A stretch of 64,000 nt of DNA, from NCBI RefSeq assembly GCF_003071365.1, contig NZ_CP028960.1, forward strand, positions 558,001-622,000. Reading direction: 5' to 3'. Below the pieces are notes generated by a model. The model was given only the letters and a program-made list of their open reading frames with translations. It was not told where the DNA came from and made no database searches. Source of the stretch: Methyloceanibacter sp. wino2 (GTDB taxonomy: Bacteria > Pseudomonadota > Alphaproteobacteria > Rhizobiales > Methyloligellaceae). Shown here in pieces: positions 1 to 64,000 of the stretch. Position numbers and translations under genes: made by a program. Numbering within the stretch: position 1 is the stretch's first letter; each line of letters starts with the position of its first letter.

Positions 1-29
1 AAGGGGACCTCTAAGAGGCTCTGGTTTTT

Positions 30-60
30 GCCCTACCAGCCTAGCGGCCTGCTTGAGCGC
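30..60. repeat. Dispersed intergenic repeat, copy A
   Basis: This segment matches the repeat units at 4746-4910: a GCCCTA start, the CCTAGCGGC core and the CTTGAGCGC end are shared. It sits on the outer side of the accessory operon and the other copies sit on the far side, so the pair could be relics of insertion or simply two members of an intergenic repeat family. Confidence 0.55.
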
Positions 61-230
61 GGGCGCGCCAAAACCCCCGCTGCCGTCCGGCACCAGGTTC
101 CTCAAACTCCCTACGTCTCAAAACTCAAACCCGCGAAGCGGGACGTGCGGGGCGCTGGTCGGCCGCCGTCCGTTTAGTTTTGGTGGGCAGCCTTCCGGCG
201 CCCCGCATGGCCTTTGGACAGTGCTTCGCA

Positions 231-257
231 TACAATAACAAAACCGAGCGAAGCTCG
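231..257 (-). terminator. Possible minus-strand intrinsic terminator
   Basis: A 5-bp stem (CGAGC/GCTCG, 245-257) with a GAA loop is followed on the minus strand by GTTTTGTTATTG. The stem is short, so this is weak evidence for termination of an unidentified minus-strand transcript. Confidence 0.25.
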
Positions 258-628
258 CCTCAAGGCCGCAGCGATGTTTTAGAGCCCCATGCCGCGCGGC
301 TTACCTCCAGTGGCACAGGCACGCGCGAACGCGCGCCTCACCCGACGACCCACGCGTTACAGCGCAGGTGGGCGGATTAGGGACCCCCGAGGCTGGTCCG
401 TTAGCCGCGACGCGGTTTTCCGGCACCGGCCTCCACTGAGACTTCGACACCATCCGTACCGCGCCACCTCGGGCGCTGCATCCCCCGCCCCGAGAGCAGA
501 CGGTCTGCAGCTCGCGTCCTCACGAACGAGGGATGGAGGCAGTGTACGGCCGGTTTCGGGGGGTGGGGATAAGGGGTGATTAACTAGGTCGGCGGCCGGT
601 AGCGCCGAGAAAGAAGGAATACATCGTC

Positions 629-657
629 TTGAATCTGACAATTATGTTCTCTATATG
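629..657 (+). promoter_or_regulatory. Predicted sigma-70 promoter of the nucleotide/UDG operon
   Basis: TTGAAT (629-634) is separated by 17 bp from TATATG (652-657), a reasonable -35/-10 pair about 100 bp upstream of the first gene. The LexA-type direct repeat lies between and over these elements, so a bound repressor would block RNA polymerase. Confidence 0.5.
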
Positions 658-660
658 TTC
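646..660 (+). promoter_or_regulatory. LexA (SOS) box, alphaproteobacterial GTTC-N7-GTTC type
   Basis: GTTC (646-649), seven bases, then GTTC (657-660). This is exactly the direct-repeat operator known for alphaproteobacterial LexA, which differs from the palindromic CTG-N10-CAG box of gammaproteobacteria. It overlaps the predicted -10 of the operon starting at 764. The inference is that the operon is repressed by LexA and induced by DNA damage. An 8-base match in a fixed spacing can occur by chance, but its position is ideal. Confidence 0.6.
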
Positions 661-763
661 TGGGGACGAATGTGTTGAATGGGCTTTCCCAAGCGTTTCT
701 GGCGCTAAAATTAGCAGTGATTCGTATGCTCTACCTGCGCGATCTCAGTCGGAAAAGGCCACC

Positions 764-1264
764 ATGTTTTCAGATGAGGACTTCTTACAGCTCCAGAAGG
801 ACCAGTACGCTCATGATGTGCGGCACCACTCAGATATCACATCACTGCACAAGACGGAGCGTCTCAAACACTACGGTCTCCATTTCGCGAAGTATGTGGG
901 GCGATTGGCAAGGGAAGCAGAAGAGTCCAAGCCGATCGAACGAACACTTGTGGATGCATTCCTCATTAGCCTCAGCGCAGCGAACACCCTCCACCAGAGA
1001 CTCGGCGACGGAGAGAGGAGCCCACAGCGAAGCAGAAGGCAAGTTGATCCTCTTCGGACCTTAGCGGATGCTGTTGGTCGATTTGCGGATGCTTGCGAAA
1101 AGATTGATCACCTCGAAGAGTTCGTCGCCCTCGCACGAAGGGCCAACGTTGATGTGATGCATTGGATTGTAGACGCTGCCGACGAGCGCTCCCTTGATTT
1201 GGTCTCAGCTGCGACGGATAGAAGGAAAGAGCTGAAGGCTCGTTGCTTCTACCTCGACAACTAA
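764..1264 (+). CDS. All-alpha MazG-like protein, first gene of the nucleotide/UDG operon
   Basis: A 166-residue, mostly helical soluble protein. The N-terminal half carries HK-ERLKHYGLHFAKY-GRLARE (about residues 29-51) and then a helix with E59..D64 in ERTLVDAFLISLSAANTL, which resembles the ExxD metal-binding helix of MazG-like NTP pyrophosphohydrolases. Assignment to that superfamily is by eye and tentative; the usual EExxE first motif is not clear. I chose ATG 764, after GGAAAAGG, rather than TTG 629, because the residues encoded before 764 look unlike protein and the promoter and LexA box fall there. The next gene starts 19 bp downstream. If MazG-like, it would hydrolyse (d)NTPs, which fits the pyrimidine theme of its neighbours. 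Confidence 0.6.
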   Translation: MFSDEDFLQLQKDQYAHDVRHHSDITSLHKTERLKHYGLHFAKYVGRLAREAEESKPIERTLVDAFLISLSAANTLHQRLGDGERSPQRSRRQVDPLRTLADAVGRFADACEKIDHLEEFVALARRANVDVMHWIVDAADERSLDLVSAATDRRKELKARCFYLDN

Positions 1265-1283
1265 TTCAACGAAGGGAGGCCCG

Positions 1284-2048
1284 ATGCCATTTTGGAGTGG
1301 GGAGACCTTGTTACGGGAGCTCCCTTCCATAGTCACAGAGGGCTACGATCCCGACAGGGTCGATTGCGCCGCATACACCCTTCGCATGGGTTCAGAGGCC
1401 TATGTTTCTCCATCTGAGGCGGAACAGGATCCAAAAAAAATAACTATCCAGCAAATCGGACGTGCCGGCGCCTTTACGATCCCCCCTGGACAATTTGCAT
1501 TCCTACTCACCGAGGAACACATCAAGATCCCTCAAGGTGCCATAGGATTCATCTCGATAAAGACTCGCATCAAGTTTCGCGGGCTTGTGAACGTCTCTGG
1601 TTTTCACGTTGATCCTGGCTACTCTGGTCGCCTCATCTTTGCTGTGTTCAACGCCGGTCCTAGGCCTATTCACCTTAGGCGTGGAGATGAATGTTTTTTG
1701 ATGTGGCTAGCGAGCCTCGACGATCCAAATACCAAGATGATACGAGACAAAGATGGCTTTAATTCCATCAACACGGACTTGGTATCCAAGATCAGCGGCC
1801 CTGTAATGTCATTTGAGGGTCTGAACGCAAAAATTGGCGACTTGAAAAAGGACTATGACAAGCGGATCGGAACCATTGAGCTGCAGAACGCAATAATTAA
1901 ATGGGCTGCGATGGCAATATTTGCCATTTTGATTGGCGTTGTCGTTACACCGACAATCCGCGGTGCGTGGCAGGACTGGAGTTCCCCGAACGATGGCGCT
2001 TTGGCGCCTGGTCAAACAAGTCAAGCCAAGGACAACAAGGAACGGTAG
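1284..2048 (+). CDS. dCTP deaminase/dUTPase-fold protein with C-terminal coiled coil and transmembrane helix
   Basis: 254 residues, after a strong AGGGAGG site. Residues 60-145 match the dCTP deaminase/dUTPase trimer fold: FAFLLTEEHIKIP, GFISIKTRIKFRGLVNVSG, HVDPGYSGRLIFAVFNAGP and IHLRRGDECFLMWLA correspond in order to the E. coli Dcd blocks. In my by-eye alignment the catalytic Glu of Dcd (Glu138, in LEFYN) is Ala120, and the Arg/Ser of RSSLARLG are not kept, so the domain may bind nucleotides without deaminating them. Residues 177-203 look like a coiled coil, and about 206-225 form one transmembrane helix with a short polar tail. Ordinary Dcd (about 190 residues) lacks these parts. A membrane-tethered nucleotide sensor is an inference; a diverged active enzyme remains possible. 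Confidence 0.75.
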   Translation: MPFWSGETLLRELPSIVTEGYDPDRVDCAAYTLRMGSEAYVSPSEAEQDPKKITIQQIGRAGAFTIPPGQFAFLLTEEHIKIPQGAIGFISIKTRIKFRGLVNVSGFHVDPGYSGRLIFAVFNAGPRPIHLRRGDECFLMWLASLDDPNTKMIRDKDGFNSINTDLVSKISGPVMSFEGLNAKIGDLKKDYDKRIGTIELQNAIIKWAAMAIFAILIGVVVTPTIRGAWQDWSSPNDGALAPGQTSQAKDNKER

Positions 2049-2056
2049 CTCCGCGC

Positions 2057-2761
2057 ATGCCAACTCTGATTACATCTACGGATGAGTTGGAAGCATGGAA
2101 GTTAGGTGTTCGAGAGATTGTCGGGTCGCGCGGCGAGGCGTTTCACCTCGTAACTGAGATCACCAATCCAAGTGGGTCACAAACACCTAACCTTCACATC
2201 TATGACGGTCGACAAGTCCCGTCTGGAAAGGATTCTGTCGCTGGCGTTTCATCCACAATATGCCCCTATCGCTTCTACCCACCATCCGCTGACAGACAAG
2301 ACTTCTATGACCGTGCAGTCACATTTTTGGACCGGCTGAGGCGTCGGCATCTGATGTTTTCAAATTGGGGGGAAACGTACTTTGAAAGGCTGTTGGCATT
2401 TCATGGCACTGCGAACCAACTAGAAGTCGCGATAGAGAAGATGAGAACGTGGACGCGGAGTTCGCGGACGGGGTTAGTGTTTCATCTTTCAGCACCAACA
2501 TTAGATCCTCCACGCACGCGTGGTGGACCGTGTCTGCAATTCATTGAGTTGCTTTGGCATGCAAACGGCACGGTGGACTTGGCGGCGGTCTATCGAAACC
2601 ATGACTTCATCGATAAGGCGCTGGGCAACTTTGTTGGTTTGGCGGACCTGCAAAGGTTCATTTGCTCGGAAACTGGAAAGCAGACGGGTAGGTTGGTCTG
2701 CCACTCGATGCATGCTTATGTCTCCAGCCAACAAGATGCGCGGACGCTAGCCAATATATGA
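2057..2761 (+). CDS. Thymidylate-synthase-fold protein (divergent)
   Basis: 234 residues, slightly shorter than ThyA (about 264). The C-terminal half follows the ThyA active-site order: GGPC (Cys159, nucleophile position), 21 residues later Arg180-Asn-His-Asp183 (ThyA R166-S-C-D169), Asn191 (ThyA N177) and His219-Ala-Tyr221 (ThyA H207-x-Y209). These are the residues that hold dUMP. The His that follows the catalytic Cys in ThyA (PCH) is Leu here, and the N-terminal folate/phosphate region is poorly matched. It may methylate or hydroxymethylate a pyrimidine nucleotide, or only bind it. It starts 8 bp after the previous stop with a weak ribosome site and overlaps the next gene by ATGA, so translation is probably coupled. 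Confidence 0.65.
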   Translation: MPTLITSTDELEAWKLGVREIVGSRGEAFHLVTEITNPSGSQTPNLHIYDGRQVPSGKDSVAGVSSTICPYRFYPPSADRQDFYDRAVTFLDRLRRRHLMFSNWGETYFERLLAFHGTANQLEVAIEKMRTWTRSSRTGLVFHLSAPTLDPPRTRGGPCLQFIELLWHANGTVDLAAVYRNHDFIDKALGNFVGLADLQRFICSETGKQTGRLVCHSMHAYVSSQQDARTLANI

Positions 2762-3864
2762 GAGCGCCAGAACCTCAGACTCTAAGTGACCTGATTGAGC
2801 AGGTGCGTATCTGTCGCCAATGCGACCGGATGCAGAACAGCAGTCGAATTTTCGGTCATTCGAGCGGCTACGTGAGTGCGCCCGTGATGTTCATCGGCGA
2901 GGCACCTGGGCGCCTCGGAGCCGATGCATCCGCGATACCATTTCACGGTGACCAGGCGGGAGAAAACTTCGAGAACCTAATCGAACAAGCCGGCCTCAGT
3001 CGATACGATTGCTTCATCACAAATGCTGTGCTGTGCAACCCAAGGGATACGAAGGGAAACAACGCAACACCGAGCCGTGGTGAGGTCGTCAACTGCTCTA
3101 GGTTTCTCAAGCGTCAGATAGACCTAGTTGATCCCAAGATTGTCGTGACTCTCGGCCGACAAGCTCTGCAGGCTCTGAGACTCGTCGAGGACCACAGCGT
3201 CGCCTTGGCAGAAGGCGTGCGGCAGAAATGGCACTGGTATGGGCGACAGTTGATCCCACTCTATCACCCAGGCCAACGCGCCCTGATCCACAGAAGCTTC
3301 TTGAATCAGCTCGCTGACTATAGGTTCGTTGCGGAGTCCTTGCGGCGTTTGAGGTCGCCTAAACGTGCCACTACAACGGCTAGGCCTGCATCGCCCCCTG
3401 TATCGGCGATCGTCCGACAATTGCTCGGAGCGTGCGGCACTGTGAGCTACTTTGGCTTACATAAGCTATTTTACATGGTCGAGTACGAGCATTGCAGGCA
3501 CGCGGGCAAACGTATGACAACATGCTTCATACTGCGTCAGAAAGATGGGCCGTATGTCGCCGAGCTAAACATTCGAAGGATAAAAAAGGCCATTCCCGAG
3601 TTGCACATATCAACCGAGCAAGATCGGCTGTTTGTCAGCATTCCACATACAAGGTTATTTCCGGAAATCGAGGACGACAGCTTAAGAGACGGACTGCGGA
3701 ATGTCGTGCGTTCCGTTGCAGAGCGCTACTCGAAGTGCTCCGATGCAGAATTGAAGCGCATCGTGTACATGACCTCACCAATGCGGCAAATTCTTAGGAG
3801 GGAAAAATACAAACGCGAAAACCTGTTCAATGCACCCGTTGATTTCTCCAGCGCCTGTCGGTAA
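2758..3864 (+). CDS. Uracil-DNA glycosylase (family 4-like, Fe-S) fused to a Panacea-like domain
   Basis: 368 residues. Residues 8-200 are a family 4-type uracil-DNA glycosylase: Cys19 and Cys22, then Cys93 and Cys113, placed as the four 4Fe-4S ligands of that family; GEAPG (47-51), PFHGDQAGENF (61-71), TNAVLCNP (88-95) and YHPGQR (169-174) supply the uracil pocket and catalytic loops. After a Pro/Thr/Ala linker (about 201-215), residues 216-355 (KLFYMVEYEHCRHAGK, GPYVAEL, then a late helical part) resemble the SocA-like Panacea/DUF4065 fold found in antitoxins. That second assignment is tentative. Enzyme role: remove uracil from DNA. Context suggests control by, or partnership with, the nucleotide-binding neighbours. 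It overlaps the previous gene by 4 bp and ends the operon. Confidence 0.8.
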   Translation: MRAPEPQTLSDLIEQVRICRQCDRMQNSSRIFGHSSGYVSAPVMFIGEAPGRLGADASAIPFHGDQAGENFENLIEQAGLSRYDCFITNAVLCNPRDTKGNNATPSRGEVVNCSRFLKRQIDLVDPKIVVTLGRQALQALRLVEDHSVALAEGVRQKWHWYGRQLIPLYHPGQRALIHRSFLNQLADYRFVAESLRRLRSPKRATTTARPASPPVSAIVRQLLGACGTVSYFGLHKLFYMVEYEHCRHAGKRMTTCFILRQKDGPYVAELNIRRIKKAIPELHISTEQDRLFVSIPHTRLFPEIEDDSLRDGLRNVVRSVAERYSKCSDAELKRIVYMTSPMRQILRREKYKRENLFNAPVDFSSACR

Positions 3865-3928
3865 CTCGATCTTGTCCTGTCGCGGGCCTTAGTATCGGCA
3901 AGGCTTTCAGACCCCGGCGCCAAGCCCC

Positions 3929-4738
3929 CTACTCCGCCCCGACCGGCCCTTCGGTCTTCATGCGCTGGATGACCGCGTCGATCGGGTCCGGGGTGATGTG
4001 GACCGGGCCTGAGAACGGGAAGTTCAGGTGGATGGCGAGGAAGAAGGTCGCGCCGACGATCATGGCGAGGCCCGCCGTCATCAGCACTTGCGGGCCCACT
4101 TTCTGCGTGGCGAAGAAGGCGGGATAGGCGAGCGTGATGACGCCCCCGAGGACGAGCACGCCCCAGATGACCGGGGTCATGTGGCCGCCCACGTCCGAGA
4201 GCCGCTCCAGCCGCAAGTCCGCCGTCTGCTGCAACAGGTCGATGCCGTGCAGGATGGTCGGCATCAGGGCGAGATCGTTCGACTGGATCTGCCCCAGCGT
4301 GTAGCTCAGCTTCGCATAGGCCTCGGACGCCGCTTTGCTGCCGTGGCGGCCGATCTCCATCTGCGGCCAGTCGTCGTCGCGCACGGCGACCGCATAGACC
4401 ATCAGCGCACTGCGGATCTTCGCGCCGTCCGCTTCCGGATAGTTGTAGCTGTTGCGGTAGAGATTGTAGAAGCGCTCGGCCTCCGCATCGACGGCGTGCT
4501 TGGTGTCCTCGAACTCCTGCCACACGCCCACCACGACGAAGGCCAGCAGCACCGAATAGGCGACGCCGACCACGGCATATTTGAAGCCGGCGACCTCGTG
4601 ATTGGTGGCGATGACCTTGACGCCGAACGTCCAGCGGACCGCGAGCTGCAGCCCCACGCTGAAAGCTACGCTCGCGCCGATGACGAGGCTCGCGAGCAGC
4701 CAGACCGGCATCGCGTTGATGATCTCCAGACCGGTCAT
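3929..4738 (-). CDS. DUF4239 (bestrophin-like) membrane protein
   Basis: 269 residues with hydrophobic segments near 12-36, 51-71, 184-204 and 212-235, and a soluble helical middle portion (75-180) containing the EFEDTKHAVDAEAERFYNLY region typical of DUF4239 proteins. The family is predicted to be an inner-membrane protein of unknown function, distantly like bestrophin channels. It converges on the accessory operon and is separated from rpoD by the 4746-4910 repeat array, so it may be the first gene of the normal chromosomal background. Confidence 0.8.
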   Translation of the reverse strand: MTGLEIINAMPVWLLASLVIGASVAFSVGLQLAVRWTFGVKVIATNHEVAGFKYAVVGVAYSVLLAFVVVGVWQEFEDTKHAVDAEAERFYNLYRNSYNYPEADGAKIRSALMVYAVAVRDDDWPQMEIGRHGSKAASEAYAKLSYTLGQIQSNDLALMPTILHGIDLLQQTADLRLERLSDVGGHMTPVIWGVLVLGGVITLAYPAFFATQKVGPQVLMTAGLAMIVGATFFLAIHLNFPFSGPVHITPDPIDAVIQRMKTEGPVGAE

Positions 4739-4745
4739 TTTCCCT

Positions 4746-4910
4746 GCCCTATCGCCTAGCGGCTACTTGAGGGCGAGTTTGCTTGCCCTATCGCCTAGCG
4801 GCTGCTTGAGCGCATGTTTCGTGTGCTATCGCGCTAGCGCGCTACTTGAGCACGAACTTACTGCGCACACGCGATTCGCGCCACTTCAGGGCTCTGGCCT
4901 ACTTGAGCGC
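4746..4910. repeat. Short tandem array of a 26-bp intergenic repeat (four units, 39-40 bp period)
   Basis: Units start at 4746, 4785 and 4825, each reading GC(CC)TATCGCCTAGCGGC followed by T(A/G)CTTGAG, and a degenerate fourth ends at about 4907. The first two are identical except for one base. The core is itself nearly palindromic (CGCCTAGCGGC, GCGCTAGCGC). A further copy is at 30-60. Spacers of 13-14 bp differ in sequence, so this is not a CRISPR array. Confidence 0.7.
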
Positions 4911-4921
4911 GGGGCGCCCAA

Positions 4922-4950
4922 GTAAAATGCCCGGCGCGAGGCCGGGCATT
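4922..4950 (-). terminator. Intrinsic terminator of rpoD
   Basis: A perfect 10-bp stem (AATGCCCGGC with GCCGGGCATT, 5-base loop) lies 29 bp past the rpoD stop, followed on the minus strand by TTTTACTT. Confidence 0.85.
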
Positions 4951-4978
4951 ACTGCAATCTATAAAAGGCACGAAGTGC

Positions 4979-6991
<2,013 letters not shown>

Positions 6992-7000
6992 GCATGTCAC

Positions 7001-7563
7001 TCCGGGGCGCGCGGGCGAAAACGGCGCCAGTATCGTGGCGGGAAGCGCTCAAAAGCGCCTCGCCGATCGGCGGCTCTAGCTGTGCCTGTGGTCAGGCCTG
7101 TCTAGGGCTAAAGCCTCTTCGGTTGTCTCTGGTTCCGCCCAACCCTCCAGACGGACCAGAAGCGATTAACGGGCGCATCCTTAATCGTCAATTAAGCATG
7201 CACCTTGGGCGGGCGGCGATTTCCGCCCGAAAACCCTCAAATCCGGAAAATTGTCCGGTTTTTCCCGGAAATACCGGATTTTTTCAGCGACGCGGGCACT
7301 GCGAAAAAAACGCGCGCACTCTGGCGTCCGACATCTGACGTATCAGGATGACTTGGCGAGCAGCCCGGCCCCTGTCAAGGGCGCAATCCGCGCACCCGGC
7401 TGGTTTTTTCGTGCCTCACGAAGGTGTGGCCGGGACGCACCCCAGTGCGCAATCGCCGGAACCGACGCCAACGTTCCGGGGTCCTGAGCAGTCCGCCTTG
7501 AGGCTTGTGTCGATCTCAGCAAGAGAACATCCTTGAAGGACAATCCAACGGGAGGATCGTCGG
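7001..7563. other. Intergenic region upstream of rpoD and of a small ORF
   Basis: No credible coding frame. It contains two GC-rich hairpins, GGGCGG/CCGCCC at about 7211-7229 and a CCGG-rich stem ending in ATTTTTT near 7240-7284, the latter looking like a plus-strand terminator without an obvious upstream gene. The rpoD promoter must lie in the left part, but I cannot pick a specific -35/-10 pair with confidence. Confidence 0.4.
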
Positions 7564-7731
7564 ATGGCAGACTCAAAGGAGTTCGCAAGGGAGCTCAACG
7601 CGCTCATCAAGCGGTACATTGATGGGGGCAGCGACCCTGAGGATATTGCCGCCGAATTGGCGCGCGAAGCCAGTTACGTGTTCGGGCACTACAACCTCGA
7701 AATCTATCTCGAGACGCGATCCAAAGGCTGA
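7564..7731 (+). CDS. Small conserved-type hypothetical protein (55 aa)
   Basis: A 55-residue frame starting at ATG 7564 after GGGAGG (7550-7555), beginning MADSKEFARELNALIKRYID and ending in charged residues. The composition is that of a compact helical soluble protein and codon use is like the flanking genes, with strong third-position GC. No motif that I recognise. It lies alone, facing tRNA-His. Confidence 0.6.
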   Translation: MADSKEFARELNALIKRYIDGGSDPEDIAAELAREASYVFGHYNLEIYLETRSKG

Positions 7732-7751
7732 GTGGCGAGCAACGCAAAGAA

Positions 7752-7828
7752 TGGTACCGCTGACTGGATTCGAACCAGTGACCTCTTGATCCACAATCAA
7801 GCGCTCTAACCAACTGAGCTACAGCGGC
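7752..7828 (-). tRNA. tRNA-His (GTG anticodon)
   Basis: A 77-base cloverleaf on the minus strand with an encoded CCA. The anticodon loop TTGTGGA gives anticodon GTG. The D loop (AGCTCAGTTGGTTAGAGC) and T arm (GGTTCGAATCC) are canonical. The base before G1 is T and the discriminator is A, so the usual G-1:C73 identity pair is missing, as known for alphaproteobacterial tRNA-His. Confidence 0.97.
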
Positions 7829-8061
7829 ACATCTGCCTGACGGCTCCTGCTCTTGCCCGAGGGCATTCGAGAGCCGGACGGCCGTGCGTCCGGGAACGTC
7901 GTCGAAAAAGCGCCTCGGACCGGTTGCCTGGCGGGCACCTCGACCGGACCCTAAGGGCAGCCCTTTGCGCTTGCAAGCAAGCCGTCCGATCGCCCCCGCA
8001 ACACGCCGGAGGCGCAGATTTCACGACGGGCGCGGAAAATCAAGAGCCGCAGAAAACAAAC
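7829..8061. other. Intergenic region between tRNA-His and the phasin terminator
   Basis: No supported gene or RNA. The promoter of the minus-strand tRNA-His should lie here. Confidence 0.4.
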
Positions 8062-8095
8062 TGAAAATAAAAGGCCCGGGATAAGACCCGAGCCT
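8062..8095 (-). terminator. Intrinsic terminator downstream of the phasin gene
   Basis: A 9-bp stem with one mismatch (AGGCTCGGG with CCCGGGCCT, loop TCTTAT) followed on the minus strand by TTTATTTT. It is about 140 bp past the phasin stop; nothing else on that strand lies between. Confidence 0.75.
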
Positions 8096-8236
8096 CAAGA
8101 GTGATAACGCAATACGCTACTGACAAACGCTGTTACAGGCGACTTTTTGCACCTTCGTTACGCTTCAACTCGGTTACACGACGCGATACTCGGCTACGCT
8201 ACACATACTTGGCCACGCGAGGCGGCGGCGCCTGGC

Positions 8237-8743
8237 TTAAGAGGCCTTGCGCACCGTCTCGAAAGACTTGGTCATCTGATCCTTGAGCGGACCGGACGTG
8301 TCGGTCGCAATCTTCTTCGTCAGCTCCTGGATCTCCGTCGCCTGGCCCGCGAACACCTCGAACTGGTTGCGGATGTAGGACGACTGCAGCTCCACGAGCT
8401 CGGCAAGGGTCTTGGCGCCGGCCAGGCTCTTGGCGTAGTCAAAACCCGAGTTCAAATTACGCTGCGCGATATCGATCAGCTTGCGATTGAAAGCCGTGGC
8501 GCCCTGGCCCGCCGCATCGAAGGAGCGCTCCAGCGCGTCGATCGATTCGTCCAGCGCTTCCTTGCCACGCTCGTAGGCCTCGCGGGTCTGATTGACGGTG
8601 TTCTCCGCCATCGAGCGCACGCTCTCGGGCACCTCGGCATCGAATTTCAGGGCGTCGAATTCCTTGGCGGCAGTCTCGAACGACTCCGTCATTTTCTCCA
8701 TGGTTTCCATGGGCGTCTGGGGCAGTTCTGAAGTCTCGGCCAT
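8237..8743 (-). CDS. Phasin family protein
   Basis: 168 residues, almost wholly helical and without Cys. Residues 20-160 have the phasin_2 pattern of amphipathic helices with QTREAYERGKEALDESIDAL and the FDYAKSLAGAKTLAELVELQ segment that is typical of granule-associated phasins. Such proteins coat polyhydroxyalkanoate granules and limit their size. ATG 8743 has GAGAGG upstream; a GTG three codons earlier is less likely. No PHA synthase genes are in the window, so the link to storage granules rests on family alone. Confidence 0.9.
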   Translation of the reverse strand: MAETSELPQTPMETMEKMTESFETAAKEFDALKFDAEVPESVRSMAENTVNQTREAYERGKEALDESIDALERSFDAAGQGATAFNRKLIDIAQRNLNSGFDYAKSLAGAKTLAELVELQSSYIRNQFEVFAGQATEIQELTKKIATDTSGPLKDQMTKSFETVRKAS

Positions 8744-9060
8744 CGGGGGCACCTCTCCGTTGTTTTCCTCAATTCGCCAGGTCTTGGAACGAACGCGGAT
8801 TAAACTCTCAGCCGCCGCTTTTGTTGCACTGCACTATATTTTGTGCGCCGCGCTGATTCAAGTGACAGAGCCGTCAAAAAAGGCTCTATTTATCGGTGCT
8901 GGATGAAAATCTTGCTTTCGGCCTATGGATCGAATCCAATTGGGCTAGGTTTGGTGGTCGAGTCGATCTGACGCCGCTAGACAGGCACCATTTGGCTGGG
9001 CAGAGATGCACATCAAATGTGCGTAAGACGTGCTCAGGAAGGGTCTCACCGGGGCGGATC
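8744..9060. other. Intergenic region between divergent phasin and histidine kinase genes
   Basis: Contains an AT-richer part near 8800-8895 that likely holds divergent promoters. An in-frame ATG at 8896 would lengthen the kinase by 55 residues, but those residues do not look like part of the protein. Confidence 0.4.
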
Positions 9061-10572
9061 ATGACCGACCTCAGGCTGCAAAATCGGATAGGACAGGACG
9101 ACCGGGAAGCGCTTGAGCATATCGCGCGCGCTCTCGAGGGCCGTGTGTTGTCCGGCCCCGCTTCGGTCGGTGAGCCCGCGAACGTCAATGGCGAGACGGC
9201 CAATGGCAGTCTTGCCGCGCCCGCAGCGACAGACGGCAGCGCGGACGAGCAGCTGAGCACGCCTCAACTCGACCCCGCCGGCGTCGAAGCCCTGATCGAG
9301 GCGATGCCGGCCGCGATCGGCATTCTCAAGGGCGATGCCCTCAACTCCCTCAACAGTGCCTTCGCCTATGCGTTCGGCTATCGCTCACCGGCCGAGCTGA
9401 TCGAAGCGGGGGGCCTCGACGCGATCCTGCCCGGCGGCCTGGCCGAGTTGCGTGGACATCCGCCGCGCGAGCCGATCGGCGGCATCGCGGCCGTCTCCCG
9501 GTCGCGGCGGCGCCTGAGCGTGACCTTTTTGCTGAGCCCGCTCGACCAAGGCGGGCAGGTGCAGCTCCTGCGTCTGGTCGACCCGTCGGATCTCGAGCCC
9601 GAACCGCCCGCACCCGAGGCCGATACAGCCGCCAGTGCGGTCACTACTCCCGCCAGCCAGACGGCTGAGACAGAAGCCCCAACCGAGCCAGAGGAGCCGG
9701 TGGCCGTGGCAGTGGCGCCCGCAATTGCCGAGCCCGCGCCTACCGAGAGCGCACCAGAGCTAGCGCCACCGCAGCCGGCGCCAAGCACGACCGTTACGAA
9801 GGACCGGAGCGACGAGGCGGAGACAGCCGCTGCCGTGGCCGCCGCGTTGCGCGAGCGGACCCGGGAAGCCGCGGCACGGCAGCTCGATTTCCTCGCCAAG
9901 GTCAGCCACGAGGTGCGAACCCCGCTCAATTCGATCATCGGCTTCGCCGAGCTGATGCTGCATGAGCGCTTCGGCCCGATCGGCAACACTCGCTACAAGG
10001 GCTACGCGGAAGACATTCATCAGAGCGGGCTCTATGCGCTCAGCCTACTGAACGACCTGCTCGACATTTCGAAGATCGAGGCCGGAAAGTTCGAACTCGA
10101 CTTCACCTCCGTCGACGTCGCCGAGGTCGTGGAAGCGTGCGTCGCAAGCCTACAGCCGCTCGCCAAGCGGACCCGGATCGTGCTGCGCACATCCTTCGCA
10201 GACGACCTGCCTCTGGTGCTGGCCGACCCAAGGCGCCTGCGGCAGGTCCTCCTGAACCTCCTCACCAACGCCATCAAGTTCACGCGCGAGGGCGGGCAGG
10301 TCATCGTCTCCGGTACGATGGTCGGCAACGAACTGCGCTTGCGTGTTCGCGACAGCGGCGTCGGCATGAGCGAGAACGACATCGCCTATGCCATGCAGCC
10401 CTTCCACCAACTGGACACCTCGCCCCGGCACCAATCCGGAACGGGGCTCGGTCTTCCGCTGACCAAGGCGTTGACCGATGCGATTCGCGCCCGGCTCGAA
10501 CTCACGAGCGAACCTGGCGTCGGCACCTCCGCCGATGTGATTTTCCCGAAGGAACGCCTGTTCCGGCGCTAG
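9061..10572 (+). CDS. Soluble PAS-containing sensor histidine kinase
   Basis: 503 residues without a transmembrane helix. Residues about 75-155 look like a weak PAS domain (VEALIEAMPAAIGILKGD onward), followed by a Pro/Ala/Glu-rich linker. HisKA: KVSHEVRTPLNSIIGFAELM with phospho-acceptor His283, then FGPIGNTRYKGYAEDIHQSG and LLDISKIEAGKFEL. HATPase: RLRQVLLNLLTNAIKF (N box), VRDSGVGMSE (G1) and GTGLGLPLTKAL (G2). The HisKA region is of the PleC/DivJ-like alphaproteobacterial type that signals in cell-cycle and developmental networks; no response regulator is adjacent. The start at 9061 is preferred because the 55 upstream codons lack protein character; the ribosome site is weak. Confidence 0.88.
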   Translation: MTDLRLQNRIGQDDREALEHIARALEGRVLSGPASVGEPANVNGETANGSLAAPAATDGSADEQLSTPQLDPAGVEALIEAMPAAIGILKGDALNSLNSAFAYAFGYRSPAELIEAGGLDAILPGGLAELRGHPPREPIGGIAAVSRSRRRLSVTFLLSPLDQGGQVQLLRLVDPSDLEPEPPAPEADTAASAVTTPASQTAETEAPTEPEEPVAVAVAPAIAEPAPTESAPELAPPQPAPSTTVTKDRSDEAETAAAVAAALRERTREAAARQLDFLAKVSHEVRTPLNSIIGFAELMLHERFGPIGNTRYKGYAEDIHQSGLYALSLLNDLLDISKIEAGKFELDFTSVDVAEVVEACVASLQPLAKRTRIVLRTSFADDLPLVLADPRRLRQVLLNLLTNAIKFTREGGQVIVSGTMVGNELRLRVRDSGVGMSENDIAYAMQPFHQLDTSPRHQSGTGLGLPLTKALTDAIRARLELTSEPGVGTSADVIFPKERLFRR

Positions 10573-10890
10573 CGGCGAAGCGACGCGGCCCCGCTTCCAG
10601 AACCACGGCCATACGGCAAATTTGCTCTCCGGCGCCGAGAAGACGCGTTCACGTTGCAAGAACAGACTGTTAAGTATGGAGGTCTCTTCTTGCGAATACT
10701 TATTTATTTGAATTCTTCTAAATCCAATCTTTGGTTTAGAAGGCTTCTAAGTTCCGTTTCATTTACATAATCTTATTGACACCCGCCAGTCCGGCAGCTT
10801 TAAGCGAATATTATGTGTCCCCGGCGTGTTCCGGGGAGAGGTACCACTGTCCGATACCAGGGCCTTGAACCCTGGCCATTGGAGGATTGA
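10573..10890. other. Regulatory region and leader of the iron(III) ABC operon
   Basis: An AT-rich stretch (10670-10790) contains a candidate ICE/Irr box and a possible promoter, TTGACA (10776-10781), 17 bp, TTTAAG (10799-10804). The predicted leader then carries two stable hairpins, CCCCGG/CCGGGG (10819-10836) and CCAGGG/CCCTGG (about 10857-10875), before the GGAGG site that serves ATG 10891. Confidence 0.5.
10735..10751 (+). promoter_or_regulatory. Candidate ICE (Irr) box
   Basis: TTTAGAA, three bases, TTCTAAG: 13 of 14 positions of the TTTAGAA-N3-TTCTAAA iron control element bound by the haem-responsive regulator Irr in Hyphomicrobiales. A second TTCTAAA half site is at about 10715-10721. 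It lies 24 bp upstream of the predicted -35, which suits activation or anti-repression of the iron(III) importer downstream. Confidence 0.5.
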
Positions 10891-11940
10891 ATGCGCTGGA
10901 CATTTGCGTGCGCGGCCACGGCTGCGGCACTTCTCGCTACTTCCGTTTCTCACATCCCGGCCCGCGCCGAAGCGCCCGGCGAAGTGAACATCTATTCTTA
11001 CCGGCAACCCTATCTGATCGAACCGCTGCTCGAAGAGTTCAGCGCCGAGACCGGTATCAAGACCAACGTCATCTTCGCGTCCAAAGGCCTGATCGAACGC
11101 ATCCAGGCCGAGGGGCGCAACAGCCCGGCCGACCTGTTGCTGACGACCGACATCGGCAATCTCAGCCAGGCGGTTACATCGGGCATTTCGCAACCCGTGA
11201 CGTCGGCGGCGATCGATGAGTCGATCCCTGCGTCCTACCGCGGCACCGACGACGAATGGATCGGACTGACGCGGCGCGCCCGCGTGGTCTACGCCTCCAA
11301 GGACCGGGTCGATCAGGACAGCATCACCTACGAAGAACTCGCCGACCCAAAATGGCGCGGCAGGATCTGCATCCGCTCCGGCCAGCACCCCTACAACGTC
11401 GCGCTTGTCGCTTCGATGATCGCGCATCTTGGGCCCGAGGAGACCGAGACCTGGCTGCGCGGCGTCAAATCCAATCTCGCCCGCAAGCCTGCAGGCAACG
11501 ACCGTCTTCAGGTGAAGGGCGTCTACGCGGGCGAATGCGATCTGGCGATCGGCAACACCTACTACATGGGCAAGATGCTGACCGACGAGGACCATCCCGA
11601 GCAGAAGGAGTGGGCCGAGTCCGTGAAGATGCTGTTCCCGAACACGGACGGCCGTGGCACGCACGTCAACGTCTCCGGCGTCGTCTTGGCGAAGAACGCG
11701 CCGAACAAGGACAACGCGCTCAAGCTCATCGAATTTCTGGCCTCGGATACGGGTCAGAACATGTACGCGGAAGTGAACCACGAATACCCGACCAAGGACG
11801 GTGTTCCGTGGTCGGACCTTGTCCAGTCCTGGGGAACATTCAAGGCGGATCCAATATCGCTGAACGAGATCGCCGCACTGCGTAAGGCGGCAAGTGAGAT
11901 GATCGATAAAGTCGGCTTCGACGACGGGCCGAGCTCATAA
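10891..11940 (+). CDS. Iron(III) ABC transporter, periplasmic substrate-binding protein (FbpA/FutA type)
   Basis: 349 residues with a Sec signal peptide (about 1-26, ending ARA). The mature part begins EVNIYSYRQPYLIEPLLEEF and continues GIKTNVIFASKGLIERI, typical of the FbpA/FutA ferric-binding family. The late Tyr pair in LAIGNTYYMGKML corresponds to the iron-liganding tyrosines. It delivers ferric iron to the inner-membrane permease encoded two genes downstream. A good GGAGG site fixes the start. The ICE-like box and hairpin leader upstream point to iron control. The ATPase gene of the system is not in the window. Confidence 0.93.
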   Translation: MRWTFACAATAAALLATSVSHIPARAEAPGEVNIYSYRQPYLIEPLLEEFSAETGIKTNVIFASKGLIERIQAEGRNSPADLLLTTDIGNLSQAVTSGISQPVTSAAIDESIPASYRGTDDEWIGLTRRARVVYASKDRVDQDSITYEELADPKWRGRICIRSGQHPYNVALVASMIAHLGPEETETWLRGVKSNLARKPAGNDRLQVKGVYAGECDLAIGNTYYMGKMLTDEDHPEQKEWAESVKMLFPNTDGRGTHVNVSGVVLAKNAPNKDNALKLIEFLASDTGQNMYAEVNHEYPTKDGVPWSDLVQSWGTFKADPISLNEIAALRKAASEMIDKVGFDDGPSS

Positions 11941-11950
11941 GGGGGCGGTA

Positions 11951-12475
11951 ATGAGCTTTCAACCACGATTCACCAACCATCACGAAACACGTGGCGAAGT
12001 CCACGCCTTCTCCGGGCCCGAATGGCTCGTAGGCGTCGGCTTCCGCTGCTGGCTCGCAGGGTATGACACAGGCGACATCACCTGCTGGGAAAACGGCTGG
12101 AACACCTTCAATCGGGTTCTCGGTCCGGCACGCGCGAAGCGCGCCGTTACCGAACTTGCCTGTTGGGTGCGCGCCACGCGGGCTGCGGCCTCCCGCCCGA
12201 TCGAGTACAACGCGCTCGACAGCCGGCGCTTCTGCGCCGACGAGTGCATGGCCATGTCCCTGATCGCCGCCTCGCAGCATCATCGCTGCCCGGCCATGCA
12301 GGCCTGCGCACTCGCCCTGACGGGATCGGACACGGTTGACCCGGTCATCGATGCCGCCAACGCCTTCGCCGACGCGCTCGATGAAGCCGATTACCGCCTC
12401 AACCAGGAGATCGTGGCCGCGCTGGTCGCCTCCGAGGCCCGTGCGCATGGAGGCTCGCTCTCTGTCCCGCGCTGA
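11951..12475 (+). CDS. Hypothetical protein inside the iron-uptake operon
   Basis: 174 residues, soluble, no signal peptide. Cys- and His-containing segments recur (FRCWLAGYDTGDITCWENGW near 32-51, ELACWVR, CADECMAMSL, QHHRCPAMQAC), giving seven cysteines. It starts 10 bp after the binding protein stop, and its end overlaps the permease start by 29 bp, so all three are co-expressed. I do not recognise the family. The Cys/His content and position allow a metal-linked or Fe-S-linked regulatory role, but this is inference only. Confidence 0.75.
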   Translation: MSFQPRFTNHHETRGEVHAFSGPEWLVGVGFRCWLAGYDTGDITCWENGWNTFNRVLGPARAKRAVTELACWVRATRAAASRPIEYNALDSRRFCADECMAMSLIAASQHHRCPAMQACALALTGSDTVDPVIDAANAFADALDEADYRLNQEIVAALVASEARAHGGSLSVPR

Positions 12476-14234
12476 TCTGCCTTCAGGGCAGGTCGCGCAG
12501 GTTCGGCCGGCGTCCTTGAGGCGCCGGTTCGCAAGGCTGTTTGAGAAGGGCAACTTTTCCTGGTCCGCAGGCGCCCTGATCCTCTCTTTGCTCGCGGCGG
12601 CGCCGCTGTTCGCGATCGCCATCATGGCGTTGCAGTCGAGCGGCGACACCTGGCCCCATCTCATCGAGAACGTCCTGCCGGGCGCCGTGCGGCGCACGCT
12701 GATCCTCATGGCGGGGGTCGCGGCCATCGCTCTCGTCACGGGAACCGGGACCGCGTGGCTCGTCACGATGTACCGCTTTCCAGGCCGGGGGCTGTTCCAG
12801 TGGCTGCTGCTGCTGCCCCTGGCGATGCCCACCTACATTATCGCTTTTTGCTACATCGAGCTTTTCGACTACTCCGGAGAGGTGCAGACGGTGCTGCGAA
12901 ACCTGTTCGGCTGGCAGAGCGCCCGGGACTACTGGTTCCCGGATATTCGGACCCTGACAGGCGCGATCTTCGTCATGGGGGCGGTCCTCTACCCTTACGT
13001 CTACATCACCGCGCGCGCCAGCTTCGTTGCCCAGTCGATCTGCGTGATCGAGGCGAGCCGCACGCTGGGCCGCAGCGCCGCCGAAACATTCTGGCAAATT
13101 GCCTTGCCACTCGCCCGCCCTGCCCTTGCCGCTGGAACGGCGTTGGCGCTCATGGAAACGCTGAACGATATCGGCGCCGTCGAGTTCTTCGGGGTGCGGA
13201 CGCTCACCGTGACCGTCTACGACACGTGGCTCGATCGCGGCAGCCTCGCGGGCGCCGCCCAGATTTCCTGCGTGATGCTGCTCTTCGTGCTGGCGGTGCT
13301 GGGACTGGAGCGCGCGCTGCGCGCCGGCAAGCGGTTTCATCATACGACCGGCAAGTACCGGGATTTGCCTGAGTCGCAGCTCACAGGATGGAAGGCGGGC
13401 TTCGCGACGCTGGCCTGCGCCCTGCCCATCCTGATCGGCTTCATCCTGCCCACTTACGTACTGGCGGGCGACGCCATCGTTCACCTTGCGTCCGGACTGA
13501 CCGAGGACTTCTGGCGCGCGGCCATGCACAGTCTCACGCTTTCCCTTGCAGCTGCCATACTCGGCGTGATCTTCGCCGTCGTCCTCGCCTATGGGCGGCG
13601 TCAGACCCAGTCGAAGCTTGTGCATATTGCGAGCTTCGTGCCCGCCGTGAGCTATGCGGTCCCGGGGACCGTTCTTGCCATCGGCATCCTGATCCCGCTC
13701 GCCGGTCTCGACAACACGATCGACGACGCGGCCCGCTCTCTGTTCGGCGTGTCCACGGGGCTGATCCTCTCGGGTTCCGCCTTCGCCATCGTCGTCGCCT
13801 ACACCATCCGCTTTCTGGCCGCCTCGCTCGGCTCCGTGGAAGCGGGGCTCAGCAAGATCACGCGCAATATCGATGCGGCCGGCCGGACCTTGGGGGCATC
13901 GGTGACCCAGATGCTCTGGCGCGTCCATCTTCCTCTCCTCCGCCCCACTCTTGGCGCGGCCGCGCTGCTCGTATTCGTGGACTCCATGAAGGAGCTCCCG
14001 GCCACGTTGCTGCTGCGTCCCTTCAACTTCGATACGCTCGCGACACAGGTCTTTACCCTGGCCTCGCTCTATCGCTACGAGGAGGCTGGTCTGTCGGCTC
14101 TGACCATCGTCCTGGTGAGCTTGGTGCCGGTACTGTTTCTCCACGGGATTATTGCCAAGAGCCGGCCCGGTACGTCGGCCTCGCGGGCTCAAACGCCGGG
14201 TACGAAGGAGGAATTGGCGTTGCCAATTTCCTGA
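12447..14234 (+). CDS. Iron(III) ABC transporter permease (fused FbpB type)
   Basis: 595 residues with about 12 transmembrane helices arranged as two binding-protein-dependent permease halves. Each half keeps the EAA-type loop that docks the ATPase: EASRTLGRSAAETFWQIALP in the first and AAGRTLGASVTQMLWRVHLP in the second. This duplicated layout is usual for FbpB/SfuB iron permeases. ATG 12447 lies inside the end of the previous gene; upstream in-frame codons are shadow sequence of that gene. No FbpC-type ATPase follows; an AsmA-like gene comes next, so the ATPase must be elsewhere. Confidence 0.92.
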   Translation: MEARSLSRADLPSGQVAQVRPASLRRRFARLFEKGNFSWSAGALILSLLAAAPLFAIAIMALQSSGDTWPHLIENVLPGAVRRTLILMAGVAAIALVTGTGTAWLVTMYRFPGRGLFQWLLLLPLAMPTYIIAFCYIELFDYSGEVQTVLRNLFGWQSARDYWFPDIRTLTGAIFVMGAVLYPYVYITARASFVAQSICVIEASRTLGRSAAETFWQIALPLARPALAAGTALALMETLNDIGAVEFFGVRTLTVTVYDTWLDRGSLAGAAQISCVMLLFVLAVLGLERALRAGKRFHHTTGKYRDLPESQLTGWKAGFATLACALPILIGFILPTYVLAGDAIVHLASGLTEDFWRAAMHSLTLSLAAAILGVIFAVVLAYGRRQTQSKLVHIASFVPAVSYAVPGTVLAIGILIPLAGLDNTIDDAARSLFGVSTGLILSGSAFAIVVAYTIRFLAASLGSVEAGLSKITRNIDAAGRTLGASVTQMLWRVHLPLLRPTLGAAALLVFVDSMKELPATLLLRPFNFDTLATQVFTLASLYRYEEAGLSALTIVLVSLVPVLFLHGIIAKSRPGTSASRAQTPGTKEELALPIS

Positions 14235-14373
14235 TAACCCAAGAGAATGAACCCCTTGGGTTCGCCTAGCTTGGGTCGTCGGCACCTGTCGGGGTGCACT
14301 GTCCGCCGCTCGTTCACGGACAGCCGATCCGCGCGGGCAGAACCCATGCAGCCGGGTATGTGGAAGGGTCGGG

Positions 14374-16149
14374 ATGAGGCCGCGCCAATCTATTTGGAAA
14401 TGGCTTCTTGCCGTACTTCTCGCGGTCATCGCCGTAGGCGTCTTGGTTCTGCTCCTGCGGCCTGCGGGACCCCCGGCAGACCTCCGGGACCGTGTCGAAG
14501 CCTCCCTTTCGGACTGGACCGGTGGAACCGTAAGACTTCCTGAGCCCCTGAGCGTGCGCTACCTGCCGCCCTCGATCGAGGGTGCCTTCTCCTTGTCGGG
14601 CGCCGAGAAACTGCCGAGCGTCCAAGCCGTGACCGCTCCCAAATTCCGCCTCACCTTGTCGCTGCCCGATCTCCTCCTAGGCAATGTCTCGTTCAGTGCG
14701 CTGCGGCTGGACGGCCCGACACTCACGCTCAAACCCGGGGAGGATGCGCGAACGGCGAAAGCGGTGCTTGGGAAGCTCACGGCCTTTATGGCGGGCGCGC
14801 CCCTCGAAAGCGTGCGCATCCATCGAGGCGTGGTCGAGCCGGCGACGGGCCAGCCGCTCCTTCGCAAGCTCGATCTCCGGCTGAACACGCGCGGACAATC
14901 CGGCGCGTTGGAAGCCGTGGGCTCGTTCGTCTTCAACGGCGAGCAAGTCACCTTCTCGATGGACCGGGGCAGAACGAGGGAAACCGAAGACGGACAAAGC
15001 TCGCCGCTCACGCTGAAAGTCACCTCCGCGCCTCTGACGGCCCGGTTTGCGGGGACGATGCAGCTGGGCGACGAACTCGGCGGCGAAGGCCGTCTGGAGG
15101 CGAATTTGCCCGACATCCGCCGCTTCCTGGCTTGGGTCGGGGTCGTCTTGCCGGAGGGCGAGAGCCTGAAGGATGCGAGCGCCACCGGTCGCGTGCATTG
15201 GCTCGGACCAACCCTGACTTTCGACGACGGCACCTTTGATTTCGATGGGAACGAGGCCGTGGGCTTATTGGCGCTTACTGCTGGACCACGCCCGCGCATC
15301 GACGGTACGCTCGACTTCGAAACCCTATCGCTCGACCCGTATCTTTCCGGCGCCTCGGCTTCACGGGCGAACGCTCCCCTGTTCGACTGGGTGCTGCTGA
15401 AGCATCTTGATGCGGACCTGCGCGTATCGACAGGCCGCCTATCGGCCGGCGCTCTACAGCTCGGCGGCGGCGGCCTTACCATCAACGCCAAGAACGGGGT
15501 CATCTCCAGCGAGATCGGCTCGTTGGAGATTTGCGGCGGCCAGGCCGAAGGCCGGTTCGATCTCGATCTCTCCTCGTCGCGCGTGGAAGCGGCGTTGGCG
15601 GGCAGTCTCGCTGACGTCGCGATCGATTCATGCCGGCAATCACTCGGCCTCGGCGTGCCGATCACGGGCTCGGGCACGGTGAACGCCGACGTGTCGACGG
15701 GAGGCACCTCGCACGAGGAACTCATTCGCGGCCTTGCAGGCACCGTCGCGGTGACGGCCAAAGACGGAACGCTGCCGATCGATCTGACGACGCTGCTGTC
15801 CAAGCCGGACGCCGAGGCCACGGGATGGAGCGAGGGGGCGGCCACCCCGTTTTCAGAGCTCAAAGCGGACTGCAGCCTTTCGGCCGGGCATTTGTGGTGC
15901 CAGAGCTTTCACATGACCACCGGCGGCCAACCCGTCTCGGGTGCGGGAGGCCTGGACATCGCGCGTCAGACCCTTGATTGGGACCTGCGAATGGCGGATT
16001 CTGAGGCTTCTCCTGATGCCGACGACCCCGTTTCCGGGACCGAGCCAGGCATCACGATCAACGGTTCGCTCACGGCTCCGGAGATGGCGCGCGCGCCGGC
16101 GGCGGATCCAGAGGTCGCCGTACCGGAACAGGACACGGAGAAGCAGTAG
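14374..16149 (+). CDS. AsmA family protein
   Basis: 591 residues: one N-terminal membrane anchor (about 9-28), then a long beta-rich periplasmic part. AsmA-like signatures include the early VEASLSDWTGGTVRL-type segment, the DLLLGNVSFSALRLDGPTL stretch and a C-terminal repeat with SGTVNADVSTGGTSHEELIR and LAGTVAVTAKDGTLPIDL. The family is linked to outer-membrane lipid transport and assembly. It begins 139 bp after the permease gene and may be a separate unit. The next gene starts 12 bp after its stop. Confidence 0.88.
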   Translation: MRPRQSIWKWLLAVLLAVIAVGVLVLLLRPAGPPADLRDRVEASLSDWTGGTVRLPEPLSVRYLPPSIEGAFSLSGAEKLPSVQAVTAPKFRLTLSLPDLLLGNVSFSALRLDGPTLTLKPGEDARTAKAVLGKLTAFMAGAPLESVRIHRGVVEPATGQPLLRKLDLRLNTRGQSGALEAVGSFVFNGEQVTFSMDRGRTRETEDGQSSPLTLKVTSAPLTARFAGTMQLGDELGGEGRLEANLPDIRRFLAWVGVVLPEGESLKDASATGRVHWLGPTLTFDDGTFDFDGNEAVGLLALTAGPRPRIDGTLDFETLSLDPYLSGASASRANAPLFDWVLLKHLDADLRVSTGRLSAGALQLGGGGLTINAKNGVISSEIGSLEICGGQAEGRFDLDLSSSRVEAALAGSLADVAIDSCRQSLGLGVPITGSGTVNADVSTGGTSHEELIRGLAGTVAVTAKDGTLPIDLTTLLSKPDAEATGWSEGAATPFSELKADCSLSAGHLWCQSFHMTTGGQPVSGAGGLDIARQTLDWDLRMADSEASPDADDPVSGTEPGITINGSLTAPEMARAPAADPEVAVPEQDTEKQ

Positions 16150-16161
16150 CGCACGCCTTGA

Positions 16162-17397
16162 ATGGCTGCCTATAACGAAGACGACGACAACCGACGGTCA
16201 TTGCTTGTGTTGCACCACTCCGCCACCCCCCGCGTTTCGAACGGCTTGCCCCGGGCCCGCGTTGCCGCGGCGCTCGCGTTCGTCTTGGCTTGGAGCGTTC
16301 CGTCGGCGGCATGGTCGCAACAGACGTTGAACATCGCGACCTGGGGCGGCGCCTATGGCCGCGCCCAGCAGATCGCGCTCTTGGAGCCGTATGCGAGGAA
16401 GACCGGCACAGCCATCGCCACGGAGATCTATGGCGGCAACGTTGAAAACGTCAGATCACTGATTAAGGACGGCAAGACACCGGTAGACGTCGTCGATGTC
16501 TCGGCCGGCGCCCTTAAGACCCTCTGCAACGAAGGTCTCTTGGAGCCTCTCGATCCGGAGTCGCTGAAGACCGATGGCGATACGGCGGACGATTTCCTGC
16601 CGGGGGCCATATCGAAATGCGGCGTCGCCTCCGTCGCCTGGGCCATGGCGATCGTCGCCAACCGGAAGGCGTTCCAGGGCGGCCCGCCGACAACGATCGA
16701 CGCGCTGCTCGATACGGGCCGGTTCCCCGGCAAACGCGCCCTCCCCGACAACGCCCCGCGCACTCTCGAGTTGGTCCTGCTGGCGGACGGCGTCGCGCCA
16801 GGCAGCATCTACCAGGAGCTTGCAACGCCCGAAGGCGCTGACAGGGCCTTTGCCGCTCTCGATAAGATCAAAGGCAACGTCCTTCTGTGGAGCAAGCCCG
16901 AGGAACCGATGGCGTGGGTCATAACAGGCCGGGCCGCAATGGCTGCCGGCTATAGCGGCCGGATCTTCCGGGCCGCGGTTGTCGACCGCAATCTCGAGAT
17001 CCTGTGGGACGGACAGATCTACGACCTTGACGCCTGGGCCATTCCCAAGAGCGCGCCGAACAAGGACGAGGCCATGCGCTTCATCCGTTTCGCAACCGAG
17101 CCCGCCCAACTGGCCGCCCAGGCAAGGCTCACGTCCTATGGTCCCATGCGGACATCGGCCCTCGCGCAAGTCGGCAAGCATCCTGCCATCGGCGTCGACA
17201 TGCAGCGGTTTCTCCCGACGGCGCCGGAGAACTCCCGGAAAGCACTTCGGTTCGACGAACTCTGGTGGGCGGAGAACGGCGATGCCTTAAACAAGCGCTT
17301 CGCCGCATGGGCTGCGAGCTTGCGCGCACCAAAGACCGCAAGCCCCGAGCAACCCAAGAGCAATGGGGCGAATGCCCCCGCAGCGAGCGCTCCTTGA
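16162..17397 (+). CDS. Orphan PotD/PotF-like ABC substrate-binding protein
   Basis: 411 residues. After a long charged N terminus, a signal peptide lies at about 33-52 (ending AWS); the mature chain starts QTLNIATWGGAYGRAQQIAL, the classic opening of spermidine/putrescine-type binding proteins. Lobe signatures follow: VDVVDVSAGALKTLCNEGLLEPLD and IYDLDAWAIPKSAPNKDEAMRF. The real ligand cannot be told from sequence. No permease or ATPase is adjacent. It is probably translated with the AsmA-like gene 12 bp upstream. The last 30 residues are a low-complexity Pro/Ala tail. Confidence 0.87.
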   Translation: MAAYNEDDDNRRSLLVLHHSATPRVSNGLPRARVAAALAFVLAWSVPSAAWSQQTLNIATWGGAYGRAQQIALLEPYARKTGTAIATEIYGGNVENVRSLIKDGKTPVDVVDVSAGALKTLCNEGLLEPLDPESLKTDGDTADDFLPGAISKCGVASVAWAMAIVANRKAFQGGPPTTIDALLDTGRFPGKRALPDNAPRTLELVLLADGVAPGSIYQELATPEGADRAFAALDKIKGNVLLWSKPEEPMAWVITGRAAMAAGYSGRIFRAAVVDRNLEILWDGQIYDLDAWAIPKSAPNKDEAMRFIRFATEPAQLAAQARLTSYGPMRTSALAQVGKHPAIGVDMQRFLPTAPENSRKALRFDELWWAENGDALNKRFAAWAASLRAPKTASPEQPKSNGANAPAASAP

Positions 17398-17749
17398 GAC
17401 GCGGGCGATGAAGCGCAAGCGCGCATCCACAGCACGTAAGAAAGTACGGGTATAAGCGCGACGTCCAATTGCGCTGCCAGCGAGCTTCGTGTCATTCTTT
17501 CCGATGGAGCGAGTCTTCGGGTCTTCGTTGTCGAAGCGCAATTGTCTTCGAGTCGAGTCCCCTCCTGGACACTCTCTACACAGAACGCACCATCCGAAGG
17601 GCCGTCCGCCGGGGCGGTTCGCGTTTCAAAGCACTGCCGGGGCGGGGCCGGCAGTGCACTTTGCCCGCCGGCAGAAGCAGACAGCCTTCGATGGCGGTGG
17701 TGCCGCCTCCCTCTTTCAGCGGCGCTTCGGCTGCGCGGCAATGATCTCT
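17398..17749. other. Intergenic region
   Basis: No credible coding frame, RNA or strong hairpin seen between the convergent PotD-like and BcsS genes. Confidence 0.35.
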
Positions 17750-18535
17750 CTAGAACTTGCGATAGAGGCCAACCGCGAGATAACCGCTCGGGTCGCTTAG
17801 GAGATAGTCGCCCGTAAAACCGCCCGACACGGTGGCCTCGAAAGCCTCGAACTTGCCGCGAACGAAAGCGCCACCGCGCCCCGCGTCGTATTCCTGATTG
17901 CCGAGCACACCGCCCTCGAGTCCGACCGCGAAGATCGGTCCCATGCGGCAGCCGATACGAGTGAGCTGCCAGTACTCCTGGAAGGCCGTGCCATAGGCGC
18001 CGTCCGCGGAGAGGAACCAGCGATCGGAGATGTCCGTCCAGGTCTCGAGCGTGAGCCTGAGACCGAGTTCCGTTCCTTGGACCGAGTTGTTCGGATCGAA
18101 CGGGGTGATGGATTGGTCGACGGCTTCGATGCCCGCGTAGGTACGCACGATTGTGCGGCCGCGATGGAACTCATACCCGGCCTGCACGGAGAGAAACGCG
18201 ACCTCACCGTCAAACGTGGTCCGGCGATAGGCGGCACCGTCGAACAGCGCACCGTCATAATCGTAGGGGCCCCAGGCCCCGACGGCCCGAAGCCGCCAGC
18301 CCGGCGCGTCAAACCCCTCGCCAAAGGCATAGCCGCCGCCAGCATAGATGCTCGTGTAGTTGTTGGCGGTCTCGACGCCGCCGAAGACTTCGCGCCGCGG
18401 CGCTGCCTCATCGGCCTTGGCGACACCGGCTGAGAACACGGCACCTGCGGCGACAGCGAGCAGGACACACGACCCGATGGCCAGGGCGCGGCGGGTAGCC
18501 TCACCCGCCGCGTCGCCTAGCCGGTCCGCCGTCAC
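17750..18535 (-). CDS. Cellulose biosynthesis protein BcsS family
   Basis: 261 residues from a GTG start. A signal peptide (about 16-42) is followed by a beta-rich domain with alternating aromatic and glycine residues (GGYAFGEGFDAPGWRLRAVG, AGYEFHRGRTIVRTYAGIEA, GLRLTLETWTDISDRWFLS) and a terminal LYRKF, which fits an outer-membrane or periplasmic barrel. This matches the BcsS family found with bacterial cellulose genes in Hyphomicrobiales. No bcsA, bcsB or bcsC is in the window, so the copy is an orphan and its role in cellulose is uncertain. Confidence 0.8.
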   Translation of the reverse strand: MTADRLGDAAGEATRRALAIGSCVLLAVAAGAVFSAGVAKADEAAPRREVFGGVETANNYTSIYAGGGYAFGEGFDAPGWRLRAVGAWGPYDYDGALFDGAAYRRTTFDGEVAFLSVQAGYEFHRGRTIVRTYAGIEAVDQSITPFDPNNSVQGTELGLRLTLETWTDISDRWFLSADGAYGTAFQEYWQLTRIGCRMGPIFAVGLEGGVLGNQEYDAGRGGAFVRGKFEAFEATVSGGFTGDYLLSDPSGYLAVGLYRKF

Positions 18536-18708
18536 GCGCCTACTCCACCTGTGGTTGTTGGTCAGTCATCGTAGACGGAGCGTTGCAAAAAGCCCGGCAA
18601 CCACGCTGTGCGGAAGCGCCAAGGCCACAACCATGAGTAAGCGAATGCGTGCTTTGTTCCCCACAAGTTGGCAGAAAATGCACCCGGCCGAGGGCCGCGA
18701 CGCGAGCG

Positions 18709-19932
18709 CTAGGGCTTGAAGATCAGGAGCACATAGGTGCCGAACAACACCAGATGCACGAACCCCAGCAGAATGTTGGTGGGCGCGCCCGAAAAGGTGA
18801 TGTGGCAGACGAACAGCGTCACCGAGAGCAGAACGATGTCGACCGAGCTGAGGCCAAGCTTGAGGGGGGTTCCGGTGAACAAACTGATCGCCAGCATGAC
18901 GGGAACGGTCAGTCCGATGGTCGAGAGCGCGCTGCCGAGACTGAGATTGACGGCGCGCTGCAATTGATCGCGCATGGCCGCTTGAAGCGCGGCCGTCCAT
19001 TCGGGCGAAAGGATCAGCATGGCGATCACGACGCCGCCCAAGGCGTTGGGCAAGCCGATCTGGGCGATACCGTGGTCGAGAAGCGCCGCCAGCGGCTTCG
19101 ACAGGAGAACGACCGGCAGCAGCGTCGCGAGCAGCAGCACCGCGTGGACAGGACCGGAATAGATCGGGCCGTGATGGCCGGAGTCACCCATGTCCGTGTC
19201 TGAGCCGCTCGGCGTGACGGCAGGGGTTTGCCCTACCCCCTTGCCCGCGGTGAGCTTCGGCTGCACGAAGAATTTCCGATGCCGCGTCGTTTGGATTCTG
19301 AGAAACGCCGCGTAGAGGAGCGCCGTCATCGCGCCGATGACGATCGCCTGCTGCCATTGCAGTGTCGGCCCCGATGTCGATTCCGTGAAGGTCGGGATCA
19401 CCAGCGCCAGAAAGGCGAGCGGCGTGATGACCGCGAGATAAGCCAGCGCCCCTTGCAGATTGTATTGCTGCTGCACGTAGCGCAGACCGCCGACCGCGAG
19501 CACCGTCCCGACCATGCCGTTGAGGACGATCATGAGAATGGCGAACATGGTTTCGCGGGGCAGCGTGGGGTTGGGCGTCTTGCCCAGCATGACGGTCGCG
19601 AGAATTGCGACTTCGATACTGATGACCGAGAGGGTCAGAATCAGCGTGCCGTAAGGCTCGCCCAAAAGTTCGGCCAGGGCGTCCGCATGGCGCACGACGC
19701 CGAACGCGCACCAAATCATGACCCCGAACAGCCAGACGAACATCAGGCCAAGCCACGGCAGACTGTCCAGGTAGCCGAGCCACCCCTTACCGACGGTGAA
19801 GAACAGCGCAGTGGTCACGATGCCCGCAATGAGACCGGACTCGGCGCGCAGGATGCTGAGGAGAGTCTGGGGTGCGCCCGCCCCGCCTGAAGCACCCCCC
19901 TCGTGATCCGCCGGCTGCTTGGATTCGGCCAT
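18709..19932 (-). CDS. Calcium/proton (sodium/proton) antiporter ChaA
   Basis: 407 residues with about 11 transmembrane helices in two homologous halves. The first half carries GTLILTLSVISIEVAILATVM and the second GGVVIAMLILSPEWTAALQAA; these are the acidic alpha-repeat helices (with the essential Glu) of the CaCA/ChaA family. Between them lies a His/Asp-containing hydrophilic loop (about 225-255). It exports Ca2+ or Na+ in exchange for protons at the inner membrane. It stands next to a DoxX gene with a 33-bp gap and may share its transcript. Confidence 0.9.
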   Translation of the reverse strand: MAESKQPADHEGGASGGAGAPQTLLSILRAESGLIAGIVTTALFFTVGKGWLGYLDSLPWLGLMFVWLFGVMIWCAFGVVRHADALAELLGEPYGTLILTLSVISIEVAILATVMLGKTPNPTLPRETMFAILMIVLNGMVGTVLAVGGLRYVQQQYNLQGALAYLAVITPLAFLALVIPTFTESTSGPTLQWQQAIVIGAMTALLYAAFLRIQTTRHRKFFVQPKLTAGKGVGQTPAVTPSGSDTDMGDSGHHGPIYSGPVHAVLLLATLLPVVLLSKPLAALLDHGIAQIGLPNALGGVVIAMLILSPEWTAALQAAMRDQLQRAVNLSLGSALSTIGLTVPVMLAISLFTGTPLKLGLSSVDIVLLSVTLFVCHITFSGAPTNILLGFVHLVLFGTYVLLIFKP

Positions 19933-19965
19933 CGTTCCTCTAATCCGTGTTCCTCAAACGCGGCG

Positions 19966-20490
19966 CTAGAAGCCGGTCAACATCCCCTGCAAAGTCCCGT
20001 CCGGACCAAAGCCGATTATCATCGGGGTGCGACCGCCTGCAAGAACGAGATAGGCCGTGGCCCCCGCCAAGGCATAATTTTTCAGCCCCGCCGTGAAATG
20101 ACCCATCACGCCCGCCGCGGTCAGCGCGTGGAGCGCCTGTAGCGCCGGCCGCGTGCCGTCACCGGTCAGCGCAGGCTCGATCTCTTTCTCGTAGCTTTCG
20201 AGTTGGGCTCTCTTGGCGAAGTGGATCATCGCGCCGCCGAACAGGAAGACCGTCAGCACCAATGCCCCCAACCTGGGGAAGACGCCGAAAACGATCGACA
20301 AGCCGCCGAGCCCCATCATGGCGATGCCCGCATAGGCAAAGAACGTCGGATTGCGTTTGAAGACGAGCCCCGTTTCGGCCGTCGTGAACTTGCGTGCGGC
20401 CCTGTCCTTGACCGAGCCCCAGGCTCCCATCAGGAACAAGCCCCCGACGGCAAGACGGAGGATCAGGGCTCCGGCATCCTCCAGGCTCAC
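19966..20490 (-). CDS. DoxX family membrane protein
   Basis: 174 residues with about four transmembrane helices, GTG start. The opening ILRLAVGGLFLMGAWGSVKD, the second helix YAGIAMMGLGGLSIVFGVFP and the third GALVLTVFLFGGAMIHFAKR follow the DoxX/DoxD-like pattern, including the PRLGAL turn. Function in bacteria is not settled; some members associate with superoxide or thiosulfate metabolism. Confidence 0.8.
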   Translation of the reverse strand: MSLEDAGALILRLAVGGLFLMGAWGSVKDRAARKFTTAETGLVFKRNPTFFAYAGIAMMGLGGLSIVFGVFPRLGALVLTVFLFGGAMIHFAKRAQLESYEKEIEPALTGDGTRPALQALHALTAAGVMGHFTAGLKNYALAGATAYLVLAGGRTPMIIGFGPDGTLQGMLTGF

Positions 20491-20542
20491 CGCAAGTCCT
20501 CCAGGTCAATCGCCGGCGAGTCCCCGTCGCCGCGCGCCGCGG

Positions 20543-21280
20543 TCACAGGACCCAGCCGGGGTCGTGGCCGACAGTATGGAAGGCATTGAGGAGCGCCGTC
20601 CCCCAGCCCTCGCGAAGCTCTTGCAGATACGGGTTGTCTTCTTCGAGCCGGATGGTGAAGGCACGGCTCAGCGTATCGCGCCGGTAGATCATCAAATCGA
20701 TGGGCGGCCCCACCGAGACGTTCGAGCGCATGGTCGAATCGAAGGAGATCAAGGCGCACTTGGCGGCGTCCTTCAACGTCGTCTCCCGCCGCAGAACCCG
20801 GTCGAGGATAGGCTTGCCGTATTTGACCTCACCGATCTGGAAATAGATCGTGTCGCCCATGGCCTCGATGAAGTTGCCCGCGTCATAGATCTGAAACAGC
20901 CGAAGCTTGCCGCCCCGCACCTGCCCGCCGAGTACGAACGAGGCGGAAAAGTCGATGTCGTGCTGCTGCAAATACCCGGAATCGACCTTGTGCACCTCGC
21001 GCAGGGCCCGGCCGATGATCCGCGCGGCGTTGAACATCGAGGTGGCGGCGTAGAGGTCCTTCTCCGGATCGTCGGAATCCAGCCACTCACCGATGAGGCT
21101 GATCACGCCTTGCGTCAGCGACAGATTGCCAGCCGTAAGCAGTGTGAAGAACCGTTCGCCCGGACGTTCGAAGGTGAACATCTTACGGAAGGTCGAAACG
21201 CGATCGATGCCGGCATTGGTGCGGGAATCGGACGCGAGCACCACCCCTTCATCAAGCAGAATACCGACGCAATACGTCAC
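20543..21280 (-). CDS. Anbu proteasome-type protease (ancestral beta subunit)
   Basis: 245 residues. I set the start at GTG 21280 so that the protein begins Met-Thr-Tyr-Cys-Val-Gly: removal of Met exposes Thr2 as the N-terminal nucleophile, as in Anbu and HslV. A GTG three codons upstream would bury that Thr. The proteasome-fold blocks VVLASDSRTNAG (with the Asp/Lys-type catalytic region), FTLLTAGNLSLTQGVISLI and FVLGGQVRGGKLRLFQIYDAGN are present. Anbu forms open helical or ring-like assemblies of unknown substrate. It ends an operon with transglutaminase, alpha-E and ATP-grasp genes, the conserved Anbu neighbourhood. Confidence 0.92.
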   Translation of the reverse strand: MTYCVGILLDEGVVLASDSRTNAGIDRVSTFRKMFTFERPGERFFTLLTAGNLSLTQGVISLIGEWLDSDDPEKDLYAATSMFNAARIIGRALREVHKVDSGYLQQHDIDFSASFVLGGQVRGGKLRLFQIYDAGNFIEAMGDTIYFQIGEVKYGKPILDRVLRRETTLKDAAKCALISFDSTMRSNVSVGPPIDLMIYRRDTLSRAFTIRLEEDNPYLQELREGWGTALLNAFHTVGHDPGWVL

Positions 21281-21300
21281 TGATCCCACCGTCCCCGGCT

Positions 21301-22110
21301 TTATTGCTGGTTTGGAAAACTAACCCGGACACTCATCTCTTCGTCACCGCCGCCTGCCCGAACGCCACGCATGGGACCTGCTTCGGAATAGTCGAGACCG
21401 ATCGCGGTCCGGACGTACGACTCATCTGGGCAAGCGCGATTGGTGGGATCGAACCCTACCCAGCCGAGAGAGTCAACGAATGCCTCAGCCCAGGCATGAC
21501 TGGCCGCATGAGCGTCGTGGCCAATGCCTTGGGTCATGTACCCGCTGACGTAGCGGGCCGGAATGTCAAGCGAGCGGGCGGCCGCGCAGAAGATGTGCGC
21601 AAGGTCCTGACATACGCCGCTGCCCTGCTCCATAGCCTCGGCGCCCGTCGTGTGGACGTGGGTTTCGCCGGGCTTGTAGGCGACGGCCTTGGCGATGGCC
21701 AACATGATGTCGTGCAGGACCTCGATCCGGTCGCGCTCGTCCTTGCCCTGGGCCGCGACCGCAAGCTCGCGAATCGGCTCCGCGGCCACCGTCGCCGGCG
21801 TCTCGCGAAGATACAGCATGACAGGCAGTTCCGGGGACGCCACGCCGACGACGCCGCTGGTGTCGCGCGTCCGCACAAGGCCGCTGACCCGGAGGTCGAG
21901 GCGCTCGACGGGCTTGGTCACCGTAAGCGTATGGCATGCGTTGCCGTATTGGTCCTGCCAGGGCGTCGTGGTGGCGCCCGGACAGATCAGGGCCCAGTTC
22001 TCCACCGCCTGGGTGCGACCGGAAAGCGGTGTCATGCGCAAGTACTGCGTCGTCGCCAGAAGCGGCTCCGTGTACTCGTAGGACGTGGAATGCTCGATGC
22101 GGATAAGCAT
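21301..22110 (-). CDS. Transglutaminase-like cysteine protease
   Basis: 269 residues. The N-terminal bact_transglu_N domain (MLIRIEHSTSYEYTEPLLAT) precedes a transglutaminase core with the catalytic Cys in GSGVCQDLAHIF, His in HAASHAWAEAF and Asp in WVGFDPTN. Such proteins cleave or form amide bonds in the cytoplasm. It lies 3 bp after the alpha-E gene and 20 bp before Anbu, so the four genes form one transcript. In this neighbourhood it has been proposed, with the ATP-grasp and Anbu proteins, to take part in making and processing a peptide tag. Confidence 0.93.
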   Translation of the reverse strand: MLIRIEHSTSYEYTEPLLATTQYLRMTPLSGRTQAVENWALICPGATTTPWQDQYGNACHTLTVTKPVERLDLRVSGLVRTRDTSGVVGVASPELPVMLYLRETPATVAAEPIRELAVAAQGKDERDRIEVLHDIMLAIAKAVAYKPGETHVHTTGAEAMEQGSGVCQDLAHIFCAAARSLDIPARYVSGYMTQGIGHDAHAASHAWAEAFVDSLGWVGFDPTNRACPDESYVRTAIGLDYSEAGPMRGVRAGGGDEEMSVRVSFPNQQ

Positions 22111-22113
22111 GCG

Positions 22114-23073
22114 CTAGACGGCCTCCGCCATCACCATCGGGGTCATCAGGAAGTCCTCTTGGATCTGCGACCCCAAGGCGTGGTTGTCCTCGATGAAGCG
22201 GGTCAGATATTCGTGCAGCCCTTCGCGGAACACCGCCTGGATCTGCCCGTAGCAAAGTTGCGCATGGGTCTGGCCCGCGAGCCGGCGGCACTCCAGCGGC
22301 TTCTCCTTGGACAGCTCGTCCAAGGTCGACAGTACGATGGCGTAGCAGTGATGCAGGGAGCGCGGCATGTCTTCGCGCAAGATCAGGAGTTCGGCCACGC
22401 GCCAGGGATAGATCGTGTCGTGGTAGATGCGCCGATACGCGCGGTAGGCGCCGACCGACCGCAGCAGCGCCGCCCACTGATAGTAGTCCACGTACCCGCC
22501 GACCTGTTCGGTGTCGGGCAGCAGGACGTGGTACTTCACATCGAGGATGCGGGCCGTGTTGTCGGCACGCTCGATGAAGGTGCCGAGGCGCAAGAACCGG
22601 AACCCGTCGTCGTGGAGCATGGTGCCGAAGACCACGCCCCGGAAGAGATGAGACCGTTCCTTGACCCAGTCGAAGAAATCCCGAAAGCCCCAGCGCTCGA
22701 CCTCGTCGTAGTCGAAGCTCTGCATCTGCAGCCAGGTCGCGTTCAGGGTCTCCCACGCCTCGCTCGAGATCGAGGCCCTGCGGGCACGCGCGTTCTCGCG
22801 TGCATTGCGAATGAGCGAGTAGATTGAACCGTTGTTCTCCGGATCCAGCGCGACGTAGCGCACCAGGTTCTCGTGGGTCAGCGCGTCGTAGCGCTCGTGG
22901 AAATTATCGTCGCCCGGCGCGATGGTCAGGATCGGCTCGAACTGCTCTTCGCGGTCGAGCGAGGTCGGCAGGAGGGCCAACCGGAAACTCACCTCGAGCA
23001 TGCGGGCGGTGTTCTCGGCGCGCTCCATGTTGCGCGCCATCCAGTACAGATCCTCGGCGGTCCGGCTCAGCAT
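22114..23073 (-). CDS. Alpha-E domain protein
   Basis: 319 residues, helical. It opens MLSRTAEDLYWMARNMERAE, the diagnostic start of alpha-E (DUF403) proteins, and repeats the pattern in its second half at FIERADNTARILDVKYHVLL. It is a conserved partner of the circularly permuted ATP-grasp protein and has no established catalytic role. ATG 23073 overlaps the end of the ATP-grasp gene by 7 bp, which fits translational coupling. Longer frames upstream are shadows of that gene. Confidence 0.93.
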   Translation of the reverse strand: MLSRTAEDLYWMARNMERAENTARMLEVSFRLALLPTSLDREEQFEPILTIAPGDDNFHERYDALTHENLVRYVALDPENNGSIYSLIRNARENARARRASISSEAWETLNATWLQMQSFDYDEVERWGFRDFFDWVKERSHLFRGVVFGTMLHDDGFRFLRLGTFIERADNTARILDVKYHVLLPDTEQVGGYVDYYQWAALLRSVGAYRAYRRIYHDTIYPWRVAELLILREDMPRSLHHCYAIVLSTLDELSKEKPLECRRLAGQTHAQLCYGQIQAVFREGLHEYLTRFIEDNHALGSQIQEDFLMTPMVMAEAV

Positions 23074-24548
23074 GCTCCACGCTCCAAAACCCAAGTGTCC
23101 TTCGTCCCGCCGCCTTGGCTCGAATTGACGACTAGGGACTTTTCGCGAAGCGCCACGCGGGTCAGCCCGCCCGGGATGACGGATGTCTCGTTGCCCGAGA
23201 GCACGAACGGCCTCAAGTCCACGTGACGCGGCGCAATGTTGCCGTTGCACAAGGTCGGCGAGGTGGACAGCGTGAGCGTGGGCTGAGCGATGAAGTTGGC
23301 CGGGTCCTGCAGCACGCGCGCCTTGTAGGCCTCCTGCTCCGCCTTGGTCGAGGCCGGCCCAATCAGCATGCCGTAGCCGCCGGAGCCCTGGACTTCTTTC
23401 ACAACGAGGTTCTCGATGTTCTGGAGAACGTGCTGGCACTGCTTGGGATCGCGCAGCATGTAGGTCTGGACGTTGTTCAAAATCGCGTGCTCGCCGAGAT
23501 AGAACTCGATCATGCGGGGCACGTAAGTGTACATGGCCTTGTCGTCGGCCACGCCCGTTCCGAGCGCGTTGGCGAGGGCAACATGGCCTGCGCGGATCAC
23601 CGACAGAAGGCCCGGAACCGCGAGCAACGATCCGGGATAGAACGCGAGCGGGTCCATGAAGTCGTCGTCGAGACGGCGATAGATAACATCGACGCGGACC
23701 GGACCCTCAGTCGTCCGCATCCAGACATAGCCATCGCGCACGAACAGATCGACGCCTTCGACGAGATCGATGCCCATCTGCTCGGCCAGAAATACATGTT
23801 CGAAATAGGCGCTGTTGTAGCGGCCGGGCGTCAGCAGCACGACGACCGGGTCCTCCGCCCCGCCCGGCGCAACCGCGCGCAAATTCTCCAACAAGCGCTC
23901 GGGATAGTTGCCGACCGGCGACACGGCTTGGCCGTTAAAGGCATCCGGGAACAGCCGCATCATGATTTCCCGGTTCTCGAGAAGATAGGATACGCCCGAC
24001 GGGGTGCGGACGTTGTCCTCGAGCACGAAGAAGTCGCGCTCGCCGGTGCGGACAAGATCGACGCCGGCGACGTGCGCGTAGACATCCTTCGGAAGATCGA
24101 CACCGATCATCTCGGGCCGGTAGGCGGGGTTCTTGAACACCAACTCCGCCGGGATGAGTTCGGCCTTCAGAATCTCCTGGTTGTGATAGATGTCGTACAG
24201 GAACATGTTGATTGCCTTCACCCGCTGAAGGCAACCGCGCTCGACCAGCTCCCATTCGGAGTGGTGCAGGATTCGCGGGATCAAATCGAAGGGAATCAGG
24301 CGCTCGGTCGAACCGCCTTCCGTATAGACGGCGAAGGTGATGCCAAGCCTGCGGAAGAGCGCATCGGCGGCTTCTTGCTTGGTCGCAAGGGATTCGAGCG
24401 AAAGGCCGTCGAGGAACTTGGCGAGCTGCTTATAGGCAGGCCGCACATTGCCCTCGGAATCCTTCATCTCATTGAAAAATTTGGCGTAATACTCGGCAGA
24501 GTCCGTCGGAACTTCCCCTGCCATCAGCGTCTCTGTGTCTTGCGGCAA
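23067..24548 (-). CDS. Circularly permuted type 2 ATP-grasp protein
   Basis: 493 residues (DUF404/DUF407 type). Conserved blocks include GITFAVYTEGGSTERLIPFD, FKNPAYRPEMIGVDLPKD, FFVLEDNVRTPSGVSYLLEN with its metal-binding acidic residues, ENLVVKEVQGSGGYGMLIGP (ATP-grasp lysine and glycine loop), and a late RPFVLSG segment. Such enzymes are predicted to form carboxylate-amine bonds using ATP. First gene of the Anbu operon. The start at 24548 is in front of a plausible chain; an ATG eight codons later is possible. Confidence 0.93.
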   Translation of the reverse strand: MPQDTETLMAGEVPTDSAEYYAKFFNEMKDSEGNVRPAYKQLAKFLDGLSLESLATKQEAADALFRRLGITFAVYTEGGSTERLIPFDLIPRILHHSEWELVERGCLQRVKAINMFLYDIYHNQEILKAELIPAELVFKNPAYRPEMIGVDLPKDVYAHVAGVDLVRTGERDFFVLEDNVRTPSGVSYLLENREIMMRLFPDAFNGQAVSPVGNYPERLLENLRAVAPGGAEDPVVVLLTPGRYNSAYFEHVFLAEQMGIDLVEGVDLFVRDGYVWMRTTEGPVRVDVIYRRLDDDFMDPLAFYPGSLLAVPGLLSVIRAGHVALANALGTGVADDKAMYTYVPRMIEFYLGEHAILNNVQTYMLRDPKQCQHVLQNIENLVVKEVQGSGGYGMLIGPASTKAEQEAYKARVLQDPANFIAQPTLTLSTSPTLCNGNIAPRHVDLRPFVLSGNETSVIPGGLTRVALREKSLVVNSSQGGGTKDTWVLERGAC

Positions 24549-24741
24549 ACTCAGCCGTCTCCATTAAGCGCCTTGGATCGCCCGTTCCTCACGTCCGTTT
24601 CCGTCCCGTAGTCGTATTTTTTAGGCATCATAGTCGGATGCTACTGGATTGGGCAACACCGGCCTGAGCTTGCCCACCGCAACGAGGTCCTAAGGCCCTG
24701 ACACGAGCGTCCGGTCCCGCAGCCTTCGGACGCAAAACGCC

Positions 24742-27700
24742 CTACTCCGCAGGCTTGGCGCTCTCTTCCTCCGGCAACTTCCGGTCCGGCATGAACTTCC
24801 GCACCACGACATAGAAGATCGGCGTGAAGATCAGGCCGAACGCCGTAACGCCCAGCATGCCAGAGAACACGGCCGTGCCCAGGGACTGGCGCATCTCGGA
24901 GCCGGCCCCGGTCGCGATGACGAGCGGCACGACACCGAGAATAAAGGCCAATGCCGTCATCAGAATAGGCCGCAAGCGCACGCGCGCCGCCTCGACCACG
25001 GCCTGGAACCGGTCCTGGCCTTGCTCCTCGTTCTGCCGCGCGAATTCGACAATCAGAATGGCGTTCTTCGCGGCCAAGGCAATCAAGACGACAAAGCCGA
25101 CCTGGCCCAGAATGTTGATGTCCATCCCGCGCAGCATCAATCCGCTGACCGCAGCCAGCAGACACATGGGCACGATCAAGATGACCGCGAGCGGCAAGCC
25201 CCAGCTCTCATATTGAGCGGCGAGCAGCAGGAACACGAACACAACCGCCGCGGCGAACACAAAGATGGCGGTGTCGCCGGCTTGTTTCTCTTGATAGGCG
25301 AGCTCGGTCCATTGGTAGGAATAGCCTTCAGGGAGCACTTCGGCCGCGAGCTTCTCCATGGCCTCCAATCCGTAGCCACTCGAAAAGCCCGGTTTCGTTC
25401 CGCCTTGCACGGCCGCCGCGGGAAACAGGTTGAAGTGCTCAACCCGGTAGGGCCCTGTGATATCGCGGAACGCGGCCACCGAACCCAGCGGCACCATTTC
25501 GCCTGCCGCATTGCGCGCCTGGAGTTGCGAGATCGCGTGCAGATCCTGGCGGAACTTGCCGTCCGCCTGCGCCGTCACGCGGTACACGCGGCCGAGGAAG
25601 TTGAAGTCGTTCACGTATTGTGAGCCGAGATAGACCTCGAGCGTCTGGAAGATATCGTCGGCGTTCACACCGAGCATTTCGGCGCGCACCCGGTCGATAT
25701 CCGCGTAGACACTGGGCGTGCCCGTGTTGAAGGTCGTGAACACGCGCGAAAGACCGGGGTCCTGGTTCGCCGCGCCCATCAGCGTCTGCGCGACCTCCGC
25801 AAGCTGCGACAACGGCGCGCCCTTGGTGTCCTGCACCTCCATCTTGAAGCCGCCCGTGGTGCCGATACCGCGCACCGGCGGCGGCGAGATGCTCAAGATG
25901 AACGCATCCTCGATGGACGCGAAGCCCTGGTTGAGCGCACCGGAGATGGCGGCCGCGCTCAGGCCCTTTTTCGCCCGCTCCTGGAACGGCTCGAGCGGCG
26001 TGAACACCACGGCCGAGTTCGAGTTCGTGGTGAAGGTGGCGCCGTCCAGGCCAACGATCGGAACCGCATGAGCGACGCCCGGCGTCTCGAGGGCGATCTT
26101 GGTCACCTTCAGAGCCACCTCGTCGGTACGCGACAGGGCGGCGCCCGGCGGCAACTGAATGATGTTGATGAGATAGCCGAGGTCTTGGTTCGGAATGAAG
26201 CCCGTTGGAGCCGCGCGGAACTGAAAGACGGTCAACCCGATCAGTCCGGCATAGATCGCCAGCATGATGCCGGACATGCGCAAGAGCCGGCCCGTGAGCG
26301 CGCCATATTTGTTCGCCACCCAATCGAAGCCACGATTGAAGACACCGAAGGCCCGGTCGAGCACCCGCCCGATCAGCCCCTTCTTCTCGCCGGCCTCATG
26401 CGGCTTGAACAGCAACGCGCACAGTGCCGGACTCAAGGTCAGCGACACGACGAGTGAGATCAGCGTGGCTGTCGCGATGGTCACCGCAAACTGGCGGAAG
26501 AACTGGCCGAGAATGCCGCTCAGGAACAGTGTCGGGATGAACACCGCGCAAACGACGAGGGTCATTGCGATCAGCGCAGTGCCGACCTCGTCCATCGTGC
26601 GGTAGGCCGCTTCACGCGGTTTGAGGCCCTCACGAATGTTACGTTCGACATTCTCCACCACCACGATCGCATCGTCGACCACGATGCCGATCGCGAGCAC
26701 CAAGCCGAAGAGCGACAGGTTGTTCAGCGAATACCCGATCGCCGAAAGCACAGTGAACGTGCCCACGAGCGAGATCGGAATTGCGACGATGGGGATCAGC
26801 GACGCGCGCCATGTCTGGAGGAAGATGACGATGACGAGCACCACCAGGATGACGGCCTCGAACATCGTATGCAGCACCGCCTCGATCGATTCGGAGATAA
26901 AGACCGTCGGGTTGTAGACGATGTCGTAACGCAGACCGGCCGGGAAGGACTTCGAAAGCTCCTCCATGGCGGCCTCGACCTCGGCGGCCGTATCGAGCGC
27001 ATTGGAGCCCGGACGCTGGAAGATGCCCATCGGGATCGCGATGCGGCCATCGAGATAGCCATTCAGGTTGTAGTCCGCGGCCCCAAGTTCCACCCGGGCC
27101 ACGTCGCGCACCCGCACGACACGCCCCTCCCCTCGACCTTCACGATGATATTGCCGAAGTCCTCGGGCGTCGTCAGACGCCCTTGCGTCTCGACATTGAG
27201 CTGAAAGGCTCCAGGCTGGGGTACCGGCGGCTGGTTGATCACGCCGGCCGCGACCTGCACGTTCTGTCCGCGCAAAGCGCTGATGACGTCGCCTGCGGTA
27301 AGATTGCGGAGGGCCAGCTTGTCGGGGTCGAGCCAGACGCGCATCGCGTAGTCTCGCGCGCCGAAGATCCTGACATTTCCGACGCCGTCGATACGCGACA
27401 GCACATCCCTCACATGCAGCGTCGCATGGTTCGAGACGTACAGCATGTCGCGGCTATCGTCGGGCGAGCTCAGATGGATCACCATCATGAGGTCCGGCGA
27501 CTGCTTCACGACCTGGACGCCGAGCGAGCGCACTTCCTCGGGCAGACGCGGGGTCGCGATCGCGACGCGGTTCTGCACCAGCACCTGGGCCGTATCGAGG
27601 TCCGTGCCCAGCTTGAACGTCACGGTCAGCGACATCGAGCCGTCGCCGGTCGATTGAGACGTCATGTAGATCATGTCGTCTACGCCGTTCACTTCCTGCT

Positions 27701-27902
27701 CGATGGGCGTGGCGACGGTATTGGCGACGATCTCGGCGGACGCGCCGGGGTATTGCGCCGTCACCTGAATCGATGGCGGCGCGATCTCGGGATACTGTGA
27801 AACCGGCAAGCTGAAATAGGCGACGCCGCCGATCAGCGTAATGAGGATCGAGATAACGGCGGCGAAGATCGGCCGGTCGATGAAGAAGTGCGAGAGCTTC
27901 AT
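24742..27902 (-). pseudogene. RND efflux pump permease (AcrB/MexF, HAE1 family), interrupted by a one-base deletion
   Basis: Two adjacent frames together give a complete inner-membrane RND pump. The first (27902 to about 27130) starts MKLSHFFIDRPIFAAVISIL and runs through the porter domain to GNIIVKVEG. The second picks up at VRVRDVARVELGAADYNLNG and continues to the end, including the TM4 region VVDDAIVVVENVERNI with its proton-relay Asp pair. Restoring one G on the coding strand in the GGGG-A-GGGG stretch (27124-27132 on the plus strand) joins them as VEGEGRVVRVRDV. The rest is intact and conserved, so a very recent mutation or a sequencing error is likelier than an old pseudogene. It overlaps the adaptor gene by 4 bp, in the usual adaptor-pump order. 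Confidence 0.88.
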
Positions 27903-29218
27903 TGAGCGGAGGCCTGTTGCCCTTGAGGTTTGATTTCGCCGGGCTGCGGCGTGACCTTCTGACCGGGCCGCGCCCTCAACAAGCCGTTGATGACGACCTT
28001 GTCGTCGCGGGTGATGCCGCTCCGGACGACACGCAAGCCGTCATCCGTCACAGAACCAAGCTCCACGGGTTTCGGTACGACCGTCCCGTCTTCGGCCACG
28101 GTGAACAGCAGCTTTGTCGACTGGTCCGTGACCACGGCGGCGTCGGGCACGAGCATCGTCGGCTTCTCCTGGGACATGGGCACGCGCACGCGGCCGAACT
28201 GTCCGGGCGTGATAAACAGGTCCTTGTTGGGAAACGATGCGCGGACGCGGATCGTGCCGGACGAACGGTCGTATTGGTTGTCGACAAAGTCGATCGTGCC
28301 CTTCAGCGGCCAGTCCGTCTCGTCCATGAGCTGGCCCTCGACCGCCACGCTGTTGGTGCGGGCGGACTGCACCTCGCCTTTCTGGATGAGGCGCTTGTAG
28401 GTCATGCCGTCGCCCTCGCTGATGTTGAACATCAGCCAGATCGGATCGAGCGAAACAATGGTCGTGAGCAAGGTCGTCTCGCCGGTGCCGCCGACGACCA
28501 GATTGCCGACACTCACTTCATGACGGCCCACGCGGCCCGAGACGGGGGCCATGACGCGCGTGTAATCGAGATTCAACTGCGCCTGATCCACTTCCGCGCG
28601 GGCGCGATCGCGGGCCGCGGTCGCGTTCTTCACTTCCGCGGCGCGCTCGTCGAAGGTCTGCCCCGAGGCATAGCTTTTCTTATGCAGTTCGGCCGTGCGC
28701 TCGAGCTGCACCTTGGCAAGGTCGAGCTGAGCTTCGGCCTGAGCGAGATCGGCCTTGGCCGAGTCCAGCGCGATCTCGAACGGACGCGGCTCGATGACGA
28801 AGAGAAGTTCGCCCTTCTTCACCAACTGGCCGTCTTTGAAGTTGATCGATTCCAGGTAGCCGCTGACCCGGGCGCGGATCTCGACGGATTCCTGAGCAAT
28901 GAACTGTCCCGTGAAGTCGCTCCACTCCCGCAGCGTCTCGACCAGCGGCGCGGACACGGTCACCGGGGGCGCGGGTGGCGCGCCATCGGGAGCACCGGCC
29001 TGTTGCGCTTCCTGAGGAGCCGACATGTACCAGTACACGAGCCCGGCCACGGCCAGCACAGCCAGCGTGATGAAAAGGAGTCTGCCGCCACGGCCCGACG
29101 CGGACGCTTCCTGTTCCGATCCGGACGGCGACTTGGATGCCGGCGTATCGGACACGGATGGCTTGCCGCCCTTCGAGTCCTGTGCCTCGCGCTTGGCGCT
29201 TTCGTTTCTCTGCTGCAT
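27899..29218 (-). CDS. RND efflux periplasmic adaptor (membrane fusion protein)
   Basis: 439 residues. A Ser/Gly-rich cytoplasmic start is followed by one membrane helix (about 45-63) and the HlyD/AcrA fold: lipoyl half motif VEIRARVSGYLESINFKDGQ, the helical hairpin AQAEAQLDLAKVQLERTAEL, second lipoyl half VMAPVSGRVGRHEVSVGNLV, then beta-barrel and membrane-proximal domains. It bridges the inner-membrane pump to an outer-membrane channel; no TolC-like gene is nearby. It lacks the lipobox seen in MexA/AcrA, so it is anchored by the N-terminal helix. ATG 29218 is chosen over one 17 codons upstream; neither has a strong ribosome site. Confidence 0.92.
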   Translation of the reverse strand: MQQRNESAKREAQDSKGGKPSVSDTPASKSPSGSEQEASASGRGGRLLFITLAVLAVAGLVYWYMSAPQEAQQAGAPDGAPPAPPVTVSAPLVETLREWSDFTGQFIAQESVEIRARVSGYLESINFKDGQLVKKGELLFVIEPRPFEIALDSAKADLAQAEAQLDLAKVQLERTAELHKKSYASGQTFDERAAEVKNATAARDRARAEVDQAQLNLDYTRVMAPVSGRVGRHEVSVGNLVVGGTGETTLLTTIVSLDPIWLMFNISEGDGMTYKRLIQKGEVQSARTNSVAVEGQLMDETDWPLKGTIDFVDNQYDRSSGTIRVRASFPNKDLFITPGQFGRVRVPMSQEKPTMLVPDAAVVTDQSTKLLFTVAEDGTVVPKPVELGSVTDDGLRVVRSGITRDDKVVINGLLRARPGQKVTPQPGEIKPQGQQASAQ

Positions 29219-29467
29219 TCTAATGATCCGAGGAGGATGACTACCGTCGCCCGCAAGACTGCGATTCACGACTTCGCCGTGGGCTTATCACATTATCTCA
29301 CTCGCCTGCACGGTCCCATAGGCTGAAAGGCCGCAATGTCGCAGCGGGGCACCCAAAAACCCAAACAGCCGAAGCACTTAATGGCCGTTTCACACCAATT
29401 TGACCGCCGACGTCCCATCCCTGCCCAGGTTTGGCCAAAGTTGGCGCCCGCGAGGATCCGAAGCTCC

Positions 29468-30788
29468 ATGCATAGACGTCTGATCGCCGGTCTCTTCGCC
29501 GCTTTGATTTGCGTGCTTCTGCCGGGCTGCGGCGAGGAAGCCACCTTGCCCGTATCGGCCGGCACGGGCCCGAACCCCGAATTACCCCCGCCTGTCGAAA
29601 CCACGTTGCCCACGGTCGTGATCGCCGAAGCGACAGGCTGGCCGGATGGGAAGGCACCGCAAGCCGCGGACGGCCTGACAGTGAATGCCTTCGCCTCGGA
29701 TTTGGACCATCCGCGCATGCTCTATGTCCTCCCCAACGGCGACGTGCTGGCCGCCGAGAGCGCCGCGCCACCGCAACCCGGCATGACCGACGGGATCATG
29801 GGGCACCTGATGAAGCTCGGCATGTGGTGGGCGGGCGCCGGCGTGGAGAGCCCCAACCGCATCACGCTGCTGCGCGACGGCGACGGCGACGGCGTGGCCG
29901 AGACGCGCACGACATTTCTGTCAGGGCTCAACTCGCCCTACGGCATGGCGCTCGTCGGCGACAGTTTCTACGTGGCGAACACCGACAGCGTCCTCCGCTT
30001 TCCCTACGCAGCCGGCGACACGGAGATTTCCGAAAAAGGCGAACTGGTTGCGGAACTCCCCGCCGGTCCGGTCAACATCCACTGGGTGAAGAACATCATC
30101 GCCAGCCCCGACGGCACGAAGCTCTACGTCTCGGTGGGCTCCAACAGCAATGTTGGCGAACGCGGTTTCGACAGCGAGGCCGGACGCGCGGCGATCCACG
30201 AAATCGATCTCGACAGCGGGTCTTCGCGCCTGTTCTCGTCGGGCCTTCGCAATCCCGTGGGCCTCGCTTTTCAGCCCGACAGCGGCACGCTGTGGACCTC
30301 GGTCAACGAACGGGACGAACTCGGCAGCGATCTCGTGCCGGATTACATGACCTCGGTCCAGGAGAACGGCTTCTACGGCTGGCCTTACAGCTATTACGGC
30401 GACCACGTGGATACGCGGGTCCAGCCGCAGCGCCCCGATCTCGTGAAGACGTCGATCGTTCCCGACTATGCGCTCGGACCGCACACGGCCTCGCTCGGGC
30501 TTGCCTTCTACACCGGCGACCTGTTCCCGAGCGCTTCCGGGGCGGCGCCTTCGTCGGCCAGCACGGGTCCTGGAACCGCCGGCCCCGAGCGGCTACAAGG
30601 TGATCTTCGTGCCGTTCGAGGGCGGCATGCCGTCGGGAGGACCCGAAGACATCCTCACGGGGTTTCTCGGCGCGGACGGCAAGGCCTACGGGCGCCCCGT
30701 CGGCGTGGCCGAAGACCGCACCGGAGCCCTGCTCGTGGCCGACGATGTGGGCAATACTGTTTGGCGCGTTGCGCCGGCCGCACAATGA
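29468..30788 (+). pseudogene. PQQ-dependent sugar dehydrogenase (sorbosone dehydrogenase type) with two one-base deletions
   Basis: A lipoprotein signal with lipobox LLPGC (residues about 15-19) opens a soluble beta-propeller: DLDHPRMLYVLPNGDVLAAE, LLRDGDGDGVAETRTTFLSG, SPDGTKLYVSVGSNSNVGER and SSGLRNPVGLAFQPDSGTLW are typical of membrane-bound L-sorbosone or aldose dehydrogenases using PQQ. Reading leaves frame near 30529 after GDLFP; a second frame supplies [20 protein letters not shown], and a third, after 30587, supplies [15 protein letters not shown] to the stop. Adding a G at each point restores a normal chain of about 440 residues. Both breaks have the same context, CCCGAGCG where CCCGGAGCG is expected, which looks like a systematic consensus error. 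Confidence 0.85.
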
Positions 30789-30842
30789 CGGCGAGACTGA
30801 CGAGAGCCGCCTTGGCGGCACCAAGCGACCGGGGAGACATCC

Positions 30843-31472
30843 GTGACGAAAACCATCCTGTGCTTCGGCGACTCGATCACCTGGGGCTACAATCCCAAAG
30901 ACGGAACGCGGTTTGTGCCGGAAGACCGCTGGCCCCGCGCGTTGGAAGCCGCGCTGCAGGGGCGCGGCCGGGTGGTCGAGGAAGGGCTGAACGCGCGGAC
31001 GATCGCCACCGACGATCCCGCCCGTCCCTATCGCAACGGAATGGCGATGCTGCCGCCGCTCCTGGAGAGCCACTCACCGCTCGACGTGGTCGCGGTCATG
31101 TTGGGGACGAACGACAGTGCGCCCTGCTATGGGCTCACCGCGGGCCGGGCCGGCATCAATCTCATGGCGATGGTCCGGACGGTGAACGCGAGCCAGGCGG
31201 GCCCGGGCGGCACCGCACCGAAGATGGTGGTGATCGCCCCGCCGCCACTTGGATCGCTGAACCCTGAAATGTCCCTGATGTATTCCGGCGGGCAAGGCAC
31301 CTCGCGGGGGCTTGCCGGCGCCTATGAGACGGTCGCCAAGCGTTTCGGCATCGGTTTTCTCGACGCGGGCGAAGTCGTCAAGGTGAGCGCCGTTGACGGC
31401 GTGCACCTTGATCCGGAAGCACAGCGCACGCTTGGCGTCGCCGTCAGCAAGGTTGTGGAACCTTTGTTATAG
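30843..31472 (+). CDS. SGNH/GDSL hydrolase (arylesterase-like)
   Basis: 209 residues from GTG. Block I ILCFGDSITWG holds the catalytic Ser, block III VAVMLGTNDS the oxyanion Asn, and block V DGVHLDPEAQ the Asp-x-x-His pair. The overall form is that of the small cytoplasmic or periplasmic arylesterases; no signal peptide is seen. It follows the sugar dehydrogenase by 54 bp and precedes an SMP-30 gene by 45 bp, so the three could form a small carbohydrate/ester operon. Confidence 0.92.
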   Translation: MTKTILCFGDSITWGYNPKDGTRFVPEDRWPRALEAALQGRGRVVEEGLNARTIATDDPARPYRNGMAMLPPLLESHSPLDVVAVMLGTNDSAPCYGLTAGRAGINLMAMVRTVNASQAGPGGTAPKMVVIAPPPLGSLNPEMSLMYSGGQGTSRGLAGAYETVAKRFGIGFLDAGEVVKVSAVDGVHLDPEAQRTLGVAVSKVVEPLL

Positions 31473-31517
31473 AGGCGTGCTATTGGCGTTTTCGCGCCGC
31501 TCGAACGGAGGTCTGCC

Positions 31518-32510
31518 ATGACGGACGAAAGAGCAAAGCAAGAAGCCGACAGCTACACCTGCTTCCAGGCCGGATTCCGGAAAGTCCTCGGCAAGGACTT
31601 CAAACGGCTGGTCCTGATCGAGACCAACGCCCATGAAGGCCCGGTCTTTGTCGCCGCCGAACACGCGCTCTATTTCACCACCGTGCCGGAGCCCGGCCCC
31701 AAGAACATCGCCATCATGCGGCTTGCCTTGAAGGGCGACAGGTTCCCCTTCGAAGCCGGCCCGCTCGAGGTCGTGCGGCAGCCGTCGAACATGGCGAACG
31801 GTATGTGCCTCGACCGCAAGGGCCGGCTCCTGATCTGCGAACAAGGCACGCTGGACGAGCATGCGCGCATCAGCCGGATGGACCTTGCGACGCGCGCGTT
31901 GGAAACGCTCGTCGATTCCTGGCGCGGGCTGCCGCTCAACTCGCCGAACGATATCGTCGAGAAGTCGGACGGCACCGTGTGGTTCACCGATCCCAATTAC
32001 GGCGAGCTGCAAGGCTTCAAACCGGCCGCCAAGATCGGCGCCTATGTCTATCGCCACGATCCCGCGAGCGGTGAAACGGCCGTGGTGGCGGACTCGTTCA
32101 ACAAGCCGAACGGCCTCGCCTTCTCGCCCGACGAGAGCGTGCTGTACATCACCGACACGGGCGCTAATCAGGCTCCCGGCACGTATTTCGTGAACCTGCC
32201 GCACCACATCCGCGCCTTCGACGTGCACAAGGGCGGTCACCTGCGCGGCGACAGACTGTTCGCGACGGTCGCGCCGGGCTGCCCGGACGGAATCAAGCTC
32301 GATACGAAAGGACGGGTCTACACGTCGTCGGCGACCGGCGTGCAGGTGTTCTCGCCGGAGGGCGATCTTCTGGGCGAGATAGATGCGCCGGGTGTCGCCA
32401 ATTTCACCTTTGGCGGCCCGAAGAACGATGTGCTCTTCATCTTAGGCGACACGCAAATCTGGCAGGCCAAGGTCAAGGCGAAAGGCGTTTCGACCTCAGG
32501 GCAGTCGTAA
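31518..32510 (+). CDS. SMP-30/gluconolactonase/LRE family protein
   Basis: 330 residues, cytoplasmic beta-propeller. LIETNAHEGPVFV carries the metal-binding Glu at the N terminus; LPLNSPNDIVEKSDGTVWFT supplies the Asn-Asp pair, and FNKPNGLAFSPDESVLYITD a further metal ligand region. Family members hydrolyse lactones such as gluconolactone. Adjacent to an oxidising sugar dehydrogenase, which would yield a lactone, so a lactonase role is sensible but not proven. Confidence 0.92.
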   Translation: MTDERAKQEADSYTCFQAGFRKVLGKDFKRLVLIETNAHEGPVFVAAEHALYFTTVPEPGPKNIAIMRLALKGDRFPFEAGPLEVVRQPSNMANGMCLDRKGRLLICEQGTLDEHARISRMDLATRALETLVDSWRGLPLNSPNDIVEKSDGTVWFTDPNYGELQGFKPAAKIGAYVYRHDPASGETAVVADSFNKPNGLAFSPDESVLYITDTGANQAPGTYFVNLPHHIRAFDVHKGGHLRGDRLFATVAPGCPDGIKLDTKGRVYTSSATGVQVFSPEGDLLGEIDAPGVANFTFGGPKNDVLFILGDTQIWQAKVKAKGVSTSGQS

Positions 32511-32545
32511 TCCCCGGGTGCGAGACGCGCCCGTGAGCGGCGACC

Positions 32546-33028
32546 CTATCGCCGGTTGAGGATGACTTCGCCTTCGCCGCGGGGGCTCTTGAACGTCACC
32601 GTCTGGGTTTCACCCTCGACGACAACGCGGACCCGGCCGCTGACGTCGTACTGCGTGAGGAGGAATTCGCCAGTGTAGACACCGGGGCGCACTTCCAGGA
32701 GTTCGCCGATCTGCTTCATCATCTTCGACGTCGAGGCGCACTGAGCGACAACACCGAAGACCTTGGCGCTTTCCTGTTTATAGCTGACGCGGCACCGGAC
32801 CTTCTCAGTCGGCCCTTCGGTCTGGGTGACCGTGCCCTCGCCGCTCCATTCTCCGGCCAGCGCGGCCGCCGATGCCGCTGTGCTCGGCGCCACCGCCACC
32901 ATGAGGGCAAGCAGTGCGAACCCAAAAAACGCGCGTCCGGTGACCTGCGCAAATTCCCGACCTGGCACCATCGAACTCCCGCGCGAAAGACGGTTCCCCA
33001 TCACCTGCATAAATGTACCTCCGCTCAT
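32546..33028 (-). CDS. Secreted hypothetical protein
   Basis: 160 residues from ATG 33028, or about 141 from an ATG at residue 20. A hydrophobic signal (about 34-55, FFGFALLALMVAVAPSTAAS) is followed by a small beta-rich domain, LAGEWSGEGTVTQTEGPTEK onward, with two Cys (CRVSYKQ, VVAQCAS) that could form a disulfide. Reminiscent of lipocalin-like secreted proteins that open with a GxW motif, but I cannot name the family. It faces the SMP-30 gene. Confidence 0.7.
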   Translation of the reverse strand: MSGGTFMQVMGNRLSRGSSMVPGREFAQVTGRAFFGFALLALMVAVAPSTAASAAALAGEWSGEGTVTQTEGPTEKVRCRVSYKQESAKVFGVVAQCASTSKMMKQIGELLEVRPGVYTGEFLLTQYDVSGRVRVVVEGETQTVTFKSPRGEGEVILNRR

Positions 33029-33067
33029 TGCCCACTGAGCATGATGGCTGACGCCCCCAATCCGCCA

Positions 33068-35353
33068 TCAATGCCGCGATCCGCTCTTCTTTAGCGGACC
33101 ACCTTCCAGGATTGCAATCGTTGCGGGGAGTATCAGTAGGTTCGCCAACAGGGCCGTGGCAAGCAACATAATGGCGACTTCGCCGAAAAGACGCAGATTC
33201 GGCAGCTGACTCAGCAGTGTTGCGGCGAATCCGGAGATCAAAACAACCGTCCCGACCGTCAGAACCGGCCCGATCGTGGTCAGCGTCTCTTCCAGCGCCG
33301 GTCGCACGGCCCGGCCGTGAGAGCGCATCAAGCCGTAATAGTTGAGAATGTGGATCGTGTTGTCGACCGCAATACCGAATCCGATGGTGAAGGCGACGAC
33401 GCTGGTGAACTGCAAGCCCAACCCGGAGAGATAGAGGAACCCGGCAACGACCATGATCGGAAGAAGATTCGGCAAGACACAGTAGAGGCCCGCGCGCACC
33501 GACCGGAACACCAGACCGACAAGCAGGATGTTGAGGCAGATCGCGAGAAGAAGACTTCTGTTCAGCTGGGCGATCATCTCGTAGCTCGCCTTCGCGGACA
33601 GAACCGAAAGGCTCGTCGCGGTGAAGACCACCCCCGGATAGGCGGCGCGCAACTTATCGAGTTTGCTTTCCAGCTCCTTCACCACCGGCAGGAGATCCGC
33701 GGCATCCGTCCCTGGGAAATACCCGGTGACAAGCGTCGAGTTGTCGTCCACCGATAGGATTCTATCCATGAGCGGCGTCTTGGCTTCCTGGAGGAGGCCG
33801 AAGAATTGATCTTCGGTCATTTCGCCGGCAACCGCCCAACTTTCGATGCCATGGAGCGACGTCACGCTGCGCACCAGAGGCAAACCGGCGACGATCCCAT
33901 CGACCTTGTTCACGAGCTCCGCGCTCTCGGGGCTGTCTATACGCGCGCCCGGCGGCATCTGAATATGGACGAAGATATTCTCGGTTCCCGCCAGCCGGTC
34001 GTCGATGGCGTTCATGGCGAGATGCGCCGGACTGCGCTCGGGCAGGTACTCCCGATATTGATAGCGGGGACTGATCTGGGAATAGAGAATGCCCGCGCCG
34101 ACCAAGAGGATGAGACCGCATCCGAGCACCAACCGCGGCCGCACCAAGGCGAAATGCGCAACGCCGTGGCAACAACGGCTTGCCGCGCCGAAGGCCAGGT
34201 CGGCCTTGTTCCCGAGCGACTTTTTCTTCTTCACACGGCTGAAGAGCAGAAAGGCCAGCGACGGGACGACCGTGATGGTGACAAGATACGCAATCGCCGT
34301 ACCGATCGCCGCTGTGAGTCCGAAACCCGCCACGATCTTCAGCGGCACCAGGGTGAGCGAGAACAGCGCGATTGCCGTGGTCAGCGAGGCCAGCACGCAG
34401 GCGGGCCCGATCTCGCGCACGGACCGATCCACGGCGTCGTAGACATCGGCGCCCTCTGCGAGCTCGCGTCTGACCTTGAAGAGAAGATGGAGCGAGCTTG
34501 CCACTACGAGCACGATGACGAGGGCGGGCACGACCCCGCTCATGACGTCGACCTCCGTTCCGCGCAAGCCCGTGATGCCGCCCAGCCAGATCACAGCGAT
34601 GACGGACGGAAGCGCCGCCACGCAGACATAGGTGATGCTGTGGAAGAAGAGCCAGGAGATGAGCAGGACGATCAGGAAGCCGACGGAGATGAACGTCATC
34701 TGGTCGGCCATGAGCGACGAAACGATCTCGAGCCGCAAAAACGACAGACCCGAATATTGGACCGTCATGTCGGTCCCTTCGAGCATGCGCTCCGTCACAT
34801 CGCGCAACTCACTCGCGACGACGCGCAAGTCGTCGATATCCGGGTAAGGCTGCATCGCGATCACGAAGAGCGTGGTCTGCCCATCCGGCGACAGGAGCTT
34901 TTTGGCTACGAGCGGATGGTGGAGAATCGCTTCTTTCGCCTCCGGCAAATCCTTCTCCGTGATCTCCGGAGGGAAGAGCGGCTCGGCGCCGCCGGCATTG
35001 TCGGGCGGATGGCGGGCCGAAAACATCGATACGACATCGCGCACGCCATTCGCGAAGCTCAGCTCGAGATGGAGATCCCGCAGCCGCTCGAGGTTCTTGA
35101 CCGTGAAGAGGTCGTCGGACCGGATGAGCAGCAGGACATCCTGGCCGCTGTCCGGATACTGCTCCTCGACCAGCTGAAACTTGGCATAGTCGACGGTTCC
35201 GGAACGGAAGATCTCGCGAATGTCGCTCGAGAAGCCGACTTTCGTCGAGAAGTACGCCAGCGGCACCGTAATCAAGACAATGAGCAGAAGGGTCGCGCGC
35301 GGAAAGCGCAGGGCGAGAAGCCCAATCCTCTCAAGGCCAAACCCAGCCGACAT
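33068..35353 (-). CDS. MMPL/RND family exporter
   Basis: 761 residues with 12 predicted helices in the two-fold RND plan and large extracytoplasmic loops after TM1 and TM7. The conserved FGIAVDNTIHILNYYGLMRS segment and the paired GLTAAIGTAIAYLVTITVVP region mark the SSD/MMPL subgroup, which moves lipids or hopanoid-type molecules. It is shorter than AcrB-type pumps and has no adaptor gene beside it. No hopanoid genes are nearby, so HpnN itself is not supported. Confidence 0.88.
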   Translation of the reverse strand: MSAGFGLERIGLLALRFPRATLLLIVLITVPLAYFSTKVGFSSDIREIFRSGTVDYAKFQLVEEQYPDSGQDVLLLIRSDDLFTVKNLERLRDLHLELSFANGVRDVVSMFSARHPPDNAGGAEPLFPPEITEKDLPEAKEAILHHPLVAKKLLSPDGQTTLFVIAMQPYPDIDDLRVVASELRDVTERMLEGTDMTVQYSGLSFLRLEIVSSLMADQMTFISVGFLIVLLISWLFFHSITYVCVAALPSVIAVIWLGGITGLRGTEVDVMSGVVPALVIVLVVASSLHLLFKVRRELAEGADVYDAVDRSVREIGPACVLASLTTAIALFSLTLVPLKIVAGFGLTAAIGTAIAYLVTITVVPSLAFLLFSRVKKKKSLGNKADLAFGAASRCCHGVAHFALVRPRLVLGCGLILLVGAGILYSQISPRYQYREYLPERSPAHLAMNAIDDRLAGTENIFVHIQMPPGARIDSPESAELVNKVDGIVAGLPLVRSVTSLHGIESWAVAGEMTEDQFFGLLQEAKTPLMDRILSVDDNSTLVTGYFPGTDAADLLPVVKELESKLDKLRAAYPGVVFTATSLSVLSAKASYEMIAQLNRSLLLAICLNILLVGLVFRSVRAGLYCVLPNLLPIMVVAGFLYLSGLGLQFTSVVAFTIGFGIAVDNTIHILNYYGLMRSHGRAVRPALEETLTTIGPVLTVGTVVLISGFAATLLSQLPNLRLFGEVAIMLLATALLANLLILPATIAILEGGPLKKSGSRH

Positions 35354-35835
35354 CAGGCGCAGAGTCTCCCAGGCCTCGAAATGGGCTGCATCGCCGACAT
35401 CGCATTTCCCCCCAAACTTGACCGCCCACGCCGACGGCCGGCGCAGATCCTAGAATCGCGCCCCCCTTCAGTCCATTAGAGCACGAGCCGGGGGGCGATG
35501 CCCAGGGCTCGGTTCGCGGGCCCGGGAGGGCCGACTCCCCTCTGCAGGCGCCGAATCCTTTGACTTTGAAGCGCAAATTAAGACGTTAGCGAGGCTGGAC
35601 CATGAGATCTCAGCCCCCTCTGGCCCGCGAGCGGATCAGCCTGCCGGGTGTGGCGAGGTCGGGCGGCTCAATGAAGCCCCGGCGGCGCCCGCGCGATCAT
35701 CAGCCAAACGATGACGAGGACCGCCGCGAAGGCCGGAATGCGGAACGCGAACCACCAGCAAGACAGACGCGAGTCACCCTCCGCCGAAAAGACCGCGCAG
35801 CCAGGTCCCAATGAGTTGGACTTATCCTACCTACG
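35354..35835. other. Intergenic region with a possible gene remnant
   Basis: On the minus strand a TTG-started frame (35811-35668, 47 codons) ends CWWFAFRIPAFAAVLVIVWL and a short tail, a convincing single membrane helix. It lies right behind the aminotransferase gene on the same strand and could be a small membrane protein or the tail of a lost gene. The rest is GC-rich without a gene. Confidence 0.3.
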
Positions 35836-36990
35836 CTAGTGGAATGCCGCCTGGACGACGTCGATGACCCTGGCGATCTCGTCGTCTCGCATCGATGCAA
35901 AAATGGGAAGGCTGACGCACCGTTCCGCATACCGCGTTGCCACCGGAAACTGGTCGTCGCGTAGATTGTTGCGCTCGCGCCAATAGGTCATCTGGTGCAG
36001 CGGCCTGTAGTGGATCGAGAAGCCTACCCCATGCCGGGAGAGGTGCTCTAGGAACCGGTCGCGCGCCGCGCGATCGTGGAACTGTATTGGATAGAGATGC
36101 CAGGAATGGGTCTGGTGGGACTTGGGCCACGCCGGCAGGGTCAAGGGAAGCCCGGCAACGCCGTCGTGGTATCGGGCGGCGATGTGCTGGCGTCTAGTAT
36201 GAAAGTCGTGCGCCCGGGACAACTGCGTCCGGCCGAGCGATGCGGCCATGTCATTCATGTTGTACTTGAAGCCTGGAGCGACGACATCGTAGCAGAGCTT
36301 CGCAAGATCCGGGGCTGAGCGGTCAAAGCTATCGCGATCGATGCCGTGGAACCGCGTCAGCTTGCAGCGCTCGATGAGCGACTCGTTGCGCGAGACAATC
36401 ATGCCGCCCTCCCCCGTCGTAATCGTCTTGTTCGCATAGAAGCTGAAGACCGCGGCATCCGAGGCGCCGGCCCCGACGTGAACACCGTCTATTGAGGCCG
36501 GCAGCGCATGGGCAGCATCGTCGACGACGTGAATTCCATGGGGTTCGGCCAGTGCGTAGATGCGGCCCATGTCGCAAGGGAGCCCGCCGAAATGGACCGG
36601 CATGATGGCGCGCGTTCTCGGGGTAATCGCCTCGGCAATCTTGTCGGGATCGATGCAGAGCGTTTGCGGATCGATATCGACGAACACCACATCGGCACCG
36701 AGAGCGCGAACGACTTCCGCCGTGGCCGTGAAGGTCAGCGTCGGAACGATGACCTCATCGCCTTGGGCGATCCCGAGCGCCTCGAGAGCTAGATGCATTC
36801 CCGCCGTGTTGGATGCAACCGCAACGGCTCGAACACCCTCTCCCATGAACTGTTCGAACTCGTCCTCGAACGCCGCCACTTGCGGGCCGGCCGTTAGCCA
36901 GCCGCCTCGAAGGACGGAGACCACCGAAGCGATGTCTTCGTCGTCGAGATCGAGCCGGAAAAAGGGAATGTCCGGACCTGCAGCCTCCAC
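35836..36990 (-). CDS. DegT/DnrJ/EryC1/StrS family aminotransferase
   Basis: 384 residues. PLP-dependent enzyme acting on nucleotide-linked sugars: IPFFRLDLDDEDIASVVSVL, GGWLTAGPQVAAFEDEFEQF, SNTAGMHLALEALGIAQGDE (phosphate loop), VVDDAAHALP (Asp under the pyridine ring) and SFYANKTITTGEGGMI with the PLP-binding Lys. It is closest in style to PseC/ArnB-type enzymes that put the amino group on UDP-4-keto sugars. GTG 36990 has an excellent AGGGGAGG site 6 bp upstream; a TTG 27 codons earlier has none. It diverges from an acetyltransferase and a glycosyltransferase gene, together suggesting surface glycan or flagellin modification. Confidence 0.92.
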   Translation of the reverse strand: MEAAGPDIPFFRLDLDDEDIASVVSVLRGGWLTAGPQVAAFEDEFEQFMGEGVRAVAVASNTAGMHLALEALGIAQGDEVIVPTLTFTATAEVVRALGADVVFVDIDPQTLCIDPDKIAEAITPRTRAIMPVHFGGLPCDMGRIYALAEPHGIHVVDDAAHALPASIDGVHVGAGASDAAVFSFYANKTITTGEGGMIVSRNESLIERCKLTRFHGIDRDSFDRSAPDLAKLCYDVVAPGFKYNMNDMAASLGRTQLSRAHDFHTRRQHIAARYHDGVAGLPLTLPAWPKSHQTHSWHLYPIQFHDRAARDRFLEHLSRHGVGFSIHYRPLHQMTYWRERNNLRDDQFPVATRYAERCVSLPIFASMRDDEIARVIDVVQAAFH

Positions 36991-37249
36991 GTCTAGCCTC
37001 CCCTGCGGGTCATACAAGCGCCAATACCAGGGCAGGTTTTTAGCTCCAAACCATTGCCCATGCTCGAACAATAGCTGCTGAATATGCGGGAAAGATGCCT
37101 TGACAAGGAGGGCACGCTCTCAATTGACTTGATGCTCAGGGAGCGAGGGCGCGTATGAGCGAAAAGCAACGCATAAGGCTTGGAGAGACGCTCCCGGCGG
37201 GATCCGATGCGTCTCTCGCACGTTCTGTCGTGAAGGCCCATGCGTCGCG

Positions 37250-37762
37250 ATGGGCTCCATGTCACGACTAGTTCAAGCCGATGTCGGCGCCGAACGAACC
37301 CCTTCCGGCGCGCAGGTGTGGCTCCGGCCCATGGACGCAAGCGACGAGCTGTTGATCTTCGGTTGGCAATGGGAACCCGGCGCACGCACCCATTCGCGCA
37401 ATACCAATTCGCCATCGCGTGAAGAACACGCCGCCTGGATGGCGGAGAAGCTCGCCGATCCTTCGTGCCATCCGATGGTCATCATGGTGGACGGCAGGCC
37501 CAGAGGGGTGCTTCGCCTCGACCGCCGCGGCGACGAAGGTTTCGAGGTCAGCATCCTGATCACCGAAAGTGCGCGCGGAAAAGGCATCGGCAGCGCGGCT
37601 CTGCGAGCCGCCAACGGGCTGGCGCCGCACTTGCGGCTTCTCGCGGAGATATTCCCCAAGAACACGGCGTCCTTGCGCGCCTTCGCCAAGGCCGGATTCG
37701 AACCAACCGGCGGGACATGGTATGCGCGCGAGACAATCGATCGCCTGCCTGCCGGAAATTGA
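37250..37762 (+). CDS. GNAT family N-acetyltransferase (PseH-like)
   Basis: 170 residues. The core begins VWLRPMDASDELLIFGWQWE, then EEHAAWMAEKL and the acetyl-CoA loop ESARGKGIGSAALRAA; the end carries NTASLRAFAKAGFEPTGG. The arrangement is that of RimJ/PseH-type enzymes, which N-acetylate amino sugars made by aminotransferases like the neighbour. The start is uncertain (37250, 37259 or 37331); no strong ribosome site. The following glycosyltransferase starts 20 bp after its stop. Confidence 0.85.
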   Translation: MGSMSRLVQADVGAERTPSGAQVWLRPMDASDELLIFGWQWEPGARTHSRNTNSPSREEHAAWMAEKLADPSCHPMVIMVDGRPRGVLRLDRRGDEGFEVSILITESARGKGIGSAALRAANGLAPHLRLLAEIFPKNTASLRAFAKAGFEPTGGTWYARETIDRLPAGN

Positions 37763-37782
37763 GCCATGCGGTGCCGATAGCC

Positions 37783-39498
37783 ATGTCGCCGTCTCCTGCG
37801 CCCTCTGCCAAAGAAATCGTCGCGCGCCAGACGCTATGCCGGGGTCTGTTCGACTGGTGCCTGGGGCACGCAGAAGCATGTCTGAAGGACCAAGACGATG
37901 ACGCGGCCGTCAACTGGCTGCACGTTGCGGCCAACTTGGCGAGTGCCTTCGGTTTTGGCCAACTGACCTCGTCGCGGCTCGAGAACGCGGCCCTCCAGAT
38001 CGCCGCACGACTTGGCGCTGCCCCGGAGGAGCGTCCGGCCGCCAACTCCGAACCTCGGCGATGGCTTCACGTCCTGTCGATCGCTTACGCCGTCGGCGGC
38101 CATACGGCGCTGCTGCACCGGTGGATCGAAAACGACGACAGCGGAGATGAACACCATCTGGCGCTGACCTCCATGGACGCGCTTGCTCTTCCTGAATTGA
38201 AAGCCGCGGTCGAACGAAGCGGCGGAACGGTAACGGCGCTTGGCGGCATTCCGTCACTGCGCGAAAGGGCTCGAGTGCTGCGGGAGCTTGCTTCACGCGA
38301 GGCAGACCGTGTCGTGCTGCATACCCATATGTGGGACGTCGTCCCGACAGTCGCGTTCGGCGTTGCCGGCGGGCCGCCGGTTCTGCTGTTGAACCATGCG
38401 GACCACGTGTTCTGGGTCGGCGCCTCCATTGCCGACCTCGTGGTCAACGTTCGCCAGGCCAGCGTGGACTTGGCGCGCCGCAATCGCGGCGTGGACAGGA
38501 ATTTTCTGTTTCGCATTCCGCTGCCGAGCCCGCGCGACCCGTCGATCATGGCGCAGGATCGCCAAGCGGTGCGTGCCCGCTTGGGCATTCCCGAAACGGC
38601 CATCGTCTTCGTGACCGTTGGCGCGGCATACAAATACAAAGCGCTCGGCGATCTCGATTTTCTGGCGATGGTGCGAGCGCTTTTGAGCACGCTGCCGGCC
38701 GCGTATCTCGTGGCGGTCGGACCGAGCGCCGAGGACGACGACTGGGACGCCGCCGTGGAAGCGCTCGGGGACCGTCTGATCCCCGTGGGCGTTCAGCACG
38801 ACGTGGCCGCATACCACGCCGCCGCGGACATCTATCTCGAAGGCTTTCCCTTCGACTCGCATACCGCCTTGCTGGAAGCCGCTGTCTCCGGGCTGCCGGT
38901 GGTGCGGATCCCCGCCTGCGTGGTGCCGCCCTTTTCCGCGCACGATTTCCCTCTCTCGGAGGTGCCCCAACCCGCCGATGTCGAAGCTTATCTGGCCCAG
39001 GCCATCTCACTGGCGAAGTCGGACACGTTGCGCGCTTCGACCGAGGCGAAGCTTCACGAGGCGGTCGTCGGACTTCAGTGCGGACCGGCTTGGCGGCAAC
39101 GGCTGCGAGAACTCAAAGAGGCCGCGCCTGGCCGGCACGCTATTTACGAACCGCATCCCGTCGATGTGGATCGCGACCTCGCCGACTTCTGGACGGCGTT
39201 CCGGATGCGCGTCAATCGGAGGGATCCCCTGAAATACGTTCTGAAGCTGGCCGCGGAGGCAAACCTCGACACCGGCGCGGAGGTGATCTTCGAAGAGTAC
39301 CGACGGATCATCGGCCGCAAAGACGCCGAGGCCCGAAACTTGCGCGCGCACCTCGCCGCTCTGGAGGACGAGGCAGAAAAGGTGAGCGAAGAGCTGGCGG
39401 AGAAGCAACGCCTGTCCGAGAAACTCCGCTCCATCCAGGAAAGCTCTTCCTGGCGCCTCACGTCACCGCTACGCGCAATACGGCGGATGTTTTCCTGA
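37783..39498 (+). CDS. GT-B type glycosyltransferase with C-terminal coiled coil
   Basis: 571 residues. The N-terminal 90 are helical, then a GT-B Rossmann domain (ADRVVLHTHMWDVVPTVAFG, VLLLNHADHVFWVGASIADL), and the nucleotide-sugar half IPETAIVFVTVGAAYKYKAL, VQHDVAAYHAAADIYLEGFP and SHTALLEAAVSGLPVVRIPA, where His and Glu match the donor-binding EX7E-like region. Residues about 505-555 form a charged coiled coil ending near SSSWRLTSPLRAIRRMF, a tail common to glycan-cluster transferases. With PseC-like and PseH-like neighbours it likely attaches a modified sugar to a cell-surface or flagellar target. Confidence 0.85.
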   Translation: MSPSPAPSAKEIVARQTLCRGLFDWCLGHAEACLKDQDDDAAVNWLHVAANLASAFGFGQLTSSRLENAALQIAARLGAAPEERPAANSEPRRWLHVLSIAYAVGGHTALLHRWIENDDSGDEHHLALTSMDALALPELKAAVERSGGTVTALGGIPSLRERARVLRELASREADRVVLHTHMWDVVPTVAFGVAGGPPVLLLNHADHVFWVGASIADLVVNVRQASVDLARRNRGVDRNFLFRIPLPSPRDPSIMAQDRQAVRARLGIPETAIVFVTVGAAYKYKALGDLDFLAMVRALLSTLPAAYLVAVGPSAEDDDWDAAVEALGDRLIPVGVQHDVAAYHAAADIYLEGFPFDSHTALLEAAVSGLPVVRIPACVVPPFSAHDFPLSEVPQPADVEAYLAQAISLAKSDTLRASTEAKLHEAVVGLQCGPAWRQRLRELKEAAPGRHAIYEPHPVDVDRDLADFWTAFRMRVNRRDPLKYVLKLAAEANLDTGAEVIFEEYRRIIGRKDAEARNLRAHLAALEDEAEKVSEELAEKQRLSEKLRSIQESSSWRLTSPLRAIRRMFS

Positions 39499-39534
39499 CC
39501 GGGCGATTGGGGCTCGTCGGCGAAGGGCGGAGAG

Positions 39535-39610
<76 letters not shown>

Positions 39611-39767
39611 GTGCCTACTGTCAGGCTGGACGCGATGGGCCGCTTGGCAAGAATTGCATGCAAGGCCCTATCCCGTAAGGCCCTGGCTTATAGGCAATCG
39701 GCCGGGCTCTGTCGAGACCGGACTTCGCGGGTTTTTGCCTCCGCGTGTGCCCGGCAAAAGCGCCGGC

Positions 39768-39980
39768 TTAGTCTTCGTCCCAGCCGGCGGGCGGCTCGGG
39801 ATAGGCCTCCTCGGCCGGGTCTCCGGGAACCGCATAGGCGCCCTTGAGCCAGCGCCCGAGATCGAGCTCCGCGCAGCGCTTCGAGCAGAAGGGACGATGG
39901 GCCTTGACTGTCGGCTTGCGGCAGATCGGGCAGCGCGCGACCGCCTTTTGCGCCGCTTTGCTGTCCCGGCCGGCGGTCAC
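39768..39980 (-). CDS. DNA gyrase inhibitor YacG
   Basis: 70 residues from GTG, overlapping the maf stop as GTGA. The zinc ribbon is complete: C17PIC20 and F-C32-SKRC36 in CPICRKPTV and [15 protein letters not shown]. YacG binds GyrB and blocks DNA binding; the acidic, Pro-rich tail ends EPPAGWDED. Translated with maf and infA. Confidence 0.9.
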
Positions 39981-40777
39981 TCGGAGTCGACCTCGGCCTT
40001 GGCCAGCCACAGTAGCGCGACCGGATAGCCCTCGCCCGCCAGCATGCTGACCGTCTCGGTCAGCGGCAGCCCCACCACATTCGTGTAGGAGCCCACCAGT
40101 TTGATGACGAAGGCCCCGGCAATGCCCTGAATGGCATAGCCGCCCGCCTTGCCGCGCCATTCGCCGCTGGCGAGATAGGCGCCGATCTCCTGGTCGGTGA
40201 TGTTGCGGAAGCGCACGCGGGTCTCGACCACGCGCTCGCGCCACCGCCCCTCGGGCGTTACCATGGTCACCGCCGTGTAGACGCGATGGGCGCGGCCGCG
40301 CAGAAGCCGCAGCATGTCCGCCGCCTCGTTCTCGAGCTCGGCCTTGCCGAGCACGCGCCGGCCGACGGCCACAACCGTATCGGCGGCGATCAGGAAACAC
40401 TTGGCGAGTTCCGGCTCGTTCTTGACGAGCTTCAGCGCAGCCTCGGCCTTGGCCTTGGCCAGCCGCCGCACGATCTGACGCGGCACTTCGCCCTTCGACA
40501 CGCTCTCGTCGACCGATGACGGGCGCAGCGCATCCGGCGCAAGCCCTGCCTGTTCGAGCAGCTGCAAACGGCGCGGCGACGCGGAGGCGAGCACGAGTTT
40601 AGGCCGAAAGCTGGAGCCCGGCTTCGGCGCGCGGCGGCGCGTCGGCCGCTTCGGCGCCTTGATCTTACCCGGCACAGCGGCGGCCACGGGCTCCGACTCG
40701 GCTGGCGCCGGCGTGCTCCGTTTCAGCCCGAGCTTGCTACTTAAACCGGTAAGTGATCCGACCTTTAGTGAGATCAT
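39977..40777 (-). CDS. Maf-like nucleotide pyrophosphatase
   Basis: 266 residues as drawn from ATG 40777, which overlaps infA by 41 bp. The Maf core begins at about residue 59, [20 protein letters not shown], with [34 protein letters not shown] and [16 protein letters not shown]; these are the NTP-binding and catalytic segments (Asp in AADTVV). The 55-residue Pro/Lys/Arg-rich lead-in is unlike the family and may not be translated from this start. Maf proteins hydrolyse non-canonical or modified nucleoside triphosphates such as dTTP/UTP analogues to monophosphates. Confidence 0.88.
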
Positions 40778-40955
40778 AAGGGGTCATCTCGACCAAAACT
40801 TTGTCACCAGCAAGCACCCTAATCCGGTTCTTGCGCATACGTCCCGCCGTGTGGGCGATAATCTCGTGTTCGTTCTCGAGTTTCACCCTGAAAGTGGCAT
40901 TCGGGAGGAGTTCGGTGACCACCCCCGGAAATTCGAGCATTTCTTCCTTCGCCAT
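40737..40955 (-). CDS. Translation initiation factor IF-1
   Basis: 72 residues, full length, almost wholly the OB-fold: [60 protein letters not shown] and the terminal GRITYRF. It binds the ribosomal A site during initiation. First gene of the infA-maf-yacG cluster. Confidence 0.98.
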
Positions 40956-41185
40956 AAGGCTCCTTCCGCATCCTTGAATTGCCGCGGAGAATGGTCGCGT
41001 GGGACGCTAAAATCAAGGAGGATTCCGGGATTTGTCTGGTCCGGTCAGGACTGTCCGCCAGCAATCATCGGCGCGTGCGGTCAACGCGATGTCGTATACA
41101 ATCGCCAATCTTCTTACCGTACGGGCTTGCCCTAAGGCTTGGCGCCGTGCGGCCAACGGCGACGGCTTAGCGAGTGGAGCACACC

Positions 41186-41458
41186 ATGCTTTTTGTTTGC
41201 TATGTGACGATCGATCCCGACGCGCGCGATGAGAGCTTGGCGCGATTCATGGAGAACGGCGTGGTCGAACCCTCAGGCGTGAAGCTGCTCGGCGCGTGGA
41301 TATCGCTCACGCAGCAGGAAACCTGGAGCATCTTCGAATCAGACAGCGCCGAAGCGATCATGGCCCTGTTCGACCCCTGGACGGATCTCAACGTGCACCA
41401 GATCGCCCCGGTCATGGATTTCGATGGCTTGAAGAAATTCCTCGAATCGAAGGGATAG
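41186..41458 (+). CDS. DUF3303-like small protein
   Basis: 90 residues, from ATG 41186 after GGAG. A compact alpha/beta ferredoxin-like chain: MLFVCYVTIDPDARDESLAR, VKLLGAWISLTQQETWSIFE, DLNVHQIAPVMDFDGLKKFL. These follow the DUF3303 pattern, whose members resemble dimeric alpha/beta-barrel proteins. No catalytic residues are evident and no close neighbours on its strand. Confidence 0.7.
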   Translation: MLFVCYVTIDPDARDESLARFMENGVVEPSGVKLLGAWISLTQQETWSIFESDSAEAIMALFDPWTDLNVHQIAPVMDFDGLKKFLESKG

Positions 41459-41494
41459 CGGGTACGGCACGGGCTCTGGGCCAACGGCTCCTTT

Positions 41495-44400
41495 TTACCA
41501 AGCCACGCGCATGCCGGCCTTGCCGCCGAGGCCTTGCACGTCCTCGCCGAAGGTGTAGTCGACCTTGGCGAACACGGCGGTGGTCTGGGAGAAGTTGAAC
41601 AGGTTCACGCCGGCCGAGAACTCGCCCCAGACGTCGTCCAGATCGTCCTGGAACTGGAAGGTCGTGCCGGAGGACACCAGCGTCGCCGCATTGTCTTCCG
41701 AGAGGTTGCCCCACAGGCTCGCGATCAGGAACGGCTCCATCATGGTGCCTTCCCAGGCTTCCGTGGTGGTGCCGACACGCCCGCCGATCCGGCCTCTGAC
41801 GTTGGCATCGTCGGAGAAGCTGACCTTGTTGCCGCCCACGTTGAAGCCGTCGATATCGGCCCAGGCGATCTCGATCGTCGCCAGCGGCTCGAAGAAGGCC
41901 CCGCCGGTGAATGAACCGAAGCGGTAGCCGGCGTCGGTTCTGAGGCCCACCGTGGTGGCGTTCAGGCTGTCGGGGAAGCCCAGATTCGGCGTGTCGATCT
42001 CATAGAGATGCACGTTCAGCAGCGTATCGACGAAGAGACCGTCCTTGAGATAGGTGGCATACGCTCCCACCTGGCCGCCGGAGAAGTTGAAACTGTCGGC
42101 GAGGCTGTCGTAGTCGAGGCCGGCGCCGACGAAGCCGCCGAGCACGCCGAAGACCAGCACATCGCCTTCCGAGAGCACATCGTATCTGCCCATGTCGACG
42201 CCCATCTGCAGGTCGACCGTGGAGAGCTCGTTGTCGAGGTCGTAGTCGTAATTGCGCCCATAGGCCGAGGTGGTGGCCGAACCGTTGCGATCCAGACGCG
42301 AGCCGCCGCCCTTGATCCAGACGCCGGGCGTCAGGCCATTTGACGAAGGTTCGCTCATGGACTTGGCGCCGGCGTCATAGGCCGGGGCCCCGCCCCCGTT
42401 CAGCACCACCCGCAAATCCGCCGTCCTGTCGAACCAGGTGCTCGAGGTCTCGTGCCACAGATCCTGGGCCGCGGTCAGCAGCTTCGGCAGCATATGAGCG
42501 GACGCGCCCGCAAAGCTGCGCAGCTCCCAATATCCGGAGCCTGTCGGCACGAAATAGAGGTCGTAGTCGAACAGCCCCGTATCGATGGGTCCGTCCGCCA
42601 TCACGAAGTTGCCTGCCTTCGGGGTCTGACCCTCCACGAACACGACCGGGATGCCTTGCGAATTGAAGACGCCCGGCAGGGTGCTGGTATTGTTGACCAT
42701 CACCTTGGTCACGCCCGACACGTCGCCGTCGACGATGAAGTTGTCCGCCTTCGAGCCGGCCCCGCGCAAGGACGCATCCACAGCCAGGTACCCGCCGCCT
42801 TCGAATTTGAGATCCGCAGACCCCGGCGTGTTGGCGAGGGTGAATGTGTCCCCCACCCCGCCGTCGACCAGCGAGATCGTGCCGCCGTTGTTCTTGAAGG
42901 TCTCCAGCCCCCGGAAGCCGCTCGACTCACGCTTGGAGGCATTCGTCGCGGCCAGCACAGTGGCGCCGGTCTGGTTCGAGAACACATCCTCGCCGCCGCC
43001 GAACAGAGACGTCTTCTTCGTCTCGAAGACACCGCCCGCCCGGTTCACGAAGCGGTCATTCTGTTCCGTCAGATCCACGAAGCCCGTGATCGTTCCGGCG
43101 TTGAAGATGTCGGCGTTGCCGAGACCCTTCACGTCGATGGCCAGATGAGACTGCGCCCCGATCTCGCCCGTATTGGTGATCGTCGTCTTATTGCCGACGT
43201 AGTAGCTATACGAATAGACGCCCACATTGCGCGGGCCGCCCTCCGCATACACCGAGCCGGAATTGTTGATCGAGATGGGCGCGTTCGGGCCGATCGCGAG
43301 CGTGATGATGCCGATGGCATAGTTGTAAGGACCGCCGGTCGTGTCGGTGATCTTTGCGTGGATATCGCCGCTATTGGTGACCGAGATCGGCGTGAAGCCC
43401 GGGTCCACCTCGGCTGTCGGCGTAACGACGGCCTGCAGACCCACGGCCTGCTCGCGCGCCCGAACCGTGACCATCGCCTGGTTGTCGATCGTGATCGCGC
43501 TGTTCGGGCTGATGCTGAACGCGTTGATGCCGTAGGCATAGCTGTTCGCGCCCGTGGCGCGGGCATCGATTGCACCCTTGTTGGTAATGGCGATCGGGCC
43601 TAGGCCAATCACGCCATTGGACGTCGCATATATGCCGGTTGCCCGACCGGAAGGTCCGGTGTCCAGAACCGTAAGCTCACCGCTGTTGAGGATGGTCAGT
43701 GGACTATCCGACGTGGCGGTGGGAGCGGCTGTCGACCCCCCAACGCGGCCAAAGATACCGACCGTCTGCCCTTGTCCTGTCGCGTCGATCGCCGCCGTGT
43801 TGCTCACCGACACCGTGCTCTCGTTGCCGCTGCTCTCCACGTCGATGCCAATTGCCGTCGGACCGTTCACGGCGATCGGGCCGCCATTCACGATCGTGAT
43901 CGGGCTGCGGGAGCCACCAGTCGTGGCGTAGATGCCGCGTGCAACGTCGCCATCGGCGGTGATACCGCCACTGTTGTAAACGTCGATTGGCGCATCATCG
44001 CCCGTGTTTTGAGCAAGGATACCGGAGGCGTAACCTTGGGTCGTCGTCGCGTTGATATCGCCGCTGTTGTCGATGCTAATGCGTTGCCCGGCCGGTCCGA
44101 ACTGCGCAAAAATGCCGCTCGCGACGCCCCGTCCGCTTACCGTGATATCGCCGCTATTCGTGATGTCAAAAAAACCTGCCACGGCCTGCGCGAAGATGCC
44201 GACGCCCGAGTTGTTTGCGGAAGTCACCGTGAGATCACCGCTATTGTCGAGGATGAGCCCAACCGCCCCCTGAAAGTTAAATCCGGTGGCGGGTTGTGAA
44301 CCGGCGCTCACGATCATGTCGCCGCTATTCGAGATGCGCGCCGGAACTTGGCTCGTACCCGACACGCTCATCCCGCTGGCGCCATCCGCGCCCGTGACGA

Positions 44401-44980
44401 TGAGTGTTCCACTGTTGTCGACAATCAGGGCGTTGTCCGGACTGCTCGTCACCACGCTAAGGGCCGTGGCATTGTCGCCCGAAACCGTGATGGCACCGCT
44501 ATTGGTGAGGCTGATGTCGCTATTGGTCCCTGCAGTGGAGGCAAAAATGCCAACAGAGTCCAAGGTGGGATGGATACTGGTTAGCGGCCCACTGTTGTCG
44601 ATGGTGATGCTTCGGCCATCACCATTGGTGGTGAGATTGATAACAGTGCCGCCCGCAGTGGTACGGTATTCGGTCGGCGCGCAGACGATGGCGTCGCCAG
44701 GTGTTGTAACGTCGATCGGGCCGGGCGGCGGGTTTCCGGTCAGGCAGTCGACCTGCGCCTGTGCCGGCGTAGGAGCGGCAACGGGCGCGAATACAGCGAC
44801 GGCCGCGAGCGCCGTGCCCAGAAGCAGCGTTCGGCGATCGAACGACTGTCTGGTGATCAGTTTGCTGATCGGTCTTTGTGAAAATGTTCGGAGCGCCGAA
44901 TCCGACCTCTCCGTACTGCGCGGATCAGAAGCCCCACGCCTTACCAACGCACGCCGTTTACGCCGATCCCATCGCGACAT
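41495..44980 (-). CDS. Autotransporter (type V secretion) outer membrane beta-barrel protein
   Basis: 1161 residues. An extended signal region (about 40-75, LLLGTALAAVAVFAPVAAPT) leads into a passenger of some 20 imperfect repeats of about 20-28 residues built on I-x-NSG-x-I and A-x-GI-x-A (for example SLTNSGAITVSGDNATALSV), a right-handed beta-helix. The last 280 residues, after WFDRTADLRVVLNGG, form the translocator barrel and finish GKAGMRVAW with the expected C-terminal aromatic. No protease or catalytic motif stands out, so an adhesin-like surface role is a guess. The ribosome site GGGAG before ATG 44980 is good. Confidence 0.92.
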   Translation of the reverse strand: MSRWDRRKRRALVRRGASDPRSTERSDSALRTFSQRPISKLITRQSFDRRTLLLGTALAAVAVFAPVAAPTPAQAQVDCLTGNPPPGPIDVTTPGDAIVCAPTEYRTTAGGTVINLTTNGDGRSITIDNSGPLTSIHPTLDSVGIFASTAGTNSDISLTNSGAITVSGDNATALSVVTSSPDNALIVDNSGTLIVTGADGASGMSVSGTSQVPARISNSGDMIVSAGSQPATGFNFQGAVGLILDNSGDLTVTSANNSGVGIFAQAVAGFFDITNSGDITVSGRGVASGIFAQFGPAGQRISIDNSGDINATTTQGYASGILAQNTGDDAPIDVYNSGGITADGDVARGIYATTGGSRSPITIVNGGPIAVNGPTAIGIDVESSGNESTVSVSNTAAIDATGQGQTVGIFGRVGGSTAAPTATSDSPLTILNSGELTVLDTGPSGRATGIYATSNGVIGLGPIAITNKGAIDARATGANSYAYGINAFSISPNSAITIDNQAMVTVRAREQAVGLQAVVTPTAEVDPGFTPISVTNSGDIHAKITDTTGGPYNYAIGIITLAIGPNAPISINNSGSVYAEGGPRNVGVYSYSYYVGNKTTITNTGEIGAQSHLAIDVKGLGNADIFNAGTITGFVDLTEQNDRFVNRAGGVFETKKTSLFGGGEDVFSNQTGATVLAATNASKRESSGFRGLETFKNNGGTISLVDGGVGDTFTLANTPGSADLKFEGGGYLAVDASLRGAGSKADNFIVDGDVSGVTKVMVNNTSTLPGVFNSQGIPVVFVEGQTPKAGNFVMADGPIDTGLFDYDLYFVPTGSGYWELRSFAGASAHMLPKLLTAAQDLWHETSSTWFDRTADLRVVLNGGGAPAYDAGAKSMSEPSSNGLTPGVWIKGGGSRLDRNGSATTSAYGRNYDYDLDNELSTVDLQMGVDMGRYDVLSEGDVLVFGVLGGFVGAGLDYDSLADSFNFSGGQVGAYATYLKDGLFVDTLLNVHLYEIDTPNLGFPDSLNATTVGLRTDAGYRFGSFTGGAFFEPLATIEIAWADIDGFNVGGNKVSFSDDANVRGRIGGRVGTTTEAWEGTMMEPFLIASLWGNLSEDNAATLVSSGTTFQFQDDLDDVWGEFSAGVNLFNFSQTTAVFAKVDYTFGEDVQGLGGKAGMRVAW

Positions 44981-45373
44981 CCCGCTCTCCCTCGGTCAGT
45001 CAGCACCGCACGTCACACTTGCGTCTATGTGATGCAAAGCCTGGGTGAGTCGTTGCACGGCAGCTAGTGCAAATGAGCAACAGTCGAAAAAAAGCTAAAC
45101 AATACGGGCGCAGATTAGAAAGGTGTACGTGTACGGACGAACTTCCGATAGGCCTGCCCCATAACCGCTGTACGTGTCGCAAGGTCGGCCAGGTGCCCGC
45201 CCAAGACCAAGATCCAGCAAGATCCAGAATGGCCGTTGCCGGTCGCAAGCCTCACGACATGCCGCGCGCACATTCCTGCCGCCGCTTATCCATGGCGGCG
45301 CGCGGGGTACGATAGTGTCTCGGATGTTCTCTAGGCCGGCTATGCGCCGAGGGCAGCGCACAATGCGTGGGAC
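44981..45373. other. Intergenic region between dnaG end and the autotransporter start
   Basis: No credible gene. It should contain the autotransporter promoter. Confidence 0.35.
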
Positions 45374-47275
45374 TCAGCCCTGCCGGCGGCGGCCTTTGGC
45401 GGGGGGCGCGCTTTTTAGGCGCGCGAGCATGTCCTGAAAACGCTGCTTCGCGTCGCGCATGGCCGCGTCGTCCGTGTCCTGCTTGAGGCCGACGCTCGCC
45501 ACTTCCTGCTGCAGAACGGCAAAGCGTTCGAACTCGGCTTCGGACATGTCGGCGATGACCTCGGCGCTCTCGGCGATCTCACGGCTGAGCGTCGGCAGCG
45601 CGCGCCAGCGATAGAGCATGTCCGTGAACTGCTCCTCCACCTCGTCGCGCGGCATATCGGGTTTCAGGAAGGCGTGCCGCGCATGATGGCTTTCCAAGAA
45701 CAGCCGGTCCAGCAGTTCCCCGTTGGATCCGTCGCGCAGTTTCGCGATCAACGCGTCGCGCGAAATGGCATGGTCATCGTGGATCGCTTTCGTGGCGGCG
45801 GCGAGCAACGCGGCAAGCTTCTTGTCCGTTACATCCACGCTCGCGATCTCTTCGGCGTACTGATCGAGCAGCCAAGGATGGTTCACGAGCGCCAGCGCAA
45901 CAATCGTACCGAACCCATAGGCGGTTGGCGGCGGCAGCGCCTCGCGGCGGGCGGGCTTCGCTCCGTTTCTCTTGCCGGGCCCACCGTTTCTGCCGGACCG
46001 AGGCTGCGGCCGCCACAGTTCGAACAGCCTGTTCTTGATCTCGCGGCGATAGTGCTCGCGGACACGCACATTCTCGATCTCGTTCAGCAGCGCCTCGAGC
46101 CGCGCTTCAAAGGCGGCGCGCCGCTCCGGCGTATCGATGGCGCCGGCGCGCATCTCCCGGCGCCAGGCCATGTCGATCAGCGGCATGGCGTTCTTGAGAT
46201 AGGCCGAGAAGGCGGACGGCCCGGCGCTGCGAACGAGATCGTCCGGGTCCTGGCCCTGGGGCAGGAAGGCAAACCGGAACGAATGGCCTTCGCGCAGCAC
46301 GGGCAGCATTCGATCCACGGCCCTCGCCGCGGCGGCCTCGCCTGCCCGGTCGCCGTCGAAGCAGATCACGGGCTCGGGCGCGAGCTGCCACAGCTGCTCC
46401 ATCTGCCGCGCCGTGAAGGCCGTGCCAAGCGTCGCCACCGCGTTCTTGAAACCCGCCTGGTGCAGCGCGATCACGTCCATATAACCTTCCGTGACGATCA
46501 ACTCGCCCTTGTCGAAGGCGGAACCGCGCGCGCGGGCGAAGTTGAACACTTGGGAGCCCTTGTCGAATAGTCGCGTCTCCGGCGAGTTCAGATATTTCGG
46601 CTGCGCATCTGGAGCGAGCGCGCGGGCCCCGAATGCGATGACACGCGACTTCACGTCGAGAATCGGGATCGTCAGCCGGTCGCGGAAACGGTCGTAGGTG
46701 GGACGCCCGTCGTCCGGCTTGATGATCAGCCCGGCATCGAGAAGCTGCGCCTCGCTGAAGCCTTTTTGCAGCAGCGCGTTCTTGAGCGTGTCGCGTCCTC
46801 CGGGTGCATAGCCGATGCGGAACTCGGCGATGGTCTCTCGGCTCAGCCCGCGCCCCTCGGCATAGGTGAGCGCGTCGCGCCCTGTGCCCGACCGCAACGC
46901 CTGCTCGAAGAACTTGGCGGCGGCTTCGAGCGCGTCCATGAGCCCGAGCCGCTCCTTGACCGTGCGCTCGTATTGGGGATCGGGCGCCGGCATCGGCACG
47001 CCCGCCTCCCCCGCCAGCCGCTCCACGGCTTCGGGAAAACTTAAACCTTCCGTCTCCATGACGAAGCGGAAGATGTCGCCATGCCGGCCGGACGAGAAGC
47101 AGTGATAAAAGCCTTTCTGATCGTTCACGGTGAAGGACGGGGTCTTCTCCTTGTTGAAGGGAGACAGCCCCTTGAACTCACGCCCGGCGCGCTTGAGCTG
47201 CACGCGGCGCGACACGACCTGGCTCACAGGGAGCCGGGCACGGACCTCATCCAAGAACGAATCGGAGAACTTCAT
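45374..47275 (-). CDS. DNA primase DnaG (zinc-ligand-poor)
   Basis: 633 residues; start chosen at ATG 47275, where family homology begins (MKFSDSFLDEVRARLPVSQV). It lays RNA primers at the replication fork. The N-terminal zinc-domain segment reads GLSPFNKEKTPSFTV and YHCFSSG; only Cys59 of the usual Cys/His/Cys/Cys set remains (Ser38, Asn41 and Ser62 replace the others). The Toprim core is intact: ELIVTEGYMDVIALHQAGFK and EPVICFDGDRAGEAAA. The C-terminal half contains the DnaB-interacting helical domain. rpoD, a common downstream neighbour, lies about 38 kb away on the same strand. Confidence 0.96.
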   Translation of the reverse strand: MKFSDSFLDEVRARLPVSQVVSRRVQLKRAGREFKGLSPFNKEKTPSFTVNDQKGFYHCFSSGRHGDIFRFVMETEGLSFPEAVERLAGEAGVPMPAPDPQYERTVKERLGLMDALEAAAKFFEQALRSGTGRDALTYAEGRGLSRETIAEFRIGYAPGGRDTLKNALLQKGFSEAQLLDAGLIIKPDDGRPTYDRFRDRLTIPILDVKSRVIAFGARALAPDAQPKYLNSPETRLFDKGSQVFNFARARGSAFDKGELIVTEGYMDVIALHQAGFKNAVATLGTAFTARQMEQLWQLAPEPVICFDGDRAGEAAAARAVDRMLPVLREGHSFRFAFLPQGQDPDDLVRSAGPSAFSAYLKNAMPLIDMAWRREMRAGAIDTPERRAAFEARLEALLNEIENVRVREHYRREIKNRLFELWRPQPRSGRNGGPGKRNGAKPARREALPPPTAYGFGTIVALALVNHPWLLDQYAEEIASVDVTDKKLAALLAAATKAIHDDHAISRDALIAKLRDGSNGELLDRLFLESHHARHAFLKPDMPRDEVEEQFTDMLYRWRALPTLSREIAESAEVIADMSEAEFERFAVLQQEVASVGLKQDTDDAAMRDAKQRFQDMLARLKSAPPAKGRRRQG

Positions 47276-47425
47276 TTCAACGACAGTGGGCTTATCGGCG
47301 CGCCGAAGCGCGGTGCGATTCTCAATCTTCAACACTATCCACTGTTTGGAACAAAAGAGAAACGGTGGGATCGGCCGATCCCGGCGGGCACTGCGCCGCC
47401 AAAGGGGCGGTCTGCCCGGAATGGG

Positions 47426-47872
47426 TCACCCCTGCCGGGCGCGCAACCGCCCCGCCATCTTGAGGCCATCGCGCATGTTGAGTCCAAGAAGCGTGATGTT
47501 CACTGCGCCAGCCACGAGTTCGACCGCTTGCACCAGATAGAAGACGGCATCGAACTCTCCGGCGCGCGCCTTGAAGGCGAGAAAAAGCGCCGCCGGGATC
47601 AAGACCAGGATGCCGTTCGCGGCAATGAGCGGCATCCGTTTGATCTTCCGGCCGATCAACCCGGCTCGGCGCCCATGCGCCAGGGCAAAGCCCGATCCTC
47701 CCGCAGCGGCAAGGGCCGGAATCAGCAGGAGAAAGCCCCACGGTATGGCCGTCTTGACGGCGGTCACGGCCGCTTCGGACGCGAATAGCTCGCTGAAGGC
47801 CGTTGAGAGCCAGAAGGTCGCAATCGTCGCGAGCGCGACCGCGCCCGCGACTGGATGAAGGATCTTAAGCAT
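47426..47872 (-). CDS. Four-helix membrane protein of the MarR-controlled operon
   Basis: 148 residues with helices near 5-24, 43-62, 82-100 and 110-130 (IPWGFLLLIPALAAAGGSGF, LIAANGILVLIPAALFLAFK). It lies 34 bp behind the monooxygenase-like gene on the same strand. I do not recognise its function; short proteins of this kind often accompany quinone- or haem-related enzymes. Confidence 0.75.
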   Translation of the reverse strand: MLKILHPVAGAVALATIATFWLSTAFSELFASEAAVTAVKTAIPWGFLLLIPALAAAGGSGFALAHGRRAGLIGRKIKRMPLIAANGILVLIPAALFLAFKARAGEFDAVFYLVQAVELVAGAVNITLLGLNMRDGLKMAGRLRARQG

Positions 47873-47906
47873 CACCACACTCTCCGTTCCGGGGCGTTCG
47901 CGGCCG

Positions 47907-48275
47907 CTAGGCGACGCAAATCCCGGCCACAGCGACCTTCTGGAACAGGTGCGGCGCGGCCACGGCGGATGACGGATAGGCCGCGTGCGTTGCCACGAAC
48001 TCGGGATTCTCGAACGCCGCCCGGAAGTGGCCCGTCGATTCCCAGACCGCATAGTTGAGATAGGCAGGGCTCTCGCCGATCGCGCGGTGGAGCTGGGTGG
48101 ATATGAAGCCCGGCTGCCGCTTCATGAACTCCGCGTCCTGCTCCCACGCCTTCAGAAACAGCTCTTCGTCCGCTTTTTCGAGCGTGAAGACGTTCACCAG
48201 CACGACGGGGGAGGCATCCACCGCCAGTTGACGGTCAATCGGAAAGGCGGGGTCCAGTGGCCGTATGAAGGACAT
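47907..48275 (-). CDS. Antibiotic biosynthesis monooxygenase (ABM) domain protein
   Basis: 122 residues, ATG 48275 with GGAG 7 bp upstream. A single ferredoxin-like ABM domain: ASPVVLVNVFTLEKADEELF, LKAWEQDAEFMKRQPGFIST, LNYAVWESTGHFRAAFENPE. Family members oxidise quinones or degrade haem; the residues shown do not decide. It is divergent from a MarR-type gene, with a palindrome between, so it is probably derepressed by a ligand of that regulator. Confidence 0.88.
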   Translation of the reverse strand: MSFIRPLDPAFPIDRQLAVDASPVVLVNVFTLEKADEELFLKAWEQDAEFMKRQPGFISTQLHRAIGESPAYLNYAVWESTGHFRAAFENPEFVATHAAYPSSAVAAPHLFQKVAVAGICVA

Positions 48276-48335
48276 GAAAAGCTCCGTTCGGTTTGGTAGC
48301 ATGATGTCAATTTGATATAATGCTCACATATATAT

Positions 48336-48353
48336 TTGACATGATGATGTCAA
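48336..48353. promoter_or_regulatory. Palindromic operator between ABM and MarR genes
   Basis: TTGACAT, four bases, ATGTCAA, a perfect 7-bp inverted repeat in the AT-rich 87-bp gap between divergent genes. Further ATGTCAA and TTGAT half sites lie near 48304-48315. The position and form fit a MarR-family operator acting on both genes. Confidence 0.65.
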
Positions 48354-48362
48354 TATCAGCCT

Positions 48363-48851
48363 ATGGAACCAATCATGACCCCTCGACTGCGAACGCCGGC
48401 CGGAAGCGCCCTGACCGACCTCATTCTCGATCTGTTTCGCCTCAACAACCGCGTCCTCGCCGCCGGAGACCGGCTGATTTCCGGGTTAGGTCTCACGAGC
48501 GGACGCTGGCAAGTGCTCGGAACAATCGTTGCCGCGGAGCGGGCGCAGCCGGTGGCTTGGCTGGCGCGCGACATGGGCGCCAACCGCCAAAACATCCAGC
48601 GCATCGTCAACGACCTGGAGAGAGACGGTCTCGTGATGTTCAAGCCGAACCCGCATCACAAGCGCGCTCAGCTTGTCGTTCTCACCGACGAGGGTAGGCG
48701 CAGGTTCGACGCGGCCATGAAATTACAGGCGCCTTGGGTCAACGACCTCGCCGAAGGCCTACCTGTCGAGGCCATCGAGACGACGCGCTACACCATGGCC
48801 GCGCTGCTTCGGCGGCTGGAGGGACATGGCCAAGCCGACGGTCAAGACTGA
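48363..48851 (+). CDS. MarR family transcriptional regulator
   Basis: 162 residues with the winged helix-turn-helix: SGRWQVLGTIVAAERAQPVA, WLARDMGANRQNIQRIVNDL (recognition helix), LVMFKPNPHHKRAQLVVLTD (wing). It divides flanking dimerisation helices. It most likely represses its own gene and the divergent ABM/membrane protein pair from the palindrome at 48336-48353. Confidence 0.93.
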   Translation: MEPIMTPRLRTPAGSALTDLILDLFRLNNRVLAAGDRLISGLGLTSGRWQVLGTIVAAERAQPVAWLARDMGANRQNIQRIVNDLERDGLVMFKPNPHHKRAQLVVLTDEGRRRFDAAMKLQAPWVNDLAEGLPVEAIETTRYTMAALLRRLEGHGQADGQD

Positions 48852-48940
48852 TCGCGAACATGCCGGCGGCGGATCGGCGTTCCCCGCCCGCGCCACGGTC
48901 GCGCCATAGAACTGTCACCGGCGTTCACTACCCAGGACGG

Positions 48941-49330
48941 ATGCGCGGCAGGAATGGCTCGGGCCTGAGCAACCTCATCTTGAAGATCACCGGCGCGGTC
49001 TGCATGATCGCGGGCCTTGCCACCGTTTGGCTGCCGATCCCGACCGGTCTCATTCTCATGGTGATCGGACTGACGCTCCTGATCGCCAGCAGCCCAACCA
49101 TCGCCGCCTGGGCCCGGCTCCTGCGCCAGCGCAACAAGGGGCTGGACGAGAAACTGAACCGCGCCGAGCCGTATCTGCCGAAGCAGATGCAGCGCGTTCT
49201 GGCGAAGACCAAGCCCAATAGGACAAAGCTCGATCCGGCGGCGCGGGACGTTCAATCGGCCCAGCCGCATGACGTACCCAAGGCGCCGGGCCTCACGGCG
49301 TCCACCGGCGGACAGGCCGAAGCGTCCTAG
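48941..49330 (+). CDS. Small membrane protein (PGPGW-like)
   Basis: 129 residues. Two helices near 10-50 (ITGAVCMIAGLATVWLPIPT, GLILMVIGLTLLIASSPTIA) with a Leu-Pro-Ile-Pro turn, then a charged C-terminal tail. The turn resembles PGPGW-domain membrane proteins of unknown function, but the match is loose. ATG 48941 follows GGACGG; an earlier ATG at 48860 would extend it through low-complexity sequence. Confidence 0.65.
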   Translation: MRGRNGSGLSNLILKITGAVCMIAGLATVWLPIPTGLILMVIGLTLLIASSPTIAAWARLLRQRNKGLDEKLNRAEPYLPKQMQRVLAKTKPNRTKLDPAARDVQSAQPHDVPKAPGLTASTGGQAEAS

Positions 49331-49487
49331 ATCCGCCTTGCGCTGACCCGGCTAAGCCCCTAAGGACCCGCGTGGGCTTGATGTGCCGCAAGGACGCATA
49401 CGCCCCATTTCGCGAGCATGTGACCGCTCTGCCGGCGACGGCCATAGGGCCGTTGCTCGCTGCGGGACCACTTTGGGGGAGGATGGT

Positions 49488-50261
49488 GTGGAGACTTCAG
49501 GCGGACTGCCCGATATCGCCATTGTCGATTGGAAGGCGCCGTTCCGGTGGCTCGCCGGAGGCTGGCGCGATCTTTGGAAGGCGCCGGTGCCCTGCCTGAC
49601 CTATGGCCTTCTCCTCGCGATCGTGAGTTTTGCCATCGGCTACGCGTTGGTCGTCTCCAACGCGGAGTTTTGGGCCTTGGCCTTGACCTGCGGCTTCGTG
49701 TTCGTCGCCCCAATGATCGCCATGGGGCTGTACCAGGCGGGACGCAGCATCGAGCGCGGCGAGAAGCCGACGCTCGGAGAGATGCTCTATGTCCGGGACG
49801 CCGTCCGCGGCGATCTTGCCTATCTCGGTCTATTCCTGCTGATGATCTACCTGCTTTGGGGGCGTATCGCCCAGATCGTGTATGGCCTGTCGACCTATCA
49901 GTTGCATCGGACCGTCGACGACTTCGTCACCTTCGCTCTGACGACGTCCGACGGGAACACCATGCTTGTCACGGGCACGCTCGCCGGCGGCTTGATCGCC
50001 TTTCTCACCTATTGCGGAGTCGTCGTGGCCGCGCCGATGCTGCTCGATCGCCATACAGGGGTGTTCACCACCATCGCCACCAGCGTCCGGGCCGTGGCCG
50101 AGAATTTTTGGCCGATGCTCCTGTGGGCCGCGATCCTCGGCGTCTTGACCCTGGCGAGCGCCGCGACCGGCTTCATCGCGCTGATCGTCGTGTTCCCGTG
50201 GCTCGGTCTTGCCAGCTGGCGCGCCTACCGCGACCTGGTCCCTGGGCCTCTGCCGGAATAA
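49488..50261 (+). CDS. DUF2189 family membrane protein
   Basis: 257 residues from GTG 49488, after GGGGGAGG. Six predicted helices; LWKAPVPCLTYGLLLAIVSF, FVFVAPMIAMGLYQAGRSIE and SVRAVAENFWPMLLWAAILG follow the DUF2189 pattern. Members are inner-membrane proteins without known function, sometimes beside cytochrome oxidase genes; none is nearby here. Confidence 0.85.
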   Translation: METSGGLPDIAIVDWKAPFRWLAGGWRDLWKAPVPCLTYGLLLAIVSFAIGYALVVSNAEFWALALTCGFVFVAPMIAMGLYQAGRSIERGEKPTLGEMLYVRDAVRGDLAYLGLFLLMIYLLWGRIAQIVYGLSTYQLHRTVDDFVTFALTTSDGNTMLVTGTLAGGLIAFLTYCGVVVAAPMLLDRHTGVFTTIATSVRAVAENFWPMLLWAAILGVLTLASAATGFIALIVVFPWLGLASWRAYRDLVPGPLPE

Positions 50262-50313
50262 GCGGGGGCAACCCGGCCGGCGCTAACCGCGCCCTTCCCT
50301 CGCCCCGCGGAAC

Positions 50314-51348
50314 GTGGCATCGCAAAGCATGGCTTCGAGACAGTCGGCTTTGCACAGACCGGTCCGCTGGCAGCCGCCGCCTAAATTCCGGATGAACGAG
50401 TCGCGCGACGAGGCGATTACGGCACCGCTGTCCCTGCACGGCCTCCCCGGCTCCGGCGGCGAGGATGTCCTGATCGAGCAAGATGGATCGGTGGTCACGG
50501 GGCTCGGCAATGGCGATGTGGTGCGCCTGACGACGGACGGCACTGCCGTTCTCGGCAATACGGGCGGACGGCCGCTGGGTCTCGAGGCCTGCGCGGACGG
50601 AACATTGCTGGTGTGCGATCACGACAAGGGCCTGCTGCGCGTCGATCCCGCGACCGGGCGCGTCACAGTCGTACTGAACGAGATCGACGGCGCACCCTTG
50701 CGCTTTTGCAGCAACGCCGCCCGGTCCGAGGACGGGAGCATCTACCTGACAACGTCGTCCGAAACGGCAACGTGGGACGACTACCAGGCGGACGCCATCG
50801 CGCACGCGACATCAGGAAAATTGATCCGTGTGCATCCCAATGGCGATACCACCGTCCTCGACCGGAACCTCTCCTTCGCGAACGGGATTGCCCTCGCACC
50901 GGATGAGTCCTGTCTCTATGTCGCTGAAACACTCGGCTACCGGATCCGCCGCTATTGGCTGAAGGGCGAGCGCGCCGGAACGTGGAGCGATTTCGTCACC
51001 GGGCTGCACGGCTTCCCCGACAACATCAGCCTATCGAGCACGGGACTGTTGTGGGTGGCGCTGCCGGCGCCGCGCATTGCGTTGCTCGACTTCCTGCTGC
51101 CCCGGCACCCGGCCTTGCGGACGCTCGCGCTGAAGCTGCCCCGCGTCCTGCAGCCGCGCCCGAAACGTATCGTGTGGGTGCAGGCCTACGATCTCGATGG
51201 ACGGCTCGTCTACAATATCCGAATGCGGCACCGCGGCTTCTCATTCGTGACCGCCGTAGCGCAATCGGAAGGCACGCTTTGGCTGGCAAGCGTTCGGCAC
51301 GCCGCGCTCGCGCGATTGGCGCTGCCGCCGCGCAATGTCACCGTTTGA
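50314..51348 (+). CDS. SMP-30/strictosidine synthase-like beta-propeller
   Basis: 344 residues. Repeated propeller blades include ADGTLLVCDHDKGLLRVDPA, LSFANGIALAPDESCLYVAE and GFPDNISLSSTGLLWVALPA, the signatures of the strictosidine-synthase-like subgroup of SMP-30 proteins. It is a distant paralogue of the gene at 31518. No clear signal peptide. Probable hydrolase of lactones or esters; substrate unknown. Confidence 0.88.
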   Translation: MASQSMASRQSALHRPVRWQPPPKFRMNESRDEAITAPLSLHGLPGSGGEDVLIEQDGSVVTGLGNGDVVRLTTDGTAVLGNTGGRPLGLEACADGTLLVCDHDKGLLRVDPATGRVTVVLNEIDGAPLRFCSNAARSEDGSIYLTTSSETATWDDYQADAIAHATSGKLIRVHPNGDTTVLDRNLSFANGIALAPDESCLYVAETLGYRIRRYWLKGERAGTWSDFVTGLHGFPDNISLSSTGLLWVALPAPRIALLDFLLPRHPALRTLALKLPRVLQPRPKRIVWVQAYDLDGRLVYNIRMRHRGFSFVTAVAQSEGTLWLASVRHAALARLALPPRNVTV

Positions 51349-51443
51349 TACCACCCGCGTGCGGGTGGTCATGTAAACGCCGCTGTCGCAAACCAAGATC
51401 AGTCTAGCCATTGCGTCCGGTCGGCCTGTAAAAGAGAGCTGCC

Positions 51444-52637
51444 ATGTGGTCCCGCCTGCTGATCCTTGCCTTCGTTCTCCTGCCCGCCCAAGGACTCGCC
51501 GCGGCTGCGTTCGCCGGCGCGAAGGAACGCGTCAGAGCGCTGGCGCCCAACGGCATTGTCTATGTGATCGACGAACAGGGCACCGAGCTCATCACGCAGA
51601 ACGCCGACAAGCCGTTCGTGCCGGCTTCCGTCGCGAAAGTCGTGACCTCGTGGCTCGCGATGGAGGTCTTGGGGCCGGCCTATCGCTTCAAGACGCATTT
51701 CTATCTCGATGAGAATCGCGTGCTCTACGTGCGCGGCGGCGGCGACCCGATGCTGGTCTCCGAGGAGTTAGCCCTGCTGGCGCCGGAACTGGTCGCGGCG
51801 ATCGGAACTGAGCCGATCACGGGCATGGTGCTGGATCCCAGCTACTACCCCGAGAAGGTCAGCATCCCGGGAATCGAAGACAACAGCCGCTCGTACAACG
51901 CGTTGAACTCCGCGCTGGCGGTGAACTTCAACACGATCAGCGCGGTGCGCCGCGGCACCAAGGTCTATCCCGGCGAGAAACAGACGCCCCTTACGCCGTT
52001 GGCCGTGAGTCAGTTCAGGTCACGGGGCCCGAACGGACGCGGCCGCATCAGCCTTGCGAAGGATCCCGAGCTCAGCCTGATCTATGCGGGAGAACTCCTC
52101 GAAGCATTCATCGAGAAATCCGGCGGCAAGGTCGAGGGCAAGATCACGATCGGGCCGGTGCCGCCAGGACTTCAACCTGTTTACGTGCATCAGCAGTCAC
52201 GAAGCCTCGCGGCCATCATCAATCTGCTTCTGATCGGCTCCAACAACTACATCGCCAACCAGGTTTTCCTGGAGATCGGCGCGGCGCGTTACGGCGGCCC
52301 CGTGAGTCTCGAGAAGTCTCTCAAGGTCGCCAACGAGATGCTGGCCGCGCACGGGCTTCAAGACGACATCTATCTGGAAGAAGGTTCCGGTCTCAGCCGC
52401 GGCAACCGCTTCACGGCGCAGGGGCTCGCCAAGGTTCTCGATCTCTTCGTGACCTATGCGGAGCTGATGCACGGACACGACGGCGGCACGAACAAGACCG
52501 GCACCATGTCGGGGATCAGGACTTTGGCCGGCTATGCCGACACGGCCAATCATGGACGCGTGCGTTTCGTCATCGCCCTCAGAGGCGGCGGCCGGCTGCG
52601 CTACTCCGTGCTCAAGGCCATCGAGCAAGGACTCTAG
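51444..52637 (+). CDS. D-alanyl-D-alanine carboxypeptidase/endopeptidase (PBP4, S13 type)
   Basis: 397 residues with a signal peptide (1-20). The penicillin-binding triads are all present: Ser62-Val-Ala-Lys65 in VPASVAKVV, Ser-Asn-Asn in GSNNYIANQ, and Lys-Thr-Gly in NKTGTMSG. It trims peptidoglycan stem peptides in the periplasm. A little shorter than E. coli DacB (477), with a reduced insert domain. Its end is 96 bp before a small membrane protein gene. Confidence 0.92.
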   Translation: MWSRLLILAFVLLPAQGLAAAAFAGAKERVRALAPNGIVYVIDEQGTELITQNADKPFVPASVAKVVTSWLAMEVLGPAYRFKTHFYLDENRVLYVRGGGDPMLVSEELALLAPELVAAIGTEPITGMVLDPSYYPEKVSIPGIEDNSRSYNALNSALAVNFNTISAVRRGTKVYPGEKQTPLTPLAVSQFRSRGPNGRGRISLAKDPELSLIYAGELLEAFIEKSGGKVEGKITIGPVPPGLQPVYVHQQSRSLAAIINLLLIGSNNYIANQVFLEIGAARYGGPVSLEKSLKVANEMLAAHGLQDDIYLEEGSGLSRGNRFTAQGLAKVLDLFVTYAELMHGHDGGTNKTGTMSGIRTLAGYADTANHGRVRFVIALRGGGRLRYSVLKAIEQGL

Positions 52638-52733
52638 CACGTGCGGGGCTGCTGACGTTCGAGCGATGCTCGTTGTCCACGCGGCCGGAAAGTGCACTCT
52701 ACGGATGTCGAGACGTTTCGGGGACAGGTGACG

Positions 52734-53000
52734 ATGGAAGTTGTTCTGGTCGTATTGCTCGCGCTCTTCGCCGTGATCGCCCTCTTCGTCTGGTGGCGGT
52801 TCGACATCGACCTTTCCGATGTCGTTGCATCGAGCGTCACGCCGGCGATCGGCATCGGCCTCATCTATGTCTACGGCACGGCTCTCGCCTGGGTCGGAGG
52901 CATTCTGCTCCTCGGGATCGGGGTCTTCGCGCTCTTCTATCTAATGAAACGGCGCGAACGGATAGCCGCACGGCGTAGCCCGTATCGCGACGAGCCGTAG
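52734..53000 (+). CDS. Small two-helix membrane protein
   Basis: 88 residues: two hydrophobic helices (VVLVVLLALFAVIALFVWWR, LAWVGGILLLGIGVFALFYL) and a basic C terminus. ATG 52734 follows a GGGGACAGG stretch. No family recognised. Confidence 0.6.
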   Translation: MEVVLVVLLALFAVIALFVWWRFDIDLSDVVASSVTPAIGIGLIYVYGTALAWVGGILLLGIGVFALFYLMKRRERIAARRSPYRDEP

Positions 53001-53105
53001 GCAACAGCGACGACAGCGCAGAAAAAAGGCCGGACGCTTTTGCTCCCGGCCCCAATTCAGTGTGCCGCTTTGACGGCACGCATGTTCTCTCGCGCGTCGC
53101 GAAGC

Positions 53106-53507
53106 CTATTTGGCTTCGACGCACGTCCCGAACTGCGTGAAGGCACGGCCGGCCTGCGCAATCGTTCCGGACATATTACCCGACGGCTTTTCGACAACCG
53201 CCGACCAGGTCTGGAGCCCCTTGCGCCCGCGCATGATCAAGACCTTCTCGTCGTCGTAGACATCGCCCTGTTGCAGGAGAGCGCCACCGCCGAAGAGACC
53301 CGAGAACAGGTTCTTCTCTTTGACGTTGAGAGTCAGCATGGGCGGGATGCCAGCTGTCTCATGCTTGATGCGCTTGCAACCCGAAACGGCGGTGCACTCG
53401 AAAACTTCGTGCACGGCGCATGCATACTTCGGCACAGCGTGTGCCGGCACAGCCGAGAGCGCCACGGCCGCGAACGGCACGACAGCCGCAAACTTTAAAA
53501 GTTTCAT
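53106..53507 (-). CDS. Secreted hypothetical protein (Cys-rich)
   Basis: 133 residues. Signal peptide 1-22 (MKLLKFAAVVPFAAVALSAV, cleaved after AHA), then YACAVHEVFECTAVSGCKRI with three Cys and one more near the end (FGTCVEAK), which may pair in the periplasm. The middle part is beta-rich (VYDDEKVLIMRGRKGLQTWS). No family recognised. Paralogous in layout to small host- or stress-linked secreted proteins, but no function can be given. Confidence 0.75.
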   Translation of the reverse strand: MKLLKFAAVVPFAAVALSAVPAHAVPKYACAVHEVFECTAVSGCKRIKHETAGIPPMLTLNVKEKNLFSGLFGGGALLQQGDVYDDEKVLIMRGRKGLQTWSAVVEKPSGNMSGTIAQAGRAFTQFGTCVEAK

Positions 53508-53679
53508 CAGATTGTCCCTTTGCGTTGCAGTGAAAACCGCGCGCATGCTGCCCTGCTTGAGGGCGGCTAACAAGGGAAAGTGCTGCAAAGAAACTGACAA
53601 AGTAAAACCGGGCGGAACGTATGTTCCGCCCGGCCAGGTCCCCGCTCGCAGCAGCAAGGGCTCTCGTCAAAGACGTCGT

Positions 53680-54075
53680 CTAGTAAACGACGTTGCTCGC
53701 CTGCCTGGTCAGAACCTCACCCTTGTTGAGGACGGTCATGGCCTTGGCATCGGGCGCGCAGGTGAAAACCACACGCTCGTTCTTCACGCCGTCGAGGTGA
53801 AACAGTTCACCAGGGTGCAGCGCGACACGCACGCGCTTGGCTTCGACTGCACCGTCGGCTGCCGCCGTCGACATGACGGCGCTTACCGCACACTTGCCCT
53901 GATCGGGCTCGTAATAGGCAAGAAGACGAGAGTCACCGACCTTTGCGAGAATCGGCTGGTACGGTCCGACGGGACCGAGATTCGTCGCATGCGAGTCGTC
54001 GGCGCTAGCAAAGCCTGTAGCCGCAAACAGCGAAAGCGCGCCGGCGGCGGCAATAGGAAGGATGTTCTTGAACAT
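53680..54075 (-). CDS. Secreted hypothetical protein
   Basis: 131 residues. Signal peptide 1-25 (AAAGALSLFAATGFASA), then a compact beta-rich domain with two Cys (KCAVSAVMST, FTCAPDAKAM) that probably form a disulfide. ATG 54075 has GGAGG 7 bp upstream. No family recognised. Confidence 0.75.
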   Translation of the reverse strand: MFKNILPIAAAGALSLFAATGFASADDSHATNLGPVGPYQPILAKVGDSRLLAYYEPDQGKCAVSAVMSTAAADGAVEAKRVRVALHPGELFHLDGVKNERVVFTCAPDAKAMTVLNKGEVLTRQASNVVY

Positions 54076-54552
54076 CGGTAGGCCTCCAATCTCAAAATCG
54101 GACGCGAACTGATTCCGCGCCCCGTTGCACTCATAGATATTGTTGCATCGCGTCATGTCTATGGTGCAGCGCAATGACATACTGCCGCGTGGCTCGCTGC
54201 CGCACGATTTTCCTGATGACTCGATCAGAAATTCAGAACGAAAAACCTGCTGATTTTGTGGGCATTTTTGAATGTCTCGATCAGGAAAGCCGATCAAGAG
54301 TCGCGACTCGTTTCGGCTTCGCGCGAGTGTGACGGAAGCGTTAACGCAATGTGGTTTTGGCGTGTCTAAGACGCGTTTGTAATGTGTGTCCGGCGCGCAT
54401 TTTTGTGCATCTGCACAATGCACGATCAGGGCACTGACGATGATCGAATTCCGATCGATGGAAAGATGTCGCAGGTCGACGTGCCGGTACGGTCGTGCGC
54501 CGCAAGGCAGTCGCGCGTTAACCACACTCAACTCTTGGAGCAAATCGACGGA
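54076..54552. other. Intergenic region
   Basis: AT-richer than its surroundings. A long minus-strand frame continues upstream from the secreted protein but lacks protein character. It should carry that gene's promoter; no RNA gene or strong terminator is visible. Confidence 0.35.
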
Positions 54553-55002
54553 TCAGCCGAGCTTGGCCTTCACGGCGCCGCTGGCCTTGCCGAAATCCAT
54601 CTGGCCCGCATAGCGGCCTTTGAGCACGCCCATGACTTTGCCCATGTCGCGCATGCCGCTCGCGCCCGTCTCGGCGATCGCGTCGTCGATGGCTTTGGCC
54701 ATGTCCGCGTCGGACAATTGCTTGGGCAGGAACTCGCGAATGATGTCGGCCTCGGCGCCTTCCTGCGCGGCAAGCTCGGTACGCCCGGCGTCAGCGTAGA
54801 TCTTCTGCGACTCCTCGCGCTGCTTGATCATCTTGGCGAAGAGTTCGAGCAGTTCGGCATCGGTCGCCTTTTCGGCTCCCGAAGTCCGGGCTGCGATATC
54901 GCGATCCTTGATGGCGGCGCTGACAAGGCGAAGCGTGGACACGCGTTGCATCTCGCGCGCTTTGGTCGCGGCTTTCAGTGCGGCGGTGATGGTCTCGCGC
55001 AT
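54553..55002 (-). CDS. GatB/YqeY domain-containing protein
   Basis: 149 residues, ATG 55002. The full YqeY family layout is visible: TLRLVSAAIKDRDIAARTSG, ELFAKMIKQREESQKIYADA, IREFLPKQLSDADMAKAIDD and the late DMGKVMGVLKGRYAGQMDFG. It shares the C-terminal tRNA-binding fold of GatB, but its own role is not known. Found next to carA in many alphaproteobacteria, in this divergent orientation. Confidence 0.93.
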   Translation of the reverse strand: MRETITAALKAATKAREMQRVSTLRLVSAAIKDRDIAARTSGAEKATDAELLELFAKMIKQREESQKIYADAGRTELAAQEGAEADIIREFLPKQLSDADMAKAIDDAIAETGASGMRDMGKVMGVLKGRYAGQMDFGKASGAVKAKLG

Positions 55003-55283
55003 CTGTCTCGATTTCGGGCTGCTTTTCGAAGGAAGCTCCCAACCTAATCGACGGCGCCCGGACACGCAAGCGAATTTGCGCATCTAAGGCATTGTTTTAA
55101 CAAGAAAATTTTTGAGCTCCGCCATTGACCCCGTCACAAAGCTGACGTAAAGAACGCATCTTAAGGACGCGCGCTCCTTAAAAATCGTGGTTCTCACGCC
55201 TGACTGACCAGAGCGCAACGCCCCACCGTTTGCAGCTTTCGTTTTGGCGACCACCGACACCGGCCGAACATAGATATTCGCGG

Positions 55284-56513
55284 ATGACTGACGAGCACGA
55301 CACAGGGTCCTCGCCCCTTGCGCGGACGCATGCGCCAAGGACGCAGCCTTGGGCGGACGAAGCGCCGACGGCCCTGCTCGTTCTGGCGAACGGGACCGTG
55401 ATCGAAGGGCGCGGCGCGGGCGCGACCGGCAGCGCCGTGGGCGAAGTCTGTTTCAATACGGCCATGACCGGGTATCAGGAGATCCTCACCGATCCCTCCT
55501 ATGCCGGACAGATCATCACCTTCACCTTCCCCCATATCGGCAATGTGGGCGCCAACACCGAGGACATCGAAACCTCCAATCTCGCCGCCTCGTCCGGCGT
55601 GAAGGGCTGTGTCTTGCGCACCTCGATCACCGCGCCGTCCAATTGGCGCGCCGCGCAGGACCTGGACTCGTGGCTCAAGGCGCGCGGCATCATCGCCATC
55701 ACCGGCGTGGATACGCGGGCGCTGACGGCACTCATTCGCGAGAACGGCATGCAGAATGCGGTGATCGCGCATTCCCCGGACGGTGTTTTCGATATCGACG
55801 CGCTGAAGCGCGAGGCCGCTGCGTGGTCCGGCATGGTCGGCCTCGATCTCGCCAAGGACGTCACCTGCGGGCAAAGCTACACCTGGGACGAGACGTCCTG
55901 GCGCTGGGGCGAGGGCTACGGCCGTCAGGAGTCGCCGCGCTTCCATGTGGTCGCCATCGACTTCGGATTGAAGCGCAACATCCTGCGCGAGCTGGCGACT
56001 GTGGGCTGCAAGATCACCGTGGTCCCGGCCGACACCAGCGCCGAGTCCATTCTGGCACGCAAGCCCGACGGCGTTTTCGTCTCGAACGGTCCGGGCGATC
56101 CGGCGGCGACCGGCGAATACGCGGTGCCTGAGCTGGAGAAGATCATCGACAGCGGGGTCCCGACCTTCGGCATCTGCCTCGGCCATCAGATGCTGGGCCG
56201 GGCGCTCGGAGCCGAGACGGCCAAGATGCACCAGGGCCATCACGGCGCCAATCACCCCGTCAAGGATTTCGAGACCCACAAGGTCGAGATCACCTCGATG
56301 AACCACGGCTTCGCCGTGACACGGGAAAGCCTGCCCGAGACGGTCACCGAGACTCACACGTCTTTGTTCGACGGCTCGAACGCCGGGCTGAAGGTCAAGG
56401 ACAAGCCCGTCTTCTCGGTGCAATACCATCCGGAGGCCTCGCCCGGCCCCCAAGACAGTCATTACCTCTTCACGCGCTTCGTCGAGCTGATGGCCGCGCG
56501 GAAGACCTCATAG
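55284..56513 (+). CDS. Carbamoyl-phosphate synthase small subunit (glutamine amidotransferase)
   Basis: 409 residues. The N-terminal CPSase domain has [20 protein letters not shown]; the class I amidotransferase domain has the catalytic Cys in FGICLGHQM and the His/Glu pair in QYHPEAS. It splits glutamine and passes ammonia to CarB for arginine and pyrimidine synthesis. carB follows 13 bp downstream. Start at ATG 55284, with a 30-residue lead before the domain. Confidence 0.97.
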
Positions 56514-56526
56514 CCCGGCCGGAACG

Positions 56527-59500
56527 ATGCCCAAACGCGAAGACATCAAATCCATTCTGATCATCGGCGCCGGACCGATCGTGATTGGCCAAGCGTGCGA
56601 GTTCGACTATTCGGGCACGCAAGCCTGCAAGGCGCTGAAAGACGAGGGCTACCGGATCATCCTGGTCAATTCGAATCCGGCCACGATCATGACGGACCCG
56701 GATCTCGCCGACGCCACCTATATCGAGCCGATCACGCCCGAGTTCGTCGCACGGATCATCGAACGCGAACGGCCCGATGCCCTGCTGCCCACGATGGGCG
56801 GCCAGACGGCCCTCAACACGGCGCTCAGCCTTGAGAGCGCCGGCGTGTTGGAGAAGTACGGTGTGGAGATGATCGGCGCGAAGGCCGACGTCATCGACAA
56901 GGCGGAAGACCGTGAACTCTTCCGCAAGGCCATGGACAAGATCGGGCTCGAGTCGCCCAAGTCGCGCCTCGCCGATGCGGGCTCTCTGAAACGCGCAGAC
57001 CGTGAGACGTACAAGGCGGAGGTGGAGCGCATCGAGGCCGAGCACTCGGACCCCGACGCGCGCGCCGAAGCGATGCTCGAATTCGAAGCGGACTGGGGCC
57101 GGCACGAGACCGAGCGGCGGCGCCGCTATGTCGAAAAAGGCCTGATCGAAGCGCTTGAGGCCATGCAGGACGTCGGCCTGCCGGCCATCATCCGTCCCTC
57201 GTTCACGCTCGGCGGCACCGGTGGCGGCATTGCCTACAACCGCGAAGAGTTTCTCGAGATCGTCGAGCGCGGCCTCGACGCCTCCCCCACCTGCGAAGTG
57301 CTGATCGAAGAGTCGGTGCTGGGTTGGAAGGAATATGAGATGGAGGTCGTCCGCGACAAGGACGACAACTGCATCATCATTTGCTCCATCGAGAACATCG
57401 ATCCGATGGGTGTGCATACAGGCGACTCGATCACCGTGGCGCCGGCGCTCACGCTCACCGACAAGGAATACCAGATCATGCGCGACGCCTCGATCGCGGT
57501 GTTGCGCGAGATCGGCGTCGAGACCGGCGGGTCGAACGTTCAGTTCGCCGTGAACCCCGACGACGGACGGCTCATCGTCATCGAGATGAACCCGCGTGTG
57601 TCGCGTTCCTCGGCGCTGGCGTCGAAGGCGACCGGCTTCCCCATTGCCAAGATCGCCGCCAAGCTCGCCGTCGGCTACACGCTGGACGAACTTGAGAACG
57701 ACATTACGGGCGGCGCAACACCCGCCTCGTTCGAACCCACGATCGATTACGTGGTCACGAAGATTCCGCGTTTCGCCTTCGAGAAGTTTCAGGGTTCCGC
57801 TCCGACACTTACCACGGCCATGAAGTCGGTCGGCGAGGCCATGGCCATCGGCCGGACCTTCCCGGAGTCCTTGCAGAAGGCACTGCGGTCACTGGAGACG
57901 GGCCTGACGGGGTTGGACGAGTTCCATTTCGAGGGTCTTGGCCAGGGGGACGACAAGAACGTGATCCGCGAAGCGCTCGGATCGCCGACGCCCGACCGCC
58001 TGCTGAAGGTGGCGCAAGCCCTGCGGCTCGGGGTCGATCACGAGCAGATCTATGACAGCTGCCGCATCGACCCGTGGTTCATCCGGCAGCTTCAGGACAT
58101 CATCGACACGGAGACCCGCGTCCGCGAACACGGACTGCCGCAAACGCCGGGCGCGTTCCGTGCGTTGAAAGCCATGGGCTTCTCGGATGACCGCCTGGCC
58201 ACGCTTGCCGGGCTGACACCCGCCGACGTCCGCAGCGCGCGGCATGCACTGCACGTACACCCTGTCTACAAACGCATCGACACCTGCGCGGCGGAGTTTG
58301 CCTCGCCCACGGCCTATATGTACTCGACCTACGAGACGCGGTTCACCGGCGGCGAGTCCTGCGAAGCGCGGCCGAGCGCCGCGGACAAGATCATCATTCT
58401 CGGCGGCGGCCCGAACCGGATCGGCCAAGGCATCGAGTTCGACTATTGCTGTTGCCACGCGGCCTTCGCGCTGTCGGCGGCCGGGTTCGAGACCATCATG
58501 GTCAATTGCAATCCCGAAACCGTCTCGACCGACTACGACACGTCTGACCGCCTTTATTTCGAGCCGCTCACGGAAGAAGACGTGCTCGAGATCGTGCAGA
58601 AGGAACAGACGAACGGCGCCGTGAAGGGCGTGATCGTCCAGTTCGGCGGCCAGACGCCACTGAAGTTGGCGGCGGCCTTGGAAGAGGCGCAAGTTCCCAT
58701 TCTCGGCACGTCACCCGACGCCATCGATCTCGCCGAGGACCGCGACCGCTTCAAGGCGCTGATCGAACAGCTCGGTCTGCGCCAGCCCAACAACGGCATT
58801 GCCCGCTCGGCCGAGGAGGCGGTCGCCATCGCCAAGCGGATCGGATTCCCCGTGGTGATCCGGCCGTCTTACGTGCTCGGCGGCCGCGCCATGGAAATCG
58901 TCCATGACGAAGCGCAACTCGAGCGCTACATCGCCGAGGCCGTGGTCGTGTCCGGTAAGAGCCCCGTCCTGCTCGACTCGTATTTGCGCGATGCCATCGA
59001 AGTGGACGTGGACGCGCTGGCCGACGGCCGCGACGTCTTTATCTGCGGGGTAATGGAGCACATCGAGGAAGCGGGCGTGCATTCAGGAGACAGCGCTTGT
59101 TCGCTTCCGCCCCATTCCTTGAAACCGGCAATCATTGCGGAACTCGAACGGCAAGCGAGGGAGTTGGCGCGGGCGCTGAACGTGGTCGGGCTGATGAACA
59201 TTCAATTCGCGATCCAGAACGACGACATCTACATCCTGGAGGTCAACCCGCGAGCCTCGCGCACGGTGCCGTTCGTCGCCAAGGTCATCGGCAAGCCGAT
59301 CGCCGGCATCGCCTCCGAGGTCATGGCCGGCAAACCGCTCGACGATTTCGGCCTGACACCGGCGAAGCTCGACCATATCGCCGTGAAGGAAGCCGTCTTC
59401 CCCTTCGCCCGGTTCCCGGGCGTCGATCCCGTGCTGGGACCGGAGATGCGCTCGACCGGCGAGGTGATGGGCCTCGACCGCGACTACGCCGTCGCCTTCG

Positions 59501-59934
59501 CCAAGAGCCAGCTCGGCGGTGGCGCCAAGCTGCCCCTGTCGGGAACCGTCTTCGTTTCCGTGAAGGATCTCGACAAGGACAAGCTGCTCGCGCCGGTGCG
59601 GACTATGATCGAGATGGGGTTCCGCATCGTCGCAACGCGGGGAACCCAGCGCCATCTTGCCGCACATGGGATCGCCTGCGAGCGGGTCAACAAAGTCCTC
59701 GAGGGGCGCCCGCACATCGTCGACGCCATCACAAACGGCGATATCGACATCGTCTTCAACACGACCGAGGGCGCCAAGGCTCTGGCGGACTCCATGTCGA
59801 TACGCCGGTCGGCCTTGCTGAACCACATTCCTTACTATACAACGCTCGCCGGCGCGCTCGCCGCTACCGAGGCCATTCGGGCCTTGCGGGCAGGCAGCCT
59901 GACCGTCGCCCCTCTACAAAGCTACGTTGGCTGA
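56527..59934 (+). CDS. Carbamoyl-phosphate synthase large subunit
   Basis: 1135 residues, full length. Two homologous ATP-grasp halves ([20 protein letters not shown] with the first, and [20 protein letters not shown] with the second), a linking oligomerisation domain, and a C-terminal MGS-like allosteric domain ([20 protein letters not shown]). It makes carbamoyl phosphate from bicarbonate, ammonia and two ATP. The first half has a charged helical insert near 155-200 ([20 protein letters not shown]) that E. coli CarB lacks. Confidence 0.98.
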
Positions 59935-59988
59935 GGCTCCGCGGAGCCCACCGGCTAGCTTTAGAAAACGGTCTAAATCAACAGATTC

Positions 59989-60026
59989 TTGACTTCGGTG
60001 GGTCAATTCCTTGACAGTATTGTCAA
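59989..60026. promoter_or_regulatory. Nested inverted repeats upstream of greA
   Basis: TTGAC (59989-59993) faces GTCAA (60002-60006), and TTGACA (60011-60016) faces TGTCAA (60021-60026) with a 4-base centre. The TTGACA element also resembles a -35 box. The layout suggests a protein-binding site over the greA promoter, but no regulator can be named. Confidence 0.35.
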
Positions 60027-60058
60027 AGGGGGCCCGCCCTTAAGGAGTTTGAACTGAC

Positions 60059-60532
60059 ATGGAAAAGGTGCCGATGACCGCAGAGGGATACACATCCCTC
60101 GAGGCCGAGATCAAGAATCTCAAGACCGCCGAACGGCCGCGGATCATCAAATTGATCGCCGAAGCCCGCTCGCACGGAGACCTGTCCGAGAACGCCGAAT
60201 ACCATGCCGCCAAGGAGCTGCAGGGTATTACGGAGGCGCGCATCGCCGATCTCGAGGACAAGCTCAGCCGCGCGGACATCATTGACGTGTCCAAGCTCAA
60301 AGGCGACCAGGTCATGTTCGGTGCAACGGTCACGCTGATCGACGAAGATACCGAAGACAAGGTCAAGTACCGGATCGTCGGCGAAGTCGAGGGCAACGTG
60401 AAGGAAGGCAAGATCTCCATCACCTCCCCGATCGCCCGCGCCCTGCTCGGCAAGCGCAAGAACGACGTGGTCGAAGTCTCGACGCCCGGCGGCGGCAAGT
60501 CCTACGAGATCGTCAAGGTCGAGTTCAAATAA
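60059..60532 (+). CDS. Transcription elongation factor GreA
   Basis: 157 residues. N-terminal coiled coil ([20 protein letters not shown], with the acidic tip [10 protein letters not shown] that enters the polymerase channel) and C-terminal FKBP-like domain ([40 protein letters not shown]). It rescues backtracked RNA polymerase by stimulating RNA cleavage. AAGGAG precedes ATG 60059. Confidence 0.97.
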
Positions 60533-60570
60533 GCTTGCCCCCGGGGGCAGCGCCTTTCTTCCGATACACT

Positions 60571-61557
60571 CTATTGGACCAAGCGACGCCGCCACTGTTG
60601 CGGCGTCTCACCCGTCCAGCGCCGGAAGGCTCGGGTGAAGTGGGCCGGATCCGAGTAGCCCAGCTCGTAGGCGATATCCGTGATCGGAACCTCGGTTTCC
60701 TCTAGGAGGCCGCGCGCCTGATCGCGCACGGTTCGCTGGGCCAGCCCTTCGAAATTCATTCCCTGTTCCGACAAGCGGCGCTGCAGGGTTCGGCGCGAGA
60801 GACCGAGCCGCCGGGCAACGCTGTCGATACCGGCCTCTCCTTGATCAAGCTGCAACAGCAGGATGTGACGGACCACCTCGGTGAACTCGGTCTCGGCGGG
60901 CACGGGCGGATAGTCGGGCTCGCGATCTTGGGGCGGGCGCGGGTTGGTCAGCGCCAGAAGCCTCGCCGGAAAGACGACCCCGGCCCGGTCGCCGCTGATC
61001 ACATCGCAAGAGACGACCTTTTCGATCTCCCGGCGTCCGTCGAAGCGGCCCGCGACTTCCACCCGGTCGGGCGTCCATCTCGGCCCCGCAAAGTATCGGA
61101 GAAAAGCGAGCATGTAGCCTATGGCCAGCATCTCGTTCTTCTGCTGGCCGAGCCCCAAATTCTCCGTGACGCAATAGGTCCACTTGGCCCAGCGCCCTTC
61201 CACCGCCAGCGCGATGGTGGTCGCTCCTTGCAAGAGGCTGGCGAGAGAGCGGCTGCTTTCGAGAATGGCCTCGCCCAAGGTGGGCAGAGTAATCAGGTGC
61301 GCGCCATAGGCTCCGAGGCCCGGGATCCCGGCTTCGGTCGAGAGGCGGACGGCCAGGCTGTGATCGCCGATAGTGCGGGCGGCTGTCTCCAGGAGATGAA
61401 ACTGATCGCGCAATAGGATCAGTCGCTGAGGCTGCTCCAACAGCGTGAGCGGGAGCTCCGCCTTCCGGAAGACCTTGGTAATCGAGCCGCCGGACGCCGC
61501 CACGATATCGGCGATCGGCCCGACAGTGCTCGCTTTGGTGAGCGCGTAGCTCCGCAT
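60571..61557 (-). CDS. AraC family transcriptional regulator
   Basis: 328 residues. N-terminal arabinose_bd-type domain (SGGSITKVFRKAELPLTLLE onward) and C-terminal double helix-turn-helix: DSVARRLGLSRRTLQRRLSE and VPITDIAYELGYSDPAHFTR with the closing GETPQQWRR. It diverges from a cupin gene 184 bp away, which is probably its target. Ligand unknown. Confidence 0.92.
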   Translation of the reverse strand: MRSYALTKASTVGPIADIVAASGGSITKVFRKAELPLTLLEQPQRLILLRDQFHLLETAARTIGDHSLAVRLSTEAGIPGLGAYGAHLITLPTLGEAILESSRSLASLLQGATTIALAVEGRWAKWTYCVTENLGLGQQKNEMLAIGYMLAFLRYFAGPRWTPDRVEVAGRFDGRREIEKVVSCDVISGDRAGVVFPARLLALTNPRPPQDREPDYPPVPAETEFTEVVRHILLLQLDQGEAGIDSVARRLGLSRRTLQRRLSEQGMNFEGLAQRTVRDQARGLLEETEVPITDIAYELGYSDPAHFTRAFRRWTGETPQQWRRRLVQ

Positions 61558-61741
61558 GGCTCCATTTCCTGAGGCGCTGTCCGTTTGGCACCAAATGGCA
61601 AGTGCAGTCCTCTCCGGACCCTACCGTCCTTCCGCATCGCTGCCGATGGGAAGTTTGGCCAAAAGGCTTGTCCAAAAACTTGTCGAATAGATTTGGCCCT
61701 CCGGCGGCGGACAACAACGACAGTCCAATAAGGAGGAAGCC

Positions 61742-62206
61742 ATGACAGGCAAGGGATTTGACGACAGCAACATCAACTGGCGCACGATCGATGGCATCGA
61801 CCACATCGCCTATCACATCTGCGAGGTGGACGTTGAGAACGGCACTGTCGATCTGCTGTTCAAGTTCGACGCCAACTCCAAGATCGCCATGCACAACCAC
61901 ATGGTCCCCTACCGGACTCTGGTACTGCAGGGCGAGTTGCGGATCTATCGCCCCAACGGCGAGATCAAGGAGATCCGGCCCGTCGGCAGCTACGTGTCCG
62001 CCGGCCCGGGTGAGACGCATACGGAAGGCGGCGGCGATGAGGACGTCATCGTGTTCTTCTCCAACCGCAACGTGAAGGACGTGGTCTACGAGATCCTGGA
62101 TGAGAACGGCGGCGTGGCGACCACGTTCGGCATTCCCGAGTTCTCGGCGCTTCTGGAGCAGCAGCGCGCGGCGGGAGAGAAGTGCAACGAGCCGTATCCG
62201 GTCTAG
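61742..62206 (+). CDS. Cupin domain protein
   Basis: 154 residues, a single cupin barrel. Metal ligands His51 and His53 (MHNHMVPYRTLVLQGELRIY) and His93 (GPGETHTEGG) match the usual cupin set. The form recalls acetylacetone-cleaving and ChrR-type small cupins. It is divergent from an AraC-type regulator gene, so it is likely inducible. A good AGGAGG site precedes ATG 61742. Confidence 0.88.
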   Translation: MTGKGFDDSNINWRTIDGIDHIAYHICEVDVENGTVDLLFKFDANSKIAMHNHMVPYRTLVLQGELRIYRPNGEIKEIRPVGSYVSAGPGETHTEGGGDEDVIVFFSNRNVKDVVYEILDENGGVATTFGIPEFSALLEQQRAAGEKCNEPYPV

Positions 62207-62216
62207 GGACTTTTTC

Positions 62217-62249
62217 GGAAAGCGACCGGACGTTTTTCGGTCGCTTTCC
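62217..62249. terminator. Strong hairpin after the cupin gene
   Basis: A perfect 12-bp stem (GGAAAGCGACCG with CGGTCGCTTTCC) and a loop GACGTTTTT, 11 bp past the cupin stop and 18 bp before the beta-lactamase start. It lacks a following T tract, so it may terminate weakly or act as a stabilising or attenuating stem. Confidence 0.45.
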
Positions 62250-62266
62250 TCCGCTAGACGGAGCCC

Positions 62267-63151
62267 ATGCTCACCCGCCGCCAGTTCGCTCAGGGCGCTA
62301 CGGCCATATCGCTGCTCGCCCTCGCCCGAGGCGCCGAAGCCGCTACCCAAGCGCTTGCCGCCGAAGCCGATCTCGCCAGTCAATTCGCTAAAATCGAAAA
62401 GAAAATTGGCGGTCGGCTGGGCGTGGCCGTCTCCGGCGACGGCTTGAAGGCGGCGTATCATGGCGGCGAACGCTTTCCCATGTGCAGCACGTTCAAGCTG
62501 CTTGTGGTGGCGGCCGTGCTGCACCGGGTCGACGAGGGCGACGAGATGCTCTCGCGCGAAATCCCGGTCCCGCCCGATGCGATCCTAGACTACGCCCCCG
62601 TCGCCAAAGAATATGCCGGCGGCACCATGACCATCTCGGAGCTGTGCGAAGCCGCGATGGTGTGGAGCGACAACACTGCCGCCAACCTCATCCTCGAAAG
62701 GCTCGGGGGCCCGGAAGCGGCAACGGCCTATGTGCGCTCGCTGGGCGATACCGTCACGCGGATCGACCGCATGGAGCCAGACGCGAATGTATTTGGCCCC
62801 GGCGAGCTGCGCGATACCACAACGCCCGAGGCGATGCTGGGCGATCTGCAAAAGCTGTTTCTGGGCGATGCGTTGTCCCCGCTGTCGCGAGACCGGCTCA
62901 CTGAATGGTTCGTCGCCAATCAGACGGGGAAGGATCGGCTTCGGGCCGGCCTGCCGCCGACATGGCGGGTCGGAGACCGCACCGGAACCGGGCCCCACGG
63001 CACGAGCAACGACGTGGCCATGGCGTGGGGGGAAGACGGCCGGCCCATTCTGATCGCCGCCTTTCTGACCGGCTCGAAGGCGGATGCGGCCGCGCGAGAC
63101 AATGCGCTGGCCGATGTGGGCCGCGCCATCGGGGCGGCGGCGGCGGGCTGA
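62267..63151 (+). CDS. Class A beta-lactamase
   Basis: 294 residues with a twin-arginine-like signal (LTRRQFAQGATAISLLALAR). All class A motifs are present: Ser74-x-x-Lys77 (CSTFK), Ser134-Asp-Asn136, Glu170-P-D-A-Asn174 (omega loop), and Arg238-Thr-Gly in place of the usual Lys-Thr-Gly. Cys73 precedes the nucleophile, as Cys69 does in some carbapenemases, but no partner Cys is seen at the matching late position. It hydrolyses beta-lactams in the periplasm; spectrum cannot be told. Chromosomal, between metabolic genes, with no mobile element or LysR regulator nearby. Confidence 0.92.
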   Translation: MLTRRQFAQGATAISLLALARGAEAATQALAAEADLASQFAKIEKKIGGRLGVAVSGDGLKAAYHGGERFPMCSTFKLLVVAAVLHRVDEGDEMLSREIPVPPDAILDYAPVAKEYAGGTMTISELCEAAMVWSDNTAANLILERLGGPEAATAYVRSLGDTVTRIDRMEPDANVFGPGELRDTTTPEAMLGDLQKLFLGDALSPLSRDRLTEWFVANQTGKDRLRAGLPPTWRVGDRTGTGPHGTSNDVAMAWGEDGRPILIAAFLTGSKADAAARDNALADVGRAIGAAAAG

Positions 63152-63154
63152 CCC

Positions 63155-64000
63155 TTAAGCGTTTGCGAGTTTGGTGCGCAGCCCCGCGGCGGCCCCCTTC
63201 AGGCCCGGATAGTCGCTGATGACCACGTTGATCGGGATCGTCTCCACGAAGGGTTTCATGCGGCCCTTGCGCTCGAATTCCTCACGGAAATCCGCTTGCT
63301 CCAACCGAGCCAGCATCTTGGGGGCGATGCCGCCCCCGATATACACCCCGCCACGGGCACCGAAGGCGAGCGCCATGTCGCCGGCAAACCGCGCCAGCCA
63401 CTTGACGAAATAGTCCAAGGCCTGGACGGCCATGTCGTCCTCGCCGGCGATGGCAAGCTGTTCGACTTCCGCCGGCGTATGCTCCGCGTCGCTGAAACCG
63501 TAAGACTCGGCGACCGCCCGGTAGATATCGGCAAGGCCCGGACCCGACAGCGCGCGCTCCACGGAGAGACGCTCAAGTCCTTTGCGCATGCGCTCCAGAA
63601 TCGCGAGTTCGCGCTCGTTCTCCGCGGGGAAGGTTTGATGCCCGCCCTCGCCCGGCACCGGCACCCAGCCGGTCGGCGACCAAACGAGGCTTGCCACGCC
63701 CAAGCCCGTTCCCGGGCCGAGGACCACTTTGGGCGCCTTCTCCACGGCAGTCCCGCCGTGCAGCGTGTAGAGCTCATCCGCGGTCAGAACGGGAAGCGCA
63801 TAGGCCTGAGCCTCGAAATCGTTGAACACGTAGGCCGCGTCGAGCCCGGCTTCCTGGGCGAGCGTGCTTCGCTTGAACGTCCAAGTCGCGTTGGTGAACG
63901 AGACGGTGTCTTCCAGCAGCGGCGCCGCCACGGCCAAGCCGGCATGGGCGACCTTCTGCGGCGCATCCTGAAGATACGCGCGCATGGCGGCCGCGAGGGT
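63155..64000 (-). CDS. Glucokinase, 5' end cut by the window
   Basis: The frame remains open to the window end (an ATG at 63985 is internal); about 45 N-terminal residues, including the DIGGTN ATP-binding loop, are beyond it. Present are VAAPLLEDTVSFTNATWTFK, FNDFEAQAYALPVL (catalytic Asp), KVVLGPGTGLGVASLVWSPT and VPVPGEGGHQTFPAENEREL (glucose-binding Glu/His), then GARGGVYIGGGIAPKML. It phosphorylates glucose to glucose 6-phosphate. Convergent with the beta-lactamase gene, 3 bp apart. Confidence 0.93.
   Translation of the reverse strand, partial: TLAAAMRAYLQDAPQKVAHAGLAVAAPLLEDTVSFTNATWTFKRSTLAQEAGLDAAYVFNDFEAQAYALPVLTADELYTLHGGTAVEKAPKVVLGPGTGLGVASLVWSPTGWVPVPGEGGHQTFPAENERELAILERMRKGLERLSVERALSGPGLADIYRAVAESYGFSDAEHTPAEVEQLAIAGEDDMAVQALDYFVKWLARFAGDMALAFGARGGVYIGGGIAPKMLARLEQADFREEFERKGRMKPFVETIPINVVISDYPGLKGAAAGLRTKLANA

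Follow-up and report, generated by a model that had tools for sequence, protein, structure and literature searches.

A predicted LexA operator ahead of an accessory nucleotide operon in Methyloceanibacter sp. wino2

The closest described regulatory system for the locus reported here is the Caulobacter-type LexA operator and SOS regulon. GTTCN7GTTC is the published motif of Caulobacter crescentus (PMC9578287, Table 1; PMC12700426). For the genes themselves, the nearest comparison is with nucleotide-centric conflict systems, which combine TS, 5-hmdU kinase, MazG-C, NMAD and UDG components. The DefensePredictor study describes TS and 5-hydroxymethyluracil kinase domains from defence systems that were tested, and MazG-C, dUTPase, NMAD and UDG from systems that were predicted, and the class of thymidine-hypermodification genes is partly shown to be active in phage defence (PMC13092281).

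We analysed a stretch of 64,000 nucleotides of the Methyloceanibacter sp. wino2 chromosome, hereafter the window, in which a GTTC-N7-GTTC box lies ahead of four genes (Table 1). The box resembles the Caulobacter-type operator in sequence class, AT-rich spacer and position at a promoter-like pair, and its apparent co-targets include lexA, recA and imuA. The predicted target differs: it is an accessory nucleotide operon, and a literature search, of limited reach on LexA, found neither such an operon as a LexA target nor any report of this operon itself. The operon shares TS-fold and UDG components with the conflict systems, and genes for HMUDK_hel, MazG_C, Nmad2 and TS-like proteins are neighbours of relatives of its second protein, P0001. 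Unlike those systems, however, the operon lacks HMUDK, MazG_C and Nmad, and has instead P0004, a UDG-Panacea protein and predicted LexA control. Overall, we consider it likely that LexA of the cell itself uses the box as an operator and that the operon is an SOS-induced accessory nucleotide operon related to conflict systems.

Table 1. Positions of the features discussed, in window coordinates
Feature	Position	Strand	Description or basis
Dispersed repeat of the genus	104..574	+	left edge of the variable segment; ends just ahead of the operon promoter region
Weak promoter-like pair TTGAAT-N17-TATATG	629..657	+	sequence; absent from promoter scan
LexA-type operator (predicted) GTTCTCTATATGTTC	646..660	+	sequence; matrix from relatives; lexA-only and recA-only matrices
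P0004	764..1264	+	166 aa; predicted all-alpha fold like dimeric dUTPases; no Pfam family
P0001	1284..2048	+	254 aa; dCTP deaminase/dUTPase-fold domain; C-terminal hydrophobic segment 203-221
P0002	2057..2761	+	234 aa; thymidylate synthase/dCMP hydroxymethylase fold; conserved Cys159
P0003	2758..3864	+	368 aa; family-4-like uracil-DNA glycosylase; SocA/Panacea-like C-terminal region

The box and its score among genomic motif copies

The initial annotation had placed a GTTC-N7-GTTC repeat inside the operon promoter, and the repeat was found in the sequence. It overlaps the -10 hexamer of a pair formed by TTGAAT (629-634) and, after 17 nt, TATATG (652-657). The hexamers, their spacing and the overlap all stood as described, but the promoter is weak, because each hexamer has four of the six sigma-70 consensus letters (8/12 together, by hand count) and a scan over 560-800 listed no promoter. 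The distance of about 100 bp to the operon also agrees with our reading, at 103 nt, if the first gene starts at the ATG at 764. A long frame is open from 629, but a purine-rich stretch precedes the start at 764, and several P0004 relatives start at the residue corresponding to it.

Counts of the bare motif were rejected as evidence. The wino2 genome (3,209,973 bases, one contig) holds 98 exact copies of GTTCN7GTTC, and the reversed control has 116, so the bare motif alone proves nothing. The window contains two copies against 2.45 expected, and the second, at 17849-17863, is within chance expectation. Outside genes lie 31 of the 98 copies, a rough figure because the crude gene caller overlooked both ImuA and the window operon with its low GC.

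The copies were instead scored with a matrix of 21 columns that was trained on related genomes, the genome itself excluded; it drew on 15 distinct operators of lexA and 16 of recA. The window box reached 29.3 bits and rank 1/98, level with the genome's own lexA operator (29.3), and was followed by the sites at recA (23.7), YifB/comM (23.2), L028 (19.7) and a PA0069-family radical SAM gene (L034; 17.6), and then by sites at 16.2 bits and lower; the next best 21-mer inside the window scored 17.3 bits. With a lexA-only matrix, and likewise with a recA-only matrix, it ranked 2/98, behind the genome's own site of the training type; with lexA-only training, this second place was far lower than the first (5.2 versus 19.9 for lexA). 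Its matrix score falls within the range of known operators. The ranks of the genome's own lexA and recA sites depend on the training, because the sites of congeners are alike; the window, comM and radical SAM sites have ranks that do not depend on it. The matrix is imperfect, as a probably real box at imuA scored 9.2 bits and ranked 25/98. When GTTC-N7-GTTC was held fixed and only spacer and flanks were randomised, the window score was reached in 11 of 5,000,000 draws at 63% GC and in 104 of 5,000,000 at 48% GC, and 0.0002-0.002 sites scoring like the window box are expected by chance among 98. In this genome, then, the bare motif reads as noise and the signal lies in spacer and flanks. The initial annotation had proposed such a genome-wide scoring and had named many equal-scoring sites away from promoters as a point against its reading; the bare motif does recur 98 times, but under the matrix no site except the lexA operator equals the window box.

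Two other boxes deserve a record of their own. The fifth-ranking site (L028 2157; G000:C1:870898) is intergenic, with no gene called nearby. Another, at L063 1501-1515 (G000:C1:2009293), has an all-AT spacer (GTTCATATTTTGTTC), lies ahead of a 145-aa frame and scores 9.1 bits.

By the boxes ahead of lexA and recA, the LexA of this lineage uses the motif. The genome encodes one LexA (TIGR00498 above cut-off; a single PF01726 match), and some 120 bp ahead of its gene lies a GTTC-N7-GTTC box. LexA was present in 30/30 family genomes examined, and the motif lies upstream of lexA in 29/29 usable loci (30 loci, minus L229 with its short upstream DNA) and upstream of recA in 20/23 (seven further loci, L275-L281, were partial or not RecA and were left out), the wino2 genome being included in all three counts. 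Its own recA, whose product was identified by PF00154, carries the motif too, as do YifB/comM, ImuA and the PA0069-family radical SAM gene. In family scans the last is above its cut-off, the YifB/ComM match is partial and below cut-off, and the ImuA match, for which the cut-off is 150, reaches 38.6 bits; after ImuA, whose box lies 10 nt ahead of the start, come genes for a Y-family-polymerase-like protein and an error-prone polymerase, which is the imuA-imuB-dnaE2 order. comM is an SOS gene elsewhere. Separately, the YifB/ComM-like frame (L052 1576-2289; G000:C1 near 1540876), which stands behind a good LexA-type box, stops after about 217 of 499 profile positions and looks interrupted by an insertion or frameshift.

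Together with the published Caulobacter motif (PMC9578287, PMC12700426), the family counts uphold the assignment of this direct repeat to the LexA operator class. On sequence evidence, 646-660 is very probably a real LexA operator, and membership of the operon in the SOS regulon is well supported in silico, with the window site the best of the 98 by the independent matrix. From this predicted operator we infer that DNA damage would induce the operon. The initial annotation had tied the genes to DNA damage or phage replication. Given the first rank by matrix and the boxes at lexA and recA across the family, the tie to damage is well founded in silico, but that to phage draws only on the gene neighbours of relatives and on one paper.

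Four proteins with predicted folds of nucleotide metabolism

The four frames are tightly spaced, with gaps of 19 and 8 nt and then a 4-nt overlap. P0004 had no Pfam match, and its 26 relatives likewise lacked a consistent one. Its AlphaFold model (pLDDT 92.4) suggests a fold like that of the dimeric all-alpha dUTPases: the best 16 VIA rows, with Z of 9.8-11.8 against 6.6 for the next unrelated row, all belong to dUTPases (14 say so in their titles, and 5mil and 6h4b have titles on phage-inducible islands), although the tool itself notes that Z below about 13 is weak for helical models. It differs from those enzymes in having no sequence family match, and its best Foldseek E value is only 0.055. 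Two loci, L138 and L174, were left out of its alignment.

P0001 has a Pfam DCD domain (56.9 bits), and its profile matches solved Dcd chains, which relates it to the E. coli dCTP deaminase and trimeric dUTPase fold. In E. coli Dcd, a glutamate is catalytic. At that column, which was fixed by comparing 2j4h with the Ala mutant 1xs4, P0001 has Ala120, and Ala or Ser occupies it in 27/27 aligned sequences (26 of 78 loci were used). P0001 differs from the E. coli enzyme in this column and in its C-terminal hydrophobic segment, and it scores 65.8 bits against the equivalog TIGR02274, below the cut-off of 92.8. Of the enzyme names, 'dCTP deaminase' is weakened for a protein without the catalytic Glu. 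If the P0004 model is right, P0001 and P0004 would be two dUTPase-like proteins of unrelated folds.

For P0002, the best Foldseek matches were the phage dCMP hydroxylase AfhB (E 4.2e-10) and MilA, and then TS (1.7e-9). Its nucleophilic Cys is found in 12/12 aligned sequences (11 of 28 loci were used), and its score against the equivalog TIGR03283 is 62.2, below the cut-off of 174.55. P0003 matches Pfam UDG with 100.2 bits (cut-off 24.3) and falls below cut-off with the NCBIfam family-4 models. It has Cys 19, 22, 93 and 113, which we take to be the four Fe-S cysteines. Against PF13274 (SocA/Panacea; cut-off 25.7) it reaches 22.1 bits as a whole and 24.4 with the C-terminus alone, and its relatives L287 and L288 exceed that cut-off (49.7 and 52.4). 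Key residues are conserved in the P0004, P0001 and P0002 alignments. None of the four operon proteins matched a PADLOC family.

An accessory hotspot and the relatives of the operon

The operon has a GC content of mostly 0.46-0.60, against about 0.60-0.68 around it. Two congeners (L221, L222) share both flanks, which lie at about 104-574 and 3924-4500 of the window, and carry different genes in between, in segments of about 1.8 kb that lack a GTTCN7GTTC box. Window 575-3923 is thus an accessory hotspot. The repeat at its left edge is about 470 bp long, has a sharp right end (L292-L311 compared) and occurs in 12 of 17 genomes of the genus, with 4 matches in wino2 and 17 in G191. Lower-GC DNA (0.52-0.56 over 900 bp) follows seven of the nine long copies examined, often with ORFs in the same orientation, and the repeat may be a marker of places where accessory cassettes insert. 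A LexA-type box follows the window copy and none of 8 other long copies; the box therefore came with the window cassette or arose in it. Rfam gave no family at gathering score over the repeat; it found two tRNAs over the window, and only two weak sub-threshold matches over 2 kb around the upstream repeat.

A scan of genome contigs found at least 78 loci with P0001 relatives. These relatives are distant, come from varied phyla and include no true orthologous operon. In 28 of the 78 listed loci there is a P0004-like gene, which in 27 cases immediately precedes the P0001 relative, and 40 have an ORF like the L157 protein, which is HMUDK_hel-MazG-MazG_C. Other neighbours are TS-like (28), IrrE-like (27), XRE-like (25) and radical SAM (10) genes; these counts rest on BLAST similarity, because only representatives were scanned for families. 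P0001 relatives also adjoin Nmad2 genes and often thymidine-hypermodification genes, and the TS-like relative in L283 adjoins UDG-family and MazG_C proteins.

Across the 78 listed loci (849,342 bases), 12 sites score above 15 bits, and only two loci have such a site in the 500 bp that precede the P0001 relative, so LexA control appears to be local and not a family trait. One of the two is L114 (uncultured Rhodobacteraceae), with a 21.3-bit LexA-type box 401 bp upstream of a dCTP-deaminase-like gene; it is a possible second case of LexA control, which perhaps was gained more than once. The other is a 19.4-bit site in L154 (an Acidimicrobiaceae MAG); the box in L124 falls below 15 bits.

Among the matches listed in 297 genomes of the order, none other than the P0003 of wino2 passes residue 244, and of the plasmid records that match, 399 in number, none covers 80% of the protein. 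Its C-terminus occurs in 3 of 385 genomes of the class and P0002 in 4 of 385, wino2 included in both. A phage origin of the operon was considered and found no support: viral contigs gave one locus for the P0001 family, two for P0004 and none for P0003, and no phage record had P0002.

A proposed mechanism and its rivals

In the mechanism that we propose, LexA dimers bound to the direct repeat would cover the -10 region and keep the operon off. DNA damage would give rise to RecA filaments and LexA self-cleavage, and the operon would then be expressed together with lexA, recA and imuA-imuB-dnaE2. As a nucleotide module it would be accessory, spread by horizontal transfer and akin to the nucleotide-centric conflict systems. 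Its target may be dUTP or dTTP, or else uracil or modified thymine of DNA that is damaged or belongs to a phage.

Could the box be a chance match to which LexA does not bind? The excess of reversed motifs over the 98 bare copies and the rough intergenic share would fit such an account. Against it stand the first rank under an independent matrix, the tiny number of equal sites expected by chance and the position at a promoter-like pair ahead of an operon, and we regard a chance match as very improbable. The operator could also be real and its operon decayed or a passenger, with LexA control inherited from a mobile element and no present function. The single carrier of full-length P0003 among the matches listed in 297 genomes of the order and the lack of a LexA box in most relatives point in that direction. 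Four intact, tightly spaced frames and the conserved key residues argue against it, and we think this account improbable.

As to function, nucleotide-centric defence is our first guess and repair its main rival. Tentatively, it is possible that the operon is an SOS-triggered anti-phage module, in which LexA would sense the damage caused by phage replication and release a sensor, a partner, a TS-like enzyme and an effector. Their target would be uracil or modified thymine of the phage DNA, or they would starve its nucleotide pool. P0001 might then be a membrane-tethered dUTPase-like sensor, P0004 its unrelated dUTPase-like partner, and the UDG-Panacea protein the effector; toxin-antitoxin-like control through the Panacea tail possibly plays a part. 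Alternatively, LexA may control the operon for ordinary repair, through dUTP removal, dTMP supply and uracil excision, and not for phage defence. All four folds belong to dU/dT metabolism, and the same motif stands at imuA-imuB-dnaE2, recA and lexA, as repair would lead one to expect. Yet the operon is accessory and of lower GC, two congeners hold other genes in its place, a further UDG is encoded elsewhere in the genome (G000:C1:990764), the catalytic Glu is absent from P0001 and all sequences aligned with it, and the relatives cluster with modification- and defence-type genes. Repair seems to us rather unlikely.

If our favoured reading of an SOS-induced, LexA-controlled operon is true, a nucleotide-conflict module would stand directly under the cell's DNA-damage switch. 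It would also offer a testable route, through mitomycin C and RecA or LexA mutants, into a set of poorly understood genes that are partly shown to be active in phage defence.
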